This document shows, one piece after another, positions 1 through 64,000 of a stretch of DNA of 64,000 nt. The stretch is taken from the NCBI RefSeq assembly GCF_003386165.1, contig NZ_QRDV01000002.1, forward strand, positions 62,001-126,000. Direction: 5' to 3'. The first letter of the stretch is position 1, and every line of letters starts with the position of its first letter. The notes under the pieces are model-generated. The model saw only the letters and a program-made list of their open reading frames with translations. It was not told the DNA's origin and ran no database searches. The DNA comes from Winogradskyella eximia. GTDB taxonomy: Bacteria; Bacteroidota; Bacteroidia; Flavobacteriales; Flavobacteriaceae. Position numbers and translations under genes: made by a program.

Positions 1-1
1 A

Positions 2-247
2 GAAGAAAGCGCTTTTGAACATCCAGATGTGTATGACCGAGAATTGACGCAAGGAAGACTCATGGGTTTTGGAAGTTCTTCTTTAGACTTTCAATTGTTG
101 TTTTTTAGTAAGAATACCTTTGGAATAGGATCAGTGAAAAGTGATATAAGACGAATTATTGTTAAGAAGTTTGATGAAAATGATATCGTTATTGCGTTTC
201 CACAATTAGATGTTTATATCAAGCCAAATGAGCCTGCTTTTAAATAG
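2..247 (+). CDS. MscS family mechanosensitive channel, C-terminal fragment
   Basis: The reading frame is open through the left edge, so only the last ~81 residues of a longer protein are present. They resemble the cytoplasmic C-terminal alpha/beta domain of small-conductance mechanosensitive channels: the SSSLDFQLLFF stretch followed by SDIRRIIVKKF and then a basic helix ending in IAFPQLDVYIKP, which matches the usual 'I.FPQ.DV' ending of the family. The membrane pore domain lies outside the window. By family knowledge the protein would sit in the inner membrane and release solutes on hypo-osmotic shock. It is convergent with the exonuclease gene, 36 bp apart, and the gap shows no clear terminator hairpin. 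Confidence 0.8.
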   Translation, partial: EESAFEHPDVYDRELTQGRLMGFGSSSLDFQLLFFSKNTFGIGSVKSDIRRIIVKKFDENDIVIAFPQLDVYIKPNEPAFK

Positions 248-283
248 TTTAGTGTTTAGAGACATAAAGATTAAAACTCAAAA

Positions 284-1618
284 TTAGATCTCTAATAAAC
301 GCGTTCGTAATATCTTCTGAATATCTATACTGTTTTTCTGTGGAATGAGGAAAGCGTTTAAATCATCAATATGGCTGATTTGTTCTTCCTTATCAATAAA
401 TCCGTAGCCCAAATATTCACCACCTTTTATCATTACAAAGGCTTCCTCATTGCTGTGCCTGCCTTTTTCTCTCATAATAACATCTTCTTTTTGGTTAGAC
501 ATAGCGTGTATGGCTTCTAAGACTCTATTATTATAAGCTTCTGTAGATTCTTCATTCCTACAAACCCCTTTACAGTTTGTGATACTGTAATGCGAACACT
601 CAGAGACAGATTCTTGTAAATGACAATATTTTGGACATAAGTTGTATTGTGCACAAAGCTTTTCCATGTACGTACGCACATCTCTTACATTAAAAAACGT
701 AAGGATAGGATTTGGTGTCAGTCGTGCTTTATTACTAGCTAAATGTAGAATTCCATTTCGGTCTTCATAAGAAAAAATGGCAAAGGATTGAATGGTGCGC
801 TTGGCGACTTTATTATACACAGGAAAGTGGTGCTTTATAGCAGCATCTTCCATGAGTAATGCTATTAATTCACTTCCAGAGTTTTCAAAATCGATATCGC
901 GCGTTTCTCTTACCATATCTTGTGCCTTTTTAGTCTTGCTATAAAAATGACTAAGGACTCTTTTTTTAATGTTTATGGCTTTACCTACATAAATGACTGT
1001 TCCTTTTTTGTCCTTAAAATAATAGATACCAGCAGTATTTGGTAAAGATTCAAAACTTTCTTTAGGTAGGTTAGGAGGTAAGGTCGCTTCTTTAGAATTC
1101 TTGTTTAAGAATTCTTTAAATACTTCTGTCGCTTCTGGTTGTTGTAGTAATAACTCAAATAGAATGACTGTAGCTTGTACATCACCTCTGGCTCTGTGTC
1201 TATTCTGTAGATCTATATTAAGCGCATTACATAACTTTCCTAAACTGTAGGAACGATGGCCTGGTAATAGTTTTCTAGACAAACGCACTGTACATAGTTT
1301 CTTTCTAGTAAACTCTATGCCAATACGTTCAAATTCTCCGCTAATCACTTTGTAATCAAAGTTAACGTTGTGGGCTACAAATATGGTACCTTCTGTAATA
1401 TTAAGAATGTCTTGTGCTATATCTGCAAAACGTGGAGCATCAGCTACCATATCATCATCAATACCTGTAAGTGCTGTGATGTGCTGTGGAATGTAGGTTT
1501 CAGGATTTACCAATGATGTAAACTCATCAATTACGGTTTCACCATCGTATTTAAACACCGAAATTTCGGTCATACGATTGCTTTGTCCTGTAGTTTCAAC
1601 ATCAATAATAGTATACAT
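284..1618 (-). CDS. DnaQ-type 3'-5' exonuclease fused to GIY-YIG (UvrC-like) nuclease
   Basis: Two nuclease modules in one chain of 444 residues. Residues 1-165 form a DEDDh exonuclease: IIDVETTG at the start supplies the Exo I Asp and Glu, HNVNFD supplies Exo II, and HRARGD supplies the Exo III His and Asp. From about residue 195 there is a GIY-YIG nuclease domain (TAGIYYF, then VIYVGKAINIKKR), as in the N-terminal half of UvrC. A Cys-rich stretch (NLCPKYC, CSHYSITNCKGVC) follows. Hybrids of this kind are known from several bacterial phyla and are assigned to DNA repair. The start at 1618 puts the Met directly before YTIIDVETTG; the upstream in-frame Met at 1651 would add 11 unconserved residues. 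Monocistronic, reading toward the MscS fragment. Confidence 0.88.
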   Translation of the reverse strand: MYTIIDVETTGQSNRMTEISVFKYDGETVIDEFTSLVNPETYIPQHITALTGIDDDMVADAPRFADIAQDILNITEGTIFVAHNVNFDYKVISGEFERIGIEFTRKKLCTVRLSRKLLPGHRSYSLGKLCNALNIDLQNRHRARGDVQATVILFELLLQQPEATEVFKEFLNKNSKEATLPPNLPKESFESLPNTAGIYYFKDKKGTVIYVGKAINIKKRVLSHFYSKTKKAQDMVRETRDIDFENSGSELIALLMEDAAIKHHFPVYNKVAKRTIQSFAIFSYEDRNGILHLASNKARLTPNPILTFFNVRDVRTYMEKLCAQYNLCPKYCHLQESVSECSHYSITNCKGVCRNEESTEAYNNRVLEAIHAMSNQKEDVIMREKGRHSNEEAFVMIKGGEYLGYGFIDKEEQISHIDDLNAFLIPQKNSIDIQKILRTRLLEI

Positions 1619-1733
1619 CATGCTTGGTACTTGTACTTTTAGTACCCACAATTTACAATATGTATGTGAGAACTTTTATAGAACCAGCAAGATACAGACT
1701 TTTAGTGAAAATTTGAAATCAAGATACAATCAA

Positions 1734-2474
1734 CTATGCTTTTATCTTTATTGGTTTTAAACGAATAATACCAAAGGCATTAAGTAATTTTATAATTACA
1801 TAAGTCATATCTATTTCATACCATTTTACACCAAAATTAGCTCTGCTTGCAAACTTATGGTGGTTGTTATGGTAGCCTTCGCCCATCATTAGAAAATCGA
1901 AACGAAATAAGTTTTTACTCGTGTTTTTCATCTTAAAATTAACATAGCCATAAATATGACCAAACCAATTAATAATCACGCCATGAATAGGTGCCATTAA
2001 AAAGGTTATTGGCAGTAATAGCCATTGCCACCAAGCGGTTACAAAAAGTGCAAAGAACAACACATAGCTAGAAATCCATAAAAGTCTAGAAATACGAGAA
2101 CTTGCAAAAGTATCGAAGCTTTTCCATTGTGGGACATTTTTGGTAAAGCGTTCATCTACTGCAATACGTTGTTTGTTTATATCTTGATATATGGTTTTTG
2201 TTTTCCACATCATAGCAAAAAGATTGGCATCATAAGATGGAGAATGCGGATCTTTTTCGGTGTCTGTATAAGCATGATGCATACGATGCATCACTCCGTA
2301 ACCATAAGCACTTAAATAACTAGAACCTTGAAAAATCCATGTTAAAATAAAGGTGATACGTTCCATGGTTTTGGACATTGTAAACACTTGGTGTGCTGCG
2401 TAGCGATGCAAAAAGAACGACTGAAAGAATAAGCCTCCATACCAAAGTACCACTACAAAAATAACTATTGTCAT
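1734..2474 (-). CDS. Membrane acyl-CoA (fatty acid) desaturase
   Basis: A hydrophobic 246-residue protein with the three histidine boxes of stearoyl-CoA-desaturase-like di-iron enzymes: HRYAAH at residues 23-28, HRMHH at 63-67 and HNNHH at 202-206. Hydrophobic spans flank the boxes. It is slightly short at the N-terminus compared with the usual family length, but no upstream in-frame extension is supported because a promoter-like box lies only 13 bp before the ATG. It would introduce a double bond into membrane acyl chains using O2. The gene lies 64 bp downstream of a Crp-like regulator on the same strand, which makes that regulator a reasonable candidate controller. No frameshift is seen. 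Confidence 0.9.
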   Translation of the reverse strand: MTIVIFVVVLWYGGLFFQSFFLHRYAAHQVFTMSKTMERITFILTWIFQGSSYLSAYGYGVMHRMHHAYTDTEKDPHSPSYDANLFAMMWKTKTIYQDINKQRIAVDERFTKNVPQWKSFDTFASSRISRLLWISSYVLFFALFVTAWWQWLLLPITFLMAPIHGVIINWFGHIYGYVNFKMKNTSKNLFRFDFLMMGEGYHNNHHKFASRANFGVKWYEIDMTYVIIKLLNAFGIIRLKPIKIKA

Positions 2475-2486
2475 AATGTTTTTTTA

Positions 2487-2517
2487 CAAAGATAAATTGA
2501 TAAGAAGCACCAAACAA
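2487..2517 (-). promoter_or_regulatory. Candidate promoter of the desaturase gene
   Basis: On the minus strand TATCTTTG (2487-2494) fits the Bacteroidota -7 consensus TAnnTTTG. A TTG at 2515-2517 lies 20 bp upstream, the expected position of the -33 element. The ATG is 13 bp downstream, so the leader would be very short. Confidence 0.5.
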
Positions 2518-2538
2518 TGAACCTAAATCAATAAAACA

Positions 2539-3111
2539 CTATACCAATCGTTTGCGAATTCGGCTTAACGCTTGTGGTGTTACACCAATATATGAGCTTA
2601 CATATTTTAAAGGAATGACTTTTAAGACTTCAGGTCGTTCTTTAAATAACTTAATGTAACGTTCTTCTGCTGTGAGGTTTAGTAGGTTTTGTTCGCGCTT
2701 AGACTTTATTAAAAACAGACGTTCTGCTGTTAGCCTACCAATAAGATTTCCAATCTGTGTGGTATTATAAACGTCTTGTAGATCGTTATAGTTAATACTT
2801 AAAATGGTTGTTTCTGTTAATGCTTGTAACTCATATGCAGATGGCTGTTGGGTTAAAAACGAATCGTAAGCACTGATAAATTGGTCTTTAAAGCTAAAAC
2901 CAAATGTAATTTCTTTTTCAGGATTATCTTTAGGAATAAACAAACGTACCACACCAGACTCTATAAAAGAGATGTGTTTTTCAATATCGTTACGTTTTAA
3001 AAAGATTGTTTTTTTAGGAATAACACGTCGTTCTAATTTAGACATAAAGTATTCCCAATCCGCATCAGATAATGTCGCAATTTGCTCTATATAAGCTTTA
3101 ATTTGATCCAC
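2539..3111 (-). CDS. Crp/Fnr family transcriptional regulator
   Basis: 190 residues: a cyclic-nucleotide-binding-fold N-terminus (residues ~25-115, with the beta-roll section HISFIESGVVRLFIPKD) and a short C-terminal helix-turn-helix (SSYIGVTPQALSRIRKRL). This is the usual form of the small Crp-like regulators that are abundant in Flavobacteriia; the motif that contacts cAMP in E. coli Crp is not obvious, so the ligand cannot be stated. The start at 3111 gives the typical length. The gene is divergent from csbD across 213 bp and upstream of the desaturase on the same strand. Either neighbour may be a target, but no half-site palindrome was convincing. Confidence 0.85.
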   Translation of the reverse strand: MDQIKAYIEQIATLSDADWEYFMSKLERRVIPKKTIFLKRNDIEKHISFIESGVVRLFIPKDNPEKEITFGFSFKDQFISAYDSFLTQQPSAYELQALTETTILSINYNDLQDVYNTTQIGNLIGRLTAERLFLIKSKREQNLLNLTAEERYIKLFKERPEVLKVIPLKYVSSYIGVTPQALSRIRKRLV

Positions 3112-3324
3112 AAGTTTTGCATGTAATTATTGAAATGTAAAGATACATATTCTTCATTTCTTCACTAATATTTTAAGCAATACCAGCAGACTTATTACAT
3201 ATCTTTTTATTCGTGTTTGCATTAATATCTTAATGAATAGCGTTAAATAGTCCTTAGGATTTCAAGTAACTTTATGGTAGTAAATCATAGCGGTTTACGT
3301 TGATAACTTAAAACTATAGAAATT

Positions 3325-3525
3325 ATGTCTAAACCATGGCAAGATAAAGCAAAAGGCAATTGGAATATTGCAAAAGGAAAATTGAAACAAAAATGGGGAG
3401 AACTTACTGATGATGATTTGGATTACCGTGAAGGTAAAGAAGATGAAGTCTTAGGAAGAATTCAGAAACGCACTGGCGAAACAAAAGAAAGCGTTAATGC
3501 GTTTTTGAATGATTTAAAGTTTTAG
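3325..3525 (+). CDS. csbD: CsbD family stress protein
   Basis: A small, highly charged 66-residue protein with the CsbD signature: a WNIAKGKLKQKWGELTDDDL core followed by an EGKEDEVLGRIQKRTG segment. Family members are general-stress-induced (a SigB target in Bacillus) and form a small helical fold; the molecular role is unknown. A TAACTTTA box at 3267-3274 could be its -7 element. A strong terminator follows 28 bp after the stop, so it is transcribed alone. It sits at the head of a group of stress-type genes (HPF-like, eRF1-like, PNPOx-like). Confidence 0.9.
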   Translation: MSKPWQDKAKGNWNIAKGKLKQKWGELTDDDLDYREGKEDEVLGRIQKRTGETKESVNAFLNDLKF

Positions 3526-3553
3526 GCTCATATATTTGATTGATTATGTTGAG

Positions 3554-3578
3554 AATCCCGCAATTGCGGGATTTTTTT
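3554..3578 (+). terminator. Rho-independent terminator after csbD
   Basis: AATCCCGCAATTGCGGGATT is a perfect inverted repeat followed by a T run. The stem is GC-rich against an AT-rich background. It may also act for the convergent isomerase gene. Confidence 0.9.
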
Positions 3579-3602
3579 ATGCTGATTACAGATCTATTCG
3601 TA

Positions 3603-4568
3603 TTAAGCATTTTTCCATGTATCTTTTATAAACTGCAGATCTTTTTTCATATAATTAAACACTTCTTTTTTATCCATTGTGAGTTTGGAACGGCCTTTTT
3701 CGGCACCACCTAAATCGTATTCAAGATGCAATGACACAGGTACATTAATTTTATAAGTTTTAAGTAGCGAAAAATAACGTTTAAAATCGACCATGCCTTC
3801 ACCAAGTGGTACATTAATAGGTTGCCATTTGCCGTCTTTAATTCCCCATTTAAAATCTTTTATCACAATAGAATTAATAAACGGTTTTATGCGTTGTAAA
3901 CCGAGTTCCCAACTGCCACCTCCTTCAACCACTGCATGTCTAATGTCGTATTGGCAACCTAAAAATTGACCTTTTGTAGCTTCTAAAATGGGTAGTAAAT
4001 CCCAAACAGGAGCACCAACATGTTTACCCGAATGGTTTTGATAACCACCAATAAGTCTGAGGTCCTTGTTTAGTAATTCTAGTTGCTCAGCTTGTTTGGC
4101 AAACTGTTTCTGACTTTCTACTATAGATTGGGTTTCTGGATATTTTAACCAATCGGTTCGGTAGTGTGTAAAGCCTAATTGGCTTGCGGTTTTTAAAACG
4201 TTAACATTATTAATATCATTAACATCCCATACGTTGGTAGACATTAGTTTTGGTTGAAGTCCATGGCTTTTCATAGCTTCTACAGCAATAGGTAAGTCTT
4301 GTTCAACGTTTTCTGGTAGTACGTGCCCTTTTCTTCTAACGGTAAGGTCTAAGCCGTTAAAACCTAATTCGGCTGCAACATCAGACATGTTGTTATAATT
4401 AAGAAACTGTAAGTGTTTTGAGAACAGATGCACGTTGAGTCCTTTTTCTGGCGTAGAACCTGTTGTTTGTAATCCATTTTGAAAAGAGAGTAGTGGCAGT
4501 GCTGCCAAACCTAGCGCTGATAATTTGGTGAAATCTCGTCGTGAATAGGTGTTGGAAGGCTTAGTCAT
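3603..4568 (-). CDS. Exported sugar phosphate isomerase/epimerase-like TIM-barrel protein (Tat signal)
   Basis: 321 residues starting with a twin-arginine signal (YSRRDFTKLSALGLAALPLL), so the protein is exported folded. The remainder resembles the xylose-isomerase-like TIM barrel (AP endonuclease 2 superfamily): GFNGLDLTVR at the first strand, HSGKHVG, GCQYDIRHAVVEGG with metal-ligand-type Asp and His, and SLHLEYDLGG with a late Glu. Related Tat-exported proteins are common in Bacteroidota, usually tied to sugar metabolism, but the substrate cannot be read from sequence. It stands alone, convergent with csbD across a terminator; a TACCTTTA box 25 bp upstream (4593-4600, minus strand) may be its -7 element. 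Confidence 0.85.
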   Translation of the reverse strand: MTKPSNTYSRRDFTKLSALGLAALPLLSFQNGLQTTGSTPEKGLNVHLFSKHLQFLNYNNMSDVAAELGFNGLDLTVRRKGHVLPENVEQDLPIAVEAMKSHGLQPKLMSTNVWDVNDINNVNVLKTASQLGFTHYRTDWLKYPETQSIVESQKQFAKQAEQLELLNKDLRLIGGYQNHSGKHVGAPVWDLLPILEATKGQFLGCQYDIRHAVVEGGGSWELGLQRIKPFINSIVIKDFKWGIKDGKWQPINVPLGEGMVDFKRYFSLLKTYKINVPVSLHLEYDLGGAEKGRSKLTMDKKEVFNYMKKDLQFIKDTWKNA

Positions 4569-4780
4569 CTTGTTGTGTGTTAGTTGTCGAATTAAAGGTA
4601 GCCATTTTTATCTTCATTTGGAATTTGGAGGTCTTATTTTCTAGGCGATCATTTAGTTTTTCTAATAGTTCTCTCTATTGTTTTTAGAGCACCTTTTAAC
4701 AAAGACTTAACCTTGTTTTATCGTGCATTCGCAATCAATTGGTTACCTTATAAATAATTAAAAATCAGTAAAATAGAACA

Positions 4781-4915
4781 ATGAGCGATAACAGAAAATT
4801 TAAAACAAAAGTAACTCAAACAAATCCTACGAATCCAACAGGTGGAACCGATATTAAGAATAGGAAATTTAATATCGATAAAAAATCTATTGATGAAAAC
4901 CAAAGTAGAAGTTAA
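4781..4915 (+). CDS. Small hydrophilic protein, unknown (44 aa)
   Basis: An ATG-initiated 44-codon frame beginning MSDNRKFKTKVTQ, rich in Asn, Lys, Thr and Asp and without Cys or hydrophobic runs, so probably disordered. It contains an internal echo (NRKFKTK near the start, NRKFNIDKK later). It lies 33 bp upstream of the HPF-like gene on the same strand and could be the first gene of that unit. No function is recognised; coding status rests on the clean start, stop and spacing only. Confidence 0.45.
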   Translation: MSDNRKFKTKVTQTNPTNPTGGTDIKNRKFNIDKKSIDENQSRS

Positions 4916-4948
4916 AAATTTAACCATTATTATTTAAATAATACCATT

Positions 4949-5263
4949 ATGAAAATTCAATTTAATACCGATAAATCAATAAGTGGAAATGAGAAAAATC
5001 AGGACTATTTTACAGCCATGATCTCAGAAGCCCTAACAAATTATGAAGACCATATTACAAGAGTAGAGGTTCATCTTTCGGATGAAAATGGAAATAAGGA
5101 AGGCGTTAAGGATATGCGATGTTTGCTTGAAGCTAGAATTGAAGGCAAACAACCTATAGCTGTATCATGTCAAGATAATACCGTTGAACTTGCCGTATCA
5201 GGTGCCATAGATAAACTCAGCGCTTCGTTAGAAACCATTTTCGGACGATTACAAAATCATTAA
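4949..5263 (+). CDS. HPF/RaiA-like ribosome-associated protein
   Basis: 104 residues of the sigma-54-modulation/S30AE fold: an N-terminal strand MKIQFNTDKSI, helix with EALTNYEDHITRVEVHLSDENG, then CLLEARIEGKQPIAVSCQ and a C-terminal helix AVSGAIDKLSASLETIFGRL. Members bind the decoding region of the 30S subunit and inactivate or dimerise ribosomes in stationary phase. This is a short form without the C-terminal dimerisation domain of long HPF. The sequence deviates from canonical HPF (it starts with a longer loop SISGNEKNQDY), so it is probably a second, stress-type paralogue. The next gene begins 15 bp downstream, so the two are very likely cotranscribed. Confidence 0.8.
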   Translation: MKIQFNTDKSISGNEKNQDYFTAMISEALTNYEDHITRVEVHLSDENGNKEGVKDMRCLLEARIEGKQPIAVSCQDNTVELAVSGAIDKLSASLETIFGRLQNH

Positions 5264-5278
5264 AACACATTTCATATA

Positions 5279-5656
5279 ATGAATACACAAAAAAAATTAG
5301 GGATATGGATGGATCATTCAACCGCAAATTTGATTGATTTAACCTCTAAGAAGAATAGTTACGTTATCGCATCCAAATTTACTTTCGATACAAAAGAAGA
5401 TGCATTAAATAGAAGTGAAAGCCTTATGCATAACAAAAGGCAGCAAATGCAAGGTGATTATTACAAAGACATTGCAGCTGTTATTTTAAAATATAATAAG
5501 GTGCTTTTATTTGGACCAACACATGCAAAAACAGAACTGCATAATTACTTAAATACCGATTTACATTTTAAGGATATTACTATTAAAGTAGAATCGGCAG
5601 ATAAGATGACAAATAATGAGAAAGTTGCTTTTGTAGAAAACTATTTTAACAAGTAA
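5279..5656 (+). CDS. Conserved hypothetical, possible single-domain eRF1/Pelota-like (baeRF) protein
   Basis: 125 residues. The start KKLGIWMDHSTANLIDL looks like the nucleotide/RNase-H-type first strand of eRF1 domain 2 and of bacterial baeRF proteins. The middle has DYYKDIAAVILKYNKVLLFG, then GPTHAKTELHNYL, which resembles the 'GPG..K..f..yl' region of that domain, then a SADKMTNNEKVAFVENYF tail. True release factors have three domains, so if related this is only one domain and lacks any GGQ-type tip. It follows the HPF-like gene by 15 bp, which suggests a ribosome-linked role. The family assignment is inference from pattern resemblance; a plain hypothetical protein remains possible. Confidence 0.5.
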   Translation: MNTQKKLGIWMDHSTANLIDLTSKKNSYVIASKFTFDTKEDALNRSESLMHNKRQQMQGDYYKDIAAVILKYNKVLLFGPTHAKTELHNYLNTDLHFKDITIKVESADKMTNNEKVAFVENYFNK

Positions 5657-5698
5657 TTGTTAGGGTATTAATTACGTAAGTGATTGCAAACAAGGCAT

Positions 5699-5744
5699 AA
5701 GCACCTGTTCTATAGTGCACAAATGTGTTGTGGAATAGGTGCTT
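5699..5744 (+). other. Hairpin downstream of the HPF/eRF1-like pair
   Basis: AAGCACCTGTTC pairs with the segment ending GGAATAGGTGCTT. The stem is about a dozen pairs with a ~20-nt loop. No clean T run follows on either strand, so it may be a processing or weak termination structure. Confidence 0.45.
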
Positions 5745-5872
5745 TAAAAGCCTTAAATATTACAGCTATAGCAAAAAAAACAGTGTTGTTAATGGCTTAT
5801 TAAAGAGAGTTGACCTTAGTCAGTACAAAGGTCTTAACACTGTATTACTTTTAAAACTAAATAAGAGAAATT

Positions 5873-6322
5873 ATGATCAATAACTTAAATACTACAGAAA
5901 AAGCCATAATACTTCATACTAATTATATTGGTGATTTAGGCTATTTAAATCATAATGAACCATCAATTGCACCAATTACCTATTTCTATAATGAAGACGA
6001 AAATAATATTACGTGTCATTTAAGTAATATGCATAAAATAAAAGCTTTACGAGAAAACCATAACGTGTCTTTATGTGTCTCTGCGATTAACTCCATTAAT
6101 GACTGGAAATCGGTTTTAGTGCATGGCACTTTTAAAGAACACACAGGCAGTGGAGCTAAATCAATACTCCACAATATGTATTTAGGCGTTCAGAAACTTA
6201 TGAGAAATAAGAATGAAAGCAGATTAGACTTTATCAACCAGTTTTCTAGTAAGGTGAATGATAACGATATTCCCATCATATTTACAATTGAAATTGATGC
6301 TATTACAGGTACACAAAATTGA
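5873..6322 (+). CDS. Pyridoxamine 5'-phosphate oxidase family flavin-binding protein
   Basis: 149 residues with the split-barrel pattern of the PNPOx/FMN-binding family: GDLGYLNHNEPSIAPITYFY, LSNMHKIKALRENHNVSLCV and DWKSVLVHGTFKE are the three segments typical of the 'general stress' and 5-nitroimidazole-reductase-like branch. These proteins bind FMN or F420-like cofactors and often act in redox stress. The substrate is unknown. The gene is 216 bp downstream of the eRF1-like gene with a hairpin between, so it is probably a separate transcript within the same stress neighbourhood. Confidence 0.8.
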   Translation: MINNLNTTEKAIILHTNYIGDLGYLNHNEPSIAPITYFYNEDENNITCHLSNMHKIKALRENHNVSLCVSAINSINDWKSVLVHGTFKEHTGSGAKSILHNMYLGVQKLMRNKNESRLDFINQFSSKVNDNDIPIIFTIEIDAITGTQN

Positions 6323-6516
6323 TAGTTATAGTCTGTAGAACTCAATAATTGCGTTTATTTTAGCTCCATACTGTCATTAGAAAATTTGCACTTATGGGAT
6401 ATGCTGTAGCCAATACAACCAAAACGGATTACCTATGTAAGCGCATAACTTAAGATGTGCTCTTTATTATCTTTTTACTAATTGTAGGAATTTACCATAG
6501 CTCACCCGAAGCATAC

Positions 6517-6558
6517 CCGAAGGAGAGCCGAAGGAGAGCCGAAGGAGAGCTGAAGGAT
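6517..6558. repeat. 11-bp tandem repeat
   Basis: Unit CCGAAGGAGAG occurs three times perfectly (6517-6527, 6528-6538, 6539-6549) with a fourth decayed unit to 6558. It lies in the 282 bp gap between the PNPOx-like gene and the nucleotidase and is not in a plausible coding frame. Confidence 0.85.
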
Positions 6559-6604
6559 CTCTGGTTGAGACCCGAATAAGCACTTTTATATCTATTATCC
6601 GTTT

Positions 6605-7126
6605 TTACAACAAGCGCTCTGCTATGTCTAACCAGTTAGATACTCTTGTGTAGCCTGTGTCATTTACGTTATGAGGCGAATTGTAAAGCAAAGTATCTCC
6701 TTCAAATTTTTCTAAGTTGTAGGTTCTGTCGTCTATTAATAAATCTCCGTTTAAAATAAACTTATCTCCGCACATTATACGATGTTGCCAAGTTACAAAG
6801 GGCATGTGCTCGTCTAACCATTCGCTTTTTTCTAATAAGGAATTAGGAAACTGTGTGGCTGCCGTTGCAATGTACACTTCATGTTTGTTGTACAAGGCTT
6901 CCATAACTTGTATGGCATCTTTAAACGGTTTTAGGTTTCTGAAAAACCCTGGCTGTAAGGCGTGATCTTTTATGCTTTTCTGGTGAATCTTTGGAACGTT
7001 ATTCCATATTTCACCTGAGGTGATTTGGTTGATACTTAAGTCTTGTTGATGCTCTTTATTATATAATTCTATGTGCTTACCGTAAGTGTCGGCTAACACA
7101 TCGTCCATGTCTACAAATATTGTCAT
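6605..7126 (-). CDS. 5'(3')-deoxyribonucleotidase-like HAD phosphatase
   Basis: 173 residues. The N-terminal IFVDMDDVLADTYG carries the HAD nucleophile motif DxDxxLA, YIATAATQFPNS gives the second-motif Thr/Ser position, and GDLLIDDRTYNLEKF supplies the acidic fourth motif. Length and the 'GFFRNLKPFKDAIQVMEAL' segment match the NT5C family, which removes phosphate from deoxyribonucleoside monophosphates and so helps balance dNTP pools. It is transcribed alone, divergent from the next gene. Substrate preference cannot be fixed from sequence. Confidence 0.85.
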   Translation of the reverse strand: MTIFVDMDDVLADTYGKHIELYNKEHQQDLSINQITSGEIWNNVPKIHQKSIKDHALQPGFFRNLKPFKDAIQVMEALYNKHEVYIATAATQFPNSLLEKSEWLDEHMPFVTWQHRIMCGDKFILNGDLLIDDRTYNLEKFEGDTLLYNSPHNVNDTGYTRVSNWLDIAERLL

Positions 7127-7214
7127 TGGGTTGTTTTTTTGCGAAGTTCTTGATTATGGATTGAAATGCCAAGACGAGGTGGTTTATTTAATATTTATTT
7201 AATGTTTTTGTTGA

Positions 7215-7247
7215 TTTGTGGCGTTTATTGTTTTTATCGTAGCTTTA
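7215..7247 (+). promoter_or_regulatory. Candidate promoter of the secreted unknown at 7268
   Basis: TTTG (7215-7218), a 21-bp spacer and TAGCTTTA (7240-7247) fit the -33/-7 layout of Bacteroidota promoters, with A for G at the last -7 position. The ATG is 20 bp further on. Confidence 0.4.
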
Positions 7248-7267
7248 AATTCTAAAGCTAGCTATCA

Positions 7268-7915
7268 ATGAATTTATTAAAATATGTAATTATCCTTAGT
7301 CTGTTTGCTTTTCAAACAGCACCTTCCCAAACCTTTGTAGATGATGTAGAAAGAGTAGCAATTGTTGTTATAGATTATTGTGTAGATGAAAATGGTAAAC
7401 AATATAATATTAAAATTAACCAAGAGAAAAGTACTTATAAGCACGATGGCTGGCAACAAGGTTGTTTAGAGCATTTTAATAATGGTGTATTGCGCGACCC
7501 AATGAATATGGTGAATAAGTGTTGGCAATCGGTTTATTATTTTGTGAACTCTAAGTATAAAACTTATGAGCTACCGAAAGCTGAACGTGAAAAATGTAAA
7601 GACCTTCATCGTGGTACTTTTAAATATGAAAGTCCTGCTTATAGTGAAACAAAGATTAAAAGACGCAAAAGAAAACAAATAGAAAAAGGTGGTTATGGTG
7701 GTAAACAAATTTATAATATAGAATGGCTCGATGACCATATTTATACTTTAGAAACTGTTAAAATGTCTTTAGCCAAAGATAAAATTAAGGAAGGAGATAT
7801 TATTACTGTTGAGATTATTGAATTATTGGATGAAGACACTTATTTGTATAAGGCTTATTCTAAAGATGAAGAAACTGATAACAATGTGGTTTATGGATTG
7901 ATAAGTAGGGTTTAA
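7268..7915 (+). CDS. Secreted protein of unknown function
   Basis: 215 residues with a signal peptide (LLKYVIILSLFAFQTAPS, probable cleavage before QTFVDD). The mature part begins with VERVAIVVIDYCVDENGKQY, which recalls the 'DFCVDENGK' strand of TonB-C-like or gluzincin-linked secreted proteins, and later has a very basic patch KIKRRKRKQIEKGGYGGKQ. Four to five Cys residues (YCVDE, GCLEH, KCWQ, KCKD) could form disulfides. No enzyme motif is visible. The gene is flanked by a promoter-like element and by a long repeat-bearing intergenic region, so it is probably monocistronic. Confidence 0.75.
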   Translation: MNLLKYVIILSLFAFQTAPSQTFVDDVERVAIVVIDYCVDENGKQYNIKINQEKSTYKHDGWQQGCLEHFNNGVLRDPMNMVNKCWQSVYYFVNSKYKTYELPKAEREKCKDLHRGTFKYESPAYSETKIKRRKRKQIEKGGYGGKQIYNIEWLDDHIYTLETVKMSLAKDKIKEGDIITVEIIELLDEDTYLYKAYSKDEETDNNVVYGLISRV

Positions 7916-8000
7916 ATTTTAGTATGTAGTCTTGTTTTCTGAACATTAATGCAAAAAAAATGAATACTAAAACTGAGGTTTAAAAAATGTGTAATATTCT

Positions 8001-8210
8001 ATATGTTCATTTTGTCTTGACACAAAACGAACCAAAAAGTCAAAACGATTTGTTAGGAAATCGCTGAAGCGCCATTCGCCAATACATTAATAATTTGAGG
8101 TTTTTATATAACTAATATTTTCAATACTTGATAGGATAAATTAACTTTATTTTTAGCTCATTATTTCTGAAAATCGTTGCTTCCGACGCTGTCGGAATTT
8201 GGGTGTTGAT
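8001..8210 (+). repeat. ~210-bp non-coding repeat, copy A
   Basis: First of three related intergenic copies (others start near 9838 and 10746). It begins TGTTCATTTTGTCTTGACAC, passes a TTGAC...GTCAA inverted pair and a CGCTGAAGCG mini-hairpin, and ends in the perfect palindrome TTCCGACGCTGTCGGAA (8181-8197). It fills most of the 588 bp gap between the secreted unknown and the Old Yellow Enzyme gene. No frame through it is coding. Confidence 0.85.
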
Positions 8211-8270
8211 ATTCTGCTTTGGTTTAGACTTCTTTTCTTTGATCTTGGAGTACTTTGTTTGAAATATATC

Positions 8271-8317
8271 TGTTCTATATACATCTTGACTAAAAAGTTG
8301 GAACACTCGAACTGACG
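8271..8317 (-). repeat. Short hairpin repeat (CAGTTCGAGTG family), reverse copy
   Basis: On the minus strand it reads CGTCAGTTCGAGTG, then a decayed CCCGAC/GTCGGG-type stem, then a degenerate TATCGAGAA end. It is the most diverged copy in the window. Confidence 0.7.
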
Positions 8318-8503
8318 TTGGGTTGCGTGTGTTTGCTTTATTGTTCTTTTTTATGGCTTACTTTCAATAGTATTCCTATTATTCTTTGAGATCTGTTAAG
8401 TCATTTATATGAAAGGTTAAATCTATCTTAATTGCTATCTATCCGCTAAATTGGTGTTTGAAAATCGTAACTTTATACTTCAAATTAATACGAAAAAATC
8501 ACC

Positions 8504-9598
8504 ATGAATACACAACCCTTATTAACACCCTATCATAAAAATATTACTTTAAAAAACCGTGTTGTTATGGCACCTATGACGCGTAGTCGTGCGGATAACA
8601 AAGAAAAAGTCGCTACAGACGATTTACAAGGTTTATATTATGAACAGCGTGCTTCGGCAGGTTTAATTATTACCGAAGGTTCTCAGGTTTCTAAGGAAGC
8701 TGTGGGCTATATTAATACTCCTGGTATTCACTCTAAAGCGCAAGTGGATGGGTGGAAAACGGTGACCAAACGTGTCCACGCTAAAGGAGGTACTATTTTT
8801 ATTCAGTTATGGCATGTTGGTCGTATTTCACATCCCGATTTTCATGATGGTGCGTTGCCAGTATCTGCGTCTGCTATCAATCCGAATGCCCAGTCTTTTA
8901 CTCCAAATGGTTTTAAAGATACCGTTACTCCAAAAGCGATGACGGCTGGAGATATTAAACGAACCATTAACGATTTTAAAAATGCGGCTGCTAATGCTGT
9001 GGAAGCTGGCTTTGATGGTATTGAGTTGCATTCGTCTAATGGGTATTTGTTTCAGCAGTTTTTTAATGGCTGTTCTAACACCAGAACGGATGCGTATGGT
9101 GGCTCTATTGAAAACAGAGCGCGTTTCTTTTTTGAAGTTTTAGACGCTATGAAAACCGTGATTCCACAAGAAAAAATTGGAGTACGTTTTAATCCGTCGT
9201 TACATGGGCTGTTTGGTATTACGGTAGATGAAGAGACCATTCCGACGTTTGAATATATTATTAAAAAACTGAATGACTATAATTTGGCTTATGTGCATTT
9301 GTCAGAACCGTTTACCGATGTTTCTGAGGTGCCGTTTGCTGTAACTGATATTGCTAAGCATTTTCGTCCGTTGTACAATGGAACACTGATGATTAATACT
9401 AATTTTGATCAGGAAAAAGGGAATAAGGTGCTAGCTGATGGTGATGCAGATTTAGTGGCTTATGGTAAGCCTTTTGTATCGAATCCGGATTTAGTGGAGC
9501 GTTTTGAGAAGCATTTAGAATTAGCGGAATGGGATAAGGATACGTTTTATACTCCTGGTAAAAAGGGGTATACGGATTATCCTTTTGCTTCTGAGTAA
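8504..9598 (+). CDS. Alkene reductase, Old Yellow Enzyme family (NemA-like)
   Basis: 364 residues of the FMN TIM-barrel OYE family: APMTRSRA near residue 26, QLWHVGRISHP at 101-111, HSSNGYLFQQF at 176-186 (substrate-binding His176 and Asn179 with the neighbouring Tyr181), and YGGSIENRARF. These enzymes use NAD(P)H to reduce activated C=C bonds and nitro compounds such as quinones, enones and N-ethylmaleimide. A TAACTTTA box at 8468-8475 may be the -7 element. The gene stands alone between repeat arrays, about 4 kb from a minus-strand group of electrophile-reducing enzymes with which it makes functional sense. Confidence 0.93.
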   Translation: MNTQPLLTPYHKNITLKNRVVMAPMTRSRADNKEKVATDDLQGLYYEQRASAGLIITEGSQVSKEAVGYINTPGIHSKAQVDGWKTVTKRVHAKGGTIFIQLWHVGRISHPDFHDGALPVSASAINPNAQSFTPNGFKDTVTPKAMTAGDIKRTINDFKNAAANAVEAGFDGIELHSSNGYLFQQFFNGCSNTRTDAYGGSIENRARFFFEVLDAMKTVIPQEKIGVRFNPSLHGLFGITVDEETIPTFEYIIKKLNDYNLAYVHLSEPFTDVSEVPFAVTDIAKHFRPLYNGTLMINTNFDQEKGNKVLADGDADLVAYGKPFVSNPDLVERFEKHLELAEWDKDTFYTPGKKGYTDYPFASE

Positions 9599-9697
9599 TT
9601 TTGGTTGGTTTTGATATTAGTATTGGCATTGTAGAGCTTTTGTTTTGCAATGCCTTTTTATTTGTTCTTTTAAGCTAATGTTTGTTTTAAAGAGCTT

Positions 9698-9751
9698 CGT
9701 CAGTTCGAGTGAATTTTACGATTGGAATGAGTGAAATTAGTATCGAGAACC
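9698..9751 (+). repeat. Short hairpin repeat (CAGTTCGAGTG family), forward copy
   Basis: CGTCAGTTCGAGTG at 9698-9711 and TATCGAGAAC at 9741-9750 bound the element. The central stem differs from the other copies (ATTTTACGATTGGAATGAGTG type). Confidence 0.8.
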
Positions 9752-9837
9752 TGTATTCTGATTTGTGTTTAGTTTTGATCGTGGTTCTTGTAATAATTCG
9801 ATGAGAAGATCGGGATATTTGATCTGTTGTTTTTCTG

Positions 9838-10091
9838 TGTTCATTTTGTCTTGACACAAACTGCAAAGCATATCATGAGTTCCAAAATAAACAATAGATT
9901 TATACGAATAAACGAACCAAAAAGTCAAAACGATTTGTTATGAAATTGCAAGCACCATTCGCTAATACTTTAATAAGTTGAGGTTTTTATAGACCTGTAT
10001 TTTCAATACTTGATATTGTAAATTAACTTTATTCTTAGCTCATTATTTCTGAAAATCGTTGGTTCCGACGCTGTCGGAATTGAGGAGTTGA
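9838..10091 (+). repeat. ~210-bp non-coding repeat, copy B, with a 51-bp extra segment
   Basis: Same order as copy A: GTTCATTTTGTCTTGACAC at the start and TTCCGACGCTGTCGGAA at 10063-10079. After GACACAAA it carries about 51 bp (9861-9911) absent from copies A and C, placed inside the TTGAC/GTCAA loop. Lies in the 696 bp gap downstream of the OYE gene. Confidence 0.85.
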
Positions 10092-10126
10092 TTATTTACT
10101 TGCTGTTTGTTTTTTTTCTTACTTCT

Positions 10127-10161
10127 CTTAACTCTTAACTCTTAACTCTTAACTTTTAACT
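10127..10161. repeat. 7-bp tandem repeat CTTAACT
   Basis: Four perfect units of CTTAACT (10127-10154) and one TTTAACT unit, following copy B. A simple-sequence tract in non-coding DNA. Confidence 0.85.
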
Positions 10162-10294
10162 CTGCTACTTCAGCAACCACATGATTTGAACAAAAAAAAT
10201 CAAAACCCAAAATAGCATTAATGAATTTAGCTATTACAATGGATTTTGATTGTTTATGATTTTTAGGATGACTACCCAATTAAGGTTTCGAAAA

Positions 10295-10582
10295 CTATTT
10301 TGTATTTTCAATATCTAGCTCAAGGTTTTCATTATGATCACTTCCTAAGCTATAGTGTTGATTTTCTTCATCAGGTTTTCTGTTATTAGATAATGGTTTT
10401 GAATTTTTACTGCCAGGAATATCTAAGTCTTTTGCAGCGAAATCGGGTTCGGTTGTACGATTTTTTAAGAGTTCGTCGTCACCATTGTCTTGTCTTAGGT
10501 TTCCTGATTTGTCTCCTAAAATCTTTTTATCTTCTTTTGTAATATCTGAATTGTATTGTGCTTTTTTGTCTTCGCTTTTCAT
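10295..10582 (-). CDS. Small hydrophilic protein, unknown (95 aa)
   Basis: 95 residues, very rich in Asp, Glu, Lys, Asn and Ser with no Cys or hydrophobic segment (for example KAQYNSDITKEDKKI and KDLDIPGSKNSKPLSNN), so predicted to be disordered. Similar low-complexity small proteins recur in Flavobacteriaceae near stress genes, but no named family is recognised. The gene is isolated between repeat copies B and C. Composition is protein-like (good Asp/Glu/Lys/Asn balance and a single clean ATG), which supports coding. Confidence 0.55.
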   Translation of the reverse strand: MKSEDKKAQYNSDITKEDKKILGDKSGNLRQDNGDDELLKNRTTEPDFAAKDLDIPGSKNSKPLSNNRKPDEENQHYSLGSDHNENLELDIENTK

Positions 10583-10745
10583 AACTTTTATTTTTTAAGA
10601 TGTATTCAAATTTAGAAATTACAAACTGTGGGTATTAACTGAGAAGAACAAAATCTTAATGGTTTTGCTAGTTATAGCTATGCTTTATGTAATTCTATAA
10701 AAAAAATAGGAATCACTAGAACTAATGTTTGATAAAATGTTTTTT

Positions 10746-10953
10746 ATATGTTCATTTTGCCTTGATGCAAAACGAACCAAAAAATCAAAACGATTTGTTA
10801 GGAAATCGCTAAAGCGCCATTCGCTAAGGCATTAATGATATAAGGTTTTTATTAGAACTATATTTTCAATACTTGATATTGTAAATTAACTTTGTGTTTA
10901 GCTCATTATTTCTGAAAATCGTTGGTTCCGACGTTGTCGGAATTTAGGACTTG
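10746..10953 (+). repeat. ~210-bp non-coding repeat, copy C
   Basis: Closely matches copy A over its whole length by eye, from ATATGTTCATTTTG to TTCCGACGTTGTCGGAA (10926-10942; one loop base differs). It occupies most of the 406 bp gap between the 95-aa protein and the next secreted unknown. Confidence 0.85.
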
Positions 10954-10988
10954 ATTCTTTGCTCACTGTTTTCTTTCTTGATAGATAC

Positions 10989-11573
10989 TTAATCCATTTT
11001 AAATCGGGTAATTATAGTCTGGGCGTTTAATTTTTCCCAAATAGCTTCGGTATATGGTTTTGGCGATATTTTAAATATTATAATAGTTTCTTCTGTGGCT
11101 TGATTAAATATTTGCTGTCCTAAAATGTAAGTGGTTATGACTTTACCAGTATGAAAACCATCAAAGAACGTGAGTTGTGCTTCATATTCAATTCCTTTTT
11201 CGGTTGTTATTGGTGCTTTAAATTCGGCTTTTGGCAAAGGAAACTCTTGTGCCCAATAATTCGGTTTCATCAGATGATCGAAGTAGTGGAGTAGGTTGTA
11301 TTCTAACTCGTATAATGGAATTTCTTGGTTTGTTTTCACCCTCCATGTTATAATTATAGACCAAAAGTCGTCGTGATTTTCTTTAGACCATTCTGGTGCA
11401 AAGGTTAATTCTTCGTAACCTTCTAAAGTGAGTTTTGGTGCCCATTCTATTGGGAATTTTATGATTTCCTTTCCCCAAGTACTATCGGCTTGTATGATAT
11501 ATGCTTCTTGTTGTTCTTGACTATGTACGGTGTGAAGTGTTAATAGCAGTAGAAATAAAAGCGTTTGTTTCAT
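10989..11573 (-). CDS. Secreted protein of unknown function
   Basis: 194 residues with a clear signal peptide (KQTLLFLLLLTLHTVHS, cleavage probably before QEQQEA). The mature region is rich in aromatic residues and acids (TLEGYEELTFAPEWSKENHD, WSIIITWRVKT) and includes FFDGFHTGKVITTYILGQQ. No catalytic motif or named domain is recognised. It is monocistronic, with repeats on both sides. It may be periplasmic or anchored at the outer membrane through a partner; there is no lipobox. Confidence 0.7.
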   Translation of the reverse strand: MKQTLLFLLLLTLHTVHSQEQQEAYIIQADSTWGKEIIKFPIEWAPKLTLEGYEELTFAPEWSKENHDDFWSIIITWRVKTNQEIPLYELEYNLLHYFDHLMKPNYWAQEFPLPKAEFKAPITTEKGIEYEAQLTFFDGFHTGKVITTYILGQQIFNQATEETIIIFKISPKPYTEAIWEKLNAQTIITRFKMD

Positions 11574-11671
11574 GATGTTTTATTTTTTCTAAAGTTATTG
11601 GAAATGCTTTTTAAAACGGCGTGGAGATTGTGAAAAAAGTGTGAAATTTTGATTTTGGTCGTTTTTCTATA

Positions 11672-11719
11672 GATTCTTGATACATCCCGAAGAAAACCTC
11701 GGGACATTCGAACAGACGT
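11672..11719 (-). repeat. Short hairpin repeat (CAGTTCGAGTG family), reverse copy
   Basis: Forward strand reads TTCTTGATACATCCCGA, then AACCTCGGGACATTCGAACAG. The CCCGA...TCGGG stem is kept. It lies in the 223 bp gap before the EamA gene, followed by a pyrimidine-rich tract. Confidence 0.75.
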
Positions 11720-11796
11720 CCTTGCTTCTTTGTCACTGTGCTACTTCTAACTTCTCTATTCTCTCTTCTATATTCTATGTTCTGTATTCAAACTCC

Positions 11797-12699
11797 TCAA
11801 TTAGAATATAAAATTAGAAAGACGCCAATCATAATTCCTGCTAGAGGGACTAACTTTTTGCGTTTATTCTGCTCTTTAAAGACTAAACCACCAACGACTA
11901 CGGCTATTAATATTTGACTTCGTTTAATGGCTGATAATAGCATAATTAAGGCATCAGGATCTTGCAAGGCTTTAAAATAGAAGTAATCTGCGGCTTGCAA
12001 TAAAATACCAACTGCTATAATGGACCAGCGGAATTTAAAGGCTTTTCGTTTTTCGGCATAAGGAAACCATGTGATCGTTAGTATAACAAGTAGAATCAAT
12101 ATGGTGTATAGGCAAAACCAGAATTGTAAGGTTTGTGGGTTAAGGCTAAGGTTTTGAATTAAGAATTTATCGTATAAACCACTGGAAGCACCTAGAAACG
12201 TCGCTCCAATGATAGCGAAGATCCATTTGTTGCGTTTAAAATTAATGCCTTCTTTCTTTCCTATTTTAGAGTAAAGCATGACTGAGAAAATGATAAGGAA
12301 AAAGCCTATCCACTGTAAGGGACTGGGTTTTTCTTGATAAATTAAAATCGCCCCAATAAAGGTGAAAAACGGTCCTGCTGAACGAATAGGTGTGACAATA
12401 GTAATCGGCAAATGCTTTAAGGCTTGGTAAGCTAATATCCAAGAACTCGCCATAATCGCTGATTTTATAAAGATAAAACCATGAGTTTGCCACGAAATCT
12501 TTTGAAAATTATAACCGTGCTCCAACGCATAATCTGGATAAAAGATAGACAATCCATAAAATACAGCAACAAATAAAAAGCCACTAGAAACGGTACCTAA
12601 AAGGACAGGAAACACTTCGTTCCCTTGTACAGCATGTTTTTTACATAAGTTGTGTAATCCTAAAAAAAGAGCGGCTAATAAGCCTAAATACATCCACAT
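11797..12699 (-). CDS. EamA/DMT family transporter
   Basis: 300 residues with about ten hydrophobic spans in two homologous halves, the drug/metabolite transporter layout. Typical marks are VTPIRSAGPFFTFIGAILIYQEKPSPLQWIGF at the end of the first half (Pro-Ile-Arg and the 'E.....QW.G' signature) and the parallel VVGGLVFKEQNKRKKLVPL at the end of the second. The inner-membrane protein probably exports an unidentified metabolite. It lies 50 bp downstream of the ThiE-like gene on the same strand and could be cotranscribed, which weakly hints at a thiamine- or pyrimidine-related substrate. Confidence 0.88.
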   Translation of the reverse strand: MWMYLGLLAALFLGLHNLCKKHAVQGNEVFPVLLGTVSSGFLFVAVFYGLSIFYPDYALEHGYNFQKISWQTHGFIFIKSAIMASSWILAYQALKHLPITIVTPIRSAGPFFTFIGAILIYQEKPSPLQWIGFFLIIFSVMLYSKIGKKEGINFKRNKWIFAIIGATFLGASSGLYDKFLIQNLSLNPQTLQFWFCLYTILILLVILTITWFPYAEKRKAFKFRWSIIAVGILLQAADYFYFKALQDPDALIMLLSAIKRSQILIAVVVGGLVFKEQNKRKKLVPLAGIMIGVFLILYSN

Positions 12700-12749
12700 A
12701 TTGGACTATATATTTTAGTAGTTAATTGAAGGAAAGAAGTAGGGTTTAT

Positions 12750-13391
12750 TTACTCAAACGTGTGACGAATCTCACCCGTTGCAGATGCTTTTAGTAACTG
12801 ATTGAATAGTTTTATGCTGTCAAAATTTTCAGTGATGGCATCAGAAACTGCAATCCCAGAAATACCAGTTTCTAAAATATCGGTCACATCATCTGTAGTG
12901 ATATCACCAAAACCGATAATTGGTTTTTCTGTTATTAAAGCATTACTTATAGCCGTATAGCCACTTAAACCTAAAGCTTTAGTTGAACTATCATTAGCTG
13001 ATAATCTAAAGGGTTCTAAAATAATATAATCGCTATTTTTGGCTATTAATGTTTCACAATCTTGCAAAGTGTTTGCCGTGCCACCAATAATTTGCCAGCT
13101 GTATAAATGTGGTCTGACTACAGTAGGGCAGATGTCTGATTTTTCTAAATGTACACCTTCTGCTTTTACGTCTTTAGCTATTTTATAATTACCATTGATG
13201 ATTAATCGTGTTTGAAAATGAAAGGTGATGTCTCGAGCTGCTTTGGCGATCTCTAAATATTTAGCATCCGAAACATCTGTAAGATGTAATTGTACTAATT
13301 CTGCGCCAGATGTACATGCCTTTTGAATGTTTTCTAAATGCGCTTCGGGAGTGTTTCCTTGAGATATGTAATGTAGTTTAGATATAATCAT
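12750..13391 (-). CDS. Thiamine-phosphate synthase-like (ThiE/TenI family) protein
   Basis: 213 residues of the ThiE/TenI TIM barrel: AELVQLHL where ThiE has 'vQlR.K', RLIINGNYKIAKDVKAEGVH for 'LiINDr.diA....adGvH', SDYIILEPFRLSANDSSTK for the phosphate loop, PIIGFGDIT and GISGIAVSDAI. Several catalytic positions are altered: no Lys after QLHL, and NGN replaces NDR. ThiE joins the HMP and thiazole moieties; TenI-type paralogues isomerise the thiazole product. With these changes and no other thiamine genes nearby, a ThiE-like paralogue is safer than a named ThiE. Confidence 0.8.
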   Translation of the reverse strand: MIISKLHYISQGNTPEAHLENIQKACTSGAELVQLHLTDVSDAKYLEIAKAARDITFHFQTRLIINGNYKIAKDVKAEGVHLEKSDICPTVVRPHLYSWQIIGGTANTLQDCETLIAKNSDYIILEPFRLSANDSSTKALGLSGYTAISNALITEKPIIGFGDITTDDVTDILETGISGIAVSDAITENFDSIKLFNQLLKASATGEIRHTFE

Positions 13392-13541
13392 TTTTGTTGT
13401 TCTTGGTAATTGAGCATTCTATTAAAACGCGGCGCAAAAATACAAATGTTTAGTTGCGTAGGTGATGAATATAGTATAGAAATGGTGTGTTCTTTAATAC
13501 TAGAACTTATAAATGGAATTCTAAGGTCTTTATAGACAAAT

Positions 13542-13576
13542 AAAAAAAGCCTGCAAACATAATGTTATACAGGCTT
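13542..13576 (-). terminator. Rho-independent terminator after the DJ-1/PfpI gene
   Basis: On the minus strand AAGCCTG...CAGGCTT closes a stem with an AT-rich loop and is followed by seven T's. It ends the minus-strand run that begins at the TetR gene. Confidence 0.85.
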
Positions 13577-13605
13577 CTCGCTATTAATCAATTTAGGGGA
13601 ATTGA

Positions 13606-14403
13606 CTATTTTAATGCTTCTAATAACTTTTCTGCTACTAATTCTGAGGATGCTGGATTCTGTCCTGTAATAAGATTACCATCTTGAATAGCATAAGCTG
13701 CCCAAGCGTCTGCGTTAGAATAAAACGCACCGTTTTCGATAAGCATATCTTCTACTAGGATTGGTACTACCTCAGTTAAACCCACTTGTGTTTCTTCTAA
13801 ATTAGAAAATCCGGTTACTTTTTTACCTTTAACAAGTCTTGTGCCATCAGAATTTTTAACATCTTTTAGAGCTGCAGGAGCATGACATACAAAAGCGATT
13901 GGTTTTTTCTGGTTATTGAACTTTTCGATTAAAGCAATAGAGGTGTTGTCGTTTGCTAAATCCCATAATGGTCCATGACCTCCTGGATAAAATACGGCAT
14001 CAAAATCATCAGCGTTGATATCCGATAATTTTTTAGTGTTTGCTATTTTATCTTTTGCTTCTGTATCCTTATTAAAACGCTCAGTAGCTGCAGTAGCTGC
14101 ATCTGGTCCATCACTAGCTGGATCTATTGGAGCAGCACCTCCTTTTGGTGTTGCCAATGTAATGGTCGCTCCTTTATCTAATAAGGTGTAATATGGACTT
14201 GCGAATTCTTCCACCCAAAATCCTGTTTTCTTTCCTGTATCTCCTAATTTATCGTGAGATGTTAATACGAATAATACCTTCATGTTCTTTTCTGTTTTTA
14301 ATTCTTTTTGTGCTTCTGAAACGGTTTCAGAAGCGGTATGCTCTTTACAACTAAACGCTGTAATTAAAGTTAGAATAACTACTATAGTTTGTAGTGTTTT
14401 CAT
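13606..14403 (-). CDS. DJ-1/PfpI family lipoprotein (Hsp31/glyoxalase III-like)
   Basis: 265 residues from the Met at 14403: a lipoprotein signal (LTLITAFSC, acylated Cys19) followed by a type-1 glutamine-amidotransferase-like domain. GFWVEEFASPYY gives the conserved Glu65 and FVCHAPAAL the nucleophilic Cys173 and His174, the triad of Hsp31/Glx3-type DJ-1 proteins that convert methylglyoxal to lactate. The frame continues upstream to 14490, but that part is the translation of a hairpin repeat, so the lipoprotein start is preferred. Being an exported lipoprotein is unusual for this group. It is the last gene of a minus-strand run of aldehyde- and electrophile-handling enzymes. Confidence 0.87.
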   Translation of the reverse strand: MKTLQTIVVILTLITAFSCKEHTASETVSEAQKELKTEKNMKVLFVLTSHDKLGDTGKKTGFWVEEFASPYYTLLDKGATITLATPKGGAAPIDPASDGPDAATAATERFNKDTEAKDKIANTKKLSDINADDFDAVFYPGGHGPLWDLANDNTSIALIEKFNNQKKPIAFVCHAPAALKDVKNSDGTRLVKGKKVTGFSNLEETQVGLTEVVPILVEDMLIENGAFYSNADAWAAYAIQDGNLITGQNPASSELVAEKLLEALK

Positions 14404-14417
14404 TAATATAAAATCTA

Positions 14418-14490
14418 ATGTCAGTTTGAGGGTTGAGAAATCTGTTCTCGATATATCCCGACGGAAAAGTCGGGCTACTCGAACTGACAT
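14418..14490 (-). repeat. Short hairpin repeat with inverted ends, between Fe-ADH and DJ-1 genes
   Basis: ATGTCAGTTTGAG (14418-14430) and CTCGAACTGACAT (14478-14490) are inverted copies. Inside lie GTTCTCGATATAT and a perfect CCCGAC/GTCGGG stem (14457-14474). It separates the last gene from the rest of the presumed operon. Confidence 0.85.
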
Positions 14491-14501
14491 ATCGTTTAAA
14501 A

Positions 14502-15662
14502 TTAGTACGCCATTTTTACAATTTTCTCTACCTTATCTGGAGATAAAGTCTGGTGCTCGCCTAATGTTTTCCAACCACGATCAGTAAAACGTTTTGCTAT
14601 TTCTTCAGCTGTACCTTCGTAATCGTCTGTATAATCTGATAATTTGGTGTCGATACCTAATTCATGGAAAAAAGCTGTTGTTCTTTCAATAGCTGCATAA
14701 GCCTTATCATCTGTGCTTCCTTCAGTAATATTCCAAACGCGTTCTGCATACTGTGCTAGTTTTTCTTTCTTTGCTTCAAAATTAAATTTGTAATGGCTTG
14801 GTGCGATTATGGCTAAAGTACGCGCATGATCGATACCAAATAACGCTGTTAACTCATGTCCCATCGCATGAACAGCCCAATCATTTGGTACACCTTTTTG
14901 AATTAATCCGTTTAAGGCCATAGTACAACTCCACATAAAGTTAGAGGCTGCTTTATAATCTGTAGGATCTTTCAATACTTTCGGTGCCACCTCAATGATG
15001 GTTTGTAAAATGCTTTCAGCGAAACGATCTTGTAGCAACGCACCAATAGGATATGTCATGTATTGTTCTAAAACATGGGTAAATGAATCCATTAATCCAT
15101 TGGCTAATTGACGTTCTGGAATCGATGCTATCACTTGAGGATCTAATATGGAGAACTCAGGAAATAAACCAGGTCCACCCATGGTACGTTTCTCTTTAGT
15201 TTCTGCTCTTGTAATTACAGCACCAGAATTCATTTCAGATCCTGTAGCAGGAAGGGTTAAAACGGTTCCGAAAGGCATTCCTTTTTCGGTTCTAATATTT
15301 TGGGTTAAAATATCCCAAGGTGTATCACCTTCATATAATGCTGCAGCTGATAAAAATTTGGTGCCATCAATTACAGATCCACCACCAACGGCTAATAAGT
15401 ACGTAATGTTTTCGTCATTAATCACTTTTAAAGCCTCCATTAACTTAGCGTATTCTGGATTTGCAGGAATTCCACCAAATTCAACAACGTCTACTTTAGA
15501 TAAGGCTGTTTTTACCTGATCGTAAATACCGTTTTTCTTAATACTTCCGCCTCCATAAAGCAATAATACTTTGGCATCTTTAGGTATTTCGTTTTCTAGT
15601 TTTTCTATCGTGTCCTTTCCAAAAATTATTTTGGTAGGGTTTTTAAATTCAAAATTATTCAT
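14502..15662 (-). CDS. Iron-containing alcohol dehydrogenase (YqhD/butanol dehydrogenase-like)
   Basis: 386 residues of group III metal-dependent ADH. The N-terminal Rossmann part has VLLLYGGGSIKKNGIYDQV and GGGSVIDGTK, the latter the NADPH-type signature of YqhD/Bdh. The iron site is built from DSFTHVLEQY and HAMGHELTALFGIDHARTL, with Asp and three His residues. YqhD-like enzymes reduce short and toxic aldehydes (acrolein, glyoxal, malondialdehyde) to alcohols with NADPH. It sits 21 bp downstream of the MDR reductase gene, so it is cotranscribed with it; a hairpin repeat follows on the other side. Confidence 0.93.
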   Translation of the reverse strand: MNNFEFKNPTKIIFGKDTIEKLENEIPKDAKVLLLYGGGSIKKNGIYDQVKTALSKVDVVEFGGIPANPEYAKLMEALKVINDENITYLLAVGGGSVIDGTKFLSAAALYEGDTPWDILTQNIRTEKGMPFGTVLTLPATGSEMNSGAVITRAETKEKRTMGGPGLFPEFSILDPQVIASIPERQLANGLMDSFTHVLEQYMTYPIGALLQDRFAESILQTIIEVAPKVLKDPTDYKAASNFMWSCTMALNGLIQKGVPNDWAVHAMGHELTALFGIDHARTLAIIAPSHYKFNFEAKKEKLAQYAERVWNITEGSTDDKAYAAIERTTAFFHELGIDTKLSDYTDDYEGTAEEIAKRFTDRGWKTLGEHQTLSPDKVEKIVKMAY

Positions 15663-15683
15663 CTTTTTTCTTTTTTATATTAT

Positions 15684-16682
15684 TTATAATTCAACTACCA
15701 TTTTCCCTTTGTTTTTGCCTTCGAATAAATCGATAAACGCACTTGGAATGTTATCAAAACCTTTAACAATCGTTTCTGAATAGGTTAGTTTGTCTTCTGC
15801 TAACCATGTTGATAATTGTTTCATGGCTTCTGGGAATTTGTCCGTATAGTTAGACACAATAAACCCTTGCATTAAGGCACTGTTTTTTACTAAGAACGGT
15901 TGTACGCTCAAGCTTTTTGGTGCCTCTGTATTATTGTAAACTGAAATAGCTCCACAAACAATGATTCGTGCGAGTCTATTAATATTCACTAGAACCGCAT
16001 CTGAAATTGGACCTCCAACATTATCGAAATAGATATCTACACCATTTGGTGCTGCTTCTGCGATGGCAGCTTTCATGTCTTTTGTGGTTTTATAATTGAT
16101 ACCAGCGTCAAAACCGAATTTGCTTTTTAAAAGCTCTATTTTTTCATCTGTTCCAGCGATACCAATCACTTTCAATCCTAGGATTTTTCCAATTTGTCCT
16201 ACGACAGATCCAACTGCTCCAGCTGCTCCAGAAACTACTAATGTTTCTCTTGCTTTCGGTTTTCCAATTTCGGTTAATCCTGTGTAAGCTGTTAAACCTG
16301 TCATGCCTAAAATCCCTAAATAAGCTGATAGTGGTGCTTTTGACGGATCAACTTTAGTTAATCCTTCTCCGTTAGAGATTTGTATCGTTTGCCAGTTTAA
16401 CATGCCAGAAACAAAATCTCCAGCCTTAAACTTGTCGTTTTTAGATTCGAGTACTTTAGCAATTACGCCAGACTGAATTGGTTTATTCAGTTGGAATGGT
16501 GGTACATATGATTTGGCATCACTCATTCGTCCTCGTAAATAAGGATCTACAGAAACGTATTTGGTTTCTAATAGTAATTCTCCTTGGTTTACTGTGTTTT
16601 CAGATTCCTCTGTTTTAAATTCGAAATCTGACATTGAAGGTTTTCCTTCAGGTCTGTTTTTTAATAAAATTGTCTTTGTCAT
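15684..16682 (-). CDS. NADP-dependent MDR oxidoreductase (CurA/LTB4 dehydrogenase-like)
   Basis: 332 residues of the medium-chain reductase family without the structural zinc loop. Marks are YVSVDPYLRGRMSD near residue 45, GMTGLTAYTGL, the nucleotide-binding VSGAAGAVGSVVGQIGKILG and DIYFDNVGG. This is the prostaglandin reductase / alkenal double-bond reductase branch, which reduces alpha,beta-unsaturated aldehydes and ketones with NADPH. It is 13 bp downstream of the nitroreductase gene and 21 bp upstream of Fe-ADH, so it is part of the operon. The activity complements YqhD-like aldehyde reduction. Confidence 0.92.
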   Translation of the reverse strand: MTKTILLKNRPEGKPSMSDFEFKTEESENTVNQGELLLETKYVSVDPYLRGRMSDAKSYVPPFQLNKPIQSGVIAKVLESKNDKFKAGDFVSGMLNWQTIQISNGEGLTKVDPSKAPLSAYLGILGMTGLTAYTGLTEIGKPKARETLVVSGAAGAVGSVVGQIGKILGLKVIGIAGTDEKIELLKSKFGFDAGINYKTTKDMKAAIAEAAPNGVDIYFDNVGGPISDAVLVNINRLARIIVCGAISVYNNTEAPKSLSVQPFLVKNSALMQGFIVSNYTDKFPEAMKQLSTWLAEDKLTYSETIVKGFDNIPSAFIDLFEGKNKGKMVVEL

Positions 16683-16695
16683 GATTCTTTACTTT

Positions 16696-17328
16696 TTAGT
16701 CTATTACAGTCACTAAATCTTCCATAGGTTTTCTCACCTTAACAAGATTTACTAACCAATCTTCATCTTCTTTTCTGTAGCCAATAGGTAATAATACCGC
16801 ACTACGTACTCCTTTTTCTCTAAGCCCTAAAATTTCATCTACTGCAGCCGGATCAAAACCTTCTAGTGGAGTAGAATCCACGCCTTCAAAAGCCGCAGCC
16901 GTTATGGCTTCAGCAAATGCGATATAGGCTTGTCTTGCAGCATGATTAAAGTTTTCTTCCGCATCTTTTTGTGGATAAGAACTTAGTAGCATTTGGCGAT
17001 AGTTTTCCCAACCTTCGTTTTTAAATCCACGAATCTCATTAGTTAAATCGAACATATAATTGATTCTATCTGCAGTGTACGTATCCCAAGCTGCGAAAAC
17101 GAGTAGGTGAGAGCAGTCTGTAATTACCGACTGGTTCCATGCTACAGGTTTAATTTTTTCTTTCACCTCTTGGTTTGTAATCACCATAATCTCAAAAGGT
17201 TGTAAACCACTTGATGTTGGTGCTAAACGTGCTGCTTCTAAAATGCGTTGTATTTTTTCTTCTGGTACCACTTTTCCATTCATTGCTTTAGCGGCATATC
17301 TCCAATTTAATTTATCTAATAATTCCAT
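16696..17328 (-). CDS. NAD(P)H-dependent nitroreductase family oxidoreductase
   Basis: 210 residues of the NfsB-type FMN nitroreductase fold: LNWRYAAKAMNGKVVPEEKI at the N-terminus, ILEAARLAPTSSGLQPFEI for FMN binding, VAWNQSVITDCSHLLVFAA, and GFDPAAVDEILGLREKGVRS near the end. Members reduce nitroaromatics, quinones and similar electrophiles. The spacing of 13 and 16 bp to its neighbours indicates one transcript. FMN-dependent activity is a family expectation. Confidence 0.92.
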   Translation of the reverse strand: MELLDKLNWRYAAKAMNGKVVPEEKIQRILEAARLAPTSSGLQPFEIMVITNQEVKEKIKPVAWNQSVITDCSHLLVFAAWDTYTADRINYMFDLTNEIRGFKNEGWENYRQMLLSSYPQKDAEENFNHAARQAYIAFAEAITAAAFEGVDSTPLEGFDPAAVDEILGLREKGVRSAVLLPIGYRKEDEDWLVNLVKVRKPMEDLVTVID

Positions 17329-17344
17329 ATCTGTAATTTCTTTT

Positions 17345-18010
17345 TTAAGCGTTGTTTCCTAATTTGTTAATGTCATCTGACGTTATAATCACATCAGCAT
17401 AATGGTTTGTATTTGCTAAGTATATCATAGCTTCCGCTATGGTTTCGGCATTCACTATTTTATATTTCTTTAATTTACCGATGAATAACGGCTGAATTAC
17501 TTTAAAAATCACCAGTCCTATTTTTTCTAATCGTCTAGATTCTTGTCTATCACCACCAATTAAAGATGGTCTTAGAACAAATGTGTTTTTAATCTGCTGC
17601 ATTAAGATGTTGTGTTCCATTTCTCCTTTCGTCTTATTGTAAAACACCGTACTATTATTATTCGCTCCCATTGCTGAGACGACTAAAAATGTAGGGATAT
17701 TATTTTCTTTTGAAAGCTTTGCAGCCGCAACCGGAATTCCGAAATCTATTTTTTTATAAAGCGTTTTGTCTGGTGTCTTTTTCGCTGTTGTACCAATGCA
17801 ACAATACACTTCGTCTGCTATAAAGTCATCTTTAAATTGGTTGAGCTCTAATAGATCGCCAATAAACTGTTTGACTTTATTTGGTAAACCTTCAATTTTT
17901 GAGCGTGAAAACAATTTAATGGTATCGTAACGGTCGTCTTCAATTAATTTTTGAAGTACAAAACCACCAGTTAAACCAGATGCACCTAATATGATTGCTA
18001 TTTTTTTCAT
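17345..18010 (-). CDS. NAD(P)H-binding oxidoreductase (HTATIP2/YwnB-like short-chain fold)
   Basis: 221 residues of an atypical short-chain dehydrogenase. The Rossmann start is IAIILGASGLTGGFVLQKL, followed by IKLFSRSKI, DEVYCCIGTTAKKTPDKTLY and VSAMGANNNSTVFYNKTKGEME, which keeps the Tyr-x-x-x-Lys pair in the form YNKTK. The 'CiGTT..k' and 'vSa.gan..s..fYn..Kg..E' blocks are those of the TIP30/HTATIP2-like family. The reaction is unknown. It begins one base after the TetR stop, so the two are cotranscribed and translationally linked. Confidence 0.88.
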   Translation of the reverse strand: MKKIAIILGASGLTGGFVLQKLIEDDRYDTIKLFSRSKIEGLPNKVKQFIGDLLELNQFKDDFIADEVYCCIGTTAKKTPDKTLYKKIDFGIPVAAAKLSKENNIPTFLVVSAMGANNNSTVFYNKTKGEMEHNILMQQIKNTFVLRPSLIGGDRQESRRLEKIGLVIFKVIQPLFIGKLKKYKIVNAETIAEAMIYLANTNHYADVIITSDDINKLGNNA

Positions 18011-18011
18011 A

Positions 18012-18596
18012 CTATTTACACATTTTTATACTGCTCCATGCCGATTGATAAGCTTCTTCTAAATGTGTTTTATTTAAGGTAAATGCTCCTCGTTTTTGAG
18101 TCATCATTAAAAATGACAAAGGGTTGATGGCATAAGCATATAATATATAATCTGAAAGCGGTTTAATAACCCCTTCTTTTTTACCACGTTCCCAAAGGTC
18201 GAGTAGGGGTTGCAAGTGCTTAATGCCTTCTTGTCTGCTTTCTTCGTCAATCATTGGAGTATTATCGCACTGTGCTAAAAACATAGCATGTTCGCATTCC
18301 TTAAGTTTAAAATCAGCGATGCGCTTCCATATCATTTCAAAGCCTTCTTCAATTGGCATGTTAGGATTAAAATCGGCGAAAGCATAATTGGTGTATTCCG
18401 CCTTAACATCTATATACGTTTGATTAACTAAGTCTTGTTTGTTTTCAAAATATAAGTAAATCGTTGCAGGAGACACATTAGCCATTTTAGCAATTTTGCT
18501 CATAGGAGTGGCATGGAACCCATTGTTGTTCACCAACTCTATGGTTGCCTTAACGAGTGCATTACGTTTATCTATACTTTTTTGAAGTTTTGCCAT
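18012..18596 (-). CDS. TetR/AcrR family transcriptional repressor of the electrophile operon
   Basis: 194 residues. The N-terminal helix-turn-helix is plain (MSKIAKMANVSPATIYLYFENKQDLVN, quoted in part: SPATIYLYFENKQDL), and the C-terminal half is the ligand domain. Cys101 (LKECEHAM) and Cys110 (LAQCDNTP) fall in the region where NemR, the E. coli electrophile sensor of the same family, has its redox-active Cys. It is the first gene of the minus-strand run and is preceded by a promoter that contains a perfect 14-bp palindrome, so it very likely represses itself and the downstream reductases. Ligand identity is inferred from the operon content. Confidence 0.92.
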   Translation of the reverse strand: MAKLQKSIDKRNALVKATIELVNNNGFHATPMSKIAKMANVSPATIYLYFENKQDLVNQTYIDVKAEYTNYAFADFNPNMPIEEGFEMIWKRIADFKLKECEHAMFLAQCDNTPMIDEESRQEGIKHLQPLLDLWERGKKEGVIKPLSDYILYAYAINPLSFLMMTQKRGAFTLNKTHLEEAYQSAWSSIKMCK

Positions 18597-18614
18597 TGTG
18601 TTTTAATTCTGATG

Positions 18615-18643
18615 CAAATATACGGCAAAAATGAACGTTCATT
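18615..18643 (-). promoter_or_regulatory. TetR operator and promoter of the electrophile-detoxification operon
   Basis: AATGAACGTTCATT (18630-18643) is a perfect 14-bp palindrome of the TetR operator type. On the minus strand TATATTTG (18615-18622) is a consensus -7 box 7 bp downstream of it. The ATG of the repressor follows 18 bp after that box, so bound repressor would cover the promoter. Confidence 0.85.
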
Positions 18644-18751
18644 CTTTTTTTAACAAAGGTTTAAGTTTAGACCTTAAATGAGTGTTATAAAATTCTAATC
18701 TGAAGTTTGATTTTTGTTTATGCTAATGCCTTTTCCTTGTTTACATTACTA

Positions 18752-20053
18752 TTAGGATGACTGATGACTTCTGAATCCAATAAATAGAGTAGTAGACAAC
18801 AGTAGTAACACTAAATACCATGTATTAGATACTAAATCCACATACGTAATATTACCATTCGCGAAACTCAATATCATTAACACTTGCGCGCCATATGGTA
18901 AAAGTCCTTGTGTAATACAGGCAAACACATCTAAGATTGACGCCGTTTGTTTATTGTCTAGGCCATATTCATCATTAATAGATTTAGCAATGGATCCTGA
19001 AATAATAATAGAAACCGTATTGTTTGCAATAGCCGTATTAATGGTAGAAACTAAAGCTGCAATGCCGAATTGCGCAGTTTTCTGATTTCTAATCAGTGTT
19101 TTAATTTTGTCTAAAATAAATTCGATACCTCCATTGAAAGCTACCAAAGCTGCTAAACCACCTGTTAATAAAGATAGCAGGAAAATTTCTGTCATGTTGG
19201 TAAATCCTGTATAGCTGATTCTTGTGAATTCAATGATAGAAAAATCACCATAAAACACTCCTAGAATTCCCGCTGAAATAACACCTAACATCAAAGTTGT
19301 AAAAACGTTAATACCTATTATAGATAAAACAATCACTATAATATAGGGAGCAATCTTTAATACAGAATACGAATAGGCGACGGTTTCTGTACTATCCGTT
19401 TGCAGACTTAAGCCTTGATATATAAGAATTCCAATAGTTACAAGCGCTGCAGGTAAGGCAATCTTAATGTTGGCTTTAAATTTATCACTCATTTTACAGT
19501 CTAAAGATTGGGTAGCTGCGATAGTCGTATCCGATATTACCGATAAATTGTCACCAAACATAGAACCACCTAATAAGGCTCCGCATAAAATCCCCAAAGA
19601 GAAATTACCAGTGTCCGCAAATCCAATCACTATAGGTGCCAAAGCTACAATAGCACCAACTGAGGTTCCCGTTGAAACGGATAAAAAAGCAGCGATGATA
19701 AAGACACCAAAATAAATGTATTGGCTATCAATGAGGTCTAATCCTAAATGAACAATCGTATCTACACTTCCCGTGGCTTTTGTGACGGCCGCAAATGCAC
19801 CAGCCAGTAAATAAATTAAACACATGGTGAGTATTTTAGGATCTCCACAACCTTCTAAAAGAGTACTGATTTTAGAATTTATGGACTGTTTAAACATGAG
19901 AAATGCCACCAGAATTCCTGCAATAACAGCAATAGGAGCAGGTAAGGCGTAAAAGTCATTTTGAATAATTCCAACACTTAAAAACGTAATGATGAATACA
20001 AAAAATGGAAGTAAGGCTTTAAAACTTGGGGTAATCGGTTTTATTGACGACAT
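18752..20053 (-). CDS. nhaC: NhaC-type Na+/H+ antiporter family protein
   Basis: 433 residues with 11-12 hydrophobic spans. The family core is visible as GTSVGAIVALAPIVIGFA, LCGALLGGSMFGDNLSVISD, which is the conserved NhaC 'GG..FGD.lSPiSDTT' segment with DTTIAATQS after it, and the later NTAIANNTVSIIISG. It exchanges Na+ (or related cation) for protons at the inner membrane, which fits a marine organism that also uses a Na+ pump. The frame extends upstream to 20155, but the Met at 20053 (MSSIKPITPSFKALLP) begins just before the first membrane span and is preferred. It is monocistronic. Confidence 0.88.
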   Translation of the reverse strand: MSSIKPITPSFKALLPFFVFIITFLSVGIIQNDFYALPAPIAVIAGILVAFLMFKQSINSKISTLLEGCGDPKILTMCLIYLLAGAFAAVTKATGSVDTIVHLGLDLIDSQYIYFGVFIIAAFLSVSTGTSVGAIVALAPIVIGFADTGNFSLGILCGALLGGSMFGDNLSVISDTTIAATQSLDCKMSDKFKANIKIALPAALVTIGILIYQGLSLQTDSTETVAYSYSVLKIAPYIIVIVLSIIGINVFTTLMLGVISAGILGVFYGDFSIIEFTRISYTGFTNMTEIFLLSLLTGGLAALVAFNGGIEFILDKIKTLIRNQKTAQFGIAALVSTINTAIANNTVSIIISGSIAKSINDEYGLDNKQTASILDVFACITQGLLPYGAQVLMILSFANGNITYVDLVSNTWYLVLLLLSTTLFIGFRSHQSS

Positions 20054-20291
20054 GAATCTGTTTTTTGTCAGAATCACAAAAAGTAGACAACAAGCAAATA
20101 CGTGGGAATGGCTGTAACGTTTTTTCCAAAGTATTTGGCTTATCTTATTTAGCACCTTGCTCGTTACTGCAGGTTGCTATCTCTTATTGAGATTCTTGAT
20201 AATTAAGTGGGCAAAACTAAAAGGTTTTTAAATACTAAAACTTAAAATTGTGTTATTTTTTTAAACTAAACTTTAAGCTGTGTTTTTCGAA

Positions 20292-21029
20292 TTAAATATT
20301 AATCAAGTAATTTTTATGATACATTTTTTTATAAATGTCTTTACTAAACATATATAATTGTGCTGGTTTTTTAGACACACCAACTTGTTTCTCGTCTAAA
20401 GGAATGATGTACTTTTTATTAATCAGTTTTCTTCTGAAATTACGGTTATCAATCTCTATTCCTAAAATGGATTCATAGAGATCTTGTACGTCATTAATCG
20501 TGAATTTATCTGGAAGTAACTCAAATATAATAGGCTCTACTAAGCATTTTGTTTTTAAATCTTCGTGAGCTTCTTCAATAATCTGTTGGTGATCGAATCC
20601 TAATTCTGGTAATTCTCTAACTGGAAACCATTTGGCTTCATACTTATTATTATCAACATCAACATCTTCTGTTTTTAACAAGAAGTAATACGCTATAGTA
20701 ATCGTTCTAAGGTTAAACTCTTGATTTTGAACCCAAATAAGATCTTTTTTATTTGATAAACGATCTGGATTTCCAAAGGCCTTAAATTGTTTTTTATACT
20801 GATTGGTTAATCCTGTTAATTCTTTTAATACGCGTGTTGCTGATTCATCTAACGTTTCATCTTCATAAACGTGGTATCCCGTAAGTACATAATCATTAAC
20901 TAAGACGTCTTTGGTGGTTTCAGATTCTAAATACCGTTTTATAAGAAGCACATTTAAAGATTTGGTATTGGTGTCGTATCCAAAAACCACACAATCCACA
21001 GATAAATTAAGAATTTTATTAGGCTCCAT
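20292..21029 (-). CDS. Nudix-family transcriptional regulator (NrtR/AraR-like) of the mannitol cluster
   Basis: 245 residues. The N-terminal Nudix domain begins SVDCVVFGYDTNTKSLNVLL and the C-terminal winged helix contains NDVQDLYESILGIEIDNRNF and RRKLINKKYIIPL, the layout of NrtR and of the Bacteroides arabinose regulator AraR. The Nudix box is degenerate: GYHVYEDETLDESATRVLKE keeps Gly and Glu but has RVLKEL where REUXEE is needed, so pyrophosphatase activity is unlikely. It is divergent from a permease-mannitol dehydrogenase-fructokinase operon, so it probably senses a sugar alcohol or sugar phosphate and controls that operon. Confidence 0.87.
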   Translation of the reverse strand: MEPNKILNLSVDCVVFGYDTNTKSLNVLLIKRYLESETTKDVLVNDYVLTGYHVYEDETLDESATRVLKELTGLTNQYKKQFKAFGNPDRLSNKKDLIWVQNQEFNLRTITIAYYFLLKTEDVDVDNNKYEAKWFPVRELPELGFDHQQIIEEAHEDLKTKCLVEPIIFELLPDKFTINDVQDLYESILGIEIDNRNFRRKLINKKYIIPLDEKQVGVSKKPAQLYMFSKDIYKKMYHKNYLINI

Positions 21030-21383
21030 AATATCAAATTATGTGATAAAAGTAAATAATTTAAACGAATAAACGTCATTATTACATTAAATATCGATTT
21101 AATAAAATCCTTGTAGACAAGGTATTCAGATATCAATATACCATAGTATCAAGATAATATATTATATTTTTATTCCGTTGATTAGGAGATATTCAAATAT
21201 TATTTTATACATTTGAATAATAAACGTAAATATGACGTTTGTAAATGAATCAGTATTAAAATTGTTAAAACCATAGAATTACAATTGCGTAAATCTTAAT
21301 TCAGAACATAACCTAACGACAAACACATTGGTATGTACGTCAGAATAAAATATTTAAACAAGGCTAATTTCAATTTATAAATT
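21030..21383. promoter_or_regulatory. Divergent control region of the mannitol cluster
   Basis: This 354 bp gap holds no gene. It contains TATTCAAAT/ATTTGAATA as an inverted repeat with a 12-nt spacer (21190-21219), directly followed by AAACGT/ACGTTT (21222-21240). The sequence ATGACGTTT at 21232-21240 recurs in inverted orientation at 21071-21079, 42 bp before the regulator start. These are candidate operators for the Nudix regulator. Confidence 0.5.
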
Positions 21384-23099
21384 ATGGACGCAACCAATGA
21401 CTTTCAGCAATTCGAAAACTTAGAGGACGAACAATTACCAATTGCGAAACATAAATTACATAATTGGACGCATTTTGCAGGTATTTATGCCGCTGAGCAT
21501 GTTGCGGCAACTGAGTTTGTTATTGGTGCTACTTTTGTTGCACTAGGAGCTACAACTAAAGATATTCTATTAGGGTTATTAATTGGTAATATCTTGGCTG
21601 TTTTAAGTTGGACGTTCATTACATCTCCTATTGCTGTAGATACGCGATTAAGCTTATACACTTATCTCAATAAGATTGCAGGAGATTCAATGACCAAACT
21701 TTACAATTGGGCTAATGTCATTATCTTCACAGTAATATCTGCTGCCATGATTACGGTATCTGCTACAGCTGTTAGGTTTGCGTTTAATATTCCACCACAA
21801 TTAAACTGGTATCCCACCAATTCGTGGTTTGTACTCATCGTATTAATTGTTGGAACAGTTGTCGTATCTATAGCTATTTATGGTTTTAAAGCCGTTTCAG
21901 AATTTGCTGGTATTTGTGCGCCGTGGTTATTTGTGATGTTTACTTGTGGTGCTTTTGTGTTGTTACCGGCCTTATCTTTAGAAGTAATGGGAAAACCATT
22001 ACCAAATGGATGGGCAGATTTTATAAGCTTAGGTGACCAATCTATCTGGACAGGAGTAAACAGTGATGGAGAAGCAGGTATCGGTTTAACAGAAGTTATT
22101 GGTTTTGCGTGGGCTGCTAATACCATCACACATTTTGGACTTATAGATATGGCATTATTCCGTTTCTCAAAAAAGAAAATATACGGACTAACAACGAGTA
22201 CAGGCATGATGTTTGGTCATTATGTCGCTTGGATTTCTGCAGGAATTATGGGTGCAGGAGCGGCTGTTATCATCGGAAAATCTATAGTAGAACTAGATCC
22301 TGGTGATGTCGCATATTACGCCTTAGGATGGTCAGGCTTTGTTATTGTAATTGTTGCAGGCTGGACGACCGCAGTTGCTAATCTTTATAGAGCTGGTTTG
22401 GCGGCACAAGCGATATTTAAAAATCATTCGCGTAAAAAAACGACCATAGCAGTTGGTTTAGTCACTATGATTGTGGCCTGTTTTCCGTTTGTATTTTCTC
22501 AAATACTACCTTTACTTACTTATGCTGGTTTATTAGTTGTACCGGTTGGAGCCATTGTGTTTACAGAGCATCAAATATTTCCTCGAATTGGTTACACACG
22601 TTATTGGTTACACTATCGCCAATTAACTGTTAGTACTCCTGCAATTGTTTCATGGGCACTAGGTCTTGTATTTGGGTTTGGGTTGAACGCATTAAACGTC
22701 ATGTCTTTCTTTTATCTGTTTATACCCACTTGGATATTCACAATCGTCGTTTATACATTTTTAGCAGGACGCTATGGTGCTAAAAGCAAGTATCCGGAAG
22801 CTGAAGAAAAAGAAAGATTGCGCAACATCAACATCTCAAAATTTCAAGAGCAAAAAGCAGAAGGAGAGCAAATTATCATAAAAGACACAACATTATTTAC
22901 TAAAATATTAAGAGGCATTTCTTTACTTGTTCTACTCATTACAGTAGTCTTAGCCTGTATTGTTTTATTTGGCAGTGAAGATGCGGATATGTATACACAA
23001 AATCGAGAGGTGTTTTATAAATATGCATTTATCTGTACCGTAATATATTTTGTAACAGCCTATTGGGCACTTCAGCGTGGAAAAATAAAAAACACCTAA
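21384..23099 (+). CDS. NCS1-type (cytosine/purine permease-like) transporter, probable sugar alcohol uptake
   Basis: 571 residues with about 12 membrane spans plus a cytoplasmic loop near residue 480 (EAEEKERLRNINISKFQEQK). The N-terminal HNWTHFAGIYAAEHVAATEF and GLLIGNILAVLSW, with later IAIYGFKAVSEFAGICAPW and VAGWTTAVANLYRAG, are those of the nucleobase:cation symporter-1 superfamily. Canonical members import cytosine, purines, allantoin or hydantoins. Here it is the first gene of an operon with mannitol dehydrogenase (5 bp downstream) and fructokinase, so import of mannitol or another polyol is the contextual inference. It is longer at the C-terminus than CodB. Confidence 0.85.
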   Translation: MDATNDFQQFENLEDEQLPIAKHKLHNWTHFAGIYAAEHVAATEFVIGATFVALGATTKDILLGLLIGNILAVLSWTFITSPIAVDTRLSLYTYLNKIAGDSMTKLYNWANVIIFTVISAAMITVSATAVRFAFNIPPQLNWYPTNSWFVLIVLIVGTVVVSIAIYGFKAVSEFAGICAPWLFVMFTCGAFVLLPALSLEVMGKPLPNGWADFISLGDQSIWTGVNSDGEAGIGLTEVIGFAWAANTITHFGLIDMALFRFSKKKIYGLTTSTGMMFGHYVAWISAGIMGAGAAVIIGKSIVELDPGDVAYYALGWSGFVIVIVAGWTTAVANLYRAGLAAQAIFKNHSRKKTTIAVGLVTMIVACFPFVFSQILPLLTYAGLLVVPVGAIVFTEHQIFPRIGYTRYWLHYRQLTVSTPAIVSWALGLVFGFGLNALNVMSFFYLFIPTWIFTIVVYTFLAGRYGAKSKYPEAEEKERLRNINISKFQEQKAEGEQIIIKDTTLFTKILRGISLLVLLITVVLACIVLFGSEDADMYTQNREVFYKYAFICTVIYFVTAYWALQRGKIKNT

Positions 23100-23104
23100 A
23101 TATC

Positions 23105-24604
23105 ATGGAACATAACATCAAACTTAATCAAAAGAGTTTAGGAGAAATTTCTAAAATAATTTCTTGTCCAACTTACGATAGAAGCCAACTCAAAACGGGT
23201 ATTGTACATATTGGTATCGGTGGATTTCACAGAGCTCATGAAGCACTTTATACAGACCAATTGTTACACGATTCTTCGGTTACAGATTGGGGAATTTGTG
23301 GAGTGGCTTTATTAGATTTTGACACTAAAATATATAATACTTTAAAAGAACAAGATGGCTTATATACTTTAATGGTTAAAGAATTAGATGGTACACTAAC
23401 AAAACGTGTAATAGGTTCTATTGTCGAGTGTCTCTATGCGCCTGAGAATCCTTTAAAGGTGATTGAAAAAATGGCAAGTTCAGAAGTTAAAATTATATCC
23501 TTAACCATTACAGAAGGTGGTTATAATTATGATGAAGCTACTGGAACTTTTAATTTTAAGAATCCATTAATTCAACACGATTTAGAAAATCCGCATGAAC
23601 CAAAAACAATTTTCGGTTATTTAACGCAAGCTTTAAAACTTAGAAAAGTACGTGGTTTAAAAGGTTGTACTATTCAATCTTGCGATAATATTCAAGGCAA
23701 TGGTCATTTTGCTAAAAAGATGCTTTTAAGCTATGTGCAAGTTGCTGAGCCAGAATTGATAACATGGATAGACGCAAACGTGTCTTTTCCAAATGCTATG
23801 GTAGATAGAATTACACCATCAACATCACCATTAGATATCGAAATATTAAAAGAAACATCTGGTATAGATGATGCTTGGCCTGTAGTTTGTGAACCTTTTA
23901 AACAATGGGTTATTGAAGATGATTTCATTGCAGGAAGACCAGCTTGGGAAACTGTTGGTGTACAGTTTGTAGAAGATGTCGTTCCGTATGAAAAAATGAA
24001 ATTAAGTTTACTAAATGCAGGACATTCTGTACTAGGTATTCTTGGCGCATTATATGGTTATTCTACTATAGATGAAGCTGCAAGCAATGGCGATATTAGT
24101 TCGTTTTTAAGGATTTATATGGGTAATGAAGTCACACCAACCTTAGGAGATTTAGAAGGTGTCAATTTAAAAAACTATAAATTTTCATTAATACAAAGGT
24201 TTGGTAATACTTATATTAAAGACCAAATTGATAGAATCTGTTCTCAGAGTTCTGCTAAAATTCCAATATTTATTTTACCTACCATTTATACGCAATTGGT
24301 AAATAAAGGATCCATAGATCATGCGGCTTTTATAATCGCTGCTTTTGCAATTTATAGCGTTGGTGTTAACGAATTTGGAACCCAACTTATTATTAAAGAT
24401 GCTATGGAAACGGTTTTAAACGAAAAAGCCATTGCATCAAGAAAGAATCCAGAAGCGTTCTTAGAAATAGAATCTATTTTTGGAAAACTTAAAAACGATA
24501 AAATGTTTGTTGATGCGTACACCAATGCATATCAAAATATTGTCCACAATGGCATTGAAAAATCGGTAAAGGATATCAATAGTAATGTTTTAAATGAAAT
24601 TTAA
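23105..24604 (+). CDS. Mannitol 2-dehydrogenase family protein
   Basis: 499 residues of the long-chain mannitol dehydrogenase family. VHIGIGGFHRAHEALYTD (residues 35-52) is the NAD(P)-binding N-terminal motif, and MKLSLLNAGHS at 298-308 gives the catalytic Lys299, Asn304 and His307. It oxidises D-mannitol (or a related hexitol or uronate) to D-fructose; the length fits the single-chain mannitol 2-dehydrogenase group. The start at 23105 is 5 bp after the permease stop; the upstream in-frame Met inside the permease gene is unlikely. The next gene, a fructokinase, starts at the following base after the stop, which supports fructose as the product. Confidence 0.92.
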   Translation: MEHNIKLNQKSLGEISKIISCPTYDRSQLKTGIVHIGIGGFHRAHEALYTDQLLHDSSVTDWGICGVALLDFDTKIYNTLKEQDGLYTLMVKELDGTLTKRVIGSIVECLYAPENPLKVIEKMASSEVKIISLTITEGGYNYDEATGTFNFKNPLIQHDLENPHEPKTIFGYLTQALKLRKVRGLKGCTIQSCDNIQGNGHFAKKMLLSYVQVAEPELITWIDANVSFPNAMVDRITPSTSPLDIEILKETSGIDDAWPVVCEPFKQWVIEDDFIAGRPAWETVGVQFVEDVVPYEKMKLSLLNAGHSVLGILGALYGYSTIDEAASNGDISSFLRIYMGNEVTPTLGDLEGVNLKNYKFSLIQRFGNTYIKDQIDRICSQSSAKIPIFILPTIYTQLVNKGSIDHAAFIIAAFAIYSVGVNEFGTQLIIKDAMETVLNEKAIASRKNPEAFLEIESIFGKLKNDKMFVDAYTNAYQNIVHNGIEKSVKDINSNVLNEI

Positions 24605-25498
24605 ATGAAAAACATAGTTTGCTTTGGAGAAGTATTATGGGATGTATTTCCTAACCGAAAAAAGATTGGAGGAGCACCTTTAAATGTAGCTTTACGGTTG
24701 CAATCATTAGAGAATAATGTATCTATTATCACTAGAATAGGTGAAGATTCAGATGGAGAAGGTATTTTTACTTTCATAAAAGAAAATGGAGTTGCTGTTG
24801 ATAATATTCAAATGGATTCTGAATTAAAAACAGGTGAAGTCGCCGTTATATTAAATGAAGAAGGTTCAGCATCTTACACTATAAATTACCCAAGAGCTTG
24901 GGATCGTATTCAATTGACAAAAAACGCTAAGGCTGTTACTTTAGCTTCAGATGTTTTTATATATGGAAGTTTGAGTGCAAGAGATCATAATACTAAACAG
25001 ACGCTTTATTCCCTTTTAGAAATTGCTCCTTATAAGATTTTTGACGTTAATCTTAGAGCTCCATATTACACCAAGGAAGTTTTAAATCACTTAATGGAGT
25101 CTGCGGATTTTATTAAGTTTAATGATGATGAAATTATGGATATAGTTAAGGCTATGAATTTTGAAACAGAATCTATAAAAGATGGTATTAAATTTATAGC
25201 TCAGCAGACTAATACAAAATCAATTTGTGTAACATTAGGTTCAAAAGGAGCTATGCTGTTTTATAATGACACCTTTTATTATAATAAAGGGTATAAAGTT
25301 AATGTTGTAGATACTGTAGGCTCTGGTGATTCTTTTTTAGCCGCTTTAACGGATAAGTTACTTAAAGGAGAAGCTCCACAAACCGCTATCGATTTTGCAT
25401 GTGCTGTTGGAGCTATTGTGGCGAGTAGGGAAGGAGCTAATCCTAAACTCAATCAAAACGACATAGAAACATTAATGACTGAAAATATTGATTGCTAA
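24605..25498 (+). CDS. Fructokinase, PfkB carbohydrate kinase family
   Basis: 297 residues. FGEVLWDVFPNRKKIGGAP is the N-terminal substrate-binding block (G-G-A-P/N for the PfkB signature 1), and VDTVGSGDSFLAAL near residue 240 is signature 2 with the catalytic Asp in GSGD. It phosphorylates fructose from the mannitol dehydrogenase reaction to fructose 6-phosphate, feeding glycolysis. The ATG directly follows the TAA of mannitol dehydrogenase, so translation is coupled. A terminator follows the stop. Confidence 0.93.
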   Translation: MKNIVCFGEVLWDVFPNRKKIGGAPLNVALRLQSLENNVSIITRIGEDSDGEGIFTFIKENGVAVDNIQMDSELKTGEVAVILNEEGSASYTINYPRAWDRIQLTKNAKAVTLASDVFIYGSLSARDHNTKQTLYSLLEIAPYKIFDVNLRAPYYTKEVLNHLMESADFIKFNDDEIMDIVKAMNFETESIKDGIKFIAQQTNTKSICVTLGSKGAMLFYNDTFYYNKGYKVNVVDTVGSGDSFLAALTDKLLKGEAPQTAIDFACAVGAIVASREGANPKLNQNDIETLMTENIDC

Positions 25499-25534
25499 AC
25501 CCAAATACCCTAATTAATAGCAATTTTAGTGAGG

Positions 25535-25567
25535 CTTTATGATTTAATCATAAGGCTTTTCTTTTTT
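25535..25567 (+). terminator. Rho-independent terminator of the mannitol operon
   Basis: CTTTATGATTTAATCATAAGG forms a 9-bp stem with a 3-nt loop, followed by a T-rich tract. It lies 36 bp after the fructokinase stop. Confidence 0.85.
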
Positions 25568-26023
25568 CTAGGGTCTATGTTTAAAAACAAATTATAATAC
25601 CTCTAAAATAAATCATTCTTTAATACCCTTTGGATTTACAGTCCTAGTTTCTGTAGCATAATTCATAAATACTTTCAGTGTATTAAGGTATATTTTACTT
25701 GCCAATGATTTTTTGAGATAAAATAATGTTACTACGATAAAATGAATCTGTTTTGATTTTGTAATTATCAAAATAGAGGTGTATATTTTGATATATTCAT
25801 AATTTATATACCTCAAAAATGAAGAGTTCATAAATCGTCTTTCGGTTGTCAATATGCTTATTAAATCTCGAATCTCTTGTACGCTACTGATTTCGGTAAA
25901 CAGCAAGCTTTACACCTAGCGATATAGAGAAAGTGAGTAAATATAGTCTCTCAGAATATGATTTCTATCATAAAATAAAAAACAGTCCTAAACTAAATTT
26001 GTAGAAAATTAATCAACTTAATT
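25568..26023. other. Non-coding gap before the methylmalonyl-CoA operon
   Basis: About 456 bp without a credible gene. A 97-codon minus-strand frame (25613-25906) is present but its composition is not protein-like and no family is recognised. The only readable element is a promoter-type box near the right end. Confidence 0.6.
25994..26001 (+). promoter_or_regulatory. Candidate -7 box of the methylmalonyl-CoA operon
   Basis: TAAATTTG fits TAnnTTTG and lies 22 bp before the first ATG of the operon. A clear -33 element is not seen. Confidence 0.5.
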
Positions 26024-26431
26024 ATGAATATATCACACATAGAGCATTTAGGAATTGCAGTAGAAAATTTAGATGAAGCCATTAAATACTATGAACAGGT
26101 ATTAGGGATGAAATGCTATTCTATAGAGGAGGTTGTCGATCAAAAAGTGAAGACAGCCTTTTTTTTGGTAGGTAACACAAAAATTGAATTATTAGAAAGT
26201 ACCTCGCCAGATGGACCAATAGGAAAATTTATCGCAAAAAAAGGACAAGGCATACATCATATAGCATTTGCAGTAGATAACACTACAGAAGCTTTAAAAA
26301 CAGCAGAAGAACGAGGTGTTACTTTAATTGATAAAACATCAAGAAAAGGAGCTGAAGGTTTAGAAATTGGATTCTTACATCCAAAATCAACCTTAGGTGT
26401 ACTTACAGAACTCTGTTCAAAACCAAAATAA
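26024..26431 (+). CDS. mce: Methylmalonyl-CoA epimerase
   Basis: 135 residues of the vicinal-oxygen-chelate fold: ISHIEHLGIAVENLDEAIKYYEQ at the start with a metal-ligand His, GKFIAKKGQGIHHIAFAVDN in the middle with the second His pair, and a Glu ligand in the C-terminal VLTELC. It interconverts (R)- and (S)-methylmalonyl-CoA. It is the first gene of a run that includes the mutase (which makes or uses the R form) and the decarboxylase (which uses the S form), so it links the two. The spacing to the next gene is 34 bp. Confidence 0.95.
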   Translation: MNISHIEHLGIAVENLDEAIKYYEQVLGMKCYSIEEVVDQKVKTAFFLVGNTKIELLESTSPDGPIGKFIAKKGQGIHHIAFAVDNTTEALKTAEERGVTLIDKTSRKGAEGLEIGFLHPKSTLGVLTELCSKPK

Positions 26432-26465
26432 ATTGATATCATATAATAGATAAGTAAAGAAAATT

Positions 26466-28025
26466 ATGGCAAATCAAGATAAAATTAATGAGCTCATAGA
26501 AAAAAGAGCAAAAGCGAAGTTGGGAGGAGGAGAAAAACGTATAGATTCTCAACATGCTAAAGGTAAATTAACAGCTCGTGAGCGTATCGATATTCTTTTA
26601 GACGACGATAGTTTTGAAGAATTTGACATGTTCGTAACGCATAGAACAAAATCGTTTGGATTAGACAAACAAATATACCTATCAGATGGTGTTGTTACAG
26701 GTCACGGAACAATTGACGGAAGAGTCGTCTATTTATTTGCACAAGATTTTACGGTTTTTGGAGGCTCATTATCTGAGACTTACGCCTTAAAAATTTGTAA
26801 GGTAATGGATATGGCAATGAAGATTGGTGTTCCGTTAATAGGATTAAATGATTCAGGTGGAGCACGTATTCAAGAAGGTGTAAGATCTTTAGCAGGTTAT
26901 GCAGAGATTTTTCAACGTAACATTATGGCTTCAGGTGTTATTCCTCAAATCTCTTCCATTTTAGGACCTTGTGCAGGTGGTGCAGTATATTCACCAGCAT
27001 TAACAGACTTTACGATAATGACCGAAGAAACAAGTTACATGTTTGTTACTGGTCCTAAGGTTGTGAAATCTGTAACAGGTGAAATTGTAACAGCAGAACA
27101 ACTAGGTGGTGCTAAAATACACTCAACACGTTCTGGTGTATCTCACTTTTTAGCTGAAAATGATGAAGAAAACTTATTGTTGATTCGTAAGATATTAAGT
27201 TATATGCCTTCTAATAATTTAGAAGAAGCACCAATACTTCCATGTAATGATCCTATCGACAGATTAGAGGATGCATTAAATGAGATTATTCCAGAAAATC
27301 CAAATCAACCTTATGATATTGTTGATGTTATTTCAATTCTTGCAGATAATGGTGAGTTTACAGAAGTACATAGAAACTATGCTAGAAATATTTGCGTAGG
27401 TTTTGCCAGATTCAATGGACGACCTATTGGTATTGTAGCTAATCAGCCTAAGTTTTATGCAGGTGTTTTAGATATTGATGCTTCTAGAAAAGCGGCAAGA
27501 TTTGTTCGTTTTTGTGATGCCTTCAATATTCCAATTGTAACACTTGTTGATGTCCCAGGTTTCTTACCAGGAACTGGTCAAGAATACGGTGGAATCATTT
27601 TACATGGTGCTAAATTATTATTTGCTTATGGCGAAGCTACAGTGCCTAAAGTAACAATTACACTACGTAAATCTTATGGTGGAGCGCATGATGTAATGAG
27701 CTGTAAACAATTAAGAGGAGATTTAAACTATGCATGGCCAACGGCAGAAATAGCAGTAATGGGAGCGAAGGGAGCTGTTGAAGTTTTAGAAGGATCTAAT
27801 ATTAGAAAAATTGAAGATGCTGATGAAAAACAAGAATACATCGATAAAAAAGAAGATGAATATACAGAGCGTTTTGCGAATCCTTACCAAGCAGCAAAAT
27901 ATGGATTTATTGATGATGTAATTGAACCGAGAAATACACGTTTCAGAATCATTAGAGCATTAGAATTGCTTCAAAATAAAAAGGATGTAAATCCACCAAA
28001 AAAACACTCAAACATTCCATTATAA
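26466..28025 (+). CDS. mmdA: Methylmalonyl-CoA decarboxylase alpha subunit (carboxyltransferase)
   Basis: 519 residues of the biotin-dependent carboxyltransferase family: [15 protein letters not shown], the first oxyanion loop [27 protein letters not shown], and the C-terminal domain [20 protein letters not shown] with SYGGAHDVM. The same fold serves propionyl-CoA carboxylase beta and methylmalonyl-CoA decarboxylase alpha. Here no biotin carboxylase gene is present, while OadG-like, biotin-carrier and OadB-like genes follow, so the decarboxylase role is preferred: it moves CO2 from (S)-methylmalonyl-CoA to biotin. Its stop overlaps the next start as TAATG. Confidence 0.93.
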
Positions 28026-28384
28026 TGACACAGATACTATTATATACAGATCCTATTAGTGAAGGATACGTTATACTTATCACCGGATTATTAATTGTTT
28101 TTAGTGCTTTGGTGATACTTGCGCTTTTCTTTAACTACGGATTACCAATTATGCTTTATGTCTATAAAATTATTACAAAAGGTAAAGACAAAAAAATAAG
28201 CGAAATTAAGGTGAAAACAGATAGTGGTTTTACAGGAGAAATTTCTGCTGTAATTGGTGCTTCGGTTCATATGTACTTAAGTGAACAGCATGATATAGAA
28301 AGTGGCATTTTAACCATTAAGCAGGTCAAAAAAACATATTCACCTTGGAGTTCTAAGATATACGGAATTCAAAATAGATTATAA
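28025..28384 (+). CDS. OadG family decarboxylase gamma/delta subunit
   Basis: 119 residues with one membrane span (GYVILITGLLIVFSALVILA, about residues 14-35) and a hydrophilic C-terminal tail with DSGFTGEISAVIGASVHMYL. OadG-type subunits hold the carboxyltransferase on the membrane beta subunit and help assembly of Na+-pumping decarboxylases. The start overlaps the mmdA stop by one base (TAATG), which indicates translational coupling. Sequence conservation in this family is low, so the call leans on size, the single span and position. Confidence 0.85.
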   Translation: MTQILLYTDPISEGYVILITGLLIVFSALVILALFFNYGLPIMLYVYKIITKGKDKKISEIKVKTDSGFTGEISAVIGASVHMYLSEQHDIESGILTIKQVKKTYSPWSSKIYGIQNRL

Positions 28385-28387
28385 AAT

Positions 28388-28471
28388 ATGAAAACAGGCT
28401 TGTTCAAAATGTCATCACGCAAGGAAATGATTAATAGCGAACAGCATGTGACCATAAAAAACAATAAATAA
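28388..28471 (+). CDS. Possible small protein in the decarboxylase operon (27 aa)
   Basis: A 27-codon frame (MKTGLFKMSSRKEMINSEQH and six more residues) fills the 93 bp between the OadG and biotin-carrier genes, starting 4 bp after the OadG stop and ending 7 bp before the next ATG. The tight fit on both sides supports translation. No family is recognised and it could be chance. Confidence 0.3.
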   Translation: MKTGLFKMSSRKEMINSEQHVTIKNNK

Positions 28472-28477
28472 AGAGAC

Positions 28478-28897
28478 ATGAAAAGTTATAAATTCAAAGT
28501 CAACGAAAACGGGTATACCGTTAATATAAAATCACATGATGACAATGTGATCAATTTAGAGGTCAATGGAACTTCCTATGAAGTTATAATGCAAAAAGAC
28601 ATTAAAAAAACGAAAACACCGACGTTAGTTCGTTCGGCTTCAAAACAACCAGCTGCACCTTTACAAGTCACACCTAAATCTACAAAAACTAAAATTGTAG
28701 CACCTATACCAGGTACCATATTATCTCTTAACGTAAAGGTTGGAGATACTATAAAGGAAAACGATTTATTATTAGTTCTTGAAGCGATGAAAATGGAAAA
28801 TAATATCATCGCAGAAAAATCTGGAGTTGTTGCATCTATTCAAGTTGCAGTAGGACAACAAGTGTTGCAAGATGCTTTATTGATAGAACTAGAATAA
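28478..28897 (+). CDS. mmdC: Biotin carrier protein of methylmalonyl-CoA decarboxylase
   Basis: 139 residues. The C-terminal lipoyl/biotinyl domain starts at IVAPIPGTILSLNVKVGDT and contains LEAMKMENNI, where the Lys between the two Met residues is the biotinylation site. A Lys/Thr/Pro/Ala linker (residues ~45-72) joins a small N-terminal domain. The protein carries CO2 from the alpha subunit to the membrane beta subunit. Its place between the OadG and OadB genes matches gene order in known decarboxylase sodium pumps. Confidence 0.93.
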   Translation: MKSYKFKVNENGYTVNIKSHDDNVINLEVNGTSYEVIMQKDIKKTKTPTLVRSASKQPAAPLQVTPKSTKTKIVAPIPGTILSLNVKVGDTIKENDLLLVLEAMKMENNIIAEKSGVVASIQVAVGQQVLQDALLIELE

Positions 28898-28955
28898 TAA
28901 TATCCAAATTGATGTGATTCAATAAAGAAAATTAATCATTATTTAAAATTTTAAA

Positions 28956-30275
28956 ATGAAGAAACTAATTATAATATTTAGTGCCATCTCATTGCTTGTT
29001 TTTATTAGACCAGTACTTGGTTTAGGCGCAAATATAGCCACTACTAATTCTTCTGTATCAACAGCACAAGTTGATGTTGCAGAAGAAGAGAGTATTATCG
29101 ATAAAGCCGTTGATGGCATAAAAACGTTTTACAGTTACACAGGATTTGCAAATTCCTCTTCTGGAAATGTTATTATGATAATCATAGGTATCGTTTTTAT
29201 ATATCTAGGTATTAAATACGATTACGAACCTTTATTACTAATCCCAATTGGTACAGGTGTTATTTTAGGAAATATTCCTTTTGTAGCTGGAAATCAAACG
29301 GGTATTTATGAAACAGGATCGGTATTAAACTATCTCTATTTTGGAGTTGTAAAAGGGGTTTATCCACCGCTTATTTTCTTAGGTATTGGAGCTATGACCG
29401 ATTTTTCATCGCTAATAGCAAATCCAAAATTAATGCTTTTAGGAGGTGCAGCACAAATTGGAGTGTTCGCTACATTTTTGGGAGCTCTGTATTTAGGATT
29501 TAACTTACCAGAAGCTGGAGCTATTGGTATTATAGGTGGAGCAGATGGGCCAACAGCCATATTCTTATCCTCTAAATTAGCAAATGGTATCAACATACTT
29601 GAAGATGGTACCACCGTTAAAAACTTAATTGGACCAATTGCTATTGCAGCATATTCTTATATGGCATTAGTACCTGTTATTCAACCACCATTAATGCGTT
29701 TATTAATATCTAAGAAAGACAGAAAGATTAAAATGAAACCACCAAGAGCGGTAACTCAGAAAGAAAAAATGATTTTCCCTGTAGTGGCTTTAATCTTAAC
29801 CTTATTTATTTCGCCAAGTGCGTTACCATTATTAGGGATGTTATTCTTTGGAAACTTATTAAAAGAATCTGGAAGAACAGAACGTTTAGCAGATACAGCA
29901 AGAACTAAATTAATTGACATAGTAACTATTTTATTAGGTGTTACTGTTGGTGCATCAACTCAAGCCGATATCTTTATCACTAAAGATTCTATGTTAATAT
30001 TTGGTCTTGGTGCCATCTCATTTGTGATTGCAACTTGTGGAGGATTGTTATTTGCTAAATTTATGAATCTATTCTTAAAAGGCGATAATAAAATAAATCC
30101 ATTAATTGGAGCCGCAGGAGTTTCAGCAGTTCCAGATAGCGCAAGAGTAGTACACCACGAAGGTTTAAAATCAGACCCATCTAACTTTTTATTAATGCAT
30201 GCCATGGCACCTAATGTTTCTGGTGTTATTGGTTCTGCAATTGCTGCAGGTATTATTTTAAGTTTCTTAGGATAA
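28956..30275 (+). CDS. mmdB: Na+-translocating decarboxylase beta subunit (OadB/MmdB family)
   Basis: 439 residues with many membrane spans. The family blocks are ILGNIPFVAGNQTG, PPLIFLGIGAMTDFSSLIANPK, GAIGIIGGADGPTAIFLSSK (with the functional Asp of the Na+ site), and AAGVSAVPDSARVVHHEG near the C-terminus. It decarboxylates carboxybiotin with consumption of a proton and pumps Na+ out. An N-terminal hydrophobic leader and a linker (residues ~1-60) precede the conserved core, longer than the shortest homologues. The gene completes a four-subunit membrane decarboxylase. Confidence 0.95.
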   Translation: MKKLIIIFSAISLLVFIRPVLGLGANIATTNSSVSTAQVDVAEEESIIDKAVDGIKTFYSYTGFANSSSGNVIMIIIGIVFIYLGIKYDYEPLLLIPIGTGVILGNIPFVAGNQTGIYETGSVLNYLYFGVVKGVYPPLIFLGIGAMTDFSSLIANPKLMLLGGAAQIGVFATFLGALYLGFNLPEAGAIGIIGGADGPTAIFLSSKLANGINILEDGTTVKNLIGPIAIAAYSYMALVPVIQPPLMRLLISKKDRKIKMKPPRAVTQKEKMIFPVVALILTLFISPSALPLLGMLFFGNLLKESGRTERLADTARTKLIDIVTILLGVTVGASTQADIFITKDSMLIFGLGAISFVIATCGGLLFAKFMNLFLKGDNKINPLIGAAGVSAVPDSARVVHHEGLKSDPSNFLLMHAMAPNVSGVIGSAIAAGIILSFLG

Positions 30276-30321
30276 CATTTTAACCATTAGTTGAAAGATA
30301 TAAAACACTAAATTTTACATT

Positions 30322-31611
30322 ATGAAAATACCAAATATAATGACAGCCAATGATGCTGTTAAACTAATAGAATCAGGAGATCGCGTATTAATTCAAGGTG
30401 GTTCTGCTACACCACAAACATTAGTGAGAGCTATGGTGGCAAGAGCTCCAGAATTAAGAAATGTTGAAATAGTTCATTTACACACCGAAGGTGAAAGTGG
30501 TTATACAAATCCCGATCTACGGGAGAGCTTTCATACCAAAGCTTTCTTTATAGGAGGAAATGTTAGAAAAATGGTAGGTAATACTGTGGATTATATTCCT
30601 ATTTTCTTAAGTGATATTCCTAGTTTGTTCCGTGAAGGGTATATGGATTTAGATGTGGTTTTAGTTAATGTATCACCACCAGATAAGCACGGTTTCTGTT
30701 CCTTAGGTGTTTCTGTAGATATTGTAATTTCTGGTATTGAAAGAGGTAAAAAAATTATAGCTCAGATCAATCCTAAGATGCCACGTACTTTTGGCGATGC
30801 ATTGGTGCATTTAAATAAATTTCATGCTTGTGTTTTAGTAGATGAAGATATTCATGAAATGAAATTTGTAGCACCTTCTGCACAAGAACAAGCCATTGGT
30901 AAAAATATCGCTGGGATTATAGAAGATGGAGCAACGCTTCAAATGGGTATTGGAGGTATTCCTAATGCCGTTTTAACATATCTAACAAATCATAAAAACT
31001 TAGGAGTGCATACAGAAATGTTCTCTGAAGGTATTGTAGATTTAGTAGAAAAAGGAATTGTTAATGGTTCTCAGAAAAAAGTAAATCCTTATAAAATTAT
31101 TTCTGGTTTTGCTATGGGAACACGTCGTTTGTATGATTTTATGGATGATAATCCAGAAATTGAAATGAATGATATTGCTTATGTCAATGACACGTCTATT
31201 ATTCGTCAAAATCCTAAAGTAACTGCTATCAATTCTGCTATAGAAATTGATTTTACAGGTCAGGTTTGTGCAGATTCTATAGGTACAAGAATGTTTTCTG
31301 GTGTTGGTGGTCAAATGGACTTTATGCGTGGTGCAGCTTTATCAAAAGGAGGTAAGCCTATCATTGCCATTACATCTACAACTTTGAAAGGAGTGTCTAA
31401 AATTGTACCTTCGCTAAAACCAGGAGCAGGTGTAGTTACTACTAGAGCACATGCCAGATATGTAGCGACTGAATATGGTATTGCTGAATTGTTTGGTAGA
31501 AGCTTAAAAGAACGCGCACAATCGTTAAGAGATATTGCACATCCTGATAGTAGAGAAGAATTAGATAAAGCTATTTTTGAAAGATTTGGAAGTAGTTTAA
31601 TGATAAAATAA
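30322..31611 (+). CDS. Acetyl-CoA hydrolase/transferase family CoA-transferase
   Basis: 429 residues of the class I CoA-transferase family: GDRVLIQGGSATPQTLV near the start, DVVLVNVSPPDKHGFCSLG, then LQMGIGGIPNAVLTYL and HTEMFSEGIVDLVEKG. The last block is where the CoA-linked catalytic Glu lies in this family. Annotated relatives move CoA between acetyl-, propionyl-, succinyl- or butyryl-CoA and a free acid. Placed between the decarboxylase and the mutase, a propionyl-CoA:succinate CoA-transferase is the natural role, which would regenerate succinyl-CoA for the mutase. The substrate pair is inferred. Confidence 0.92.
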   Translation: MKIPNIMTANDAVKLIESGDRVLIQGGSATPQTLVRAMVARAPELRNVEIVHLHTEGESGYTNPDLRESFHTKAFFIGGNVRKMVGNTVDYIPIFLSDIPSLFREGYMDLDVVLVNVSPPDKHGFCSLGVSVDIVISGIERGKKIIAQINPKMPRTFGDALVHLNKFHACVLVDEDIHEMKFVAPSAQEQAIGKNIAGIIEDGATLQMGIGGIPNAVLTYLTNHKNLGVHTEMFSEGIVDLVEKGIVNGSQKKVNPYKIISGFAMGTRRLYDFMDDNPEIEMNDIAYVNDTSIIRQNPKVTAINSAIEIDFTGQVCADSIGTRMFSGVGGQMDFMRGAALSKGGKPIIAITSTTLKGVSKIVPSLKPGAGVVTTRAHARYVATEYGIAELFGRSLKERAQSLRDIAHPDSREELDKAIFERFGSSLMIK

Positions 31612-31632
31612 ATTTGAATAATAGTAATTATT

Positions 31633-33423
31633 ATGAATAATAAAAACAAACCACTTTTTTCAGAATTTCCACCAGTTTCAACTGAGCAGTGGATGGAAAG
31701 AGTGACAGCCGATTTAAAAGGCGCTGACTTTGATAAAAAATTAGTTTGGAAAAACCTCAGCGGTATCAATATACAGCCTTGTTACAATAGTGAAAGTAAA
31801 ATTACACAGCTTAAGAATACAGGTGAAAATTCTCAAGGTTTAGTGAATTACCGTAAGGTTTCTGTGTGTTGTGGAGAAACTGGAAATGATCTTGCAAAAA
31901 AAGCGATTGAAGAAGGTATTAATGGTATCATTTTTCAATTAATAGATACAGTGCCAGTTGCAGAGCTTTTAAAAGGTATCGATTTAAACCAAATTACAGT
32001 TTCTTTTGATGTCTATAATAATGCCACAGCATTTACTAAAGATTTGGTAGCCTTTGCTAAAGGAAAAGATCTTAAAGGCTATATTAATACAGGTATTATT
32101 TCTAACTATGTTACAACAGGTTCTTTTGATGACAGTCAAATTGAGATTGCTGCAGAATTAGTATCGTTAACTGCTGATTTTCCTAATTTTAAAGCTCTCA
32201 CCATTTCAGGGACTGAGTATCTAGATTCAGGTGCTAATCAAGTACAAGAAATTGCTTACACATTAAATTCATTAGTGTTTTTAACTGAAAAACTAAAGGC
32301 AAAAGGTGTTGCCGTTCAAGATATATTTAACAACTTAAACTTTCTTCTAGCTATTGGATTAGAGTATTTTGTTGAAATAGGAAAGTTTAGAGCATTTAAT
32401 AATTTATTAGCTGAAGTTGCTGCTAAATATGGAGTCTCAGAATTTTCTAATACCATTACAGCTAAAACCTCTATTTGGAGTAAATCAATTACAGATGCAG
32501 AAACCAATTTGTTGCGTTGTACCACAGAAGCTATGTCTGCCATATTAGGTAATGTTGACGGTGTTTTAATTGATCCTTACGATAAAGAATTTAAAAGTGC
32601 TTCAGATTTTTCAAGCCGAATTGCAGGTAACATTACAACCATTTTAAGAGAAGAATCTTATTTTGGTAAAGTGTCTAATCCGGTGGATGGTTCTTATTAT
32701 ATTGAAGAAGTTAGTTCTAAGATTGCAGAAAAAGCTTTAGAGTTGTTCAAAGCTATTGAAGCGGCAGGAGGATTTTATAAAGCATTTGAAAACGAAACAA
32801 TTCAACAACAAATTGCTGAAATTCGTTTGCAAAAACTAAAATTAATAAGTCAACGTAGAACTCCAATGGTAGGTATTAATAAGTATCCTAACTTAATGGA
32901 AACTGTTGATGCTAGTCTACTTTCTGTAGGTGGTGCTTCTAATTCAAAAGTATTAACACCAAGAAGAGCATCTTTAGAAATTGAAGCAATGCGACGATTT
33001 ACTGAAGAATTAGTAGCAGATACTAATGTGCGTCCAATAGTACAATTAGTAAGTTACGGAAATTTAACGATGCGTAAAGCTAGAGCAGCTTTTGCTTATG
33101 ACTTTATTGGCGTCAGTGGTTTTGATGTTCACCAAGAAGAAAGCTTTAAAAGTGCAGAATTAGCCGCTAAAGAAAGTGCGAAATCAGATTCTCATGTGGT
33201 TGTCATTTGTAGTTCTGATGAAGATTACGATGAAACAGCTGTGGACTTTATAAAAACATTTAGAGCTCTCAATACTGATAAAGTATTATTGTTGGCAGGT
33301 GCTCCAAAAAATATGGATGAATTAACTGAAGCTGGTTTAGACGGTGTTGTAAATATGAGATCAGATGTTCTTGTGACACTTTCAGCTATTCAGAAAAAAG
33401 TCCAAAACAACTTAAAATCTTAA
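31633..33423 (+). CDS. mutA: Methylmalonyl-CoA mutase, small (beta) subunit
   Basis: 596 residues related over the full length to the large subunit but without its cobalamin-binding DxHxxG motif: the C-terminal flavodoxin-like part reads [20 protein letters not shown] and [20 protein letters not shown]. The N-terminal half has the TIM-barrel blocks [16 protein letters not shown] and [20 protein letters not shown]. This is the structural partner of the catalytic chain. It starts 21 bp after the CoA-transferase gene and ends 5 bp before the large subunit, so all are cotranscribed. Confidence 0.94.
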
Positions 33424-33428
33424 GAACT

Positions 33429-35561
33429 ATGCAACCAGATTTTTCAGATATAAAATTAAATTCAGCTGTAAAACATACTGCTGCAATTAAAGAGAATAAA
33501 GATGTTTGGAATACTCCTGAGGGAATTCCTGTTAAAAAACATTTTACAAAAGACGATATTGCAACTGCAGAACATTTAAGTTTCTCTGCAGGTGTTCCTC
33601 CCTTTTTAAGAGGACCTTACAGCGCCATGTATGCGATGCGTCCATGGACTATTAGACAATATGCAGGTTTTTCAACAGCAGAAGAATCAAATGCTTTTTA
33701 CAGAAGAAATTTAGCAGCAGGACAAAAAGGGCTGTCAGTAGCATTCGATTTGGCTACGCATAGAGGTTATGATTCCGATCATCCACGTGTAACGGGAGAT
33801 GTTGGTAAAGCAGGTGTAGCGATAGATTCTATTTTAGATATGGAAATTTTGTTCGATCAAATTCCATTAGATAAAATGTCGGTTTCTATGACTATGAATG
33901 GAGCGGTATTACCAATTATGGCCTTTTATATTGCTGCTGCAAAAAAACAAGGTGTGGCTTTAGATCAACTTTCTGGAACTATTCAGAATGATATTCTAAA
34001 AGAATTTATGGTGCGTAATACGTACATTTATCCACCATTACCTTCTATGAAAATTATTGGTGATATTTTTGATTATACCACTAAAAATATGCCGAAGTTT
34101 AATTCCATTTCTATTAGCGGTTACCACATGCAAGAAGCTGGTGCAACGGCTGATATTGAATTAGCATACACGTTAGCCGATGGTATGGAATACATTAGAA
34201 CCGGATTAAAATCTGGTTTAAAAATTGATGAATTCGCACCGCGTTTATCGTTTTTCTGGGCAGTAGGAATGAATCACTTTATGGAAATTGCTAAAATGCG
34301 TGCTGCGCGTATGCTTTGGGCAAAAATCATAAAATCATTTAACCCAACAAATCCAAAATCTATGGCATTGCGTACGCATAGTCAAACCTCTGGTTGGAGT
34401 TTAAGTGAGCAAGATCCTTTTAATAATGTTGCCAGAACTTGTATAGAAGCTATGGCAGCCACTTTAGGTGGTACACAATCTTTACATACGAATGCGTTGG
34501 ATGAAGCTATTGCTTTACCAACAGATTTCTCTGCGCGTATTGCTCGTAATACACAAATCTTTATCCAAGATGAAACACAGATGACAAAATCTGTTGATCC
34601 TTGGGCTGGTTCTTATTATGTGGAATATTTAACACAAGAAATCGCTAAGAAAGCTTGGAAGTTAATTGAAGAAGTTGAAGAACTTGGTGGTATGGCAAAA
34701 GCTATTGAAACAGGAGTTCCTAAATTACGTATTGAAGAGGCTTCTGCTCGTAAACAAGCACGTTTAGATTCTGGTCAAGATATTCTTGTTGGCGTGAACA
34801 AGTTTAAAACAACTGAAAAATCAAATATTGAAATTTTAGAAGTTGATAATACCGTTGTTAGAGATTCTCAAATAGCGCGTTTAAATAAAATGAAGGCTGA
34901 GCGTAATTCAGAATTGGTTGCTGCTAATTTAAAAGCCTTAGAAAATTGTGCTGGTGGAGGTGAAGGTAATTTATTGGAATTAGCTGTTGAAGCGGCTGAA
35001 AATTTTGCTACATTAGGTGAAATTTCAGATGCTTTAGAAGTTCATTTTGGAAGACATAAAGCGGATACTAAATTAATAAGTGGAGTGTACGGAAAAGAAG
35101 TTGATAACGATAGTACGTTTGCAAAAGCGTTAAAAATGACTGATAAATTTGCAGAAATTGAAGGACGTCGTCCAAGAGTTATGGTTGCAAAAATGGGTCA
35201 GGATGGGCATGATAGAGGCGCAAAAGTTGTAGCGTCTAGTTTTGCTGATTTAGGTTTTGATGTTGATATGGGAGGTTTGTTTCAAACACCAGAAGAAGTA
35301 GCCAAACAAGCTATAGAAAATGATGTACACTTTGTTGGTGCATCAAGTTTAGCGGCTGGACACAAAACGTTAATTCCTCAGTTAATTGGTGAATTAGAGA
35401 AATTAGGCCGACCAGATATTATGGTTTTTGCAGGTGGAGTTATTCCGGCACAAGATTATGATTACTTATTAGAAAGAAAAGTAGTCGCTATTTTTGGTCC
35501 TGGAACTGTAATTTCAGAAGCAGCCATTACTATTATGGAAAAATATTTAGAACAAGAATAA
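33429..35561 (+). CDS. mutB: Methylmalonyl-CoA mutase, large (alpha) catalytic subunit
   Basis: 710 residues. [20 protein letters not shown] is the N-terminal substrate-channel block, [20 protein letters not shown] sits in the barrel, and [20 protein letters not shown] carries the cobalamin-ligating His594, followed by [13 protein letters not shown] and FAGGVIP of the B12-binding fold. It interconverts succinyl-CoA and (R)-methylmalonyl-CoA. It is the last gene of the operon and is followed by a strong terminator. Its chaperone GTPase MeaB is encoded close by on the other strand. Confidence 0.97.
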
Positions 35562-35578
35562 GTTCTGATTAATAGCAG

Positions 35579-35613
35579 AAAAAGCCTGAGCATTATAATG
35601 TTTGGGCTTTTTT
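35579..35613 (+). terminator. Terminator between mutB and the convergent thioesterase gene
   Basis: AAAAGCC...GGGCTTTT closes a long stem that continues inward through GU and AU pairs, with T runs on the plus strand and A runs upstream, so it can serve both strands. Confidence 0.85.
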
Positions 35614-35632
35614 ATATTTTAACTAATACTGT

Positions 35633-36385
35633 TTAATATTTTTTCCAATGTGTGTGTGCTGTTGCGCATATCTTATTGCTGTTTTCAACTTTTATGGTAT
35701 GCCCAAAAGTATGTGTAGATGATAATTCTTTTGTTAATGACAAAACGGTATCTCCATATTGGGCTTCAGAAATAAAACGACCGTCTATGGTTTGTAAATA
35801 ATAATGATCTACAATATCTTCTGGTATAGATTCTATAACCCATTGTAAATATCTAATATTATTGACATGTTTATTCATGTCTGTATCAAATCGGTTAACT
35901 CTAAATTGTTTAATATAATCAGCAGAATCTATCGCATTAATCTTTTTCTTAATATCATGATTGATTGAAGCAGTATTGAAAAAGGACCATTGTTCTTTAA
36001 TGGTATTAAAAATAGGAATTGGTCTTCTTTTTTCTATATCGAAGAATACCCATAAGCCTTTAGCTCTACCTATTATATTTTGGTTTTCATCAAAAATAAT
36101 ATTTTCTCTGTAGCCTTTAATAGAGGAGTAGTTTGATAGCCACGTTCTAATGGTAATTTTCTCTTTATAACTAGGATAGCGGTCCATTTGCAAAACGCCA
36201 GAAACTAAAACCCAACCAACATTCATTTTTAAAAGATCAAATAGACTATGGTCAATTGAGTAGCAATGGTCGGCAGCTGTTTCTTCTAATAAGCCTAGCA
36301 TAATTGTAGGTGTAGCTAAACCTAATTTATTCATTTCAAAATATCGTAATTCAAACTGTTGGTCAAAATAATTTTCAAATTTCAT
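35633..36385 (-). CDS. Acyl-ACP thioesterase family protein
   Basis: 250 residues forming a double hot-dog fold. FELRYFEMNKLGLATPTIML opens the first unit, WVLVSGVLQMDRYPSYKEKI follows, and the second unit begins FRVNRFDTDMNKHVNNIRYL, in which the Asn and His around HVNN are the catalytic positions of plant FatA/FatB-type enzymes. It hydrolyses acyl-ACP (or acyl-CoA) to free fatty acid. It lies 16 bp downstream of meaB on the same strand, an odd pairing that may be only co-transcription. Chain-length preference cannot be read. Confidence 0.87.
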   Translation of the reverse strand: MKFENYFDQQFELRYFEMNKLGLATPTIMLGLLEETAADHCYSIDHSLFDLLKMNVGWVLVSGVLQMDRYPSYKEKITIRTWLSNYSSIKGYRENIIFDENQNIIGRAKGLWVFFDIEKRRPIPIFNTIKEQWSFFNTASINHDIKKKINAIDSADYIKQFRVNRFDTDMNKHVNNIRYLQWVIESIPEDIVDHYYLQTIDGRFISEAQYGDTVLSLTKELSSTHTFGHTIKVENSNKICATAHTHWKKY

Positions 36386-36401
36386 TTTGAACGGTGTTTG
36401 G

Positions 36402-37406
36402 TTAAAACGATTTTTTGAACTTTTCTATAATTTGCTGTGCTGCTTTAACGGGTGATATTTCAGAAGCAATAACATCCTTTTCTAAAATAGAAAGTTCCTT
36501 TTTAATATCCTTTGAATTATAAAATAGCTGTTTTAATTCTTCATTGATATTATTATACATCCATTTTATTTGTTGATGTTTTCTGTTTTTTATGAAATAA
36601 CCATTGTTATCTACTAATGTTTTAAATTTCAAAATCTCGTCCCAAACCTTAGCTATACCAATATTCTTTATAGCTGAAGCTGTGCTTACCACAGGACTCC
36701 AACCAGACTCAGCTGCAGGAAAAATATGCAAGGCATTTTGGTATTGTCTTTTGGCTAATTTACTCATGGTAATATTATCACCATCAGCTTTATTAATGAC
36801 AACCATATCTGCCATTTCCATGATGCCTTTTTTAATACCTTGTAATTCATCTCCAGCACCAGCAAGCATTAATAATAAAAAGAAATCTGTCATTCCATGT
36901 ACAGCAGTTTCAGATTGCCCGACACCAACAGTTTCAATTAAAATAACATCGTAACCTGCAGCTTCACAAAGCAACATGGTTTCACCTGTTTTATTAGAAA
37001 CACCTCCTAAAGTATCTCCAGAGGCCGAAGGTCTAATGTATGCTTCTTGTAAAACAGCTAACTCTTCCATTCTCGTTTTATCACCTAAAATACTTCCTCT
37101 TGAGCGCTGACTTGTTGGGTCTATGGATAAAATGGCGACTTTATGCCCTTTTTTTACTAAATGCAACCCAAAGACTTCTATAAACGTACTTTTGCCGACT
37201 CCAGGAACTCCTGTAATACCAATACGAATGGAATTACCTGAATTGGGCAATATTTCTTGAACGATTTCTTTAGCTAATATTTTATCACTCTCTAAATTGC
37301 TTTCAATAATAGTAATAGCTCTAGAAAGAATCACTCTATCACCATCTAATATACCATCGATGTAAGCTTTTGGAGTTAGTCTATTTTTGGGTTTGTAGTT
37401 TTTCAT
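36402..37406 (-). CDS. meaB: Methylmalonyl-CoA mutase-associated GTPase MeaB
   Basis: 334 residues of the G3E P-loop family. IGITGVPGVGKSTFIEVFG gives Walker A, AILSIDPTSQRSRGSILGDK the second block, DVILIETVGVGQSE the Walker B/Mg region, and VINKADG the NKxD guanine motif. MeaB loads or protects adenosylcobalamin on methylmalonyl-CoA mutase using GTP. It is convergent with the mutase operon and separated only by the thioesterase gene, consistent with serving that enzyme. Confidence 0.96.
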   Translation of the reverse strand: MKNYKPKNRLTPKAYIDGILDGDRVILSRAITIIESNLESDKILAKEIVQEILPNSGNSIRIGITGVPGVGKSTFIEVFGLHLVKKGHKVAILSIDPTSQRSRGSILGDKTRMEELAVLQEAYIRPSASGDTLGGVSNKTGETMLLCEAAGYDVILIETVGVGQSETAVHGMTDFFLLLMLAGAGDELQGIKKGIMEMADMVVINKADGDNITMSKLAKRQYQNALHIFPAAESGWSPVVSTASAIKNIGIAKVWDEILKFKTLVDNNGYFIKNRKHQQIKWMYNNINEELKQLFYNSKDIKKELSILEKDVIASEISPVKAAQQIIEKFKKSF

Positions 37407-37737
37407 TTTAAGAGATGGAAAGCTATGATTTATATAGAAATATCTAGTCTAACAAAGATACTCATTATACAAAAAAGTATAGCAAATAAAGTGGCATTTT
37501 TATTAGGATTCTCTTGCCTAATTTTAAACTGAGTTGCTTTATAATAGTTGAGAAAATTTAAATGCGCTTTTTACTAATTTACTCCATCTTACTAGAATAA
37601 TAATTAGGTGAAATATCTTTACAATATGCTATTTCCAAACTAGAAAACAATATGTACATAATGAGATTAACATTTCAATAGCTAAAAGTTGAAATGATGA
37701 AAGAAATTAAGAAATAGGTAATAGAATAAGAGTGAGT
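37407..37737. other. Gap between meaB and the first LytTR regulator
   Basis: 331 bp without a gene. On the minus strand TATCTTTG (37453-37460) is a consensus -7 box 46 bp before the meaB ATG, with TTTG 22 bp further upstream. Nothing else is readable in the rest. Confidence 0.55.
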
Positions 37738-38466
37738 CTATATGTTTAATCTGCTATATACCATGGATTTGTAGCTTTCTCCTATGGGTATTCTTTCGTC
37801 TTTAATAATAATTCTATTTTTTTGAATGGAAGATATTTTATTAACATTAACGACAAAAGAACGATGCACTCTCACAAATGTATTTTCTGGTAATTTTGCC
37901 TGCATTTCTTTAAAGCTCATTAATGTTAGAATGGGTTTAGAGTCTTCTGAATGTATCTTTAAATAGTCTTTTAATCCCTGAATGTGCTTTATTTTTTTGA
38001 TATCTATTTTTAAATTTTCATATTCAGATTTTACAAAAATGAACTCATCTTCATGAGGAGAGGATTCACCTGCCGCAGACGAAACATTAAAGGATGTATT
38101 AATAGAGCTTAATCTTATCATTTCTTTCACACGATTAACAGCTTTTAAGAAGCGTGGAAAAGGAATAGGCTTCACTAAATAATCTATGGCATTTAAATCA
38201 AAACCTTCTAAAGCATATTCTGGATAAGCCGTTGTAAAGATAAAATGTGGTTGTTTTCCTTCTAATGATTTTATCAGTTCAATTCCCGAAATATTTGGCA
38301 TTTCAATGTCTGAAAACACCAAATCTATTGGGTTGTTATTTATAAAATCTAAAGCTTCAATAGCGTTTGTAAATGTCTTTATGACTTCAACTTTGGTTAA
38401 GGCTTGGCAATAAGATTCTATAATGTCAATTGCTAAAGGCTCATCATCAATTATTATGCACTTCAT
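37738..38466 (-). CDS. LytTR family response regulator
   Basis: 242 residues. The receiver domain begins MKCIIIDDEPLAIDIIE and has the phospho-acceptor Asp53 in LVFSDIEMP, with the Thr/Ser in FIFTTAYPEYALEGF and the Lys in DYLVKPI. After a short linker (residues ~115-140) the LytTR DNA-binding domain runs to the end (FVRVHRSFVVNVNKISSI is its central block). It is cotranscribed with the kinase upstream; the two genes overlap by 20 bp. The likely targets are the adjacent envelope genes. Confidence 0.94.
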   Translation of the reverse strand: MKCIIIDDEPLAIDIIESYCQALTKVEVIKTFTNAIEALDFINNNPIDLVFSDIEMPNISGIELIKSLEGKQPHFIFTTAYPEYALEGFDLNAIDYLVKPIPFPRFLKAVNRVKEMIRLSSINTSFNVSSAAGESSPHEDEFIFVKSEYENLKIDIKKIKHIQGLKDYLKIHSEDSKPILTLMSFKEMQAKLPENTFVRVHRSFVVNVNKISSIQKNRIIIKDERIPIGESYKSMVYSRLNI

Positions 38467-39496
38467 TATCCTTTAAATTTATGGTTAAATTAACTTTATA
38501 GTTAGATTTATCTTCTTCTATAATTAAATCATGATTCTTATTATATAAATGAATCAATTGGTTTTTGATATTAGGTAAACCTACTCCCGAATTTTTTTCG
38601 TCTCGTCTATATAAGCCAATGATATTTTCTACTTTAAGAATCAATTTGTGGTCTAGAACTTCAATTTTTATATCAATGTGGGTATTTCCTTGATAGTCTG
38701 TTCCGTACTTAAACGCATTTTCAATAAAGGAAATTAGTAATAAAGGATATATTTTTAAGTTTCTTGTTTCACCTTTTATGTTAAGTTTAACAGCCTCAGA
38801 ATTTTTTAGTCTTAAACGTTGTAAAGCGATGTAGTTTTTTATGTAATTGATTTCCTTTTCTAAAGGTACTTGTTCTGTGCCAGCTTCGTAAAGCATGTAT
38901 CGCATCAATTCTGATAATGTAATTACAGCTTCTGGAGCATCATTAGATTTGCTTCTTACCAAAGAATAAATACTATTTAAGGAATTGAATAAAAAGTGAG
39001 GATTGAGTTGATTTCTTAAAAATTGTAGTTTAATTTCTTTTTGCTCATTTTCCATTATTTTAGACTCTCGATCTCTTTTGTAAAAGTCAACGACTAAACT
39101 AAATATACCACCTAATAGAAATACAGTTAAAGAAAACACAATAGGAATAGCATGTCGTATTCCAAAAGGACCTGCTGGCATATTCAAAGGTCTATGTATT
39201 CTCCTAAATTCATTAACTACAGTGTTTGCAACTAACTCTTCACTGACATAATTATAGAGCACTAAAAAAGCAATAGAAATTACGATGTATAAAAATAATT
39301 TTCGTCTCAATAAAAAGTATGGAACAAAAACAAGGTAATTGGCATAAAATAGAATAGGACGCATTGCCTGCCTAAAGTATAAGTCTGTAGGGATTTTACC
39401 TAAATCAATGTAAGCAGTAAGTAACGGAAATATACTAATACATATCCATACTATAATATGTACTGTGAGTTCTTTATAAGAGATTTGCTTTATCAA
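38447..39496 (-). CDS. LytS-type membrane sensor histidine kinase
   Basis: 349 residues. Four hydrophobic spans lie in the first ~145 residues, with a loop containing RRIHRPLNMPAGPFG outside the core helices, then a coiled-coil (SKIMENEQKEIKLQFLRNQL) and the His_kinase domain with NPHFLFNSLNSIYSL as the phospho-His block and FIENAFKYG as the N box. It overlaps the response regulator gene by 20 bp. No periplasmic sensor domain is visible, so the signal is probably perceived within the membrane. The DUF4907 gene lies 23 bp upstream. Confidence 0.93.
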   Translation of the reverse strand: MIKQISYKELTVHIIVWICISIFPLLTAYIDLGKIPTDLYFRQAMRPILFYANYLVFVPYFLLRRKLFLYIVISIAFLVLYNYVSEELVANTVVNEFRRIHRPLNMPAGPFGIRHAIPIVFSLTVFLLGGIFSLVVDFYKRDRESKIMENEQKEIKLQFLRNQLNPHFLFNSLNSIYSLVRSKSNDAPEAVITLSELMRYMLYEAGTEQVPLEKEINYIKNYIALQRLRLKNSEAVKLNIKGETRNLKIYPLLLISFIENAFKYGTDYQGNTHIDIKIEVLDHKLILKVENIIGLYRRDEKNSGVGLPNIKNQLIHLYNKNHDLIIEEDKSNYKVNLTINLKDNEVHNN

Positions 39497-39519
39497 ATTT
39501 CAATTTTTAATGGTGCAAA

Positions 39520-39873
39520 TTAGATTTTTTCAAAATATATATGATGACTATTAAGATCCTTTTGGCTAATTACAGGGACTAAGTTTTGTGAAAGTTTGCT
39601 AACCACAAGTTTTCCTATTTTTTCGGCATCTGTTTTGGTTTTGAAAACCTGTTTTCCTTTTACTGCAGGAATATATTCTTGACGAATAAATAATTCATCA
39701 TTCGTATAGATTTCGTAAATCCAAAAACTATCCTTTTCTTTAATCTGCAATGCATATTCCGTTGTAGCTAATTCAATCTCTTCCGTTTTTATGTTTTGAA
39801 CATAAAAAAATAGAATGGTGAGCATAGCAATTATAAAAAAAACTGAGAGGTAAGTATCTTTTTTTTTCATCAT
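39520..39873 (-). CDS. DUF4907 family membrane-anchored protein
   Basis: 117 residues with an N-terminal signal anchor (YLSVFFIIAMLTILFFYVQ) and a small external domain: WIYEIYTNDELFIRQEYIPAV, then KTDAEKIGKLVVSKLSQN and a short end. This matches the DUF4907 pattern of Bacteroidota as I know it; the function is unknown. It is the first gene upstream of the LytTR kinase-regulator pair, on the same strand and 23 bp away, so it may be an accessory sensor part. A terminator-like hairpin separates it from the kelch gene. Confidence 0.75.
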   Translation of the reverse strand: MMKKKDTYLSVFFIIAMLTILFFYVQNIKTEEIELATTEYALQIKEKDSFWIYEIYTNDELFIRQEYIPAVKGKQVFKTKTDAEKIGKLVVSKLSQNLVPVISQKDLNSHHIYFEKI

Positions 39874-39882
39874 GTTTTGTTT

Positions 39883-39930
39883 TAAAAAAGAGCCAGGAAT
39901 TATAAAGGATATCTATAATATCCTGACTCT
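39883..39930 (-). terminator. Terminator or attenuator between the kelch gene and the DUF4907-kinase-regulator unit
   Basis: On the minus strand AGAGTCAGGA...TCCTGGCTCT closes a long stem, continued inward by TATTATA/TATAATT-type pairs, and is followed by TTTTTT. It would end or attenuate transcripts coming from the kelch and barrel genes. Confidence 0.7.
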
Positions 39931-40012
39931 AGGGTTGGTTATTAACTAGGTGTCTATTCAAATTAATAACCCATCAATCAATAATCAATCAATCTAAACA
40001 AATCTTAATATT

Positions 40013-41020
40013 TTAATTGTCGTCATCATCTTGAGCTTGTGTAGGGAAGAATTCCATATTGTCATCCAAGTACAATGTTCCATTTCTTCCTAAGGCTACA
40101 AAAGCACGCTCTCCATTACCAAAAGCAATAGCATCTCTTCTAGCATAAAGTTCAAATTCTGTACGTTCTACCCATTCTTCACTCAAAGGAGTGTATTCAT
40201 ATACGGTATTTGTACTTCCGCCATAATCACCACAAACAATGTAGCCTTTGCCGTTTATTGTAAATGCGACTGCATTAGATCTTTTTACGTAATCATCATC
40301 ATCTGTGTCAATATCTTCTAGTTCTGTCCAAGTTTCAGTGTCTAAGTTAAATACCCAAAAATCTTCTTCATAAACACCGTTACTGATACCTGTTCCTAAA
40401 TAAACATCAGAACCAATTGTAAATGTGACGCCATCTTTTCTTTTGTCACCTCCAAAGCCATAAATTTCACTCCAAGAATCAGAAGTTGGATCGTATTTCC
40501 AGAAATCTTTTTTATCACTACCATCATAACCTGTACCTACGTAACCAGCTGCATCAGAACCAAAACCAACGGTTCCGTATCTTGCTGAACCACCAAAATC
40601 TGCAATTTGTGTCCAACTATTGGTAGACGCATTGTACTTGTAAAAATCAGATAGTTCGTCGTTAGTATCTCCATTGTAACCTGTACCCATATAACCTTCG
40701 TTATTTATAACAAAAGTCACGGCAGAACTTCTTGCAACTCCTGGTAAATCTGATAATTGTTGCCAAGAGTTGGTATCCATGTTATAGCTCCAAAAATCTT
40801 TGTAATAATCGTCACCATCATAACCAGTTCCCATATATCCAATATTACCAATAGTAAAAGCTGAGGATCCACTACGAGCTTCTTCATTAAAACTAGATTT
40901 CTTTACCCAGTTACCTAAGATGTCATCATCGTCGTCGTCATTATTACAATTATAAAACACCAAAAGAATGGCACTAAAACACAGCAGTTTTAAGGTTGAT
41001 TTGTTATTCATTTTTCTCAT
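40013..41020 (-). CDS. Kelch-repeat lipoprotein
   Basis: 335 residues. The signal ends at the lipobox FYNC, followed by NNDDDDDD, an acidic tether. The rest is a beta-propeller of about six kelch units, each with a DFWxYNxxTxSW core and a GYxGTGYxG turn (for example KDFWSYNMDTNSWQQL and KDFWKYDPTSDSWSEI). Kelch propellers of this kind are surface-exposed and bind proteins or glycans; no galactose oxidase copper ligands were identified. It ends two bases before the barrel gene's stop region and is cotranscribed with it. Confidence 0.92.
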   Translation of the reverse strand: MRKMNNKSTLKLLCFSAILLVFYNCNNDDDDDDILGNWVKKSSFNEEARSGSSAFTIGNIGYMGTGYDGDDYYKDFWSYNMDTNSWQQLSDLPGVARSSAVTFVINNEGYMGTGYNGDTNDELSDFYKYNASTNSWTQIADFGGSARYGTVGFGSDAAGYVGTGYDGSDKKDFWKYDPTSDSWSEIYGFGGDKRKDGVTFTIGSDVYLGTGISNGVYEEDFWVFNLDTETWTELEDIDTDDDDYVKRSNAVAFTINGKGYIVCGDYGGSTNTVYEYTPLSEEWVERTEFELYARRDAIAFGNGERAFVALGRNGTLYLDDNMEFFPTQAQDDDDN

Positions 41021-41021
41021 T

Positions 41022-41921
41022 TTACTTATTATTTATGTTTAAACTAATTCCGATATTTAGTGATAGAGATCCATTAGAATCAAAATCATAAATGGTATGG
41101 TCGTTGTGTTCTAAACTCAATTCGCTTGCCATTAAATAACCGACGTTAAAATAGGATGACCAATTACTATCAAATTGAAACTTATAACCAAGCGATACTT
41201 TTAGTGCTTTAAACTCTAATTTTGAATCATACAATAGGTTATCACTATATAGATCAAGTGCAGATGTATTATGCGCATAAATAGATTCTGGCTGTGCAGT
41301 AAAATCGATAGTGCTTTGTGTATTAATTTTATAGAAGGCTCCAGAAAGCGGAAAACCTATTTCGTATCTCAATTTTTCATTAACGTTACTAGAGTACGAG
41401 ATCAAAGGGTAAAAGCTAGGTTTCCCAAATAATGAACCATAACCAGCACCTAATTTTATATGCGACTTTAGACCTTCTTTATCCCAACTTTTTATAAAAT
41501 TTACCGAATAGCTTAATATAAAATCTTCACTTGTTATATTATCGTTTAATGTGGAAGACAAATATGGAGCGAAGGTTAAATCTAAGTTCCAATTGTTTAT
41601 TAATGCTTTTTTATAGGTTGCAAAAACTTCTAGATGGTGTAATTCTTCAAATCCACTGAAATTATAATAGGTCTCATAGTCATCAAAATCTAGACTTCTA
41701 TTGGTGTAATTGACACCAAAACCAATAGCTGATTGGTCCAATATAGAGGTGAAATCTATGTTTACGGCTTTATTATTAAATTGAACATCACTTATTCCAG
41801 GATATATCTCATATTCTAGTGCCACCAAATCTTTTACATCTGTTGTAGAAAACATCTTTTGTCCATAAGACACAAAAGAGGCTAGGCTAAAGGCTAAATA
41901 TTGTATTGTTTTTTTACTCAT
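41022..41921 (-). CDS. Outer membrane beta-barrel protein (DUF6268-like)
   Basis: 299 residues with a signal peptide (KTIQYLAFSLASFVSYG, cleavage near QKMF) and alternating amphipathic strands such as SAIGFGVNYTNRSLDF, HLEVFATYKKALI and LKVSLGYKFQFDSNW, ending in SLNIGISLNINNK, a typical barrel terminus. I read it as one of the DUF6268-type barrels of Bacteroidota. The kelch lipoprotein follows directly, so the pair may form a surface complex. It is divergent from the DUF4270 gene across 214 bp that carry several TAGAC/GTCTA boxes. Confidence 0.78.
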   Translation of the reverse strand: MSKKTIQYLAFSLASFVSYGQKMFSTTDVKDLVALEYEIYPGISDVQFNNKAVNIDFTSILDQSAIGFGVNYTNRSLDFDDYETYYNFSGFEELHHLEVFATYKKALINNWNLDLTFAPYLSSTLNDNITSEDFILSYSVNFIKSWDKEGLKSHIKLGAGYGSLFGKPSFYPLISYSSNVNEKLRYEIGFPLSGAFYKINTQSTIDFTAQPESIYAHNTSALDLYSDNLLYDSKLEFKALKVSLGYKFQFDSNWSSYFNVGYLMASELSLEHNDHTIYDFDSNGSLSLNIGISLNINNK

Positions 41922-41963
41922 CGAGTACGAACATACTACCTCAAACTTTTACTATAATTATGA

Positions 41964-42073
41964 AATAGACCTACATACTTTTTTTGTAGACCAACACGGT
42001 GTTTTAGTCTATAAAAACTACATACCATTCTTATAGCATAAATTGTCCTATTTGTAGATAAATAGCAGGTCTA
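41964..42073. promoter_or_regulatory. Cluster of TAGACC/GTCTA boxes in the divergent barrel-DUF4270 promoter region
   Basis: TAGACCTACA (41966) and TAGACCAACA (41987) are direct repeats exactly 21 bp apart, two helical turns, as in LytTR-type operators. The second starts a 25-bp inverted repeat ending GTCTA (41987-42011). GGTCTA recurs at 42068-42073. The protein that binds is not known. Confidence 0.45.
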
Positions 42074-42135
42074 GGTATATTTTACTTTTTATTAGGTTAA
42101 ATGGGTAGTTGATTTGTGGAAATTCTATAAATCAA

Positions 42136-43434
42136 ATGTTTAAATCCTATCTAAAATTATTTTCGGCAATTGTTATTTTAATGGTTTCCATTTCTTGTTC
42201 TACAGACACTACAGAAGAGAGTCTTATCGCTGGTGAAGACTTCACCAGTACTAATATTAGAGTCTTATCAATAGATACTTTTTCAGTTCAATTTTCTACC
42301 ATGAAGTTTGATTCTATAACTACATCAGACAGCAGTAGGTTGTTAATAGGAAAGTACGCAGATGATGATATGGGCATTGTGAATTCTTCAGCTTATATGC
42401 AGCTAAATACATATTATTATGATTTAGATAACGAGGCTGTTTTGGATAGTGTAGGTTTAGTTCTTGGCTATGACACTTATTATTACAATGACACCACACA
42501 AGTTGCAACGCTTAACATCCATAAGTTAACCAACAAAATGAGTACTGATGATACGTATTTCTATAATACCACAGAGACAGCTTATGAAACAACACCATTG
42601 ATGAGTCATTCTTATGTGCCTTCACCTAATAAAGATTCCCTTTTTGTAAAGCTACCTTACACATTTGGAGAAGAATTATTTAATGACATTAGAGACAATA
42701 ATATTACAGATGAAGAGTCTTTATATCAAAAATTAAAAGGATTAACCATTCAGCCAGGTACTGATGATAATGGATCTATTATTGGCTTTTCTACAGCTAG
42801 TGAAGACACATATCTTCGATTTTTTTATACCATTCCAGATGAATTAGAAAGTGAAGAATACACTTATGATATATCCATAAGTAGCTATTACAATAATATA
42901 AAATCTGATGTCACTGGTTTGCCATTAGAGGTCATTACAGATCAAGAGTATAATTTAAGTTCTTCCGCAAGTGATGGCATTAGTTATAACCAAGCAGGTA
43001 TTGGCTACGTGACAAAAATTGAATTTCCTACACTAAAAAACATCTATGATATAAGTACTGAAGGCACCATTTTAGACGCCATACTTTATATAGAGCCAAA
43101 TACGGCTTCACATTCTGATATTCAGCCATTAAGCGAAGAATTATTACTCTACACTATAGATCAAAATAATGATTTAGCGAGTCAGATTACTAATACTACA
43201 GATGTTGTTACAGGCTTATTGACCAGTGAAGATGCAGAATTTAATGATAAAATATATACCATTCCTGTTATTGATTTTGTAGATCAAAAATTAAATGAGA
43301 CTACGGATACTGAAGATGCCCTTATTTTAATTTCAAGTGATTATAATTCAACAATAAATAAAATAATTTTTAACGACAGTGAGCGCTCTAATTATAAAAC
43401 CAAACTAATAATAACCTATGCTATATATGAATAA
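42136..43434 (+). CDS. DUF4270 family lipoprotein
   Basis: 432 residues. The signal and lipobox (FSAIVILMVSISC) lead into an acidic start TDTTEES, and the body is beta-rich with repeated blocks of the form 'DSVGLVLGYDTYYYND' and 'LDAILYIEPNT', which alternate with LLxYTIDQN-type strands. This fits DUF4270, a family of Bacteroidota surface lipoproteins with no known function. The ATG at 42136 is preferred over an upstream TTG because the signal peptide starts there. It overlaps the next gene by 8 bp. Confidence 0.85.
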   Translation: MFKSYLKLFSAIVILMVSISCSTDTTEESLIAGEDFTSTNIRVLSIDTFSVQFSTMKFDSITTSDSSRLLIGKYADDDMGIVNSSAYMQLNTYYYDLDNEAVLDSVGLVLGYDTYYYNDTTQVATLNIHKLTNKMSTDDTYFYNTTETAYETTPLMSHSYVPSPNKDSLFVKLPYTFGEELFNDIRDNNITDEESLYQKLKGLTIQPGTDDNGSIIGFSTASEDTYLRFFYTIPDELESEEYTYDISISSYYNNIKSDVTGLPLEVITDQEYNLSSSASDGISYNQAGIGYVTKIEFPTLKNIYDISTEGTILDAILYIEPNTASHSDIQPLSEELLLYTIDQNNDLASQITNTTDVVTGLLTSEDAEFNDKIYTIPVIDFVDQKLNETTDTEDALILISSDYNSTINKIIFNDSERSNYKTKLIITYAIYE

Positions 43435-44662
43435 ATTGAAATACATTATGGTTTCCGCCACGTTATTAGGGCTATTTGGACATTCGCAATCTAATAATTT
43501 AACAGGATCTCCGTATTCACTTTTTGGTCTAGGAGTAGAAAGCAATTCTGGAACAGGTAGAAATAGTGGACTTGGAAAAACAGGGATTGCTTTAGATGGA
43601 AATTATGGTATAAATCTGTACAATCCAGCGTCGTTTGCGACATTAAATTCAGATGAATTTATTCTAGACTTTGGAGGTACTGGTGAGTTTGCTAATTTAT
43701 CTGGAGGTGATTTAAGTGAAAACAAATCAGTATATAACTTTACTAATGTGTCTTTTGGGTTTAATATAGATGGAAAATATGGTATTGTACTAACCCTAAA
43801 GCCTGCAACTAGCGTTGGCTATGAATTGGTAGGGTTACAAAGTAATATTGAAGGTAGTAATGAGCAATTCACAACTAATATTCAAGGTTCTGGTGGATTA
43901 AATGAACTGAGATTAGACTATGGCAGAAAAATTAATAACAACCTAAATGTTGGTGTAAAAGCATCACATTTATTCGGAACTATTAAGGAGAGTGAATCTA
44001 TACTTACTACAAACAGTTACCTCGATGTTACTGAAGAAAATTACTATAGTGGAGCACAACTTGGTTTGGGTTTACAGTACAAATTACTAGAGAAGCATAA
44101 CTTTGGATTTACAGTAGATTTTCCTACCGTTTTAAAGGGCACAAAAGACGTTGTAATTGGTAAATATTCAAATGGTGCGTATTCTATACTTGAAGAAACC
44201 GAAGACGAAAGAATCGATAATTTTTATTTACCCTTAAAACTGGGTTTTGGCTACAGCACAAAGATTAAAAATCTACTCTTAACAGCAGATTATAATAAAA
44301 GCTTTTGGTCTACCACAAACCAATCTGATGCTATTGGAAGTTATACCGATCAAGATATTTATGGTTTAGGTGCCTCTTATACTATTAATCCTTCGAGTAA
44401 AAAATACTGGAAACGTATAGATTATAGAATGGGCTTAAATTATAACTCTGGTTATCTAAAAGTAGATGATACCAATATAGATACTTATGCTGCAACTTTT
44501 GGTTTAGGTTTGCCAGTGGGTAAACGTTCTAAATTAAATGTATCATATATGCTCAGTAAAAAAGGAACCACAGATAGCATTCTTATTGAAGAATATGTGA
44601 ATACCATTAGTCTTAATATTTCATTATCCGATTTATGGTTTCAAAAACGAAAGTATCAATAA
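43427..44662 (+). CDS. Outer membrane beta-barrel protein (FadL/porin-like)
   Basis: 411 residues with a signal peptide (KYIMVSATLLGLFGHSQS) and a long run of transmembrane beta strands. The N-terminus NLTGSPYSLFGLGVESNSGT and the conserved GLGKTGIALDGNYGINLYNPAS recall FadL-type or PorV-like barrels of Bacteroidota, whose plug region has the same 'NPAs' segment. It begins inside the end of the DUF4270 gene (8-bp overlap) and so is translationally coupled. The gene pair DUF4270-barrel suggests that the lipoprotein works with this barrel. Confidence 0.82.
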   Translation: MNKLKYIMVSATLLGLFGHSQSNNLTGSPYSLFGLGVESNSGTGRNSGLGKTGIALDGNYGINLYNPASFATLNSDEFILDFGGTGEFANLSGGDLSENKSVYNFTNVSFGFNIDGKYGIVLTLKPATSVGYELVGLQSNIEGSNEQFTTNIQGSGGLNELRLDYGRKINNNLNVGVKASHLFGTIKESESILTTNSYLDVTEENYYSGAQLGLGLQYKLLEKHNFGFTVDFPTVLKGTKDVVIGKYSNGAYSILEETEDERIDNFYLPLKLGFGYSTKIKNLLLTADYNKSFWSTTNQSDAIGSYTDQDIYGLGASYTINPSSKKYWKRIDYRMGLNYNSGYLKVDDTNIDTYAATFGLGLPVGKRSKLNVSYMLSKKGTTDSILIEEYVNTISLNISLSDLWFQKRKYQ

Positions 44663-44778
44663 TTTCTCATCGATAGAATACCACAATTCATATAGTGAAT
44701 TAGGGCAAACGTCTATTGCGTTATATTAAGATAGGATAGCGTTTCATCTTTGTAGTGTAAAATTAAATACACTCAAAA

Positions 44779-46107
44779 ATGAAACGTTTTTTTATAATCA
44801 TAACGCTACTAACTACTCAAGTGATCTTATCACAAGAGAGCAATGCTGAAACATCTAAACTTTGGACTTTAGAAGACTGTCTTCAGTATGCGTTAGAAAA
44901 CAATATCACCATAAAAGATGCAGCCTTAAATTACGATCAAGCGGCTGTAGAATTCAGTAAGGCAAAATCATCTAGATTACCAAACCTCTACGGTACAGCC
45001 TCTGAAACATTTTCTAATGGGAATTCTATTGATCCAATTACAAGCGATTATGTTACGGATCAAATTTACAGTACTAATGTGAGTCTTAATAGTTCTGTAA
45101 CCTTGTTTCAAGGGAATCAGATTAATAATCAAATTGCTCAAAACGAATTATTACTGAATCAAAGTGTCTTTTTAGAAGAAGAAACTAAAAATAATATCAT
45201 AGTAAGTATTCTAGAAAACTATTTGCAAATTTTATACGCTAAAGAAGGCATTACAATAGCAGAAAACAATTTAAGTGCTTCAGAAAAAGAAGTAGAGCGA
45301 GCTAAAGCAAGATTAGATGCTGGGACAATTGCTTTAAGCGATTACACAGAAGCGCAGAGTCAAGCAGCCACCAATAAATATGCGATTATTACAGCTAAAA
45401 ATACCTATCAACAATACATTATAGCGTTAAAACAATTACTAGAGTTAAACCCTACTCAAGATATAGAAATTGAAACATTAAGTAACGATGTAGACTATAT
45501 TACACTAGAACTCGATAAAATAGCGATATACAATAAGGCATTAGGTATTCTACCTGAAGTTAATGCGAGTAAGATAGGAGTAGAGGTCAGTGAAAAAGAT
45601 TTAGACATTGCTAAAGGAGCGTACTTACCAAGTTTATCGCTAGTGAGTAGTTTGGGATCTGGATACACAAGTGTCAATGATAATAACTTCTCAGATCAGT
45701 TTAATGTGAATTTTAATCAACGTGTCGGACTGTCTTTAAACATTCCAATTTTTAACAGAAACCAAACAAAAGCAGCAGTACAATCGGCACAGATTAATAT
45801 TGAAAAAGCACAAATCAATCAGCAACTGACAGAAAAAGAAGTGTATAAAAAAGTAGAAACCGCTTATCAAAATGCAGTGTCTGCACAAGAACAGCTTATC
45901 GCAGCAGAAGCATCTCAAACAGCGGCAGAACAATCCTATAAACTAGCACAAAAGAAATACGAATTAGGAGGTTTAAGCACTACTGATTTAGTGATAAGTC
46001 AAAACACATTTACCAATGCGCAACAAAACTATTTACAAGCTAAATATTTAAGCATTCTATATCATCAATTATTACAATTTTATCAAGGAAACACTATTAA
46101 ACTTTAA
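44779..46107 (+). CDS. TolC family outer membrane efflux protein
   Basis: 442 residues with a signal peptide (FIIITLLTTQVILSQ), then WTLEDCLQYALENNITIKDA, the classical TolC start. Long alpha-helical, Ala/Gln-rich regions follow (AEKEVERAKARLDAGTIALS-type, and the mirrored QSYKLAQKKYELGGLSTTDL), giving the two-fold repeat of TolC. It forms the outer-membrane tunnel for the MacA-MacB pump encoded immediately downstream (11 bp to the adaptor). A GTCTATT box lies 68 bp upstream. First gene of a six- to seven-gene unit. Confidence 0.93.
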   Translation: MKRFFIIITLLTTQVILSQESNAETSKLWTLEDCLQYALENNITIKDAALNYDQAAVEFSKAKSSRLPNLYGTASETFSNGNSIDPITSDYVTDQIYSTNVSLNSSVTLFQGNQINNQIAQNELLLNQSVFLEEETKNNIIVSILENYLQILYAKEGITIAENNLSASEKEVERAKARLDAGTIALSDYTEAQSQAATNKYAIITAKNTYQQYIIALKQLLELNPTQDIEIETLSNDVDYITLELDKIAIYNKALGILPEVNASKIGVEVSEKDLDIAKGAYLPSLSLVSSLGSGYTSVNDNNFSDQFNVNFNQRVGLSLNIPIFNRNQTKAAVQSAQINIEKAQINQQLTEKEVYKKVETAYQNAVSAQEQLIAAEASQTAAEQSYKLAQKKYELGGLSTTDLVISQNTFTNAQQNYLQAKYLSILYHQLLQFYQGNTIKL

Positions 46108-46118
46108 TAAAAATCATC

Positions 46119-47324
46119 ATGAAAAAAAATAAGAAAACTATAATCATAACCAGTATTGCAGTTCTAGTAATTGCCTTTGCAAGCTACACTTTCTTAAAGG
46201 GTGACGATGCTATGGTTATCGAAGCTAAAACAATAGTGGCAAAAAAAGCAGACGTCACCACAATGGTTACTGCAACCGGAACCATTGAACCAATTACACA
46301 AGTGGAAGTTGGGACACAAGTATCTGGTGTTGTAGAAAAAATATATGTAGACTATAACAGTGTGGTTACCGAAGGACAGCTCATTGCAGAATTGGATAAA
46401 ACCAATCTTAATGCCGCTAAAACTCAAGCACAAGCAGCTTATGATAATGCCATAAGCCAAAGAAACTACATGAAAACGATTTACGACAGACAAAAAACAT
46501 TGTTTGACAATCAGGTGATTAGTAAATCCGATTTTGATGATGCCAACTATAATTATCAAACCGCGAAAGGAACAGTAACACAGCGTTATTCTGATTTGCA
46601 ACAGGCCAGAACAAATTTAGAATATGCTAATATTTACTCGCCTATAGATGGTGTGGTATTGTCTAGAGCCATTGACGAAGGGCAAACCGTAGCAGCAAGT
46701 TTAAGCACACCAACCTTATTTACCATTGCACAAGACTTAAAAGAAATGCAAGTGGAAGCAGATGTGGATGAAGCTGATATCGGGCAAGTAATAGAAGGAC
46801 AACGTGTAGAATTTACAGTAGATGCCTACCTAGGAGAGACCTTTGAAGGTGAAGTAACACAAGTGCGTTTAGATCCAACGGTTACTTCAAATGTTGTAAC
46901 ATATACCGTTGTCATTAAGGCACATAATCCAGACTTAAAACTAAAACCAGGATTAACAGCAACCATCTCTATTTACACTTTAGAATTAAGTGATGTATTA
47001 ACGGCAGAAGCCAAAGCCATCAATTTTAAACCTGAAAGAGAAATACTAGCTGCATATAATCAACAACACCAGTTAGAGGGCAGTACTAGTCAACAATCTA
47101 AAGAAGAAACGACACTTTGGGTATTAGAAAGCAATGGAGCCATAACACCGAAAACTGTAACTCTTGGAGCTAGTGATGGTGTAAATGTACAGATCGTTAG
47201 CGGAATATCTAAAGGTGATCAACTCGTTTACAGTTTAAAAGAGGTAGCAAAATCAGAAGCGAGTACGGCAGCTAAAAGCGAAAGTCCTTTTATGCCACAA
47301 CGTCCAGGAGGTAAGAAAAAATAA
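46119..47324 (+). CDS. macA: MacA-like periplasmic adaptor (membrane fusion) protein
   Basis: 401 residues: an N-terminal membrane anchor (TIIITSIAVLVIAFASYTFL), the biotinyl-lipoyl part TATGTIEPITQVEVGTQVSG, a coiled-coil hairpin (residues ~95-165, with YDRQKTLFDNQVISKSDFDD), then NIYSPIDGVVLSRAIDEGQT and a beta-barrel region. This is the adaptor of tripartite ABC efflux pumps. A Pro/Gly/Lys-rich tail (PFMPQRPGGKKK) closes the chain. It lies between tolC and the ATPase with 11 and 6 bp gaps. Confidence 0.94.
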   Translation: MKKNKKTIIITSIAVLVIAFASYTFLKGDDAMVIEAKTIVAKKADVTTMVTATGTIEPITQVEVGTQVSGVVEKIYVDYNSVVTEGQLIAELDKTNLNAAKTQAQAAYDNAISQRNYMKTIYDRQKTLFDNQVISKSDFDDANYNYQTAKGTVTQRYSDLQQARTNLEYANIYSPIDGVVLSRAIDEGQTVAASLSTPTLFTIAQDLKEMQVEADVDEADIGQVIEGQRVEFTVDAYLGETFEGEVTQVRLDPTVTSNVVTYTVVIKAHNPDLKLKPGLTATISIYTLELSDVLTAEAKAINFKPEREILAAYNQQHQLEGSTSQQSKEETTLWVLESNGAITPKTVTLGASDGVNVQIVSGISKGDQLVYSLKEVAKSEASTAAKSESPFMPQRPGGKKK

Positions 47325-47330
47325 AGAATC

Positions 47331-48074
47331 ATGAGCAAAGCAATCATAAAAATTGAAGATTTAAAACGAGAGTTTACCATGGGCACCGAAACGGTACATG
47401 CGCTAAGAGGTATTTCGTTTGATATTAAAGAAGGAGAATTTGTGACCATCATGGGATCGAGTGGATCGGGTAAAAGTACCATGCTCAACATCTTAGGGTG
47501 CTTAGACCAACCCACTTCTGGAACTTATGAAATTGATGGTGTACGTGTAAAAGACCTCAGCAGAAATGAATTAGCAACCATCAGAAACGAAAAGATTGGG
47601 TTCATTTTTCAATCCTATAATTTGTTAGCAAGAACATCCGCTATTGAAAATGTAGAATTACCCTTGTTATACAATAGTAAAGTATCTACAGAAGAACGTA
47701 GAAAACGTGCTATTGAAGCCTTAGAAAAAGTAGGTTTAGGTGAACGTTTGCATCATACACCGTCACAGCTTTCTGGTGGACAACAACAGCGTGTAGCCAT
47801 TGCGAGATCTTTAGTGAATAATCCAGTGATGATATTAGCAGATGAAGCCACAGGAAACTTAGATACACGTACCTCGTACGAGATTATGTCCTTATTTCAA
47901 GAATTAAACAAGCAAGGTATTACCATCACGTTTGTAACGCACGAACCTGATATTGCAACATTTAGCAGCAGAACTATTGTATTAAAAGATGGAGAAGTAA
48001 TGCAAGATTATAACAATCATAATGTGCAATCTGCAGCAAACGAATTAGCCAAATTACCTAAACAAGATGATTAA
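47331..48074 (+). CDS. MacB/LolD-type ABC transporter ATP-binding protein
   Basis: 247 residues, complete ABC ATPase: Walker A GSSGSGKST (with the GCLDQPTSG block after it), Q-loop FQSYNLL, signature LSGGQQQRVAIARS, Walker B VMILADEATGNLD, and the switch His in FVTHEPD. The 'LGCLDxPTSG' and 'NLLARTSAIENVELPLLY' segments place it in the MacB/LolD branch. In this phylum MacB is often split into an ATPase and a permease, as here. It partners the FtsX-type permease 89 bp downstream. Confidence 0.96.
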   Translation: MSKAIIKIEDLKREFTMGTETVHALRGISFDIKEGEFVTIMGSSGSGKSTMLNILGCLDQPTSGTYEIDGVRVKDLSRNELATIRNEKIGFIFQSYNLLARTSAIENVELPLLYNSKVSTEERRKRAIEALEKVGLGERLHHTPSQLSGGQQQRVAIARSLVNNPVMILADEATGNLDTRTSYEIMSLFQELNKQGITITFVTHEPDIATFSSRTIVLKDGEVMQDYNNHNVQSAANELAKLPKQDD

Positions 48075-48078
48075 TTAT

Positions 48079-48130
48079 GAAATGCCATATCAAAATTCCA
48101 ATAGGTACTTACATGTAATTGTGGCATTCC
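48079..48130. other. Inverted repeat between the ATPase and permease genes
   Basis: GAAATGCCA (48079-48087) pairs with TGGCATTCC (48122-48130), eight of nine positions, around a 34-nt loop. It fills the only sizeable gap inside the efflux operon and lacks a T run. Confidence 0.5.
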
Positions 48131-48163
48131 ATTTGACCTTAAAAAATTAATAAATATAAACAG

Positions 48164-49384
48164 ATGAGACTATTAAATTTATTTAAAATCGCAACTAAAG
48201 CCATCGTTCTTAATAAAACAAGAACGTTGTTAACCATGTTAGGTATCATCATTGGTGTGGCATCGGTTATCGCTATGTTGGCTATAGGCGAAGGGTCTAA
48301 AGAAAGTATTCGTACTACCATTTCAGCAATGGGTTCTAATATGATTACTGTTAAAGCAGGAGCAGATACGCGAGGAGGCGTAAGACAAGAAGCTAGTGTT
48401 ATGGAGTCACTTACATTAAGTGATTATAAAGCCATTAAAAAACAAGCAACATTATTAAGTTATAGTACACCAGTAGTAGAAGGTAAAGGTCAAGTTATCA
48501 ACGGATCTAACAACTGGCCGTCTTCTATCTACGGCGTAAATCCGGAGTACTTAAATATTAAAGTGGTCGATTTACAAAGCGGAAGTATGTTTACCGATGC
48601 CGAAGTCCAAACGGCCGCAAAAGTGGCTTTAATTGGTCAAACCGTTGTAGATAATGTATTTCCTGATGGTGAAGAACCGGTCGGACAAATGATTCGTTTC
48701 AACAATATTCCATTCAAAGTGATTGGAGTATTAGAAGAAAAAGGAGAAAACACCTTTGGACAAGATCAAGACGATGTTGTTATCGCTCCATACACCACAG
48801 TGCAGAAACGTATTTTAGCTATTACACATTTAAATCAGATTATGGCATCTGCAGTTAGTGAAGAAGAAGCTCCAAATGCTGTTTTAGAAGTGTCCCAAAT
48901 TTTACGTGAGCAACATAAACTAATGGATACCGAAGACGATGATTTTCATGTGCGATCTATGGAAGAATTAATTTCAACGTTTAGTTCAACCAGTGAAATG
49001 TTAACGATTCTATTAGTGGCTGTAGCAAGTATTTCATTATTGATTGGAGGTATTGGTATTATGAACATTATGTATGTTTCGGTAAAAGAACGTACTAAAG
49101 AGATTGGTTTGCGTATGGCAGTTGGTGCCAAAGGAGCTGATATTTTAATGCAATTTTTAATTGAAGCTATTTTAATAAGTATAACAGGAGGTGTACTTGG
49201 AGTCATCTTAGGATTAGGAGCCACCGTTTTTATTGAGAAATTCTTAAATTGGCCTACAAGTGTTGCACTATATTCTATCGTTATTTCTTTTGCGGTATGT
49301 GCAGTAACCGGTATCTTTTTTGGGTGGTATCCAGCAAGAAAAGCATCGGCTTTAGATCCAATTACAGCTTTACGTTACGAGTAA
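48164..49384 (+). CDS. macB: MacB-like ABC transporter permease (FtsX domain)
   Basis: 406 residues: one N-terminal span (LLTMLGIIIGVASVIAMLAI) preceded by NKTRTL, a large periplasmic core (residues ~45-270), then three spans with the FtsX block ERTKEIGLRMAVGAKGADIL and a C-terminal WYPARKASALDPITALRYE, the standard MacB ending. It couples ATP hydrolysis to export of a peptide, siderophore, lipid or antibiotic through MacA and TolC by a mechanotransmission mechanism. The substrate is unknown. Confidence 0.95.
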   Translation: MRLLNLFKIATKAIVLNKTRTLLTMLGIIIGVASVIAMLAIGEGSKESIRTTISAMGSNMITVKAGADTRGGVRQEASVMESLTLSDYKAIKKQATLLSYSTPVVEGKGQVINGSNNWPSSIYGVNPEYLNIKVVDLQSGSMFTDAEVQTAAKVALIGQTVVDNVFPDGEEPVGQMIRFNNIPFKVIGVLEEKGENTFGQDQDDVVIAPYTTVQKRILAITHLNQIMASAVSEEEAPNAVLEVSQILREQHKLMDTEDDDFHVRSMEELISTFSSTSEMLTILLVAVASISLLIGGIGIMNIMYVSVKERTKEIGLRMAVGAKGADILMQFLIEAILISITGGVLGVILGLGATVFIEKFLNWPTSVALYSIVISFAVCAVTGIFFGWYPARKASALDPITALRYE

Positions 49385-49424
49385 TAAGAACATTTAAGGT
49401 TATCTGAATATAAAAACAGTAATT

Positions 49425-50726
49425 ATGAAAACATTTAAAAATAATTCGATTTTAATAGCATCAGTAGCAATACTGCTTGTCTTTACATTGCAAGCATGTA
49501 AAAAAGAAAACAAGAACGCTAAAGCAGTTAGCAATAAGCAAAACAATTACGTACAAATAGCAACAGGTCAAGTAAATTTATACGATGAAGATGGAAATGT
49601 GGTTTCAAATTTAAAACCAAGCGATTCATTGTATGGTCAAGATGCCAACTATTTAAAAGGTAAAAAAATGGCGTTTCAAAAAAATGAAGATGGCATCACT
49701 ACAGATTTAAATACAGGCTTAATGTGGCAAGAAATCCCTACAGCAGAAGGTTTTGATAGGAAAGACGCTAAAGCCTATTGTGAAAACTTAGAGCTTGGTG
49801 GTTACGACGATTGGAGAATGCCAACAGCTAAAGAATTATATTCTATTAGTGATTTTAACAAAGGTTGGCCTTATATCGATACCACTTATTTTTCACTTGT
49901 AAATAATACCCATGTGGATAAAAGTGAACAGTATTGGACAAGCAATAAATACCTTGGTCATACAGAAGAAGGTCAATACGCAGCTGCTTTTGGTGTAAAT
50001 CATGCCACAGGACATATTAAAGCCTATGCTGGAGAAGAACCTAAAGACCTAAAAGACAGAAAAGGACCACCTCCAGGTAGTCAAAATTCACAAGGACAAG
50101 AAAGACCAGAAGGTGACGAAGAAGGACAACGACCTCCTCCTGCTGGAGTAGGAGAAAGACCAATGGGCAATCCGATGTTAAAACATGTGCGTGCAGTTCG
50201 CGGTCAGGTTTATGGAGTTAATGATTTTCAAGATAATGGTGACGAAACCATAACGGATAAAGCATCAGGTTTAATGTGGTCTAAAAACGATAGTGAACAA
50301 GGTTTAGACTGGAAAAATGCACTGTACTATGCAGAACATGCAACTTTGGCTGGTTATTCAGATTGGCGTTTGCCTAACGTAAAAGAGCTTCAAGGTATTG
50401 TTAATTATGATTTTGCTCCAGATGCTGAAGATGCAAAACAAGACGGACCTGCTATTGATTCTATTTTTAAGACTTCTGAAATCACTAATGAAAATGGTGA
50501 TAAGGATTATCCGTATTATTGGACAAGTACATCGGCTAGATTTCAAAAAGGTAAACCCTATTACTACGCATGGTATGTGGCGTTTGGGAGAGCCGTGAAC
50601 AATGAAGGCTTAGATTTTCATGGTGCTGGAGCTGTTAGATTTGATACAAAGCACGAAAACGGACCAGCAAGTGAAGGTGGAGAACGTTATTATAATTATA
50701 TTCGTTTGGTGAGAAATGTAGAGTAG
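49425..50726 (+). CDS. DUF1566 (Lcl C-terminal-like) lipoprotein with two repeats
   Basis: 433 residues. Signal and lipobox (LLVFTLQAC) precede two copies of a DUF1566 domain. The first (residues ~85-200) has TGLMWQEIPTAEGFDRKDAK and GYDDWRMPTAKELYS; the second (~280-432) has SGLMWSKNDSEQGLDWKNA and GYSDWRLPNVKELQG, both followed by a YYWTS strand. A Pro/Gly-rich linker (residues ~208-245) joins them. The domain is found in surface proteins that bind carbohydrate or collagen-like ligands, the function here being unknown. It is placed between MacB and a histidine kinase, which suggests a sensor or substrate-binding partner. Confidence 0.85.
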   Translation: MKTFKNNSILIASVAILLVFTLQACKKENKNAKAVSNKQNNYVQIATGQVNLYDEDGNVVSNLKPSDSLYGQDANYLKGKKMAFQKNEDGITTDLNTGLMWQEIPTAEGFDRKDAKAYCENLELGGYDDWRMPTAKELYSISDFNKGWPYIDTTYFSLVNNTHVDKSEQYWTSNKYLGHTEEGQYAAAFGVNHATGHIKAYAGEEPKDLKDRKGPPPGSQNSQGQERPEGDEEGQRPPPAGVGERPMGNPMLKHVRAVRGQVYGVNDFQDNGDETITDKASGLMWSKNDSEQGLDWKNALYYAEHATLAGYSDWRLPNVKELQGIVNYDFAPDAEDAKQDGPAIDSIFKTSEITNENGDKDYPYYWTSTSARFQKGKPYYYAWYVAFGRAVNNEGLDFHGAGAVRFDTKHENGPASEGGERYYNYIRLVRNVE

Positions 50727-50749
50727 AATAGGATAAAAGAATAAACAAA

Positions 50750-51787
50750 ATGCATAAAAATAAAAACATAACAATCTTTTTACATTTGCTAGTGTGGCTA
50801 ACACTATTTTGCTTGCCGTACTTGCTGTCTTATGGTCAAGAACAAGAGTTAGATAGAGTTAAAGCGCATTTTTGGATTCCCTTATTCTTTTCAGCAATTA
50901 TCTTCTACTTCAATTATTTTGTAATAGTAGATCGCTTTTTGTTTACTAAAAAAATGTTCCTATTTATTGGTGTTAATACAGCAATGATCATCTTTTTCTT
51001 GTTTTTAAAAGAATATATTGAAGACAATTTTTTTCAAGATATCTTAAAAAAACGTATTGAAAACACGGATAGAACAAGACCTCCATTTAAAATAGCAATT
51101 TACATACAAGTCTTATCTTATATGGCACCACTGTTATTTTCAATTGCTTTAAAAACAACAAAACGATGGGTAAAAACAGAAGCAGAGCGAAAGGAAGCTG
51201 CTAACATTAAGTTAAAGTCAGAACTGCAACATCTGCATTACCAATTACAACCGCATTTCTTTTTCAACTCGCTCAATAATATCTATGCATTAGTAGATAT
51301 TTCGCCAGAGCAAGCCAAAACGTCAATTCACAGTTTAAGTAAATTGATGCGTTACATGTTGTATGAAACAAATGTAGAAGCAATACCATTATCAAAGGAA
51401 ATCGATTTTATGAAAAAGTATATCGATTTAATGAAGTTGCGCGTGTCTGAAAAAACTATTGTAAATTATAATTTCCCAAATCAAGAAACAGGCGTTAAAG
51501 TTGCACCACTACTATTTATTTCGTTAATTGAAAATGCATTTAAACACGGTGTTTCGGCAAGTAAAGAAAGCATTATTGATATTAATATGAGTTGTGATAA
51601 CAATAAAGTTTTATTTGTCATAGAAAACGATAATCTTCCAAAAAAGACAGAAGACAAAAGTGGTTCAGGCATCGGACTTCATAATATTGAAAAACGATTA
51701 GAGCTATTGTATCCAAATAAATACAGTTTTAAAACGCAAGTCACAAAACAGCGTTTTAAAGCAGAATTAGAAATTGAAACCAACTAG
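50750..51787 (+). CDS. LytS-type membrane sensor histidine kinase
   Basis: 345 residues with four hydrophobic spans in the first ~140 residues (FLHLLVWLTLFCLPYLLS is the first), a coiled coil (ERKEAANIKLKSELQHLHYQ) and the His_kinase domain: LQPHFFFNSLNNIYALV is the phospho-His block, FISLIENAFKHG the N box and GSGIGLHNIEKRLELL the G box. It is a close relative of the kinase at 38447-39496. It sits 23 bp after the DUF1566 gene and 5 bp before its regulator. Confidence 0.94.
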   Translation: MHKNKNITIFLHLLVWLTLFCLPYLLSYGQEQELDRVKAHFWIPLFFSAIIFYFNYFVIVDRFLFTKKMFLFIGVNTAMIIFFLFLKEYIEDNFFQDILKKRIENTDRTRPPFKIAIYIQVLSYMAPLLFSIALKTTKRWVKTEAERKEAANIKLKSELQHLHYQLQPHFFFNSLNNIYALVDISPEQAKTSIHSLSKLMRYMLYETNVEAIPLSKEIDFMKKYIDLMKLRVSEKTIVNYNFPNQETGVKVAPLLFISLIENAFKHGVSASKESIIDINMSCDNNKVLFVIENDNLPKKTEDKSGSGIGLHNIEKRLELLYPNKYSFKTQVTKQRFKAELEIETN

Positions 51788-51792
51788 AGACT

Positions 51793-52527
51793 ATGAGCAA
51801 TCTAAAAATATCTTGTGTTATTGTAGACGATGAGCCTATGGCGCTTAATTTAGTAGAAAGTTATGTTGAGAAAACTCCATTCTTAGACTTTAAAAAGAAA
51901 TGTAGTAGTGCTATTGAGGCTATGGAATATATTAAAACCAATCCTGTAGACTTATTGTTTTTAGACATCCAAATGCCAGATCTTACAGGTATTGAGTTCT
52001 CTAAAATGCTACCTAAAGAAACACGTGTTATTTTTACAACAGCCTTTGATCAGTATGCTTTAGAAGGTTTTAAAGTTGAAGCTTTAGACTATTTACTGAA
52101 GCCTTTTGATTATGCTGAGTTTTTAGCAGCTGCCAATAAAGCAAACACTTGGTTTGAATTGGTAAAAGGAAAGAAACAAAGTATCCTTTCGGAAGAAAAA
52201 GAATTCTTGTTTGTAAAATCGGAATACAAACAACTACGTATTAAGCTGGCTGATGTGCTATATTTTGAAGGTCTAAAAGATTATATCAAAATTTGGCTAA
52301 AGGACAACCCAAAACCTATTTTAACGCTTATGAGCTTAAAATCTTTAGAAGAAGAGCTACCAGAGACACAATTCATGCGTGTACATCGGTCGTTTATTGT
52401 GGCCCTAAATAATATAGATGTCATTGAGCGTAGTCAAATTATAATCAACGAGCAACGGATTACTGTCTCAGAGCATTATAAACCTAAATTTCTTGAATTT
52501 ATTAATAACAATTCTTTAAATAATTAA
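51793..52527 (+). CDS. LytTR family response regulator
   Basis: 244 residues: receiver domain with CVIVDDEPMALNLVE, phospho-acceptor Asp58 in LLFLDIQMP, and the YLLKPF Lys; then a LytTR domain from about residue 140 with RVHRSFIVALNNIDVIERS. It parallels the regulator at 37738-38466 in length and domain order, so the two systems are paralogues. It is the last gene of the TolC-MacAB unit and probably regulates that unit; GTCTATTTGCG-type boxes occur upstream of tolC and downstream of this gene. Confidence 0.94.
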   Translation: MSNLKISCVIVDDEPMALNLVESYVEKTPFLDFKKKCSSAIEAMEYIKTNPVDLLFLDIQMPDLTGIEFSKMLPKETRVIFTTAFDQYALEGFKVEALDYLLKPFDYAEFLAAANKANTWFELVKGKKQSILSEEKEFLFVKSEYKQLRIKLADVLYFEGLKDYIKIWLKDNPKPILTLMSLKSLEEELPETQFMRVHRSFIVALNNIDVIERSQIIINEQRITVSEHYKPKFLEFINNNSLNN

Positions 52528-52541
52528 GGTTATTGTATTTC

Positions 52542-52600
52542 GTCTATAGATTTGGTCTTTCTAAAGGTAAAAACAGGTGATTGGTCTATTTGCGTTTATA
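52542..52600. promoter_or_regulatory. GTCTAT boxes upstream of the EF-hand gene
   Basis: GTCTATA (52542) and GTCTATTTGCGTTTATA (52584-52600) lie 42 bp apart, with a partial GTCT at 52555 between. The second nearly matches GTCTATTGCGTTATA upstream of tolC (44711-44725). A shared regulator is inferred. Confidence 0.4.
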
Positions 52601-52654
52601 GTAGAAATATTTAAAACTACTTTTGCTTCAACAAAAAATAGATATCCTTAAAAT

Positions 52655-52954
52655 ATGAAAAAAATAGTACTATCATTAACCGTAATTATTACCATGTTTA
52701 GCTGTAATAGTGTTAAAAATGTGAATACATCAACGGTTGCAGATGCAGCAACGTTATTAAGTTCGTTAAGTTCAAATTCTACAGTGCAACAAATTACGAG
52801 TCTTTTTGCTTTACTAGATACTAATAAAGACGAAGCAATTAGCTCAACAGAAGCTATTGGTACTGTTGCAGATAATTTTAATGTATTAGATACAGACAAC
52901 AATTCTAGCCTAAACCTAAATGAATTAACAGGTTTGCTAGCATTATTAAAATAA
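52655..52954 (+). CDS. Small EF-hand lipoprotein
   Basis: 99 residues. The lipobox is TMFSC at residues ~14-18, followed by a Ser/Thr/Val-rich stretch and two EF-hand-like loops: DTNKDEAISSTE and DTDNNSSLNLNE, each with acidic or oxygen ligands at the expected 1, 3, 5 and 12 positions. It should bind Ca2+ at the cell envelope. The gene follows the LytTR regulator by 127 bp containing GTCTAT boxes and has its own terminator, so it may be a regulated target. Confidence 0.85.
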   Translation: MKKIVLSLTVIITMFSCNSVKNVNTSTVADAATLLSSLSSNSTVQQITSLFALLDTNKDEAISSTEAIGTVADNFNVLDTDNNSSLNLNELTGLLALLK

Positions 52955-52980
52955 TACCCTAGATTGATTGATAGCAGAAG

Positions 52981-53014
52981 AAGGTATACTTTTTAAAAAG
53001 TATGCCTTTTTTTT
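52981..53014 (+). terminator. Rho-independent terminator after the EF-hand gene
   Basis: GGTATACTTTTTAAAAAGTA and the following TGCC form a near-perfect stem, then a run of eight T's. Confidence 0.9.
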
Positions 53015-53214
53015 ATGTCTTAAAAGTTCTAATAAAGAATACACAAGAAAAACAAATCTATAAAATCAAGGTGTCTATAGGTAAAATCATTCCCGTCGTC
53101 TATTTCACTTTTTTAAGTCTTTAATTGCAAATACCTTTAAACTATCAGAACAAAATAGAGTCTAATATAAAGACAATAAAACCTTAAGTTCAATAATTTT
53201 AAATCTTAGAAATT

Positions 53215-53820
53215 ATGAAAACATTTATTAAAGCATACATATTACCAGCATTGTTTTTGCTAGCTCTTACAACTCAGGTTTCGGCACAAGTGACAAGAAG
53301 AAATTCAAAAGAAAAAACCGTAAAAACAACGACGACTAAAAGAACGGTGGCAAACAATAACAAAACGAGAAGAGTTTCTAGCACAAAAGTGACCTACAGA
53401 AAACCGACAAGAAAGGTCGTATCCGTAAGATCCTTACCTAAAAGAACAGTGATAACCCATAGAGGTCAAAATTATTACTATGCTAATAACAAATATTACA
53501 TGCAGTCTAGAGGGCGTTACATTGTAATTGCTCCGAAGGTAGGTTTTAGAATAAAAGTATTACCACCAAATTACAGAAGAGTAATATTTAATACAGCGAA
53601 CTATTATGTAGCACAAGGGGTATTTTATGTGGAAATCAATAACGAGTATGAAGTAGTAGATCCAGAAGTAGGTACTGTGGTATACGAGCTTCCAGAAGAT
53701 TATGAGAAAGTAACCATAGATGGACAAACCTATTACGAATACTCCAATATACTTTATGAAAAAGTACAAGTCGATGGCACCAGAGCTTATGAAGTGGTAG
53801 GGATTATTGATATGGAATAA
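53215..53820 (+). CDS. DUF6515 family secreted protein
   Basis: 201 residues. A signal peptide (LPALFLLALTTQVSA) is followed by a Lys/Arg/Thr-rich segment (residues ~25-75, for example KTTTTKRTVANNNKTRRVS) and three repeated beta modules with the pattern 'YYYANNKYYM', 'YYVAQGVFYVEINNEYEVV' and 'YYEYSNILYEKV', each preceded by a Leu-Pro-x-x-Tyr turn. This is the DUF6515 pattern. Function is unknown; a role in the periplasm or at the wall is suggested by the basic stretch. GTCTAT boxes occur at 53073 and 53098 upstream. Confidence 0.8.
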   Translation: MKTFIKAYILPALFLLALTTQVSAQVTRRNSKEKTVKTTTTKRTVANNNKTRRVSSTKVTYRKPTRKVVSVRSLPKRTVITHRGQNYYYANNKYYMQSRGRYIVIAPKVGFRIKVLPPNYRRVIFNTANYYVAQGVFYVEINNEYEVVDPEVGTVVYELPEDYEKVTIDGQTYYEYSNILYEKVQVDGTRAYEVVGIIDME

Positions 53821-53870
53821 AACAAAGACATTAAAAATTGAAGAGTTAGATTAGATTGGTTGATTAGTTG

Positions 53871-53910
53871 AAAAGAGGATGGTTAGTAAAATAACGGTCC
53901 TCTTTTTTTT
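53871..53910 (+). terminator. Rho-independent terminator after the DUF6515 gene
   Basis: AAAAGAGGA pairs with TCCTCTTTT across a loop, followed by a T run. It lies inside the upstream extension of the next frame, which argues against a start there. Confidence 0.8.
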
Positions 53911-54028
53911 TAAGCATTTTTATAATGCTTTTTATGGCGTTTATTTTTGTAGTAAAAATGTTAGCAGTATATTTAGAAAGCAAAAAAATGCAGTGTATAA
54001 CCGCAACTCAAAAACTAGTAAATACGAT

Positions 54029-55333
54029 ATGGAAAGTGATGTTAATCAGATAGAAAAAGATAATATTATTCAAAAGCAATTGCGGTTTCAAGAACTACTG
54101 ATTAGTATTTCTACCACGTATATTAATGCTAATTTATCGCATGTAGACCAGCTCATTAAAACATCTTTAAAGCAAATTGGTGAGTTTGTTGAGGTCGATA
54201 GAAGTTATATTTTTTCTTATGATTTTATAAACAATACCACCTCAAACACCTATGAATGGTGTGCAGAAGGTATAGAGCCAGAAATTGAAAACTTACAAAA
54301 TATTCCTATAGATTATATTCCACAATGGCTAGAAGCACACCGAAACGGTAAAGCCTTTTATGTAGAGGATGTGAGTTTGTTACCAGATGATGGAGAACAA
54401 GGGTTACGTGCCGTTTTAGAACCACAAGGAATTAAAAGTTTAATCGCTATTCCTAAAATTAAAAACGACGAATTAATTGGGTTTGTTGGTTTTGATGCCG
54501 TTAAAAAAAAGAACACCTATAACGATAATGAGCAAGACATTCTCTTTGTATATGCCAATATGTTGGTAAATGTCATTCAACGAAAAGAAAATGAAGAACG
54601 CATAAAGGCACAAGAGGCTAAAAAAGAAGAGTTATTACAAAACTTATCTAAACAAAATCAAGAATTAAACGAATATGCACATGTCGTTTCTCACGATTTA
54701 AAAGCACCACTCATTAATATCCATACGTTAGTCGGTTGGTTTATGGAAGACCATAAAGATATCTTAGACGACCAAGCAATGAAACCGTTGCATCAAGTGT
54801 TATTCAACGTAGAGAAAATGGATTATTTAATAAAAGGCATTTTAGATTATTCTACTATAGATAAATTAGCATCTGAAGTCACTTTAATTAATTTTAATAC
54901 CATATTAGATGAGGTCTTACAAACACAGTTAATTCCTAGTCATGTAAAGATTACCGTTCAAGACCAACTGCCAAGCATATCTGGTAATGCTTGGAGGTAT
55001 AAGCAAGTATTTCAAAACCTGATACAAAACGCTATTAAGTATAGTGATAAAGACCAAAGTATTATTGATGTTGGCTATACTGAAAAACCAGAGCATTATG
55101 AGTTTTACGTTAAGGATAATGGAGTAGGTATCAATCCTAATTATTTCGATAAAATATTTAAAATATTTACCAAATTAGAAAGTACAGGATCATCATCAGG
55201 TGTAGGTTTGTCTATTGTTAAAAAAATTATCACGTACTACAATGGTACTATATGGGTAGAAAGCGAGGAAGGTGTAGGAACTACGTTTTATTTTACACTC
55301 TCTAAAGATGAGGACATAAATGCAGCCAAATAA
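54029..55333 (+). CDS. GAF-domain sensor histidine kinase, cytoplasmic
   Basis: 434 residues. A GAF domain occupies residues ~30-190 (ISTTYINANLSHVDQLIKTS and SLIAIPKIKNDELIGFVGFD), a coiled coil follows, then the HisKA block HVVSHDLKAPLINIHTLVGW with His222, and the HATPase with NLIQNAIKYS and KDNGVGINPNYFDKIFKIF. No membrane span, so it senses a cytoplasmic small molecule or redox state. No response regulator is adjacent; it is an orphan. The Met at 54029 is chosen because the longer frame upstream runs through a terminator and reads as non-coding. Confidence 0.9.
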   Translation: MESDVNQIEKDNIIQKQLRFQELLISISTTYINANLSHVDQLIKTSLKQIGEFVEVDRSYIFSYDFINNTTSNTYEWCAEGIEPEIENLQNIPIDYIPQWLEAHRNGKAFYVEDVSLLPDDGEQGLRAVLEPQGIKSLIAIPKIKNDELIGFVGFDAVKKKNTYNDNEQDILFVYANMLVNVIQRKENEERIKAQEAKKEELLQNLSKQNQELNEYAHVVSHDLKAPLINIHTLVGWFMEDHKDILDDQAMKPLHQVLFNVEKMDYLIKGILDYSTIDKLASEVTLINFNTILDEVLQTQLIPSHVKITVQDQLPSISGNAWRYKQVFQNLIQNAIKYSDKDQSIIDVGYTEKPEHYEFYVKDNGVGINPNYFDKIFKIFTKLESTGSSSGVGLSIVKKIITYYNGTIWVESEEGVGTTFYFTLSKDEDINAAK

Positions 55334-55462
55334 GTGATGCTGTTATTAATCGTCTTATAGATCACATTCATATCATAATTTGGGAAAATATTAATGTAAA
55401 TCCCTCAGAATTATCCATAACTTTATGGCATTTATATAGCGAACTACAAACCAATAGATGTC

Positions 55463-56389
55463 ATGAATATTGTAACCTTAACCATAAATCCTGCCTTAGA
55501 TAAAAGTGCAAAAATTGATCACTTAGTACCAGAGCAAAAACTAAAATGCAAAGCCATTGAATTTCAAGCTGGTGGAGGTGGCGTCAATATCTCTCGCGTA
55601 CTTCATACTTTAGGTGTAAACAACAATTGTATGTTTACCTGTGGAGGTGATACTGGGAAAACTTTAAAGGGTTTATTGCAAGATGAAAAATTAGAAATTA
55701 CACCAATTTTAGTTGAAGCATGGACACGCGAAAATTTAGCCGTTGTAGATACTAAAACCGATTTACAATACCGATTCGGAATGCCAGGACATGGTTTAAC
55801 CGCTACTGAAATTGAAGTGGTTAAAAACACTATAAATAAGTTGGTTACGGATAATTCAATGTTTATAATGAGTGGTAGTATTCCTGATACAATGCCTTCA
55901 GATTTCTACATCGAGTTAATAAATAGTTTAAGTGCTAAAAATGTAAAAATTATTGTAGATACCTCTGGTGAAGCTTTAAAAGCAAGTCTTAAAAAGCCAG
56001 TGTTTTTAATGAAACCTAATCAAGGTGAATTGGCACAATTAGCTGGTAAGGACTTTTTAACCAAAACAGAACAAGAAGCCTTTGCCATGCAATTAGTCAA
56101 TAACAAACATGCAGAATATGTAGTAGTATCTTTAGGTGCACGTGGTGCGTTTTTAGCATCTCAAAGCGGTATCTTTTATCAAAACACTCCATCTGTAAAA
56201 GTGAAGAGTACCATTGGCGCTGGTGATAGTATGGTCGCAGGATTGGTATATGCCATAGCAAAAGGCATGTCTGCTCAAGATATTTTAAAATGGGGAGTGG
56301 TTTGTGGTGTTGCAACAACCATGACAGGTGGCACTAATTTAGCGTCAACAGAGAATATACACATAGTTTCAGAATTATTAGATGAGTAA
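55463..56389 (+). CDS. 1-phosphofructokinase/6-phosphofructokinase II family hexose kinase
   Basis: 308 residues of the PfkB-type phosphosugar kinases: LTINPALDKSAKIDHLVPEQ at the start, FQAGGGGVNISRVLHTLGV for sugar-phosphate binding, MSGSIPDTMPSDFY, FLMKPNQGELAQL and KSTIGAGDSMVAGLVYA with the catalytic Asp. The 'NPALD' and 'GGGGVN' motifs are those of phosphofructokinase II and 1-phosphofructokinase. No PTS genes are nearby, so fructose 6-phosphate is the more likely substrate, but tagatose 6-phosphate cannot be excluded. TAACTTTA at 55418-55425 may be the -7 box. It precedes the LLM gene by 54 bp. Confidence 0.9.
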   Translation: MNIVTLTINPALDKSAKIDHLVPEQKLKCKAIEFQAGGGGVNISRVLHTLGVNNNCMFTCGGDTGKTLKGLLQDEKLEITPILVEAWTRENLAVVDTKTDLQYRFGMPGHGLTATEIEVVKNTINKLVTDNSMFIMSGSIPDTMPSDFYIELINSLSAKNVKIIVDTSGEALKASLKKPVFLMKPNQGELAQLAGKDFLTKTEQEAFAMQLVNNKHAEYVVVSLGARGAFLASQSGIFYQNTPSVKVKSTIGAGDSMVAGLVYAIAKGMSAQDILKWGVVCGVATTMTGGTNLASTENIHIVSELLDE

Positions 56390-56443
56390 TAAAGCTTAGG
56401 TAATTTTTTATAAACAGTTACGACAAAAGGATCATTTACAGTT

Positions 56444-57448
56444 ATGAAAACAAAGCACACTAAATACTCCATTTTAGATCTTGCGCTAGTGTCGCAAGGT
56501 CAAACATTGCAACAAACCTTTGCAAATGTGTTGCAATTAGCACAACAGGCAGAAAAATTTGGTTATACACGCTACTGGTTAGCAGAACACCATAATGCCT
56601 CTAATATAGGAAGTAGTGCCACGTCTATACTCATTGGGTATGCAGCGCAAGGAACAAAAACGCTGCGCATAGGAGCTGGTGGTATTATGCTACCTAACCA
56701 TTCTCCATTAATTATAGCAGAACAGTTTGGAACTCTAGCAGCCTTATATCCTAATCGTATTGATTTGGGTCTAGGTCGTGCTCCTGGTACTGATAGAGAA
56801 ACAGCACAAGCCATTCGGACCGATTTTATGCAAGCAGCACAACAGTTTCCTAAGGAAGTAGAGAAAATACAAACTTATTTTTCTATAGACAATGCCGAGG
56901 CTATGGTACGTGCAACGGTAGCGGAAGGTGCAAACGTTCCCATCTATATTTTAGGGTCTAGTACAGATAGTGCGCATTTAGCGGCAAGAAAAGGATTGCC
57001 TTATGCTTTTGCGAGTCACTTTGCCACAACCCATTTGTTCGAGGCGATAAAAATTTACCGTGAAGAATTTCAACCATCAGAAGATGTAAAAGAACCATAT
57101 GTTATGGCTGGAGTCAATATCATTATTGCGGAAACGGATGAAGAAGCACAACGCTTATCAACGTCTTTAATCCGAATGATTGTAGGCATATTTACAGGAA
57201 GGAGAGCTAACGTACAACCACCAACAGACATGACTGAGGACTTAAAGGATATTATGAGAAATCCGCAAGTCCATCAAATGCTTAAGTATAGTTTTATTGG
57301 AAGTAAAGCGACGGTTAAAGCCCAAGTAAAAGAGTTTTTAGATCAAACCAATGCAGAGGAACTTATTGCTGTAACCCATTTATATGATATCAACGACAGA
57401 ATTCGTTCTTATGAATTATTCGCTGAAATCATGGAAGAGTTAAGGTAA
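56444..57448 (+). CDS. Luciferase-like (LLM class) flavin-dependent oxidoreductase
   Basis: 334 residues of the bacterial luciferase-like TIM barrel, the LLM subgroup found next to many genes of primary metabolism: YSILDLALVSQGQT at the start, KFGYTRYWLAEHHNASNIGS, AGGIMLPNHSPLIIAEQFG and RIDLGLGRAPGTDRETAQAI. It uses FMNH2 (or F420-type) from a partner; the substrate is not predictable from sequence. Same strand as the hexose kinase (54 bp gap), convergent with the outer-membrane protein downstream. Confidence 0.92.
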   Translation: MKTKHTKYSILDLALVSQGQTLQQTFANVLQLAQQAEKFGYTRYWLAEHHNASNIGSSATSILIGYAAQGTKTLRIGAGGIMLPNHSPLIIAEQFGTLAALYPNRIDLGLGRAPGTDRETAQAIRTDFMQAAQQFPKEVEKIQTYFSIDNAEAMVRATVAEGANVPIYILGSSTDSAHLAARKGLPYAFASHFATTHLFEAIKIYREEFQPSEDVKEPYVMAGVNIIIAETDEEAQRLSTSLIRMIVGIFTGRRANVQPPTDMTEDLKDIMRNPQVHQMLKYSFIGSKATVKAQVKEFLDQTNAEELIAVTHLYDINDRIRSYELFAEIMEELR

Positions 57449-57494
57449 AATGAACTAAAAAAACGCTCAAAATAGCATTGAAGTTCCTAAAGAT

Positions 57495-58361
57495 CTATTG
57501 AGAATCTTTGCTTTTACCTTTAAATTTATAAATCACTCCAATATTAATTCCGAATGACGAATAGGGTACTTTCACAGCCAGTTCCTTTGATGAATCTGTA
57601 TTATCACTAGGCAAATCGTCAACATAATGTGTGGTTTTATTGATGCCTGCAGGTAAATTATCTATAGTATAAAGACCACTAACAGCAACCGTGCCGTCCG
57701 TTAAAACTACGTTAGTGTTAAACGCTGTAATCTCAGAATCTTTTCGTTTTAAACTAATGCCGTAATACTCAGCTTCTACAAAAACACTGAACGTGGAATT
57801 TAATTGATGTCTATAACCTAGTGCAGCAACAAAGCCTAAAGGGAATTGGCCGTGATAGTCTTCCACATAGTTAGTTTCAGAATAGGATCCCAATGGTATG
57901 CCAAAAGCATCAGCTTCGGCTTGCGAGAAATTAGCTTTTTGATGTACAACAGCTTCTGTTTTCCCTCCTAATTTAACAAGTGCACCAATACGAGTATAAA
58001 CATTGGTGTTAAATCGATACACTAAAGAAGCTGAGGCGCCAAAGGCTCGCGCTCTAGCAATAGCATCAACCTCATAACCAGGCAAACGTACTTTAGAAAC
58101 CGTTTGATCTGAGCCATGGAGATAACCAAGACTTAAATCAAATCCAAAGCGATCATTATAATAATAAGTGCCGCGTAATTGCGCATTAAAACCTTCTCCA
58201 TAACTACCATAGTAGTTTTCTGTACCGTTAGTTGTTTGTTTTTCACCCGTTTTCATTCCAGCACTCCCAATGGCATAACCACCACTGGTAGAAACCTCAA
58301 ATTGTGCATAAGACGTTGTACTTAGCAATAAGGCAGTAAGTACCATAAATAGCTGTTTCAT
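57495..58361 (-). CDS. Outer membrane beta-barrel protein (OmpW/OmpA-like fold)
   Basis: 288 residues with a signal peptide (QLFMVLTALLLSTTSYA, cleavage before QFEVST). Barrel strands alternate throughout, such as FNAQLRGTYYYNDRFGFDLSL, VYTRIGALVKLGGKTE and FSVFVEAEYYGISLKRKDSE (quoted in part), ending SSFGINIGVIYKFKG, a classic C-terminal strand. Probably an eight- to ten-stranded barrel; no OmpA peptidoglycan domain. Alone on its strand; TATCTTTA at 58417-58424 (minus) may be the -7 box. Confidence 0.82.
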   Translation of the reverse strand: MKQLFMVLTALLLSTTSYAQFEVSTSGGYAIGSAGMKTGEKQTTNGTENYYGSYGEGFNAQLRGTYYYNDRFGFDLSLGYLHGSDQTVSKVRLPGYEVDAIARARAFGASASLVYRFNTNVYTRIGALVKLGGKTEAVVHQKANFSQAEADAFGIPLGSYSETNYVEDYHGQFPLGFVAALGYRHQLNSTFSVFVEAEYYGISLKRKDSEITAFNTNVVLTDGTVAVSGLYTIDNLPAGINKTTHYVDDLPSDNTDSSKELAVKVPYSSFGINIGVIYKFKGKSKDSQ

Positions 58362-58424
58362 AATTAAATATATTTATAAGAAAAAAATAGATTCGATTTT
58401 TAGATAAAAACCTATATAAAGATA

Positions 58425-58670
58425 CTGATTTTTAGTGTCTTATGTTGTTAAGTTTCGCATAATTATTGAAGCTTTTTATGTTAAAAAGAACTTATTCTGG
58501 CATCAAGAATTTGAGATGTCTAGGAGTTAAAATCAAAGAGCGCATCTAACGCTTGAGTTTAAATAATAAATGAGCAATGTTTTAATACAAATCTTCATAA
58601 AAAGTATGTAAAGAATGATTTAGATAAAGTATTCTATATAAGATATTTGAATATTTCATAACTTGTAATT
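58425..58670. other. Divergent gap before the 111-aa protein
   Basis: Together with the promoter stretch at 58362-58424 this makes 309 bp without a gene. I see no repeat, hairpin or operator of note; the right end is AT-rich with a GATATTTG near-match to a -7 box. Confidence 0.5.
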
Positions 58671-59006
58671 ATGAACTATAATAACAAGAGGTTTAGACCC
58701 ATCAAAAATTCCGAAAACGGTGAAACTTCCGAGGCAACTCTTTTTGTGTATAAACAAACCGGTAATATGATTTCTTCAGAATATAAAGGCGGACAAATAG
58801 TAAAAGGGCATTTAATAGGATTAGTGGATAAAACGGGAACTATTGATATGCGCTATCATCAAATAAATAGGAAGGGAGAATTAATGACAGGAACTTGTCA
58901 ATCAAAACCAGAAATGATGCCAAATGGTAAAATCAGACTCCATGAAACTTGGCAATGGACTTCGGGAGATAGATCAAGTGGAACATCCATTTTAGAAGAG
59001 TTATAA
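58671..59006 (+). CDS. Conserved protein of unknown function (often labelled N-acetylglutamate synthase)
   Basis: 111 residues, soluble, with a lipocalin-like beta pattern: TLFVYKQTGNMISSEYKGGQ, KGHLIGLVDKTGTIDMRYH, LMTGTCQSKPEMMPNGKIRL and ETWQWTSGDRSSGTSILEE. Relatives in databases are widely called N-acetylglutamate synthase, but there is no acetyltransferase motif here and that label looks unreliable. It lies 48 bp upstream of a GNAT gene on the same strand and may be cotranscribed with it. Confidence 0.75.
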   Translation: MNYNNKRFRPIKNSENGETSEATLFVYKQTGNMISSEYKGGQIVKGHLIGLVDKTGTIDMRYHQINRKGELMTGTCQSKPEMMPNGKIRLHETWQWTSGDRSSGTSILEEL

Positions 59007-59054
59007 ATCAACCCTCAATAACATCAAGTGCAGCACATCAAATAAATTAAAATC

Positions 59055-59462
59055 ATGATAACTTATAAAATAGAAAACAACCTATCTCCAACTGAATTTA
59101 GAGACGTACTCATCAAATCAACATTAGGCGAGCGCAGGCCAATTGATGATATGAATAGAATAATCGACATGGTTAAAAATGCCGATTTAATCATTACGGC
59201 AAGACATAACAACCAATTAGTAGGAGTTTCAAGATCCGTTACAGATGTTGTGTATTGTACCTATTTATCAGACTTAGCAGTAGATGAAGCCTATCAAAAA
59301 CAAGGCATAGGGAAAGAACTCATTAGATTAACAAAACAAGAAACTCCTAAAGCAACATTAATTCTGTTGGCTGCACCAGACGCTGTAAATTACTATCCAC
59401 ATATTGGAATGACTCAAATTGACGTTTGCTTTTTATTAAAGGATCTAAACGATTTAAAATAA
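59055..59462 (+). CDS. GNAT family N-acetyltransferase
   Basis: 135 residues of the GCN5-related fold. YLSDLAVDEAYQKQGIGKEL carries the acetyl-CoA pyrophosphate loop Q/RxxGxG (QKQGIG), and LILLAAPDAVNYYPHIGM is the C-terminal strand and helix. The substrate is unknown. The stop codon overlaps the next start in TAATG, so the following GNAT is translationally coupled. The two GNATs look like products of an old tandem duplication. Confidence 0.9.
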   Translation: MITYKIENNLSPTEFRDVLIKSTLGERRPIDDMNRIIDMVKNADLIITARHNNQLVGVSRSVTDVVYCTYLSDLAVDEAYQKQGIGKELIRLTKQETPKATLILLAAPDAVNYYPHIGMTQIDVCFLLKDLNDLK

Positions 59463-59881
59463 TGACAGTAGAAATTAATCCAAAATTGTATGTAAAGGAC
59501 TGGAATCACATGTCTGAGCTTTTTCAATTAGTAGGTTGGGACAAAAGAAGACCAAAAGATATTAAACAGTCTTTTAAAAAAAGTGCCGTAGTTTGTATCA
59601 TTAAGATGAATAATGAAATTATTGGTTTTGGCAGAACCGTAGATGACGGTAAATATTATGCTTTACTGGTAGATGTTGTGGTGCATCCTAATCATCATAA
59701 AAAAGGGGTAGGAACAATTATCGTTAACACATTAACAGAACATTTAAAAGGCTATAATTTTATCACCCTAACCGCAGCACCAAACAAAGAAGGGTTTTAC
59801 CAAAAACTGGGCTGGAAAAAACAAAAATCGGCTTATATCATACCAAAAGATCAAAAACAACACAATGACCATTGCGAATAG
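59462..59881 (+). CDS. GNAT family N-acetyltransferase
   Basis: 139 residues from the ATG at 59462, which overlaps the preceding TAA by one base. The longer upstream start at 59426 lies inside the previous gene and is not needed. LVDVVVHPNHHKKGVGTIIV holds the acetyl-CoA loop (KKGVGT) and FITLTAAPNKEGFYQKLGW the terminal strand-helix. It parallels the preceding protein block by block. The target amine is unknown. Confidence 0.9.
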   Translation: MTVEINPKLYVKDWNHMSELFQLVGWDKRRPKDIKQSFKKSAVVCIIKMNNEIIGFGRTVDDGKYYALLVDVVVHPNHHKKGVGTIIVNTLTEHLKGYNFITLTAAPNKEGFYQKLGWKKQKSAYIIPKDQKQHNDHCE

Positions 59882-59910
59882 CACTGATTAAAATAACGCA
59901 CAACTAACAA

Positions 59911-61143
59911 ATGAAAATAGGTATTGCACAAACAGCAGCTTTAAAAGGTGAAGTGGATAAGAATATTAAAAATCACTTGTTACTAATTAAACGTGCTATA
60001 AACTTAGGTGCCGACGTAATCATTTTTCCAGAACTATCAATTACAGGTTACGAACCCGAGTTAGCTAAAGCGCTTACAACCCATATAGACGATAGCATAT
60101 TCAATAGGTTTCAAGAACTATCAGATCAAAATAAAAGTATCATAGGCGTAGGCATGCCAACCAAGTCTATTAAAGGAATTCACATTAGCATGCTAATCTT
60201 TCAACCTTATAAAAAGCGCATGGTGTATGCTAAACAAATCCTTCATGCAGATGAAAAACCCTATTTCGTTTGTGGAAATAATCAAACCTATATACACATT
60301 AAAGGCAACAAAATTGCCATCGGAATTTGCTACGAAGCCTTACAACCCAAACACGTTTTAAAAGCCATTGATGATAATGCAAACCTATACATAGCAAGTG
60401 TCGCTAAGTCCAAAGAGGGCATTGAAAAGGCCAATGCATACTTCCCCAGAATGGCAAAGGAATATAAGATACCCATCCTAATGTCTAATGCTGTAGGATA
60501 TTGTGATAATTTCATGAGTGCTGGTCAGAGTGCGGTTTGGAATAAAAATGGCAAGCTAATGGCACAACTCGATCATAAGAATCAAGGCCTTTTAATCTAT
60601 GACACCGAATTGGAAGCTGTGGAAATGCAGCAATCAAAAATAGAAAAAGGACAATCGTCTAAGCTAAACACCATTTTCCAAATGTATCTAAATGCGAAAC
60701 ACCACTTAGAACAGAATGGCATATATCAGTGGACAACAAATTATCCAACACTATCAATACTTCAAGAGGATCTAAATAAAGGCGTGCTTTACACATTACA
60801 ACTTCAAAATGAAATAATAGGAGCCATTAATATAAGTGAAGAACAAGAAGATGAATATCAGTCTATTGATTGGCAATATAACGACTCAAAAGTTGTAGTG
60901 ATTCACAGACTTGTAATCGATCCCAAACATCAGCAACAAGGTTATGCTAAGCAGTTAATGGAATTTGCAGAAGATGTTGCAATTCAAAACAAGTATACTG
61001 CAATACGTTTAGATGTGTATAGCCAGAACATAAATGCAATTAATTTTTATAAAAAGCGTGAGTATTTTAGTCGAGGAGAGGTCAATTTCCCTGGGAGAGC
61101 ATACCCTTTTCATTGTATGGAAAAGGAAATTAAACCAAGCTAA
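59911..61143 (+). CDS. Nitrilase-superfamily amidohydrolase fused to a GNAT acetyltransferase
   Basis: 410 residues with two domains. Residues 1-~255 are a carbon-nitrogen hydrolase with the complete catalytic set: Glu41 in FPELSITGY, Lys108 in YAKQILHADE and Cys140 in IGICYEALQ. Residues ~265-405 are a GNAT domain with VIDPKHQQQGYAKQLM (acetyl-CoA loop at 341-346) and RLDVYSQNINAINFYKK. Separate members hydrolyse amides or ureido groups and acetylate amines; in one chain they could remove one acyl or carbamoyl group and add another. The reaction is unknown. It is 29 bp after two GNAT genes on the same strand. Hairpin repeats follow. Confidence 0.9.
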   Translation: MKIGIAQTAALKGEVDKNIKNHLLLIKRAINLGADVIIFPELSITGYEPELAKALTTHIDDSIFNRFQELSDQNKSIIGVGMPTKSIKGIHISMLIFQPYKKRMVYAKQILHADEKPYFVCGNNQTYIHIKGNKIAIGICYEALQPKHVLKAIDDNANLYIASVAKSKEGIEKANAYFPRMAKEYKIPILMSNAVGYCDNFMSAGQSAVWNKNGKLMAQLDHKNQGLLIYDTELEAVEMQQSKIEKGQSSKLNTIFQMYLNAKHHLEQNGIYQWTTNYPTLSILQEDLNKGVLYTLQLQNEIIGAINISEEQEDEYQSIDWQYNDSKVVVIHRLVIDPKHQQQGYAKQLMEFAEDVAIQNKYTAIRLDVYSQNINAINFYKKREYFSRGEVNFPGRAYPFHCMEKEIKPS

Positions 61144-61213
61144 TGTCTAATGCAATAAGTGACTTCACAAGCGACATCAAATCCCAAATCAAGATAACAA
61201 CAAATCCCCTTAA

Positions 61214-61273
61214 CGTCAGTTCGAGTGTTTCTTAATGCGAAGTGCAACGAAGAATTAAGAAATGTATCGAGAA
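61214..61273 (+). repeat. Short hairpin repeat (CAGTTCGAGTG family), tandem copy 1
   Basis: CGTCAGTTCGAGTG at the left, TATCGAGAAT at the right, and a long internal stem TTCTTAATGCG...GAATTAAGAA in place of the CCCGAC stem. Confidence 0.85.
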
Positions 61274-61279
61274 TCTTTG

Positions 61280-61326
61280 CGTCAGTTCGAGTGTCCCGAC
61301 CTTTTCGTCGGGATGTATCGAGAACC
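61280..61326 (+). repeat. Short hairpin repeat (CAGTTCGAGTG family), tandem copy 2
   Basis: CGTCAGTTCGAGTG, then the stem CCCGAC...GTCGGG, then TATCGAGAACC. It is 6 bp from copy 1 and best preserves the family consensus. Confidence 0.9.
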
Positions 61327-61372
61327 TTATAATAATCCAAATCTATAGTTAGTACAAACAAGTTTAAATTTA

Positions 61373-61388
61373 TACTTTTGTGTACAAA
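61373..61388 (+). promoter_or_regulatory. Promoter box and palindrome before the NrtR-type gene
   Basis: TACTTTTG (61373-61380) fits TAnnTTTG and lies 17 bp before the ATG. It overlaps TTTGTGTACAAA (61377-61388), a near-perfect palindrome, and GTACAAAC occurs both at 61352 and 61382. Autoregulation through these is possible. Confidence 0.45.
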
Positions 61389-61397
61389 CTACACATA

Positions 61398-62075
61398 ATG
61401 AGTAATCAATCCATAAAACTTTCTGTAGATGCTGTTGTATTCGGATACGAAGAAGGCAACATATCTGTATTATTAATCAAAAGAAAATACGAACCATTTA
61501 AAGGTGAATGGGCTATTCCTGGTGGTTTTGTACTCAATGAAGAATCCTTAGAGGAAGCTGTAGAAAGAGAACTACACGAAGAAACAGGGATTAAGATTAA
61601 TTATCTAGAACAACTATACACCTTCGGAAAGCCAAGTAGAGACCCAAGAGGTAGAGTAGTGTCCGTAGCTTATTTTGGATTGGTACGACCAAATGCCTAT
61701 AAAATTGTGGCTTCGACTGATGCAGAACAAGTACAGTGGTTTAATATTAATGAATTACCCAAGTTATCATTCGACCATAAAGAAATCTTAAAAGCAGCAA
61801 TAGAGCGCTTGCAAGGTAAAATAACATATGAGCCTATTGGCTTTGAACTACTAGATAAAAAATTCCCGTTTTCAGACTTAGAAAAACTGTATACGACTTT
61901 ACTAGGTCGCGATATCGACAGACGGAACTTCCGTAAAAAAATGGTGGGCTTAAATGTGTTAGATGAACTAGATGAAAAAGTATCTAAAGGTTCAGGTCGA
62001 CCAGCAAATTTATTCCAATTCAATCCTAAACGCTATTTCCAACTAAAAGAAGAAGGTATTATTTTTGAAATATAA
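61398..62075 (+). CDS. NrtR-type Nudix regulator with intact Nudix box
   Basis: 225 residues. The N-terminal Nudix domain begins IKLSVDAVVFGYEEGNISVL and has a complete box: GGFVLNEESLEEAVERELHE followed by ETGI, with the REL-x-EE-x-G metal site intact. The C-terminal winged helix has FPFSDLEKLYTTLLGRDIDR and NFRKKMVGLNVL. NrtR family members bind ADP-ribose or related NAD breakdown products and repress NAD-metabolism genes. The intact box leaves open a real pyrophosphatase activity. The start at 61398 is preferred to 61380. The next gene has two palindromes at its promoter. Confidence 0.9.
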   Translation: MSNQSIKLSVDAVVFGYEEGNISVLLIKRKYEPFKGEWAIPGGFVLNEESLEEAVERELHEETGIKINYLEQLYTFGKPSRDPRGRVVSVAYFGLVRPNAYKIVASTDAEQVQWFNINELPKLSFDHKEILKAAIERLQGKITYEPIGFELLDKKFPFSDLEKLYTTLLGRDIDRRNFRKKMVGLNVLDELDEKVSKGSGRPANLFQFNPKRYFQLKEEGIIFEI

Positions 62076-62101
62076 AACCCTTTAAATCAACATTATAAAC
62101 A

Positions 62102-62178
62102 GTTTGCGTAAAAATAACGCATAATAAAGTTGCTGGACAATTTATTTCCTTTTACATTTGTGTTATAATTACGCAAAT
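62102..62178. promoter_or_regulatory. Paired palindromic operators and promoter of the SPFH gene
   Basis: GTTTGCGTAAAAATAACGCA (62102 onward, to 62123) and TTTGTGTTATAATTACGCAA (62157 onward, to 62178) are inverted-oriented copies of one 22-bp palindrome with outer halves TTTGCGT/ACGCAAA. The second overlaps the -7 box TACATTTG (62153-62160), which has a TTG 20 bp upstream. A Nudix regulator bound here would block the promoter. Confidence 0.75.
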
Positions 62179-62198
62179 AACCTTAAATACTCAATATT

Positions 62199-63209
62199 AT
62201 GTTAGGAATAAATTATATCAAATTCGACTCAATGAATTACGTTATTCATTATCAAAACGGAAAAATTAAGAAAGAGGGAAGAGGATTATCATTCTTTTAT
62301 TTCTCTCCAAATGCATCAATAGTGTCTATTCCGGTGCAGAGTAATGATTTTCAATTTGTATTTAATGAAACCACTAAAGATTACCAAGAGGTTACGATAC
62401 AAGGTCAAGTCACTTACAAAATTGTGCAGCCAAAGCAACTCGCAGAAACCTTAGATTTTACGGTAAATAGTAAAAAACAGTATCTAAAGAGCGACTATGA
62501 AAAAATTCAACAACGTATTATTAATGAAGCACAAACAGCAAGTGCCTCTATTATTCAGAAACTAAGTCTTAAAGAAGCATTACGACAATTAGAAGGCATA
62601 GAAAACGAAATATTCACTAGCGTACAAGATTCTAAAGCTGTTAAAATGCTTGGATTAGAAATTCTTAGTGTCAACGTACTTGGCGTCTCTCCAAATCCAG
62701 AAATGGCAAGAGCCTTAGAAGCACAAACAAGAGAGTCTTTACAAAAGGAAGCGGATCAGGCGGTTTATGAACGTAGAAATTTTGCTGTAGAACAAGAGCG
62801 CATTATAAAAGAAAGTGAACTAAATACTGAAATCGCAGTAGAGGAGAAGCAAAAGCAAATTGTAGAGAAGAAAATGGAAACAGATGTCGTAAAGCAAGAA
62901 AACGAGCAGAAACTTAAAGAAATGAATATGACCTCTAGTATTTCTCTAGAAGAGCAAAAGAAAACCCTCATCGATATCCAAGTAACCAACGAAAAGAAAG
63001 AAGCAGATGTTAAAGAGTATGTATTAAATGCCAACTTAAAACCATACAAAGAGCTAGACTGGAAAACCCTAATGGCAATCAGTAATAACGGTAATGATCC
63101 AAGTAATAATATAGCGTTAGCCTTTAGAGAATTGGCGGAAAATGCCGATAAAATTGGAAACCTTAATATCTCTCCAGACTTATTAGAGTCTCTTACCAAA
63201 AGTAAATAA
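62199..63209 (+). CDS. SPFH/band-7 domain protein
   Basis: 336 residues. An N-terminal SPFH/prohibitin-like domain (residues ~5-180; GRGLSFFYFSPNASIVSIPV, YQEVTIQGQVTYKI and LGLEILSVNVLGVSPNPEMA) is followed by a long charged coiled coil (~185-280, ALEAQTRESLQKEADQAVYE then Glu/Lys-rich heptads) and a short C-terminal region. There is no clear N-terminal span, so membrane attachment would be peripheral or by partner. SPFH proteins build oligomeric scaffolds. The next gene, NAD-kinase-like, starts one base after the stop, so the two are coupled. Confidence 0.88.
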   Translation: MLGINYIKFDSMNYVIHYQNGKIKKEGRGLSFFYFSPNASIVSIPVQSNDFQFVFNETTKDYQEVTIQGQVTYKIVQPKQLAETLDFTVNSKKQYLKSDYEKIQQRIINEAQTASASIIQKLSLKEALRQLEGIENEIFTSVQDSKAVKMLGLEILSVNVLGVSPNPEMARALEAQTRESLQKEADQAVYERRNFAVEQERIIKESELNTEIAVEEKQKQIVEKKMETDVVKQENEQKLKEMNMTSSISLEEQKKTLIDIQVTNEKKEADVKEYVLNANLKPYKELDWKTLMAISNNGNDPSNNIALAFRELAENADKIGNLNISPDLLESLTKSK

Positions 63210-63210
63210 T

Positions 63211-64000
63211 ATGAAATTCGAAAACGTCATAATAATTAGAGATAAAACAAGGCTTGAGCAGTTAATCGAAAGATTCAACTCTAAAGCTCAAGCCAAATTT
63301 TATATTGAAAGTTCTGGAGGAGACTTTACCTTTTTTGAACGCGAACATCATACGTTTTATGAATCCCTTTCAAAAATTAAAACAACCATCATAGATAGTC
63401 TCAAATACAAAGTAATCAATAGGTCTTTTTTGCCCACTTATATATTTACAGCAAAAGATATCGTACTCGTCATTGGGCAAGATGGCTTAGTCGCTAATAC
63501 AGCAAAATACGTTAACGGATTACCAATAATAGGTATAAATCCAGATTATAAGCGCTATGATGGCATTCTATTAAAACATGCACCCAACGATTTAAAAGAC
63601 ATACTCAAAAAGTTGCTCAAAGGTACGTACAGCACCAAACAAGTCACAATGGCCAAAGCCACTTTAAACGATGGACAAGAATTATTGGCTTTTAATGATT
63701 TTTACATCGGTGCAGATTCACACGTATCGTCTAGATATAGCATAGAATATAAGGGCATAAAAGAACAACAATCCTCAAGTGGTATTATAGTATCAACAGG
63801 AGCAGGTTCTACAGGTTGGTTAAGTTCTATTTTTAATATGACCAATAATATTTCTGGGTATTTTCATAATGAAAGCCATTATAGCACCAAATTAGAGTGG
63901 AATGCAAACCAACTTGTTTTTGTAGTGAGAGAACCTTTTTTAAGTAAACAATCACAAACTAATATCGGTTACGGCATTATAACAAAAACCACCACATTGA
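63211..64000 (+). CDS. NAD-kinase-like protein, truncated by the window end
   Basis: 263 codons are open from the ATG at 63211 to the edge without a stop. The N-terminal region (~80 residues, DKTRLEQLIERFNSKAQAKF) is unusual. Then comes the NAD kinase core: LVIGQDGLVANTAKYVNGLP (Gln where the NADK GGDG motif has Gly), NDFYIGADSHVSSRYSIEY in the place of the NE/D substrate segment, and STGAGSTGWLSSIF for the conserved GSTA-type loop. It may phosphorylate NAD or a related diphosphate; the changed GGDG makes activity uncertain. It follows the SPFH gene by one base. Confidence 0.85.
   Translation, partial: MKFENVIIIRDKTRLEQLIERFNSKAQAKFYIESSGGDFTFFEREHHTFYESLSKIKTTIIDSLKYKVINRSFLPTYIFTAKDIVLVIGQDGLVANTAKYVNGLPIIGINPDYKRYDGILLKHAPNDLKDILKKLLKGTYSTKQVTMAKATLNDGQELLAFNDFYIGADSHVSSRYSIEYKGIKEQQSSSGIIVSTGAGSTGWLSSIFNMTNNISGYFHNESHYSTKLEWNANQLVFVVREPFLSKQSQTNIGYGIITKTTTL

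What the first reader, a model, noticed from the sequence alone, without database searches (positions are those of the whole stretch)
61398..64000. NrtR-type Nudix regulator, SPFH scaffold and divergent NAD kinase as one regulated module
Seen: an intact-box NrtR-like gene, then an SPFH gene and an NAD-kinase-like gene one base apart, with two copies of a 22-bp palindrome (62102-62123, 62157-62178), one overlapping the -7 box TACATTTG. Known: NrtR represses NAD-metabolism genes and responds to ADP-ribose. Inference: NAD breakdown or stress would derepress a membrane-scaffold-plus-NAD(P)-handling pair. SPFH proteins are not a standard NrtR target, and the kinase has GQDG in place of GGDG, so the chemistry may differ from plain NAD phosphorylation.
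Basis: partly seen in the sequence, partly recalled or inferred. Interest (0 to 1): 0.75.

Follow-up and report, generated by a model that had tools for sequence, protein, structure and literature searches.

The report
ADP-ribose-switch controlled scaffold and NAD-kinase pair
A bacterial switch protein of a type known to sense the debris of broken NAD sits beside, and very probably controls, a scaffold gene and an unusual NAD-kinase-like gene that travel together across several bacterial phyla, and in related bacteria the same DNA switch sites stand before genes for rebuilding NAD and cleaning up ADP-ribose damage.

Summary
SPFH and kinase are a patchy pair: both in the same 6 of 148 Bacteroidota genomes, neither in 142. 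The operator is absent where this regulator was not found (0 of 12 loci). A search of 397 family genomes for the paired operator hit 18 (reversed control 0): 6 before SPFH, 12 at NAD-rebuilding operons (a Namat-type, NARP1-like gene in 11, ADP-ribose clean-up genes in 7). So the module belongs to a regulon for NAD breakdown. The kinase-like protein has the fold of human NADK2, but G[QRP]DG in place of GGDG is family-wide. The SPFH protein shows no transmembrane stretch, so "membrane scaffold" is unproven. ADP-ribose as signal, repression itself and the kinase reaction are inferred. No held paper pairs SPFH with NAD kinase and bacteria, or NrtR with NARP1; two key papers were not held.

The parts
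61377..61397 (+). Operator 1 (TTTGTGTACAAACTACACATA), just before the nrtR ATG; predicted autoregulation
   Evidence: a site with at most 2 mismatches before nrtR in 21 of 24 Bacteroidota loci with adjacent NrtR and own SPFH promoter
61398..62075 (+). NrtR-type repressor: NUDIX domain with intact Nudix box + NrtR winged helix, 225 aa
   Evidence: Pfam NUDIX 4e-22, NrtR_WHD 1.9e-22, AraR_C 2.6e-19; solved relatives AraR 5bs6 and SoNrtR 3gz5; intact box
62103..62123 (+). Operator 2 (TTTGCGTAAAAATAACGCATA), upstream of the -33 region of the SPFH promoter
62130..62132 (+). Probable -33 TTG of the SPFH promoter (Bacteroidota promoter consensus recalled, not from a call)
   Evidence: position read; TTG/TTTGG at this column in most of the 12 aligned relatives
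62153..62160 (+). -7 box TACATTTG, overlapping operator 3
62157..62177 (+). Operator 3 (TTTGTGTTATAATTACGCAAA), overlapping the -7 box; its start is 54 bp from that of operator 2
62199..63209 (+). SPFH/Band 7 protein, 336 aa, no transmembrane stretch seen, long helix 167-280 in the model
   Evidence: Pfam Band_7 1.4e-20; model pLDDT 81.8; structural neighbours; hydropathy
63211..64000 (+). NADK2-type kinase-like protein (cut by window end; full length 306 aa to about 64131 in extended coordinates)

Best explanation
The NrtR-type protein represses its own promoter through one operator and the SPFH-kinase promoter through two operators about 54 bp apart, one of them covering the -7 box. When NAD is broken down and ADP-ribose (or a related ADP-ribosyl nucleotide) rises, it binds the Nudix domain, the repressor leaves, and SPFH and the NADK2-type protein are made. 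In relatives the same regulator subfamily and operator stand at NAD-rebuilding genes (Namat and Adps-like genes of the NARP1 type, or NadM-like, NadV and Prs genes) and at ADP-ribose clean-up genes, so this is one branch of a response to NAD breakdown. The SPFH protein most likely forms an oligomeric scaffold for its partner, which most likely phosphorylates NAD (or a closely related adenine dinucleotide) to refill NADP during recovery. With its intact Nudix box the repressor may also hydrolyse its ligand and so reset itself. Shown by computation: gene linkage, operators, their link to this NrtR subfamily, the shared promoter architecture, the fold. Inferred: repression, ADP-ribose as ligand, scaffold assembly, the kinase substrate, self-reset.
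For: SPFH and kinase occur in exactly the same 6 of 148 phylum genomes, side by side. SPFH is beside the kinase in 52 of 58 loci; NrtR is beside the pair or heads the run in 32 of 58. Operator presence follows the NrtR subfamily: 24 of 24 adjacent, 4 of 5 in trans, 0 of 12 where none was found. Paired operator in 18 of 397 family genomes, reversed control 0: 6 before SPFH; 12 at operons with a NAMPT-family gene of Namat type (11 of 12), a Prs-family gene (11 of 12) and NADAR, macro, ADP-ribosylglycohydrolase or KptA genes (7 of 12). L091 and L094 have NrtR, NadM-like, NadV, (Prs), one small gene, SPFH, kinase in one run, with the operator only before nrtR. The genomes of L006 and L043 have both an operator-bearing SPFH pair and a separate NrtR locus with ADP-ribose genes and operators. 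Kinase fold nearest to human NADK2, Z 28.4 over 289 residues, against 22.4 for the best other NAD kinase.
Against: No binding, expression or enzyme data. The pair also exists where no NrtR of this subfamily was found (12 loci; no NUDIX gene annotated within about 4 kb in Treponema and Streptomyces), so NrtR control is not essential to what it does. The four Proteobacterial partner regulators lack an intact Nudix box, and their loci lack a site with at most 2 mismatches. The own genome has no NAMPT_N match, and its single-operator matches are not enriched, so here the predicted regulon may be only the module. The second Gly of GGDG is replaced, and Pfam NAD_kinase falls below its cut-off on the window part. 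L029 has a 306-bit NrtR in its genome but no operator before SPFH. Of the 12 kinase genomes, six (G195, G251, G416, G438, G472, G512) have no paired operator. Some genomes are incomplete, so an absent regulator may be a missing contig.
Confidence: 0.68

Rival explanations
1. The kinase-like protein is not a kinase but a nucleotide-binding partner: a sensor or sink for NAD(P), ADP-ribose or a cyclic ADP-ribose signal, held on an SPFH assembly.
For: The second Gly of GGDG is replaced by Q, R or P in all 42 of 44 aligned rows that cover the motif; another NAD kinase exists in the own genome (C6:17020, 72.5 bits), so an extra NADP source is not obviously needed.
Against: The Asp of the motif, the N-D pair and several residues of the STGAGSTGW loop are invariant across 25 and 27 aligned members.
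Confidence: 0.25
2. The module is an anti-phage defence or anti-defence unit: patchy, found on plasmids, and sharing a switch with NARP1-type genes that counter NAD-depleting immunity.
For: Patchy in the family (12 of 397) and absent in the two other same-genus genomes of that sample; in 69 plasmid records; own copy next to genes matching the PADLOC candidate PDC-M55A/B/C, and the NrtR protein itself matches the PADLOC model PDC-S07 at 42 bits over its Nudix part; NARP1 is a known phage counter-defence (PMC12774641, abstract and passages).
Against: SPFH and kinase match no PADLOC family; no phage record holds the kinase at E 1e-5; neighbours differ from locus to locus.
Confidence: 0.2
3. An ordinary housekeeping membrane-microdomain gene with an accessory NADP supply, only incidentally near NrtR.
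For: SPFH proteins are commonly membrane scaffolds (recalled); some lineages have the pair without NrtR.
Against: NrtR linkage recurs in Bacteroidota, Planctomycetota and Proteobacteria, and the operators track the regulator; no transmembrane stretch; sparse distribution.
Confidence: 0.06
4. The regulator is an AraR/XylR-like sugar sensor rather than an ADP-ribose sensor.
For: The best solved relative is BtAraR 5bs6.
Against: Nudix box intact in 40 of 44 of its subfamily, against 0 of 15 lower-scoring proteins (other NrtR-type paralogs and four Proteobacterial partners); its operators sit at NAD and ADP-ribose genes.
Confidence: 0.06

Closest known systems
NrtR family (SoNrtR, MsNrtR) regulators of NAD metabolism
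   Same: Nudix domain + NrtR winged helix, palindromic operator at its own and its target promoter, targets in NAD metabolism in relatives
   Different: Nudix box intact (impaired in NrtRs of NAD metabolism and in MsNrtR, PMC4666351 and PMC6800001, passages seen); targets here are an SPFH gene and a kinase-like gene; NCBIfam NtrR equivalog score 161.6 against cut-off 400
Human mitochondrial NADK2 (7r4l, 7n29)
   Same: Closest solved fold (Z 28.4) and strongest sequence match (1.4e-14 with the family profile)
   Different: G[QRP]DGL in place of GGDGT, N-D in place of N-E, SPFH partner gene
NARP1 (Adps + Namat) NAD reconstitution
   Same: The same paired operator stands at Namat-type genes in 11 and Prs-family (Adps-like) genes in 11 of 12 relatives' loci
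   Different: NARP1 genes are not in this window, and the own genome has no NAMPT_N match; SPFH-kinase takes their place behind the same promoter
ARG-centric systems with Nudix transcription factors (predicted in PMC9503650; section 3.8 read whole)
   Same: Nudix-type repressor proposed to sense ADP-ribose and to control ADP-ribosylglycohydrolase, macro and NADAR genes
   Different: That section mentions no SPFH, NAD kinase, Prs or NAMPT genes and no operator sequence, and does not name Bacteroidota; the paper's text holds 'SPFH', 'band-7' and 'NAD kinase' 0 times
SPFH proteins: stomatin, prohibitin, HflK/C, Erlin, flotillin, major vault protein
   Same: SPFH domain followed by a long helix
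   Different: No transmembrane anchor seen; next to the kinase-like gene in 52 of 58 loci

Membership tests
NrtR family | N-terminal NUDIX plus C-terminal NrtR winged helix | tested here: met
   NUDIX 79.1 bits (cut-off 21.1), NrtR_WHD 79.6 (cut-off 27)
NrtR family | palindromic operator at own and target promoter | tested here: met
   sequence evidence only:
NrtR family | targets in NAD metabolism | tested here: met
   met in relatives: operator before nrtR-NadM-like-NadV(-Prs) runs L091, L094, L131 and at Namat/Prs-like operons; in the own genome only the kinase-like gene
NrtR family | impaired Nudix box as in characterised members | tested here: not met
   intact in the window protein and in 40 of 44 of its subfamily; a habit of characterised members, not strictly defining
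NrtR family | ADP-ribose releases it from DNA | not testable with these tools
   needs a gel shift
NCBIfam NF050029 NtrR equivalog | curated score cut-off 400 bits | tested here: not met
   161.6 bits
NAD kinase | NAD-kinase fold | tested here: met
   Z 28.4 to NADK2, 22.4 to P. aeruginosa NAD kinase (model of the 93% identical L003 protein)
NAD kinase | Pfam PF01513 gathering score | tested here: not met
   20.4 against 25.5 bits on the 263-residue window part; the full-length protein was not scanned on its own, but the own-genome search with PF01513 did not list its place
NAD kinase | GGDG motif | tested here: not met
   G[QRP]DG in the 42 of 44 aligned rows that cover it; the Asp is invariant
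NAD kinase | NE/D motif | tested here: met
   N162-D163 invariant; motif name from PMC8553519 passages
NAD kinase | phosphorylates NAD | not testable with these tools
   enzyme assay needed
SPFH / Band 7 | SPFH domain | tested here: met
   Band_7 1.4e-20; SPFH folds
SPFH membrane scaffolds | transmembrane anchor | tested here: not met
   highest 19-residue Kyte-Doolittle mean 1.33; lipid or peripheral attachment not tested
SPFH membrane scaffolds | ring or cage assembly | not tested
   only a monomer was modelled
NARP1 (in relatives, not in the window) | Namat-type rather than Nampt-type transferase | tested here: met
   L164 protein 620 bits to 9w5x (Namat) against about 233 to human Nampt; the other ten are 594-969 bits to L164 and 238-283 to the Nampt-type L094 protein, with the aromatic clamp pair kept in 11 of 11
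NARP1 (in relatives, not in the window) | Adps partner | tested here: inconclusive
   Prs-family gene in 11 of 12 loci; no Adps reference sequence was compared, and L164's passes the cut-off of the general ribose-phosphate diphosphokinase model

The most novel reading that the evidence does not exclude
The SPFH-NADK2 pair is an undescribed two-gene system: a soluble SPFH assembly carrying a kinase that acts on ADP-ribose-type nucleotides (ADP-ribose itself or cyclic ADP-ribose signals) rather than on NAD, and that serves as an alternative to Adps/Namat behind the same ADP-ribose-sensing, self-resetting NrtR switch.
Probability: 0.2. Interest if true: 0.88.

Novelty: new variant of a known kind. 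Interest (0 to 1): 0.74.

Why it matters
PMC12774641 (abstract, passages and whole discussion seen) leaves the physiological role of chromosomal NARP1 in bacteria open. Here a defined regulator subfamily and a defined operator pair are tied to Namat-type genes in the window's family, which makes the question directly testable: ADP-ribose would be both the substrate and the switch. The same switch controls an SPFH-kinase pair seen here in Bacteroidota, Planctomycetota, Pseudomonadota, Spirochaetota and Actinomycetota; in the records shown, the kinase is named 'hypothetical protein', 'sugar kinase' or, in a few rows, 'ATP-NAD kinase PpnK-type protein', so a large orphan family gains a place in NAD-breakdown biology. 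An NrtR subfamily with intact Nudix boxes also raises the idea of a repressor that destroys its own inducer.

Tried and rejected
Rejected or weak: (1) Counting the single operator genome-wide: no enrichment over the reversed control. (2) The idea that GQDG is a mutation of this copy: it is family-wide. (3) A phage origin: no match in 50,697 phage records. (4) Defence family membership: SPFH and kinase match nothing in PADLOC; the NrtR protein matches PDC-S07 at 42 bits; of 8 relatives' genes 7 match nothing and the NADAR gene matches PDC-M42C. (5) Carrying the Bacteroidota operator over to Proteobacteria and Planctomycetota: 0 of 6 such loci with an adjacent regulator have a site with at most 2 mismatches before SPFH; L034, L036 and L090 have 4-mismatch sites that 0, 1% and 0.7% of 300 shuffles reach, so a diverged operator is possible. 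A search for 8-bp-arm palindromes in seven such loci gave a perfect one in L034 and L090, one-mismatch ones in L089 and L179, none in L036, L087 and L088; 1 to 21 of 200 shuffles give a perfect one. Left open. (6) Mutual exclusion of SPFH-kinase and Namat under this operator: no overlap in 397 genomes, but about 0.4 would be expected by chance, so nothing follows. (7) Rodionov 2008 (one search used a wrong DOI from memory; the right id) and de Souza and Aravind 2012 (DOI from memory) gave no held paper; they may already describe part of this. (8) Papers holding SPFH+Nudix+operon+kinase (3 papers): two seen by passages, not relevant; the third only in the listing. (9) A paper search for NADK2 / bacterial homolog / GGDG gave 152 papers, of which only the first ten were listed and one was opened by passages.

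Limits: the operator consensus was written after looking at the upstream regions, so the counts for L002-L045 are descriptive; tests independent of that are the loci fetched later (L091, L093, L094, L127-L131) and the paired-operator search. Related loci are not independent events. Shuffles are first-order resamplings. A recheck found that L017's nrtR had been scanned from a wrong start; at the homologous start it has a 1-mismatch site, so the count before nrtR is 21 of 24.
Full report
What is there. The window end carries nrtR-like (61398-62075), SPFH (62199-63209) and a kinase-like gene (from 63211) on one strand. The last is cut by the window; in the own genome (window = G000:C2:62001-126000) it is 306 aa. 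Pfam gives NUDIX, NrtR_WHD and AraR_C for the first, Band_7 for the second and a sub-threshold NAD_kinase match for the third. The best solved relatives of the first are BtAraR (5bs6, 5e-55), 2fml and SoNrtR (3gz5).

Operators. Two palindromes lie at 62103-62123 and 62157-62177; the second overlaps the -7 box TACATTTG at 62153-62160. I scored the consensus TTTGYGTANNNNNTACRCAAA in the 160 bases before SPFH in 50 loci (every locus of the set with an SPFH hit and at least 100 bases upstream; the consensus was written). In 28 of 50 a site with at most 2 mismatches is present; in 25 of 50 there is a pair with starts 51-54 bp apart (poorer site at most 4 mismatches). An alignment of 12 chosen loci shows the two operators and the -7 box as the conserved blocks.

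The operator follows the regulator. Of these 50 loci, 24 Bacteroidota loci have an adjacent NrtR of this subfamily and SPFH in its own promoter: 24 of 24 have an SPFH site with at most 2 mismatches. Before nrtR, 21 of these 24 have such a site, L026 has one with 3 mismatches, and L018 and L031 have none (one search missed L017's because of a wrong start). In L091 and L094, where SPFH lies inside an nrtR-led gene run, the site is before nrtR (2 of 2) and not before SPFH (0 of 2). I then asked whether 17 loci without an adjacent NrtR have one elsewhere in their genomes: five have a subfamily member (306-363 bits), and 4 of these 5 loci have the SPFH site (L006, L022, L043, L093; not L029); 12 have none above 215 bits, and 0 of 12 have a site with at most 3 mismatches. 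Some of these genomes are incomplete. The 6 loci of Planctomycetota (L034, L036) and Proteobacteria (L087-L090) with an adjacent regulator have no site with at most 2 mismatches; L034, L036 and L090 have 4-mismatch sites that few shuffles reach. The remaining locus, L045, was not tested for a regulator.

The pair. With profiles of the kinase (A1) and SPFH (A2) I searched the same 148 Bacteroidota genomes: 6 have both, next to each other, and 142 have neither at E 1e-25. In the window's family 12 of 397 genomes have the kinase, and the two other same-genus genomes of the sample lack it. In 58 loci (six duplicates dropped) SPFH is next to the kinase in 52; of the other six, four are cut by a contig end (L023, L027, L035, L040), and two have no SPFH hit (L038, and L042 whose kinase is broken). 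NrtR is next to the pair in 30 of 58 (upstream, downstream in L026, divergent in L034, L036, L087-L090) and heads the same run in 2 more (L091, L094). The kinase is found in 69 of 72,556 plasmid records, 57 of them covering at least 80% of it, and in 0 of 50,697 phage records. Named records: Providencia, Methylomonas, Acinetobacter and two Rhizobium show NUDIX | SPFH - kinase (in Acinetobacter the SPFH gene is not annotated, and a shorter frame was seen with my profile); Treponema and Streptomyces show SPFH - kinase with no NUDIX gene annotated nearby. The Proteus record had no gene annotation there.

Company of the module. In 12 of 58 loci at least one member of five clusters (DUF4291, ADP-ribosylglycohydrolase, macrodomain, NADAR, KptA) lies in the fetched flanks (clusters named by Pfam on L011, and on L093's NADAR). 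In L091 the run is NrtR, a NadM-like/Nudix protein, NAMPT, Prs, a small unassigned protein, SPFH, kinase; in L094 NrtR, NadM-like/Nudix, NAMPT, unassigned, SPFH, kinase. The NadM label rests on NCBIfam matches far under their cut-offs plus position.

Search by operator. A pattern for the paired operator, taken from SPFH promoters, was run on 397 family genomes with no mismatch: 18 genomes match, and the reversed control matches none. Six matches are before SPFH (G000, G297, G334, G399, G487, G529; positions); in G334 the kinase lies on another contig. The other six kinase genomes have no paired operator. I fetched the other twelve operator loci plus G334 and annotated them by comparison with Pfam-named or self-named relatives. 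NrtR is within the fetched stretch in 11 of 12 (not L170); a NAMPT-family gene in 11 of 12 (not L174); a Prs-family gene in 11 of 12 (not L170); NADAR, macro, ADP-ribosylglycohydrolase or KptA genes in 7 of 12 (L163, L164, L165, L167, L168, L170, L174). The NAMPT-family protein of L164 matches the solved phage Namat 9w5x/9w5w at 620 bits and human Nampt at about 233; that 9W5X/9W5W are Namat is from the paper's data statement (PMC12774641). The aromatic clamp pair (F392/Y396 in Namat) is F/Y in 7 and F/F in 4 of these 11, while the three transferases of NadM-like-NadV runs (L091, L094, L131) have A/K and the L094 one matches Nampt at 531-545 bits against 273-283 for Namat-type chains. So the operator pair marks chromosomal NARP1-type genes as well as SPFH-kinase. 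The Prs-like genes are called Adps-like from their partnership only. In L127 and L128, from the genomes of the operator-bearing L006 and L043, a separate NrtR locus with two operators heads a cluster; in L128 Pfam confirms ADP_ribosyl_GH, NADAR, DUF4291, Macro, a SLOG protein and PTS_2-RNA/KptA; for L127 only one ADP_ribosyl_GH was Pfam-checked. In L129 and L130 the in-trans NrtR has no such cluster in the fetched stretch; in L131 it heads a NadM-like-NadV run behind a perfect operator.

The regulator. In 40 of 44 distinct subfamily members (profile score above 280 bits) the Nudix box fits the consensus; in 15 lower-scoring proteins (eleven paralogs, four Proteobacterial partners) 0 of 15. Characterised NrtRs, AraR and MsNrtR have an impaired box (PMC4666351, PMC6800001; passages). 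The window holds a paralog at 20292-21029 with a broken box.

The kinase-like protein. A model of the 93% identical L003 protein (pLDDT 88.8) is closest to human NADK2 (7r4l, Z 28.4, rmsd 2.3, 289 residues), then to other NAD kinases (best Z 22.4); the sequence profile agrees (NADK2 1.4e-14). All 42 of 44 aligned rows that cover the motif have G[QRP]DGL. PMC8553519 (passages) calls GGDG highly conserved in NAD kinases and names an NE/D motif; here N-D is invariant. Human mitochondrial NAD kinase is reported there to use ATP or polyphosphate. The own genome has another NAD kinase (C6:17020).

The SPFH protein. Model pLDDT 81.8, pTM 0.50, with a long helix 167-280. Structural neighbours are prohibitin (Z 14.6), HflK/C, Erlin, stomatin, flotillin and major vault protein; the long-helix matches have large rmsd, and only the SPFH-domain matches are tight (stomatin, Z 13.5, rmsd 2.8 over 112 residues). 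Its most hydrophobic 19-residue stretch averages 1.33, so no transmembrane helix is expected.

What is known. PMC9503650 (section 3.8 read whole) predicts ADP-ribosylglycohydrolase systems under Nudix or WYL repressors that sense ADP-ribose; repressor control of ADP-ribose clean-up genes is therefore not a new idea. PMC12774641 describes bacterial NARP1 as functional with an open role. In the held library 0 papers hold NrtR+Nudix+SPFH, SPFH+NAD kinase+bacteria or NARP1+NrtR. The library is limited to open licences.

Judgement. The module is real, conserved and, on the sequence evidence, regulated as one unit in Bacteroidota, and it shares its switch with genes that answer NAD breakdown. The ligand, the kinase reaction and the assembly are predictions.

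Noticed in passing
window 20292-21029 (-): A second NrtR/AraR-type regulator in the same window, with a broken Nudix box.
   Followed up: partly
L002:6420-10213 (just beyond the window end): Three genes directly after the module match the PADLOC candidate system PDC-M55A/B/C; Pfam gives AAA_15 for the first, nothing for the second, GmrSD_N for the third.
   Followed up: partly
window 59911-61143: Fusion of a carbon-nitrogen hydrolase domain with a GNAT acetyltransferase domain, shortly before nrtR.
   Followed up: no
window about 61210-61335: A stretch like GTCAGTTCGAGTG ... TGTATCGAGAA occurs twice between the upstream gene and nrtR (seen by eye).
   Followed up: no
L089 and L176; plasmid hits H37-H40: The kinase-like gene lies near tet(H) in Acinetobacter and tet(J) in Proteus, and shortened matches occur on plasmids of Pasteurella, Psychrobacter, Proteus vulgaris and Aeromonas.
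   Followed up: no
L170:5744-6817 (-): An adenylosuccinate-synthetase family gene lies next to a Namat-type gene in a paired-operator locus.
   Followed up: no
L012:7437-7856 and L008:6926-7393: Two small families recur in the ADP-ribose gene clusters; no Pfam match for these members, though a relative of the second in L128 has a sub-threshold Macro match.
   Followed up: no
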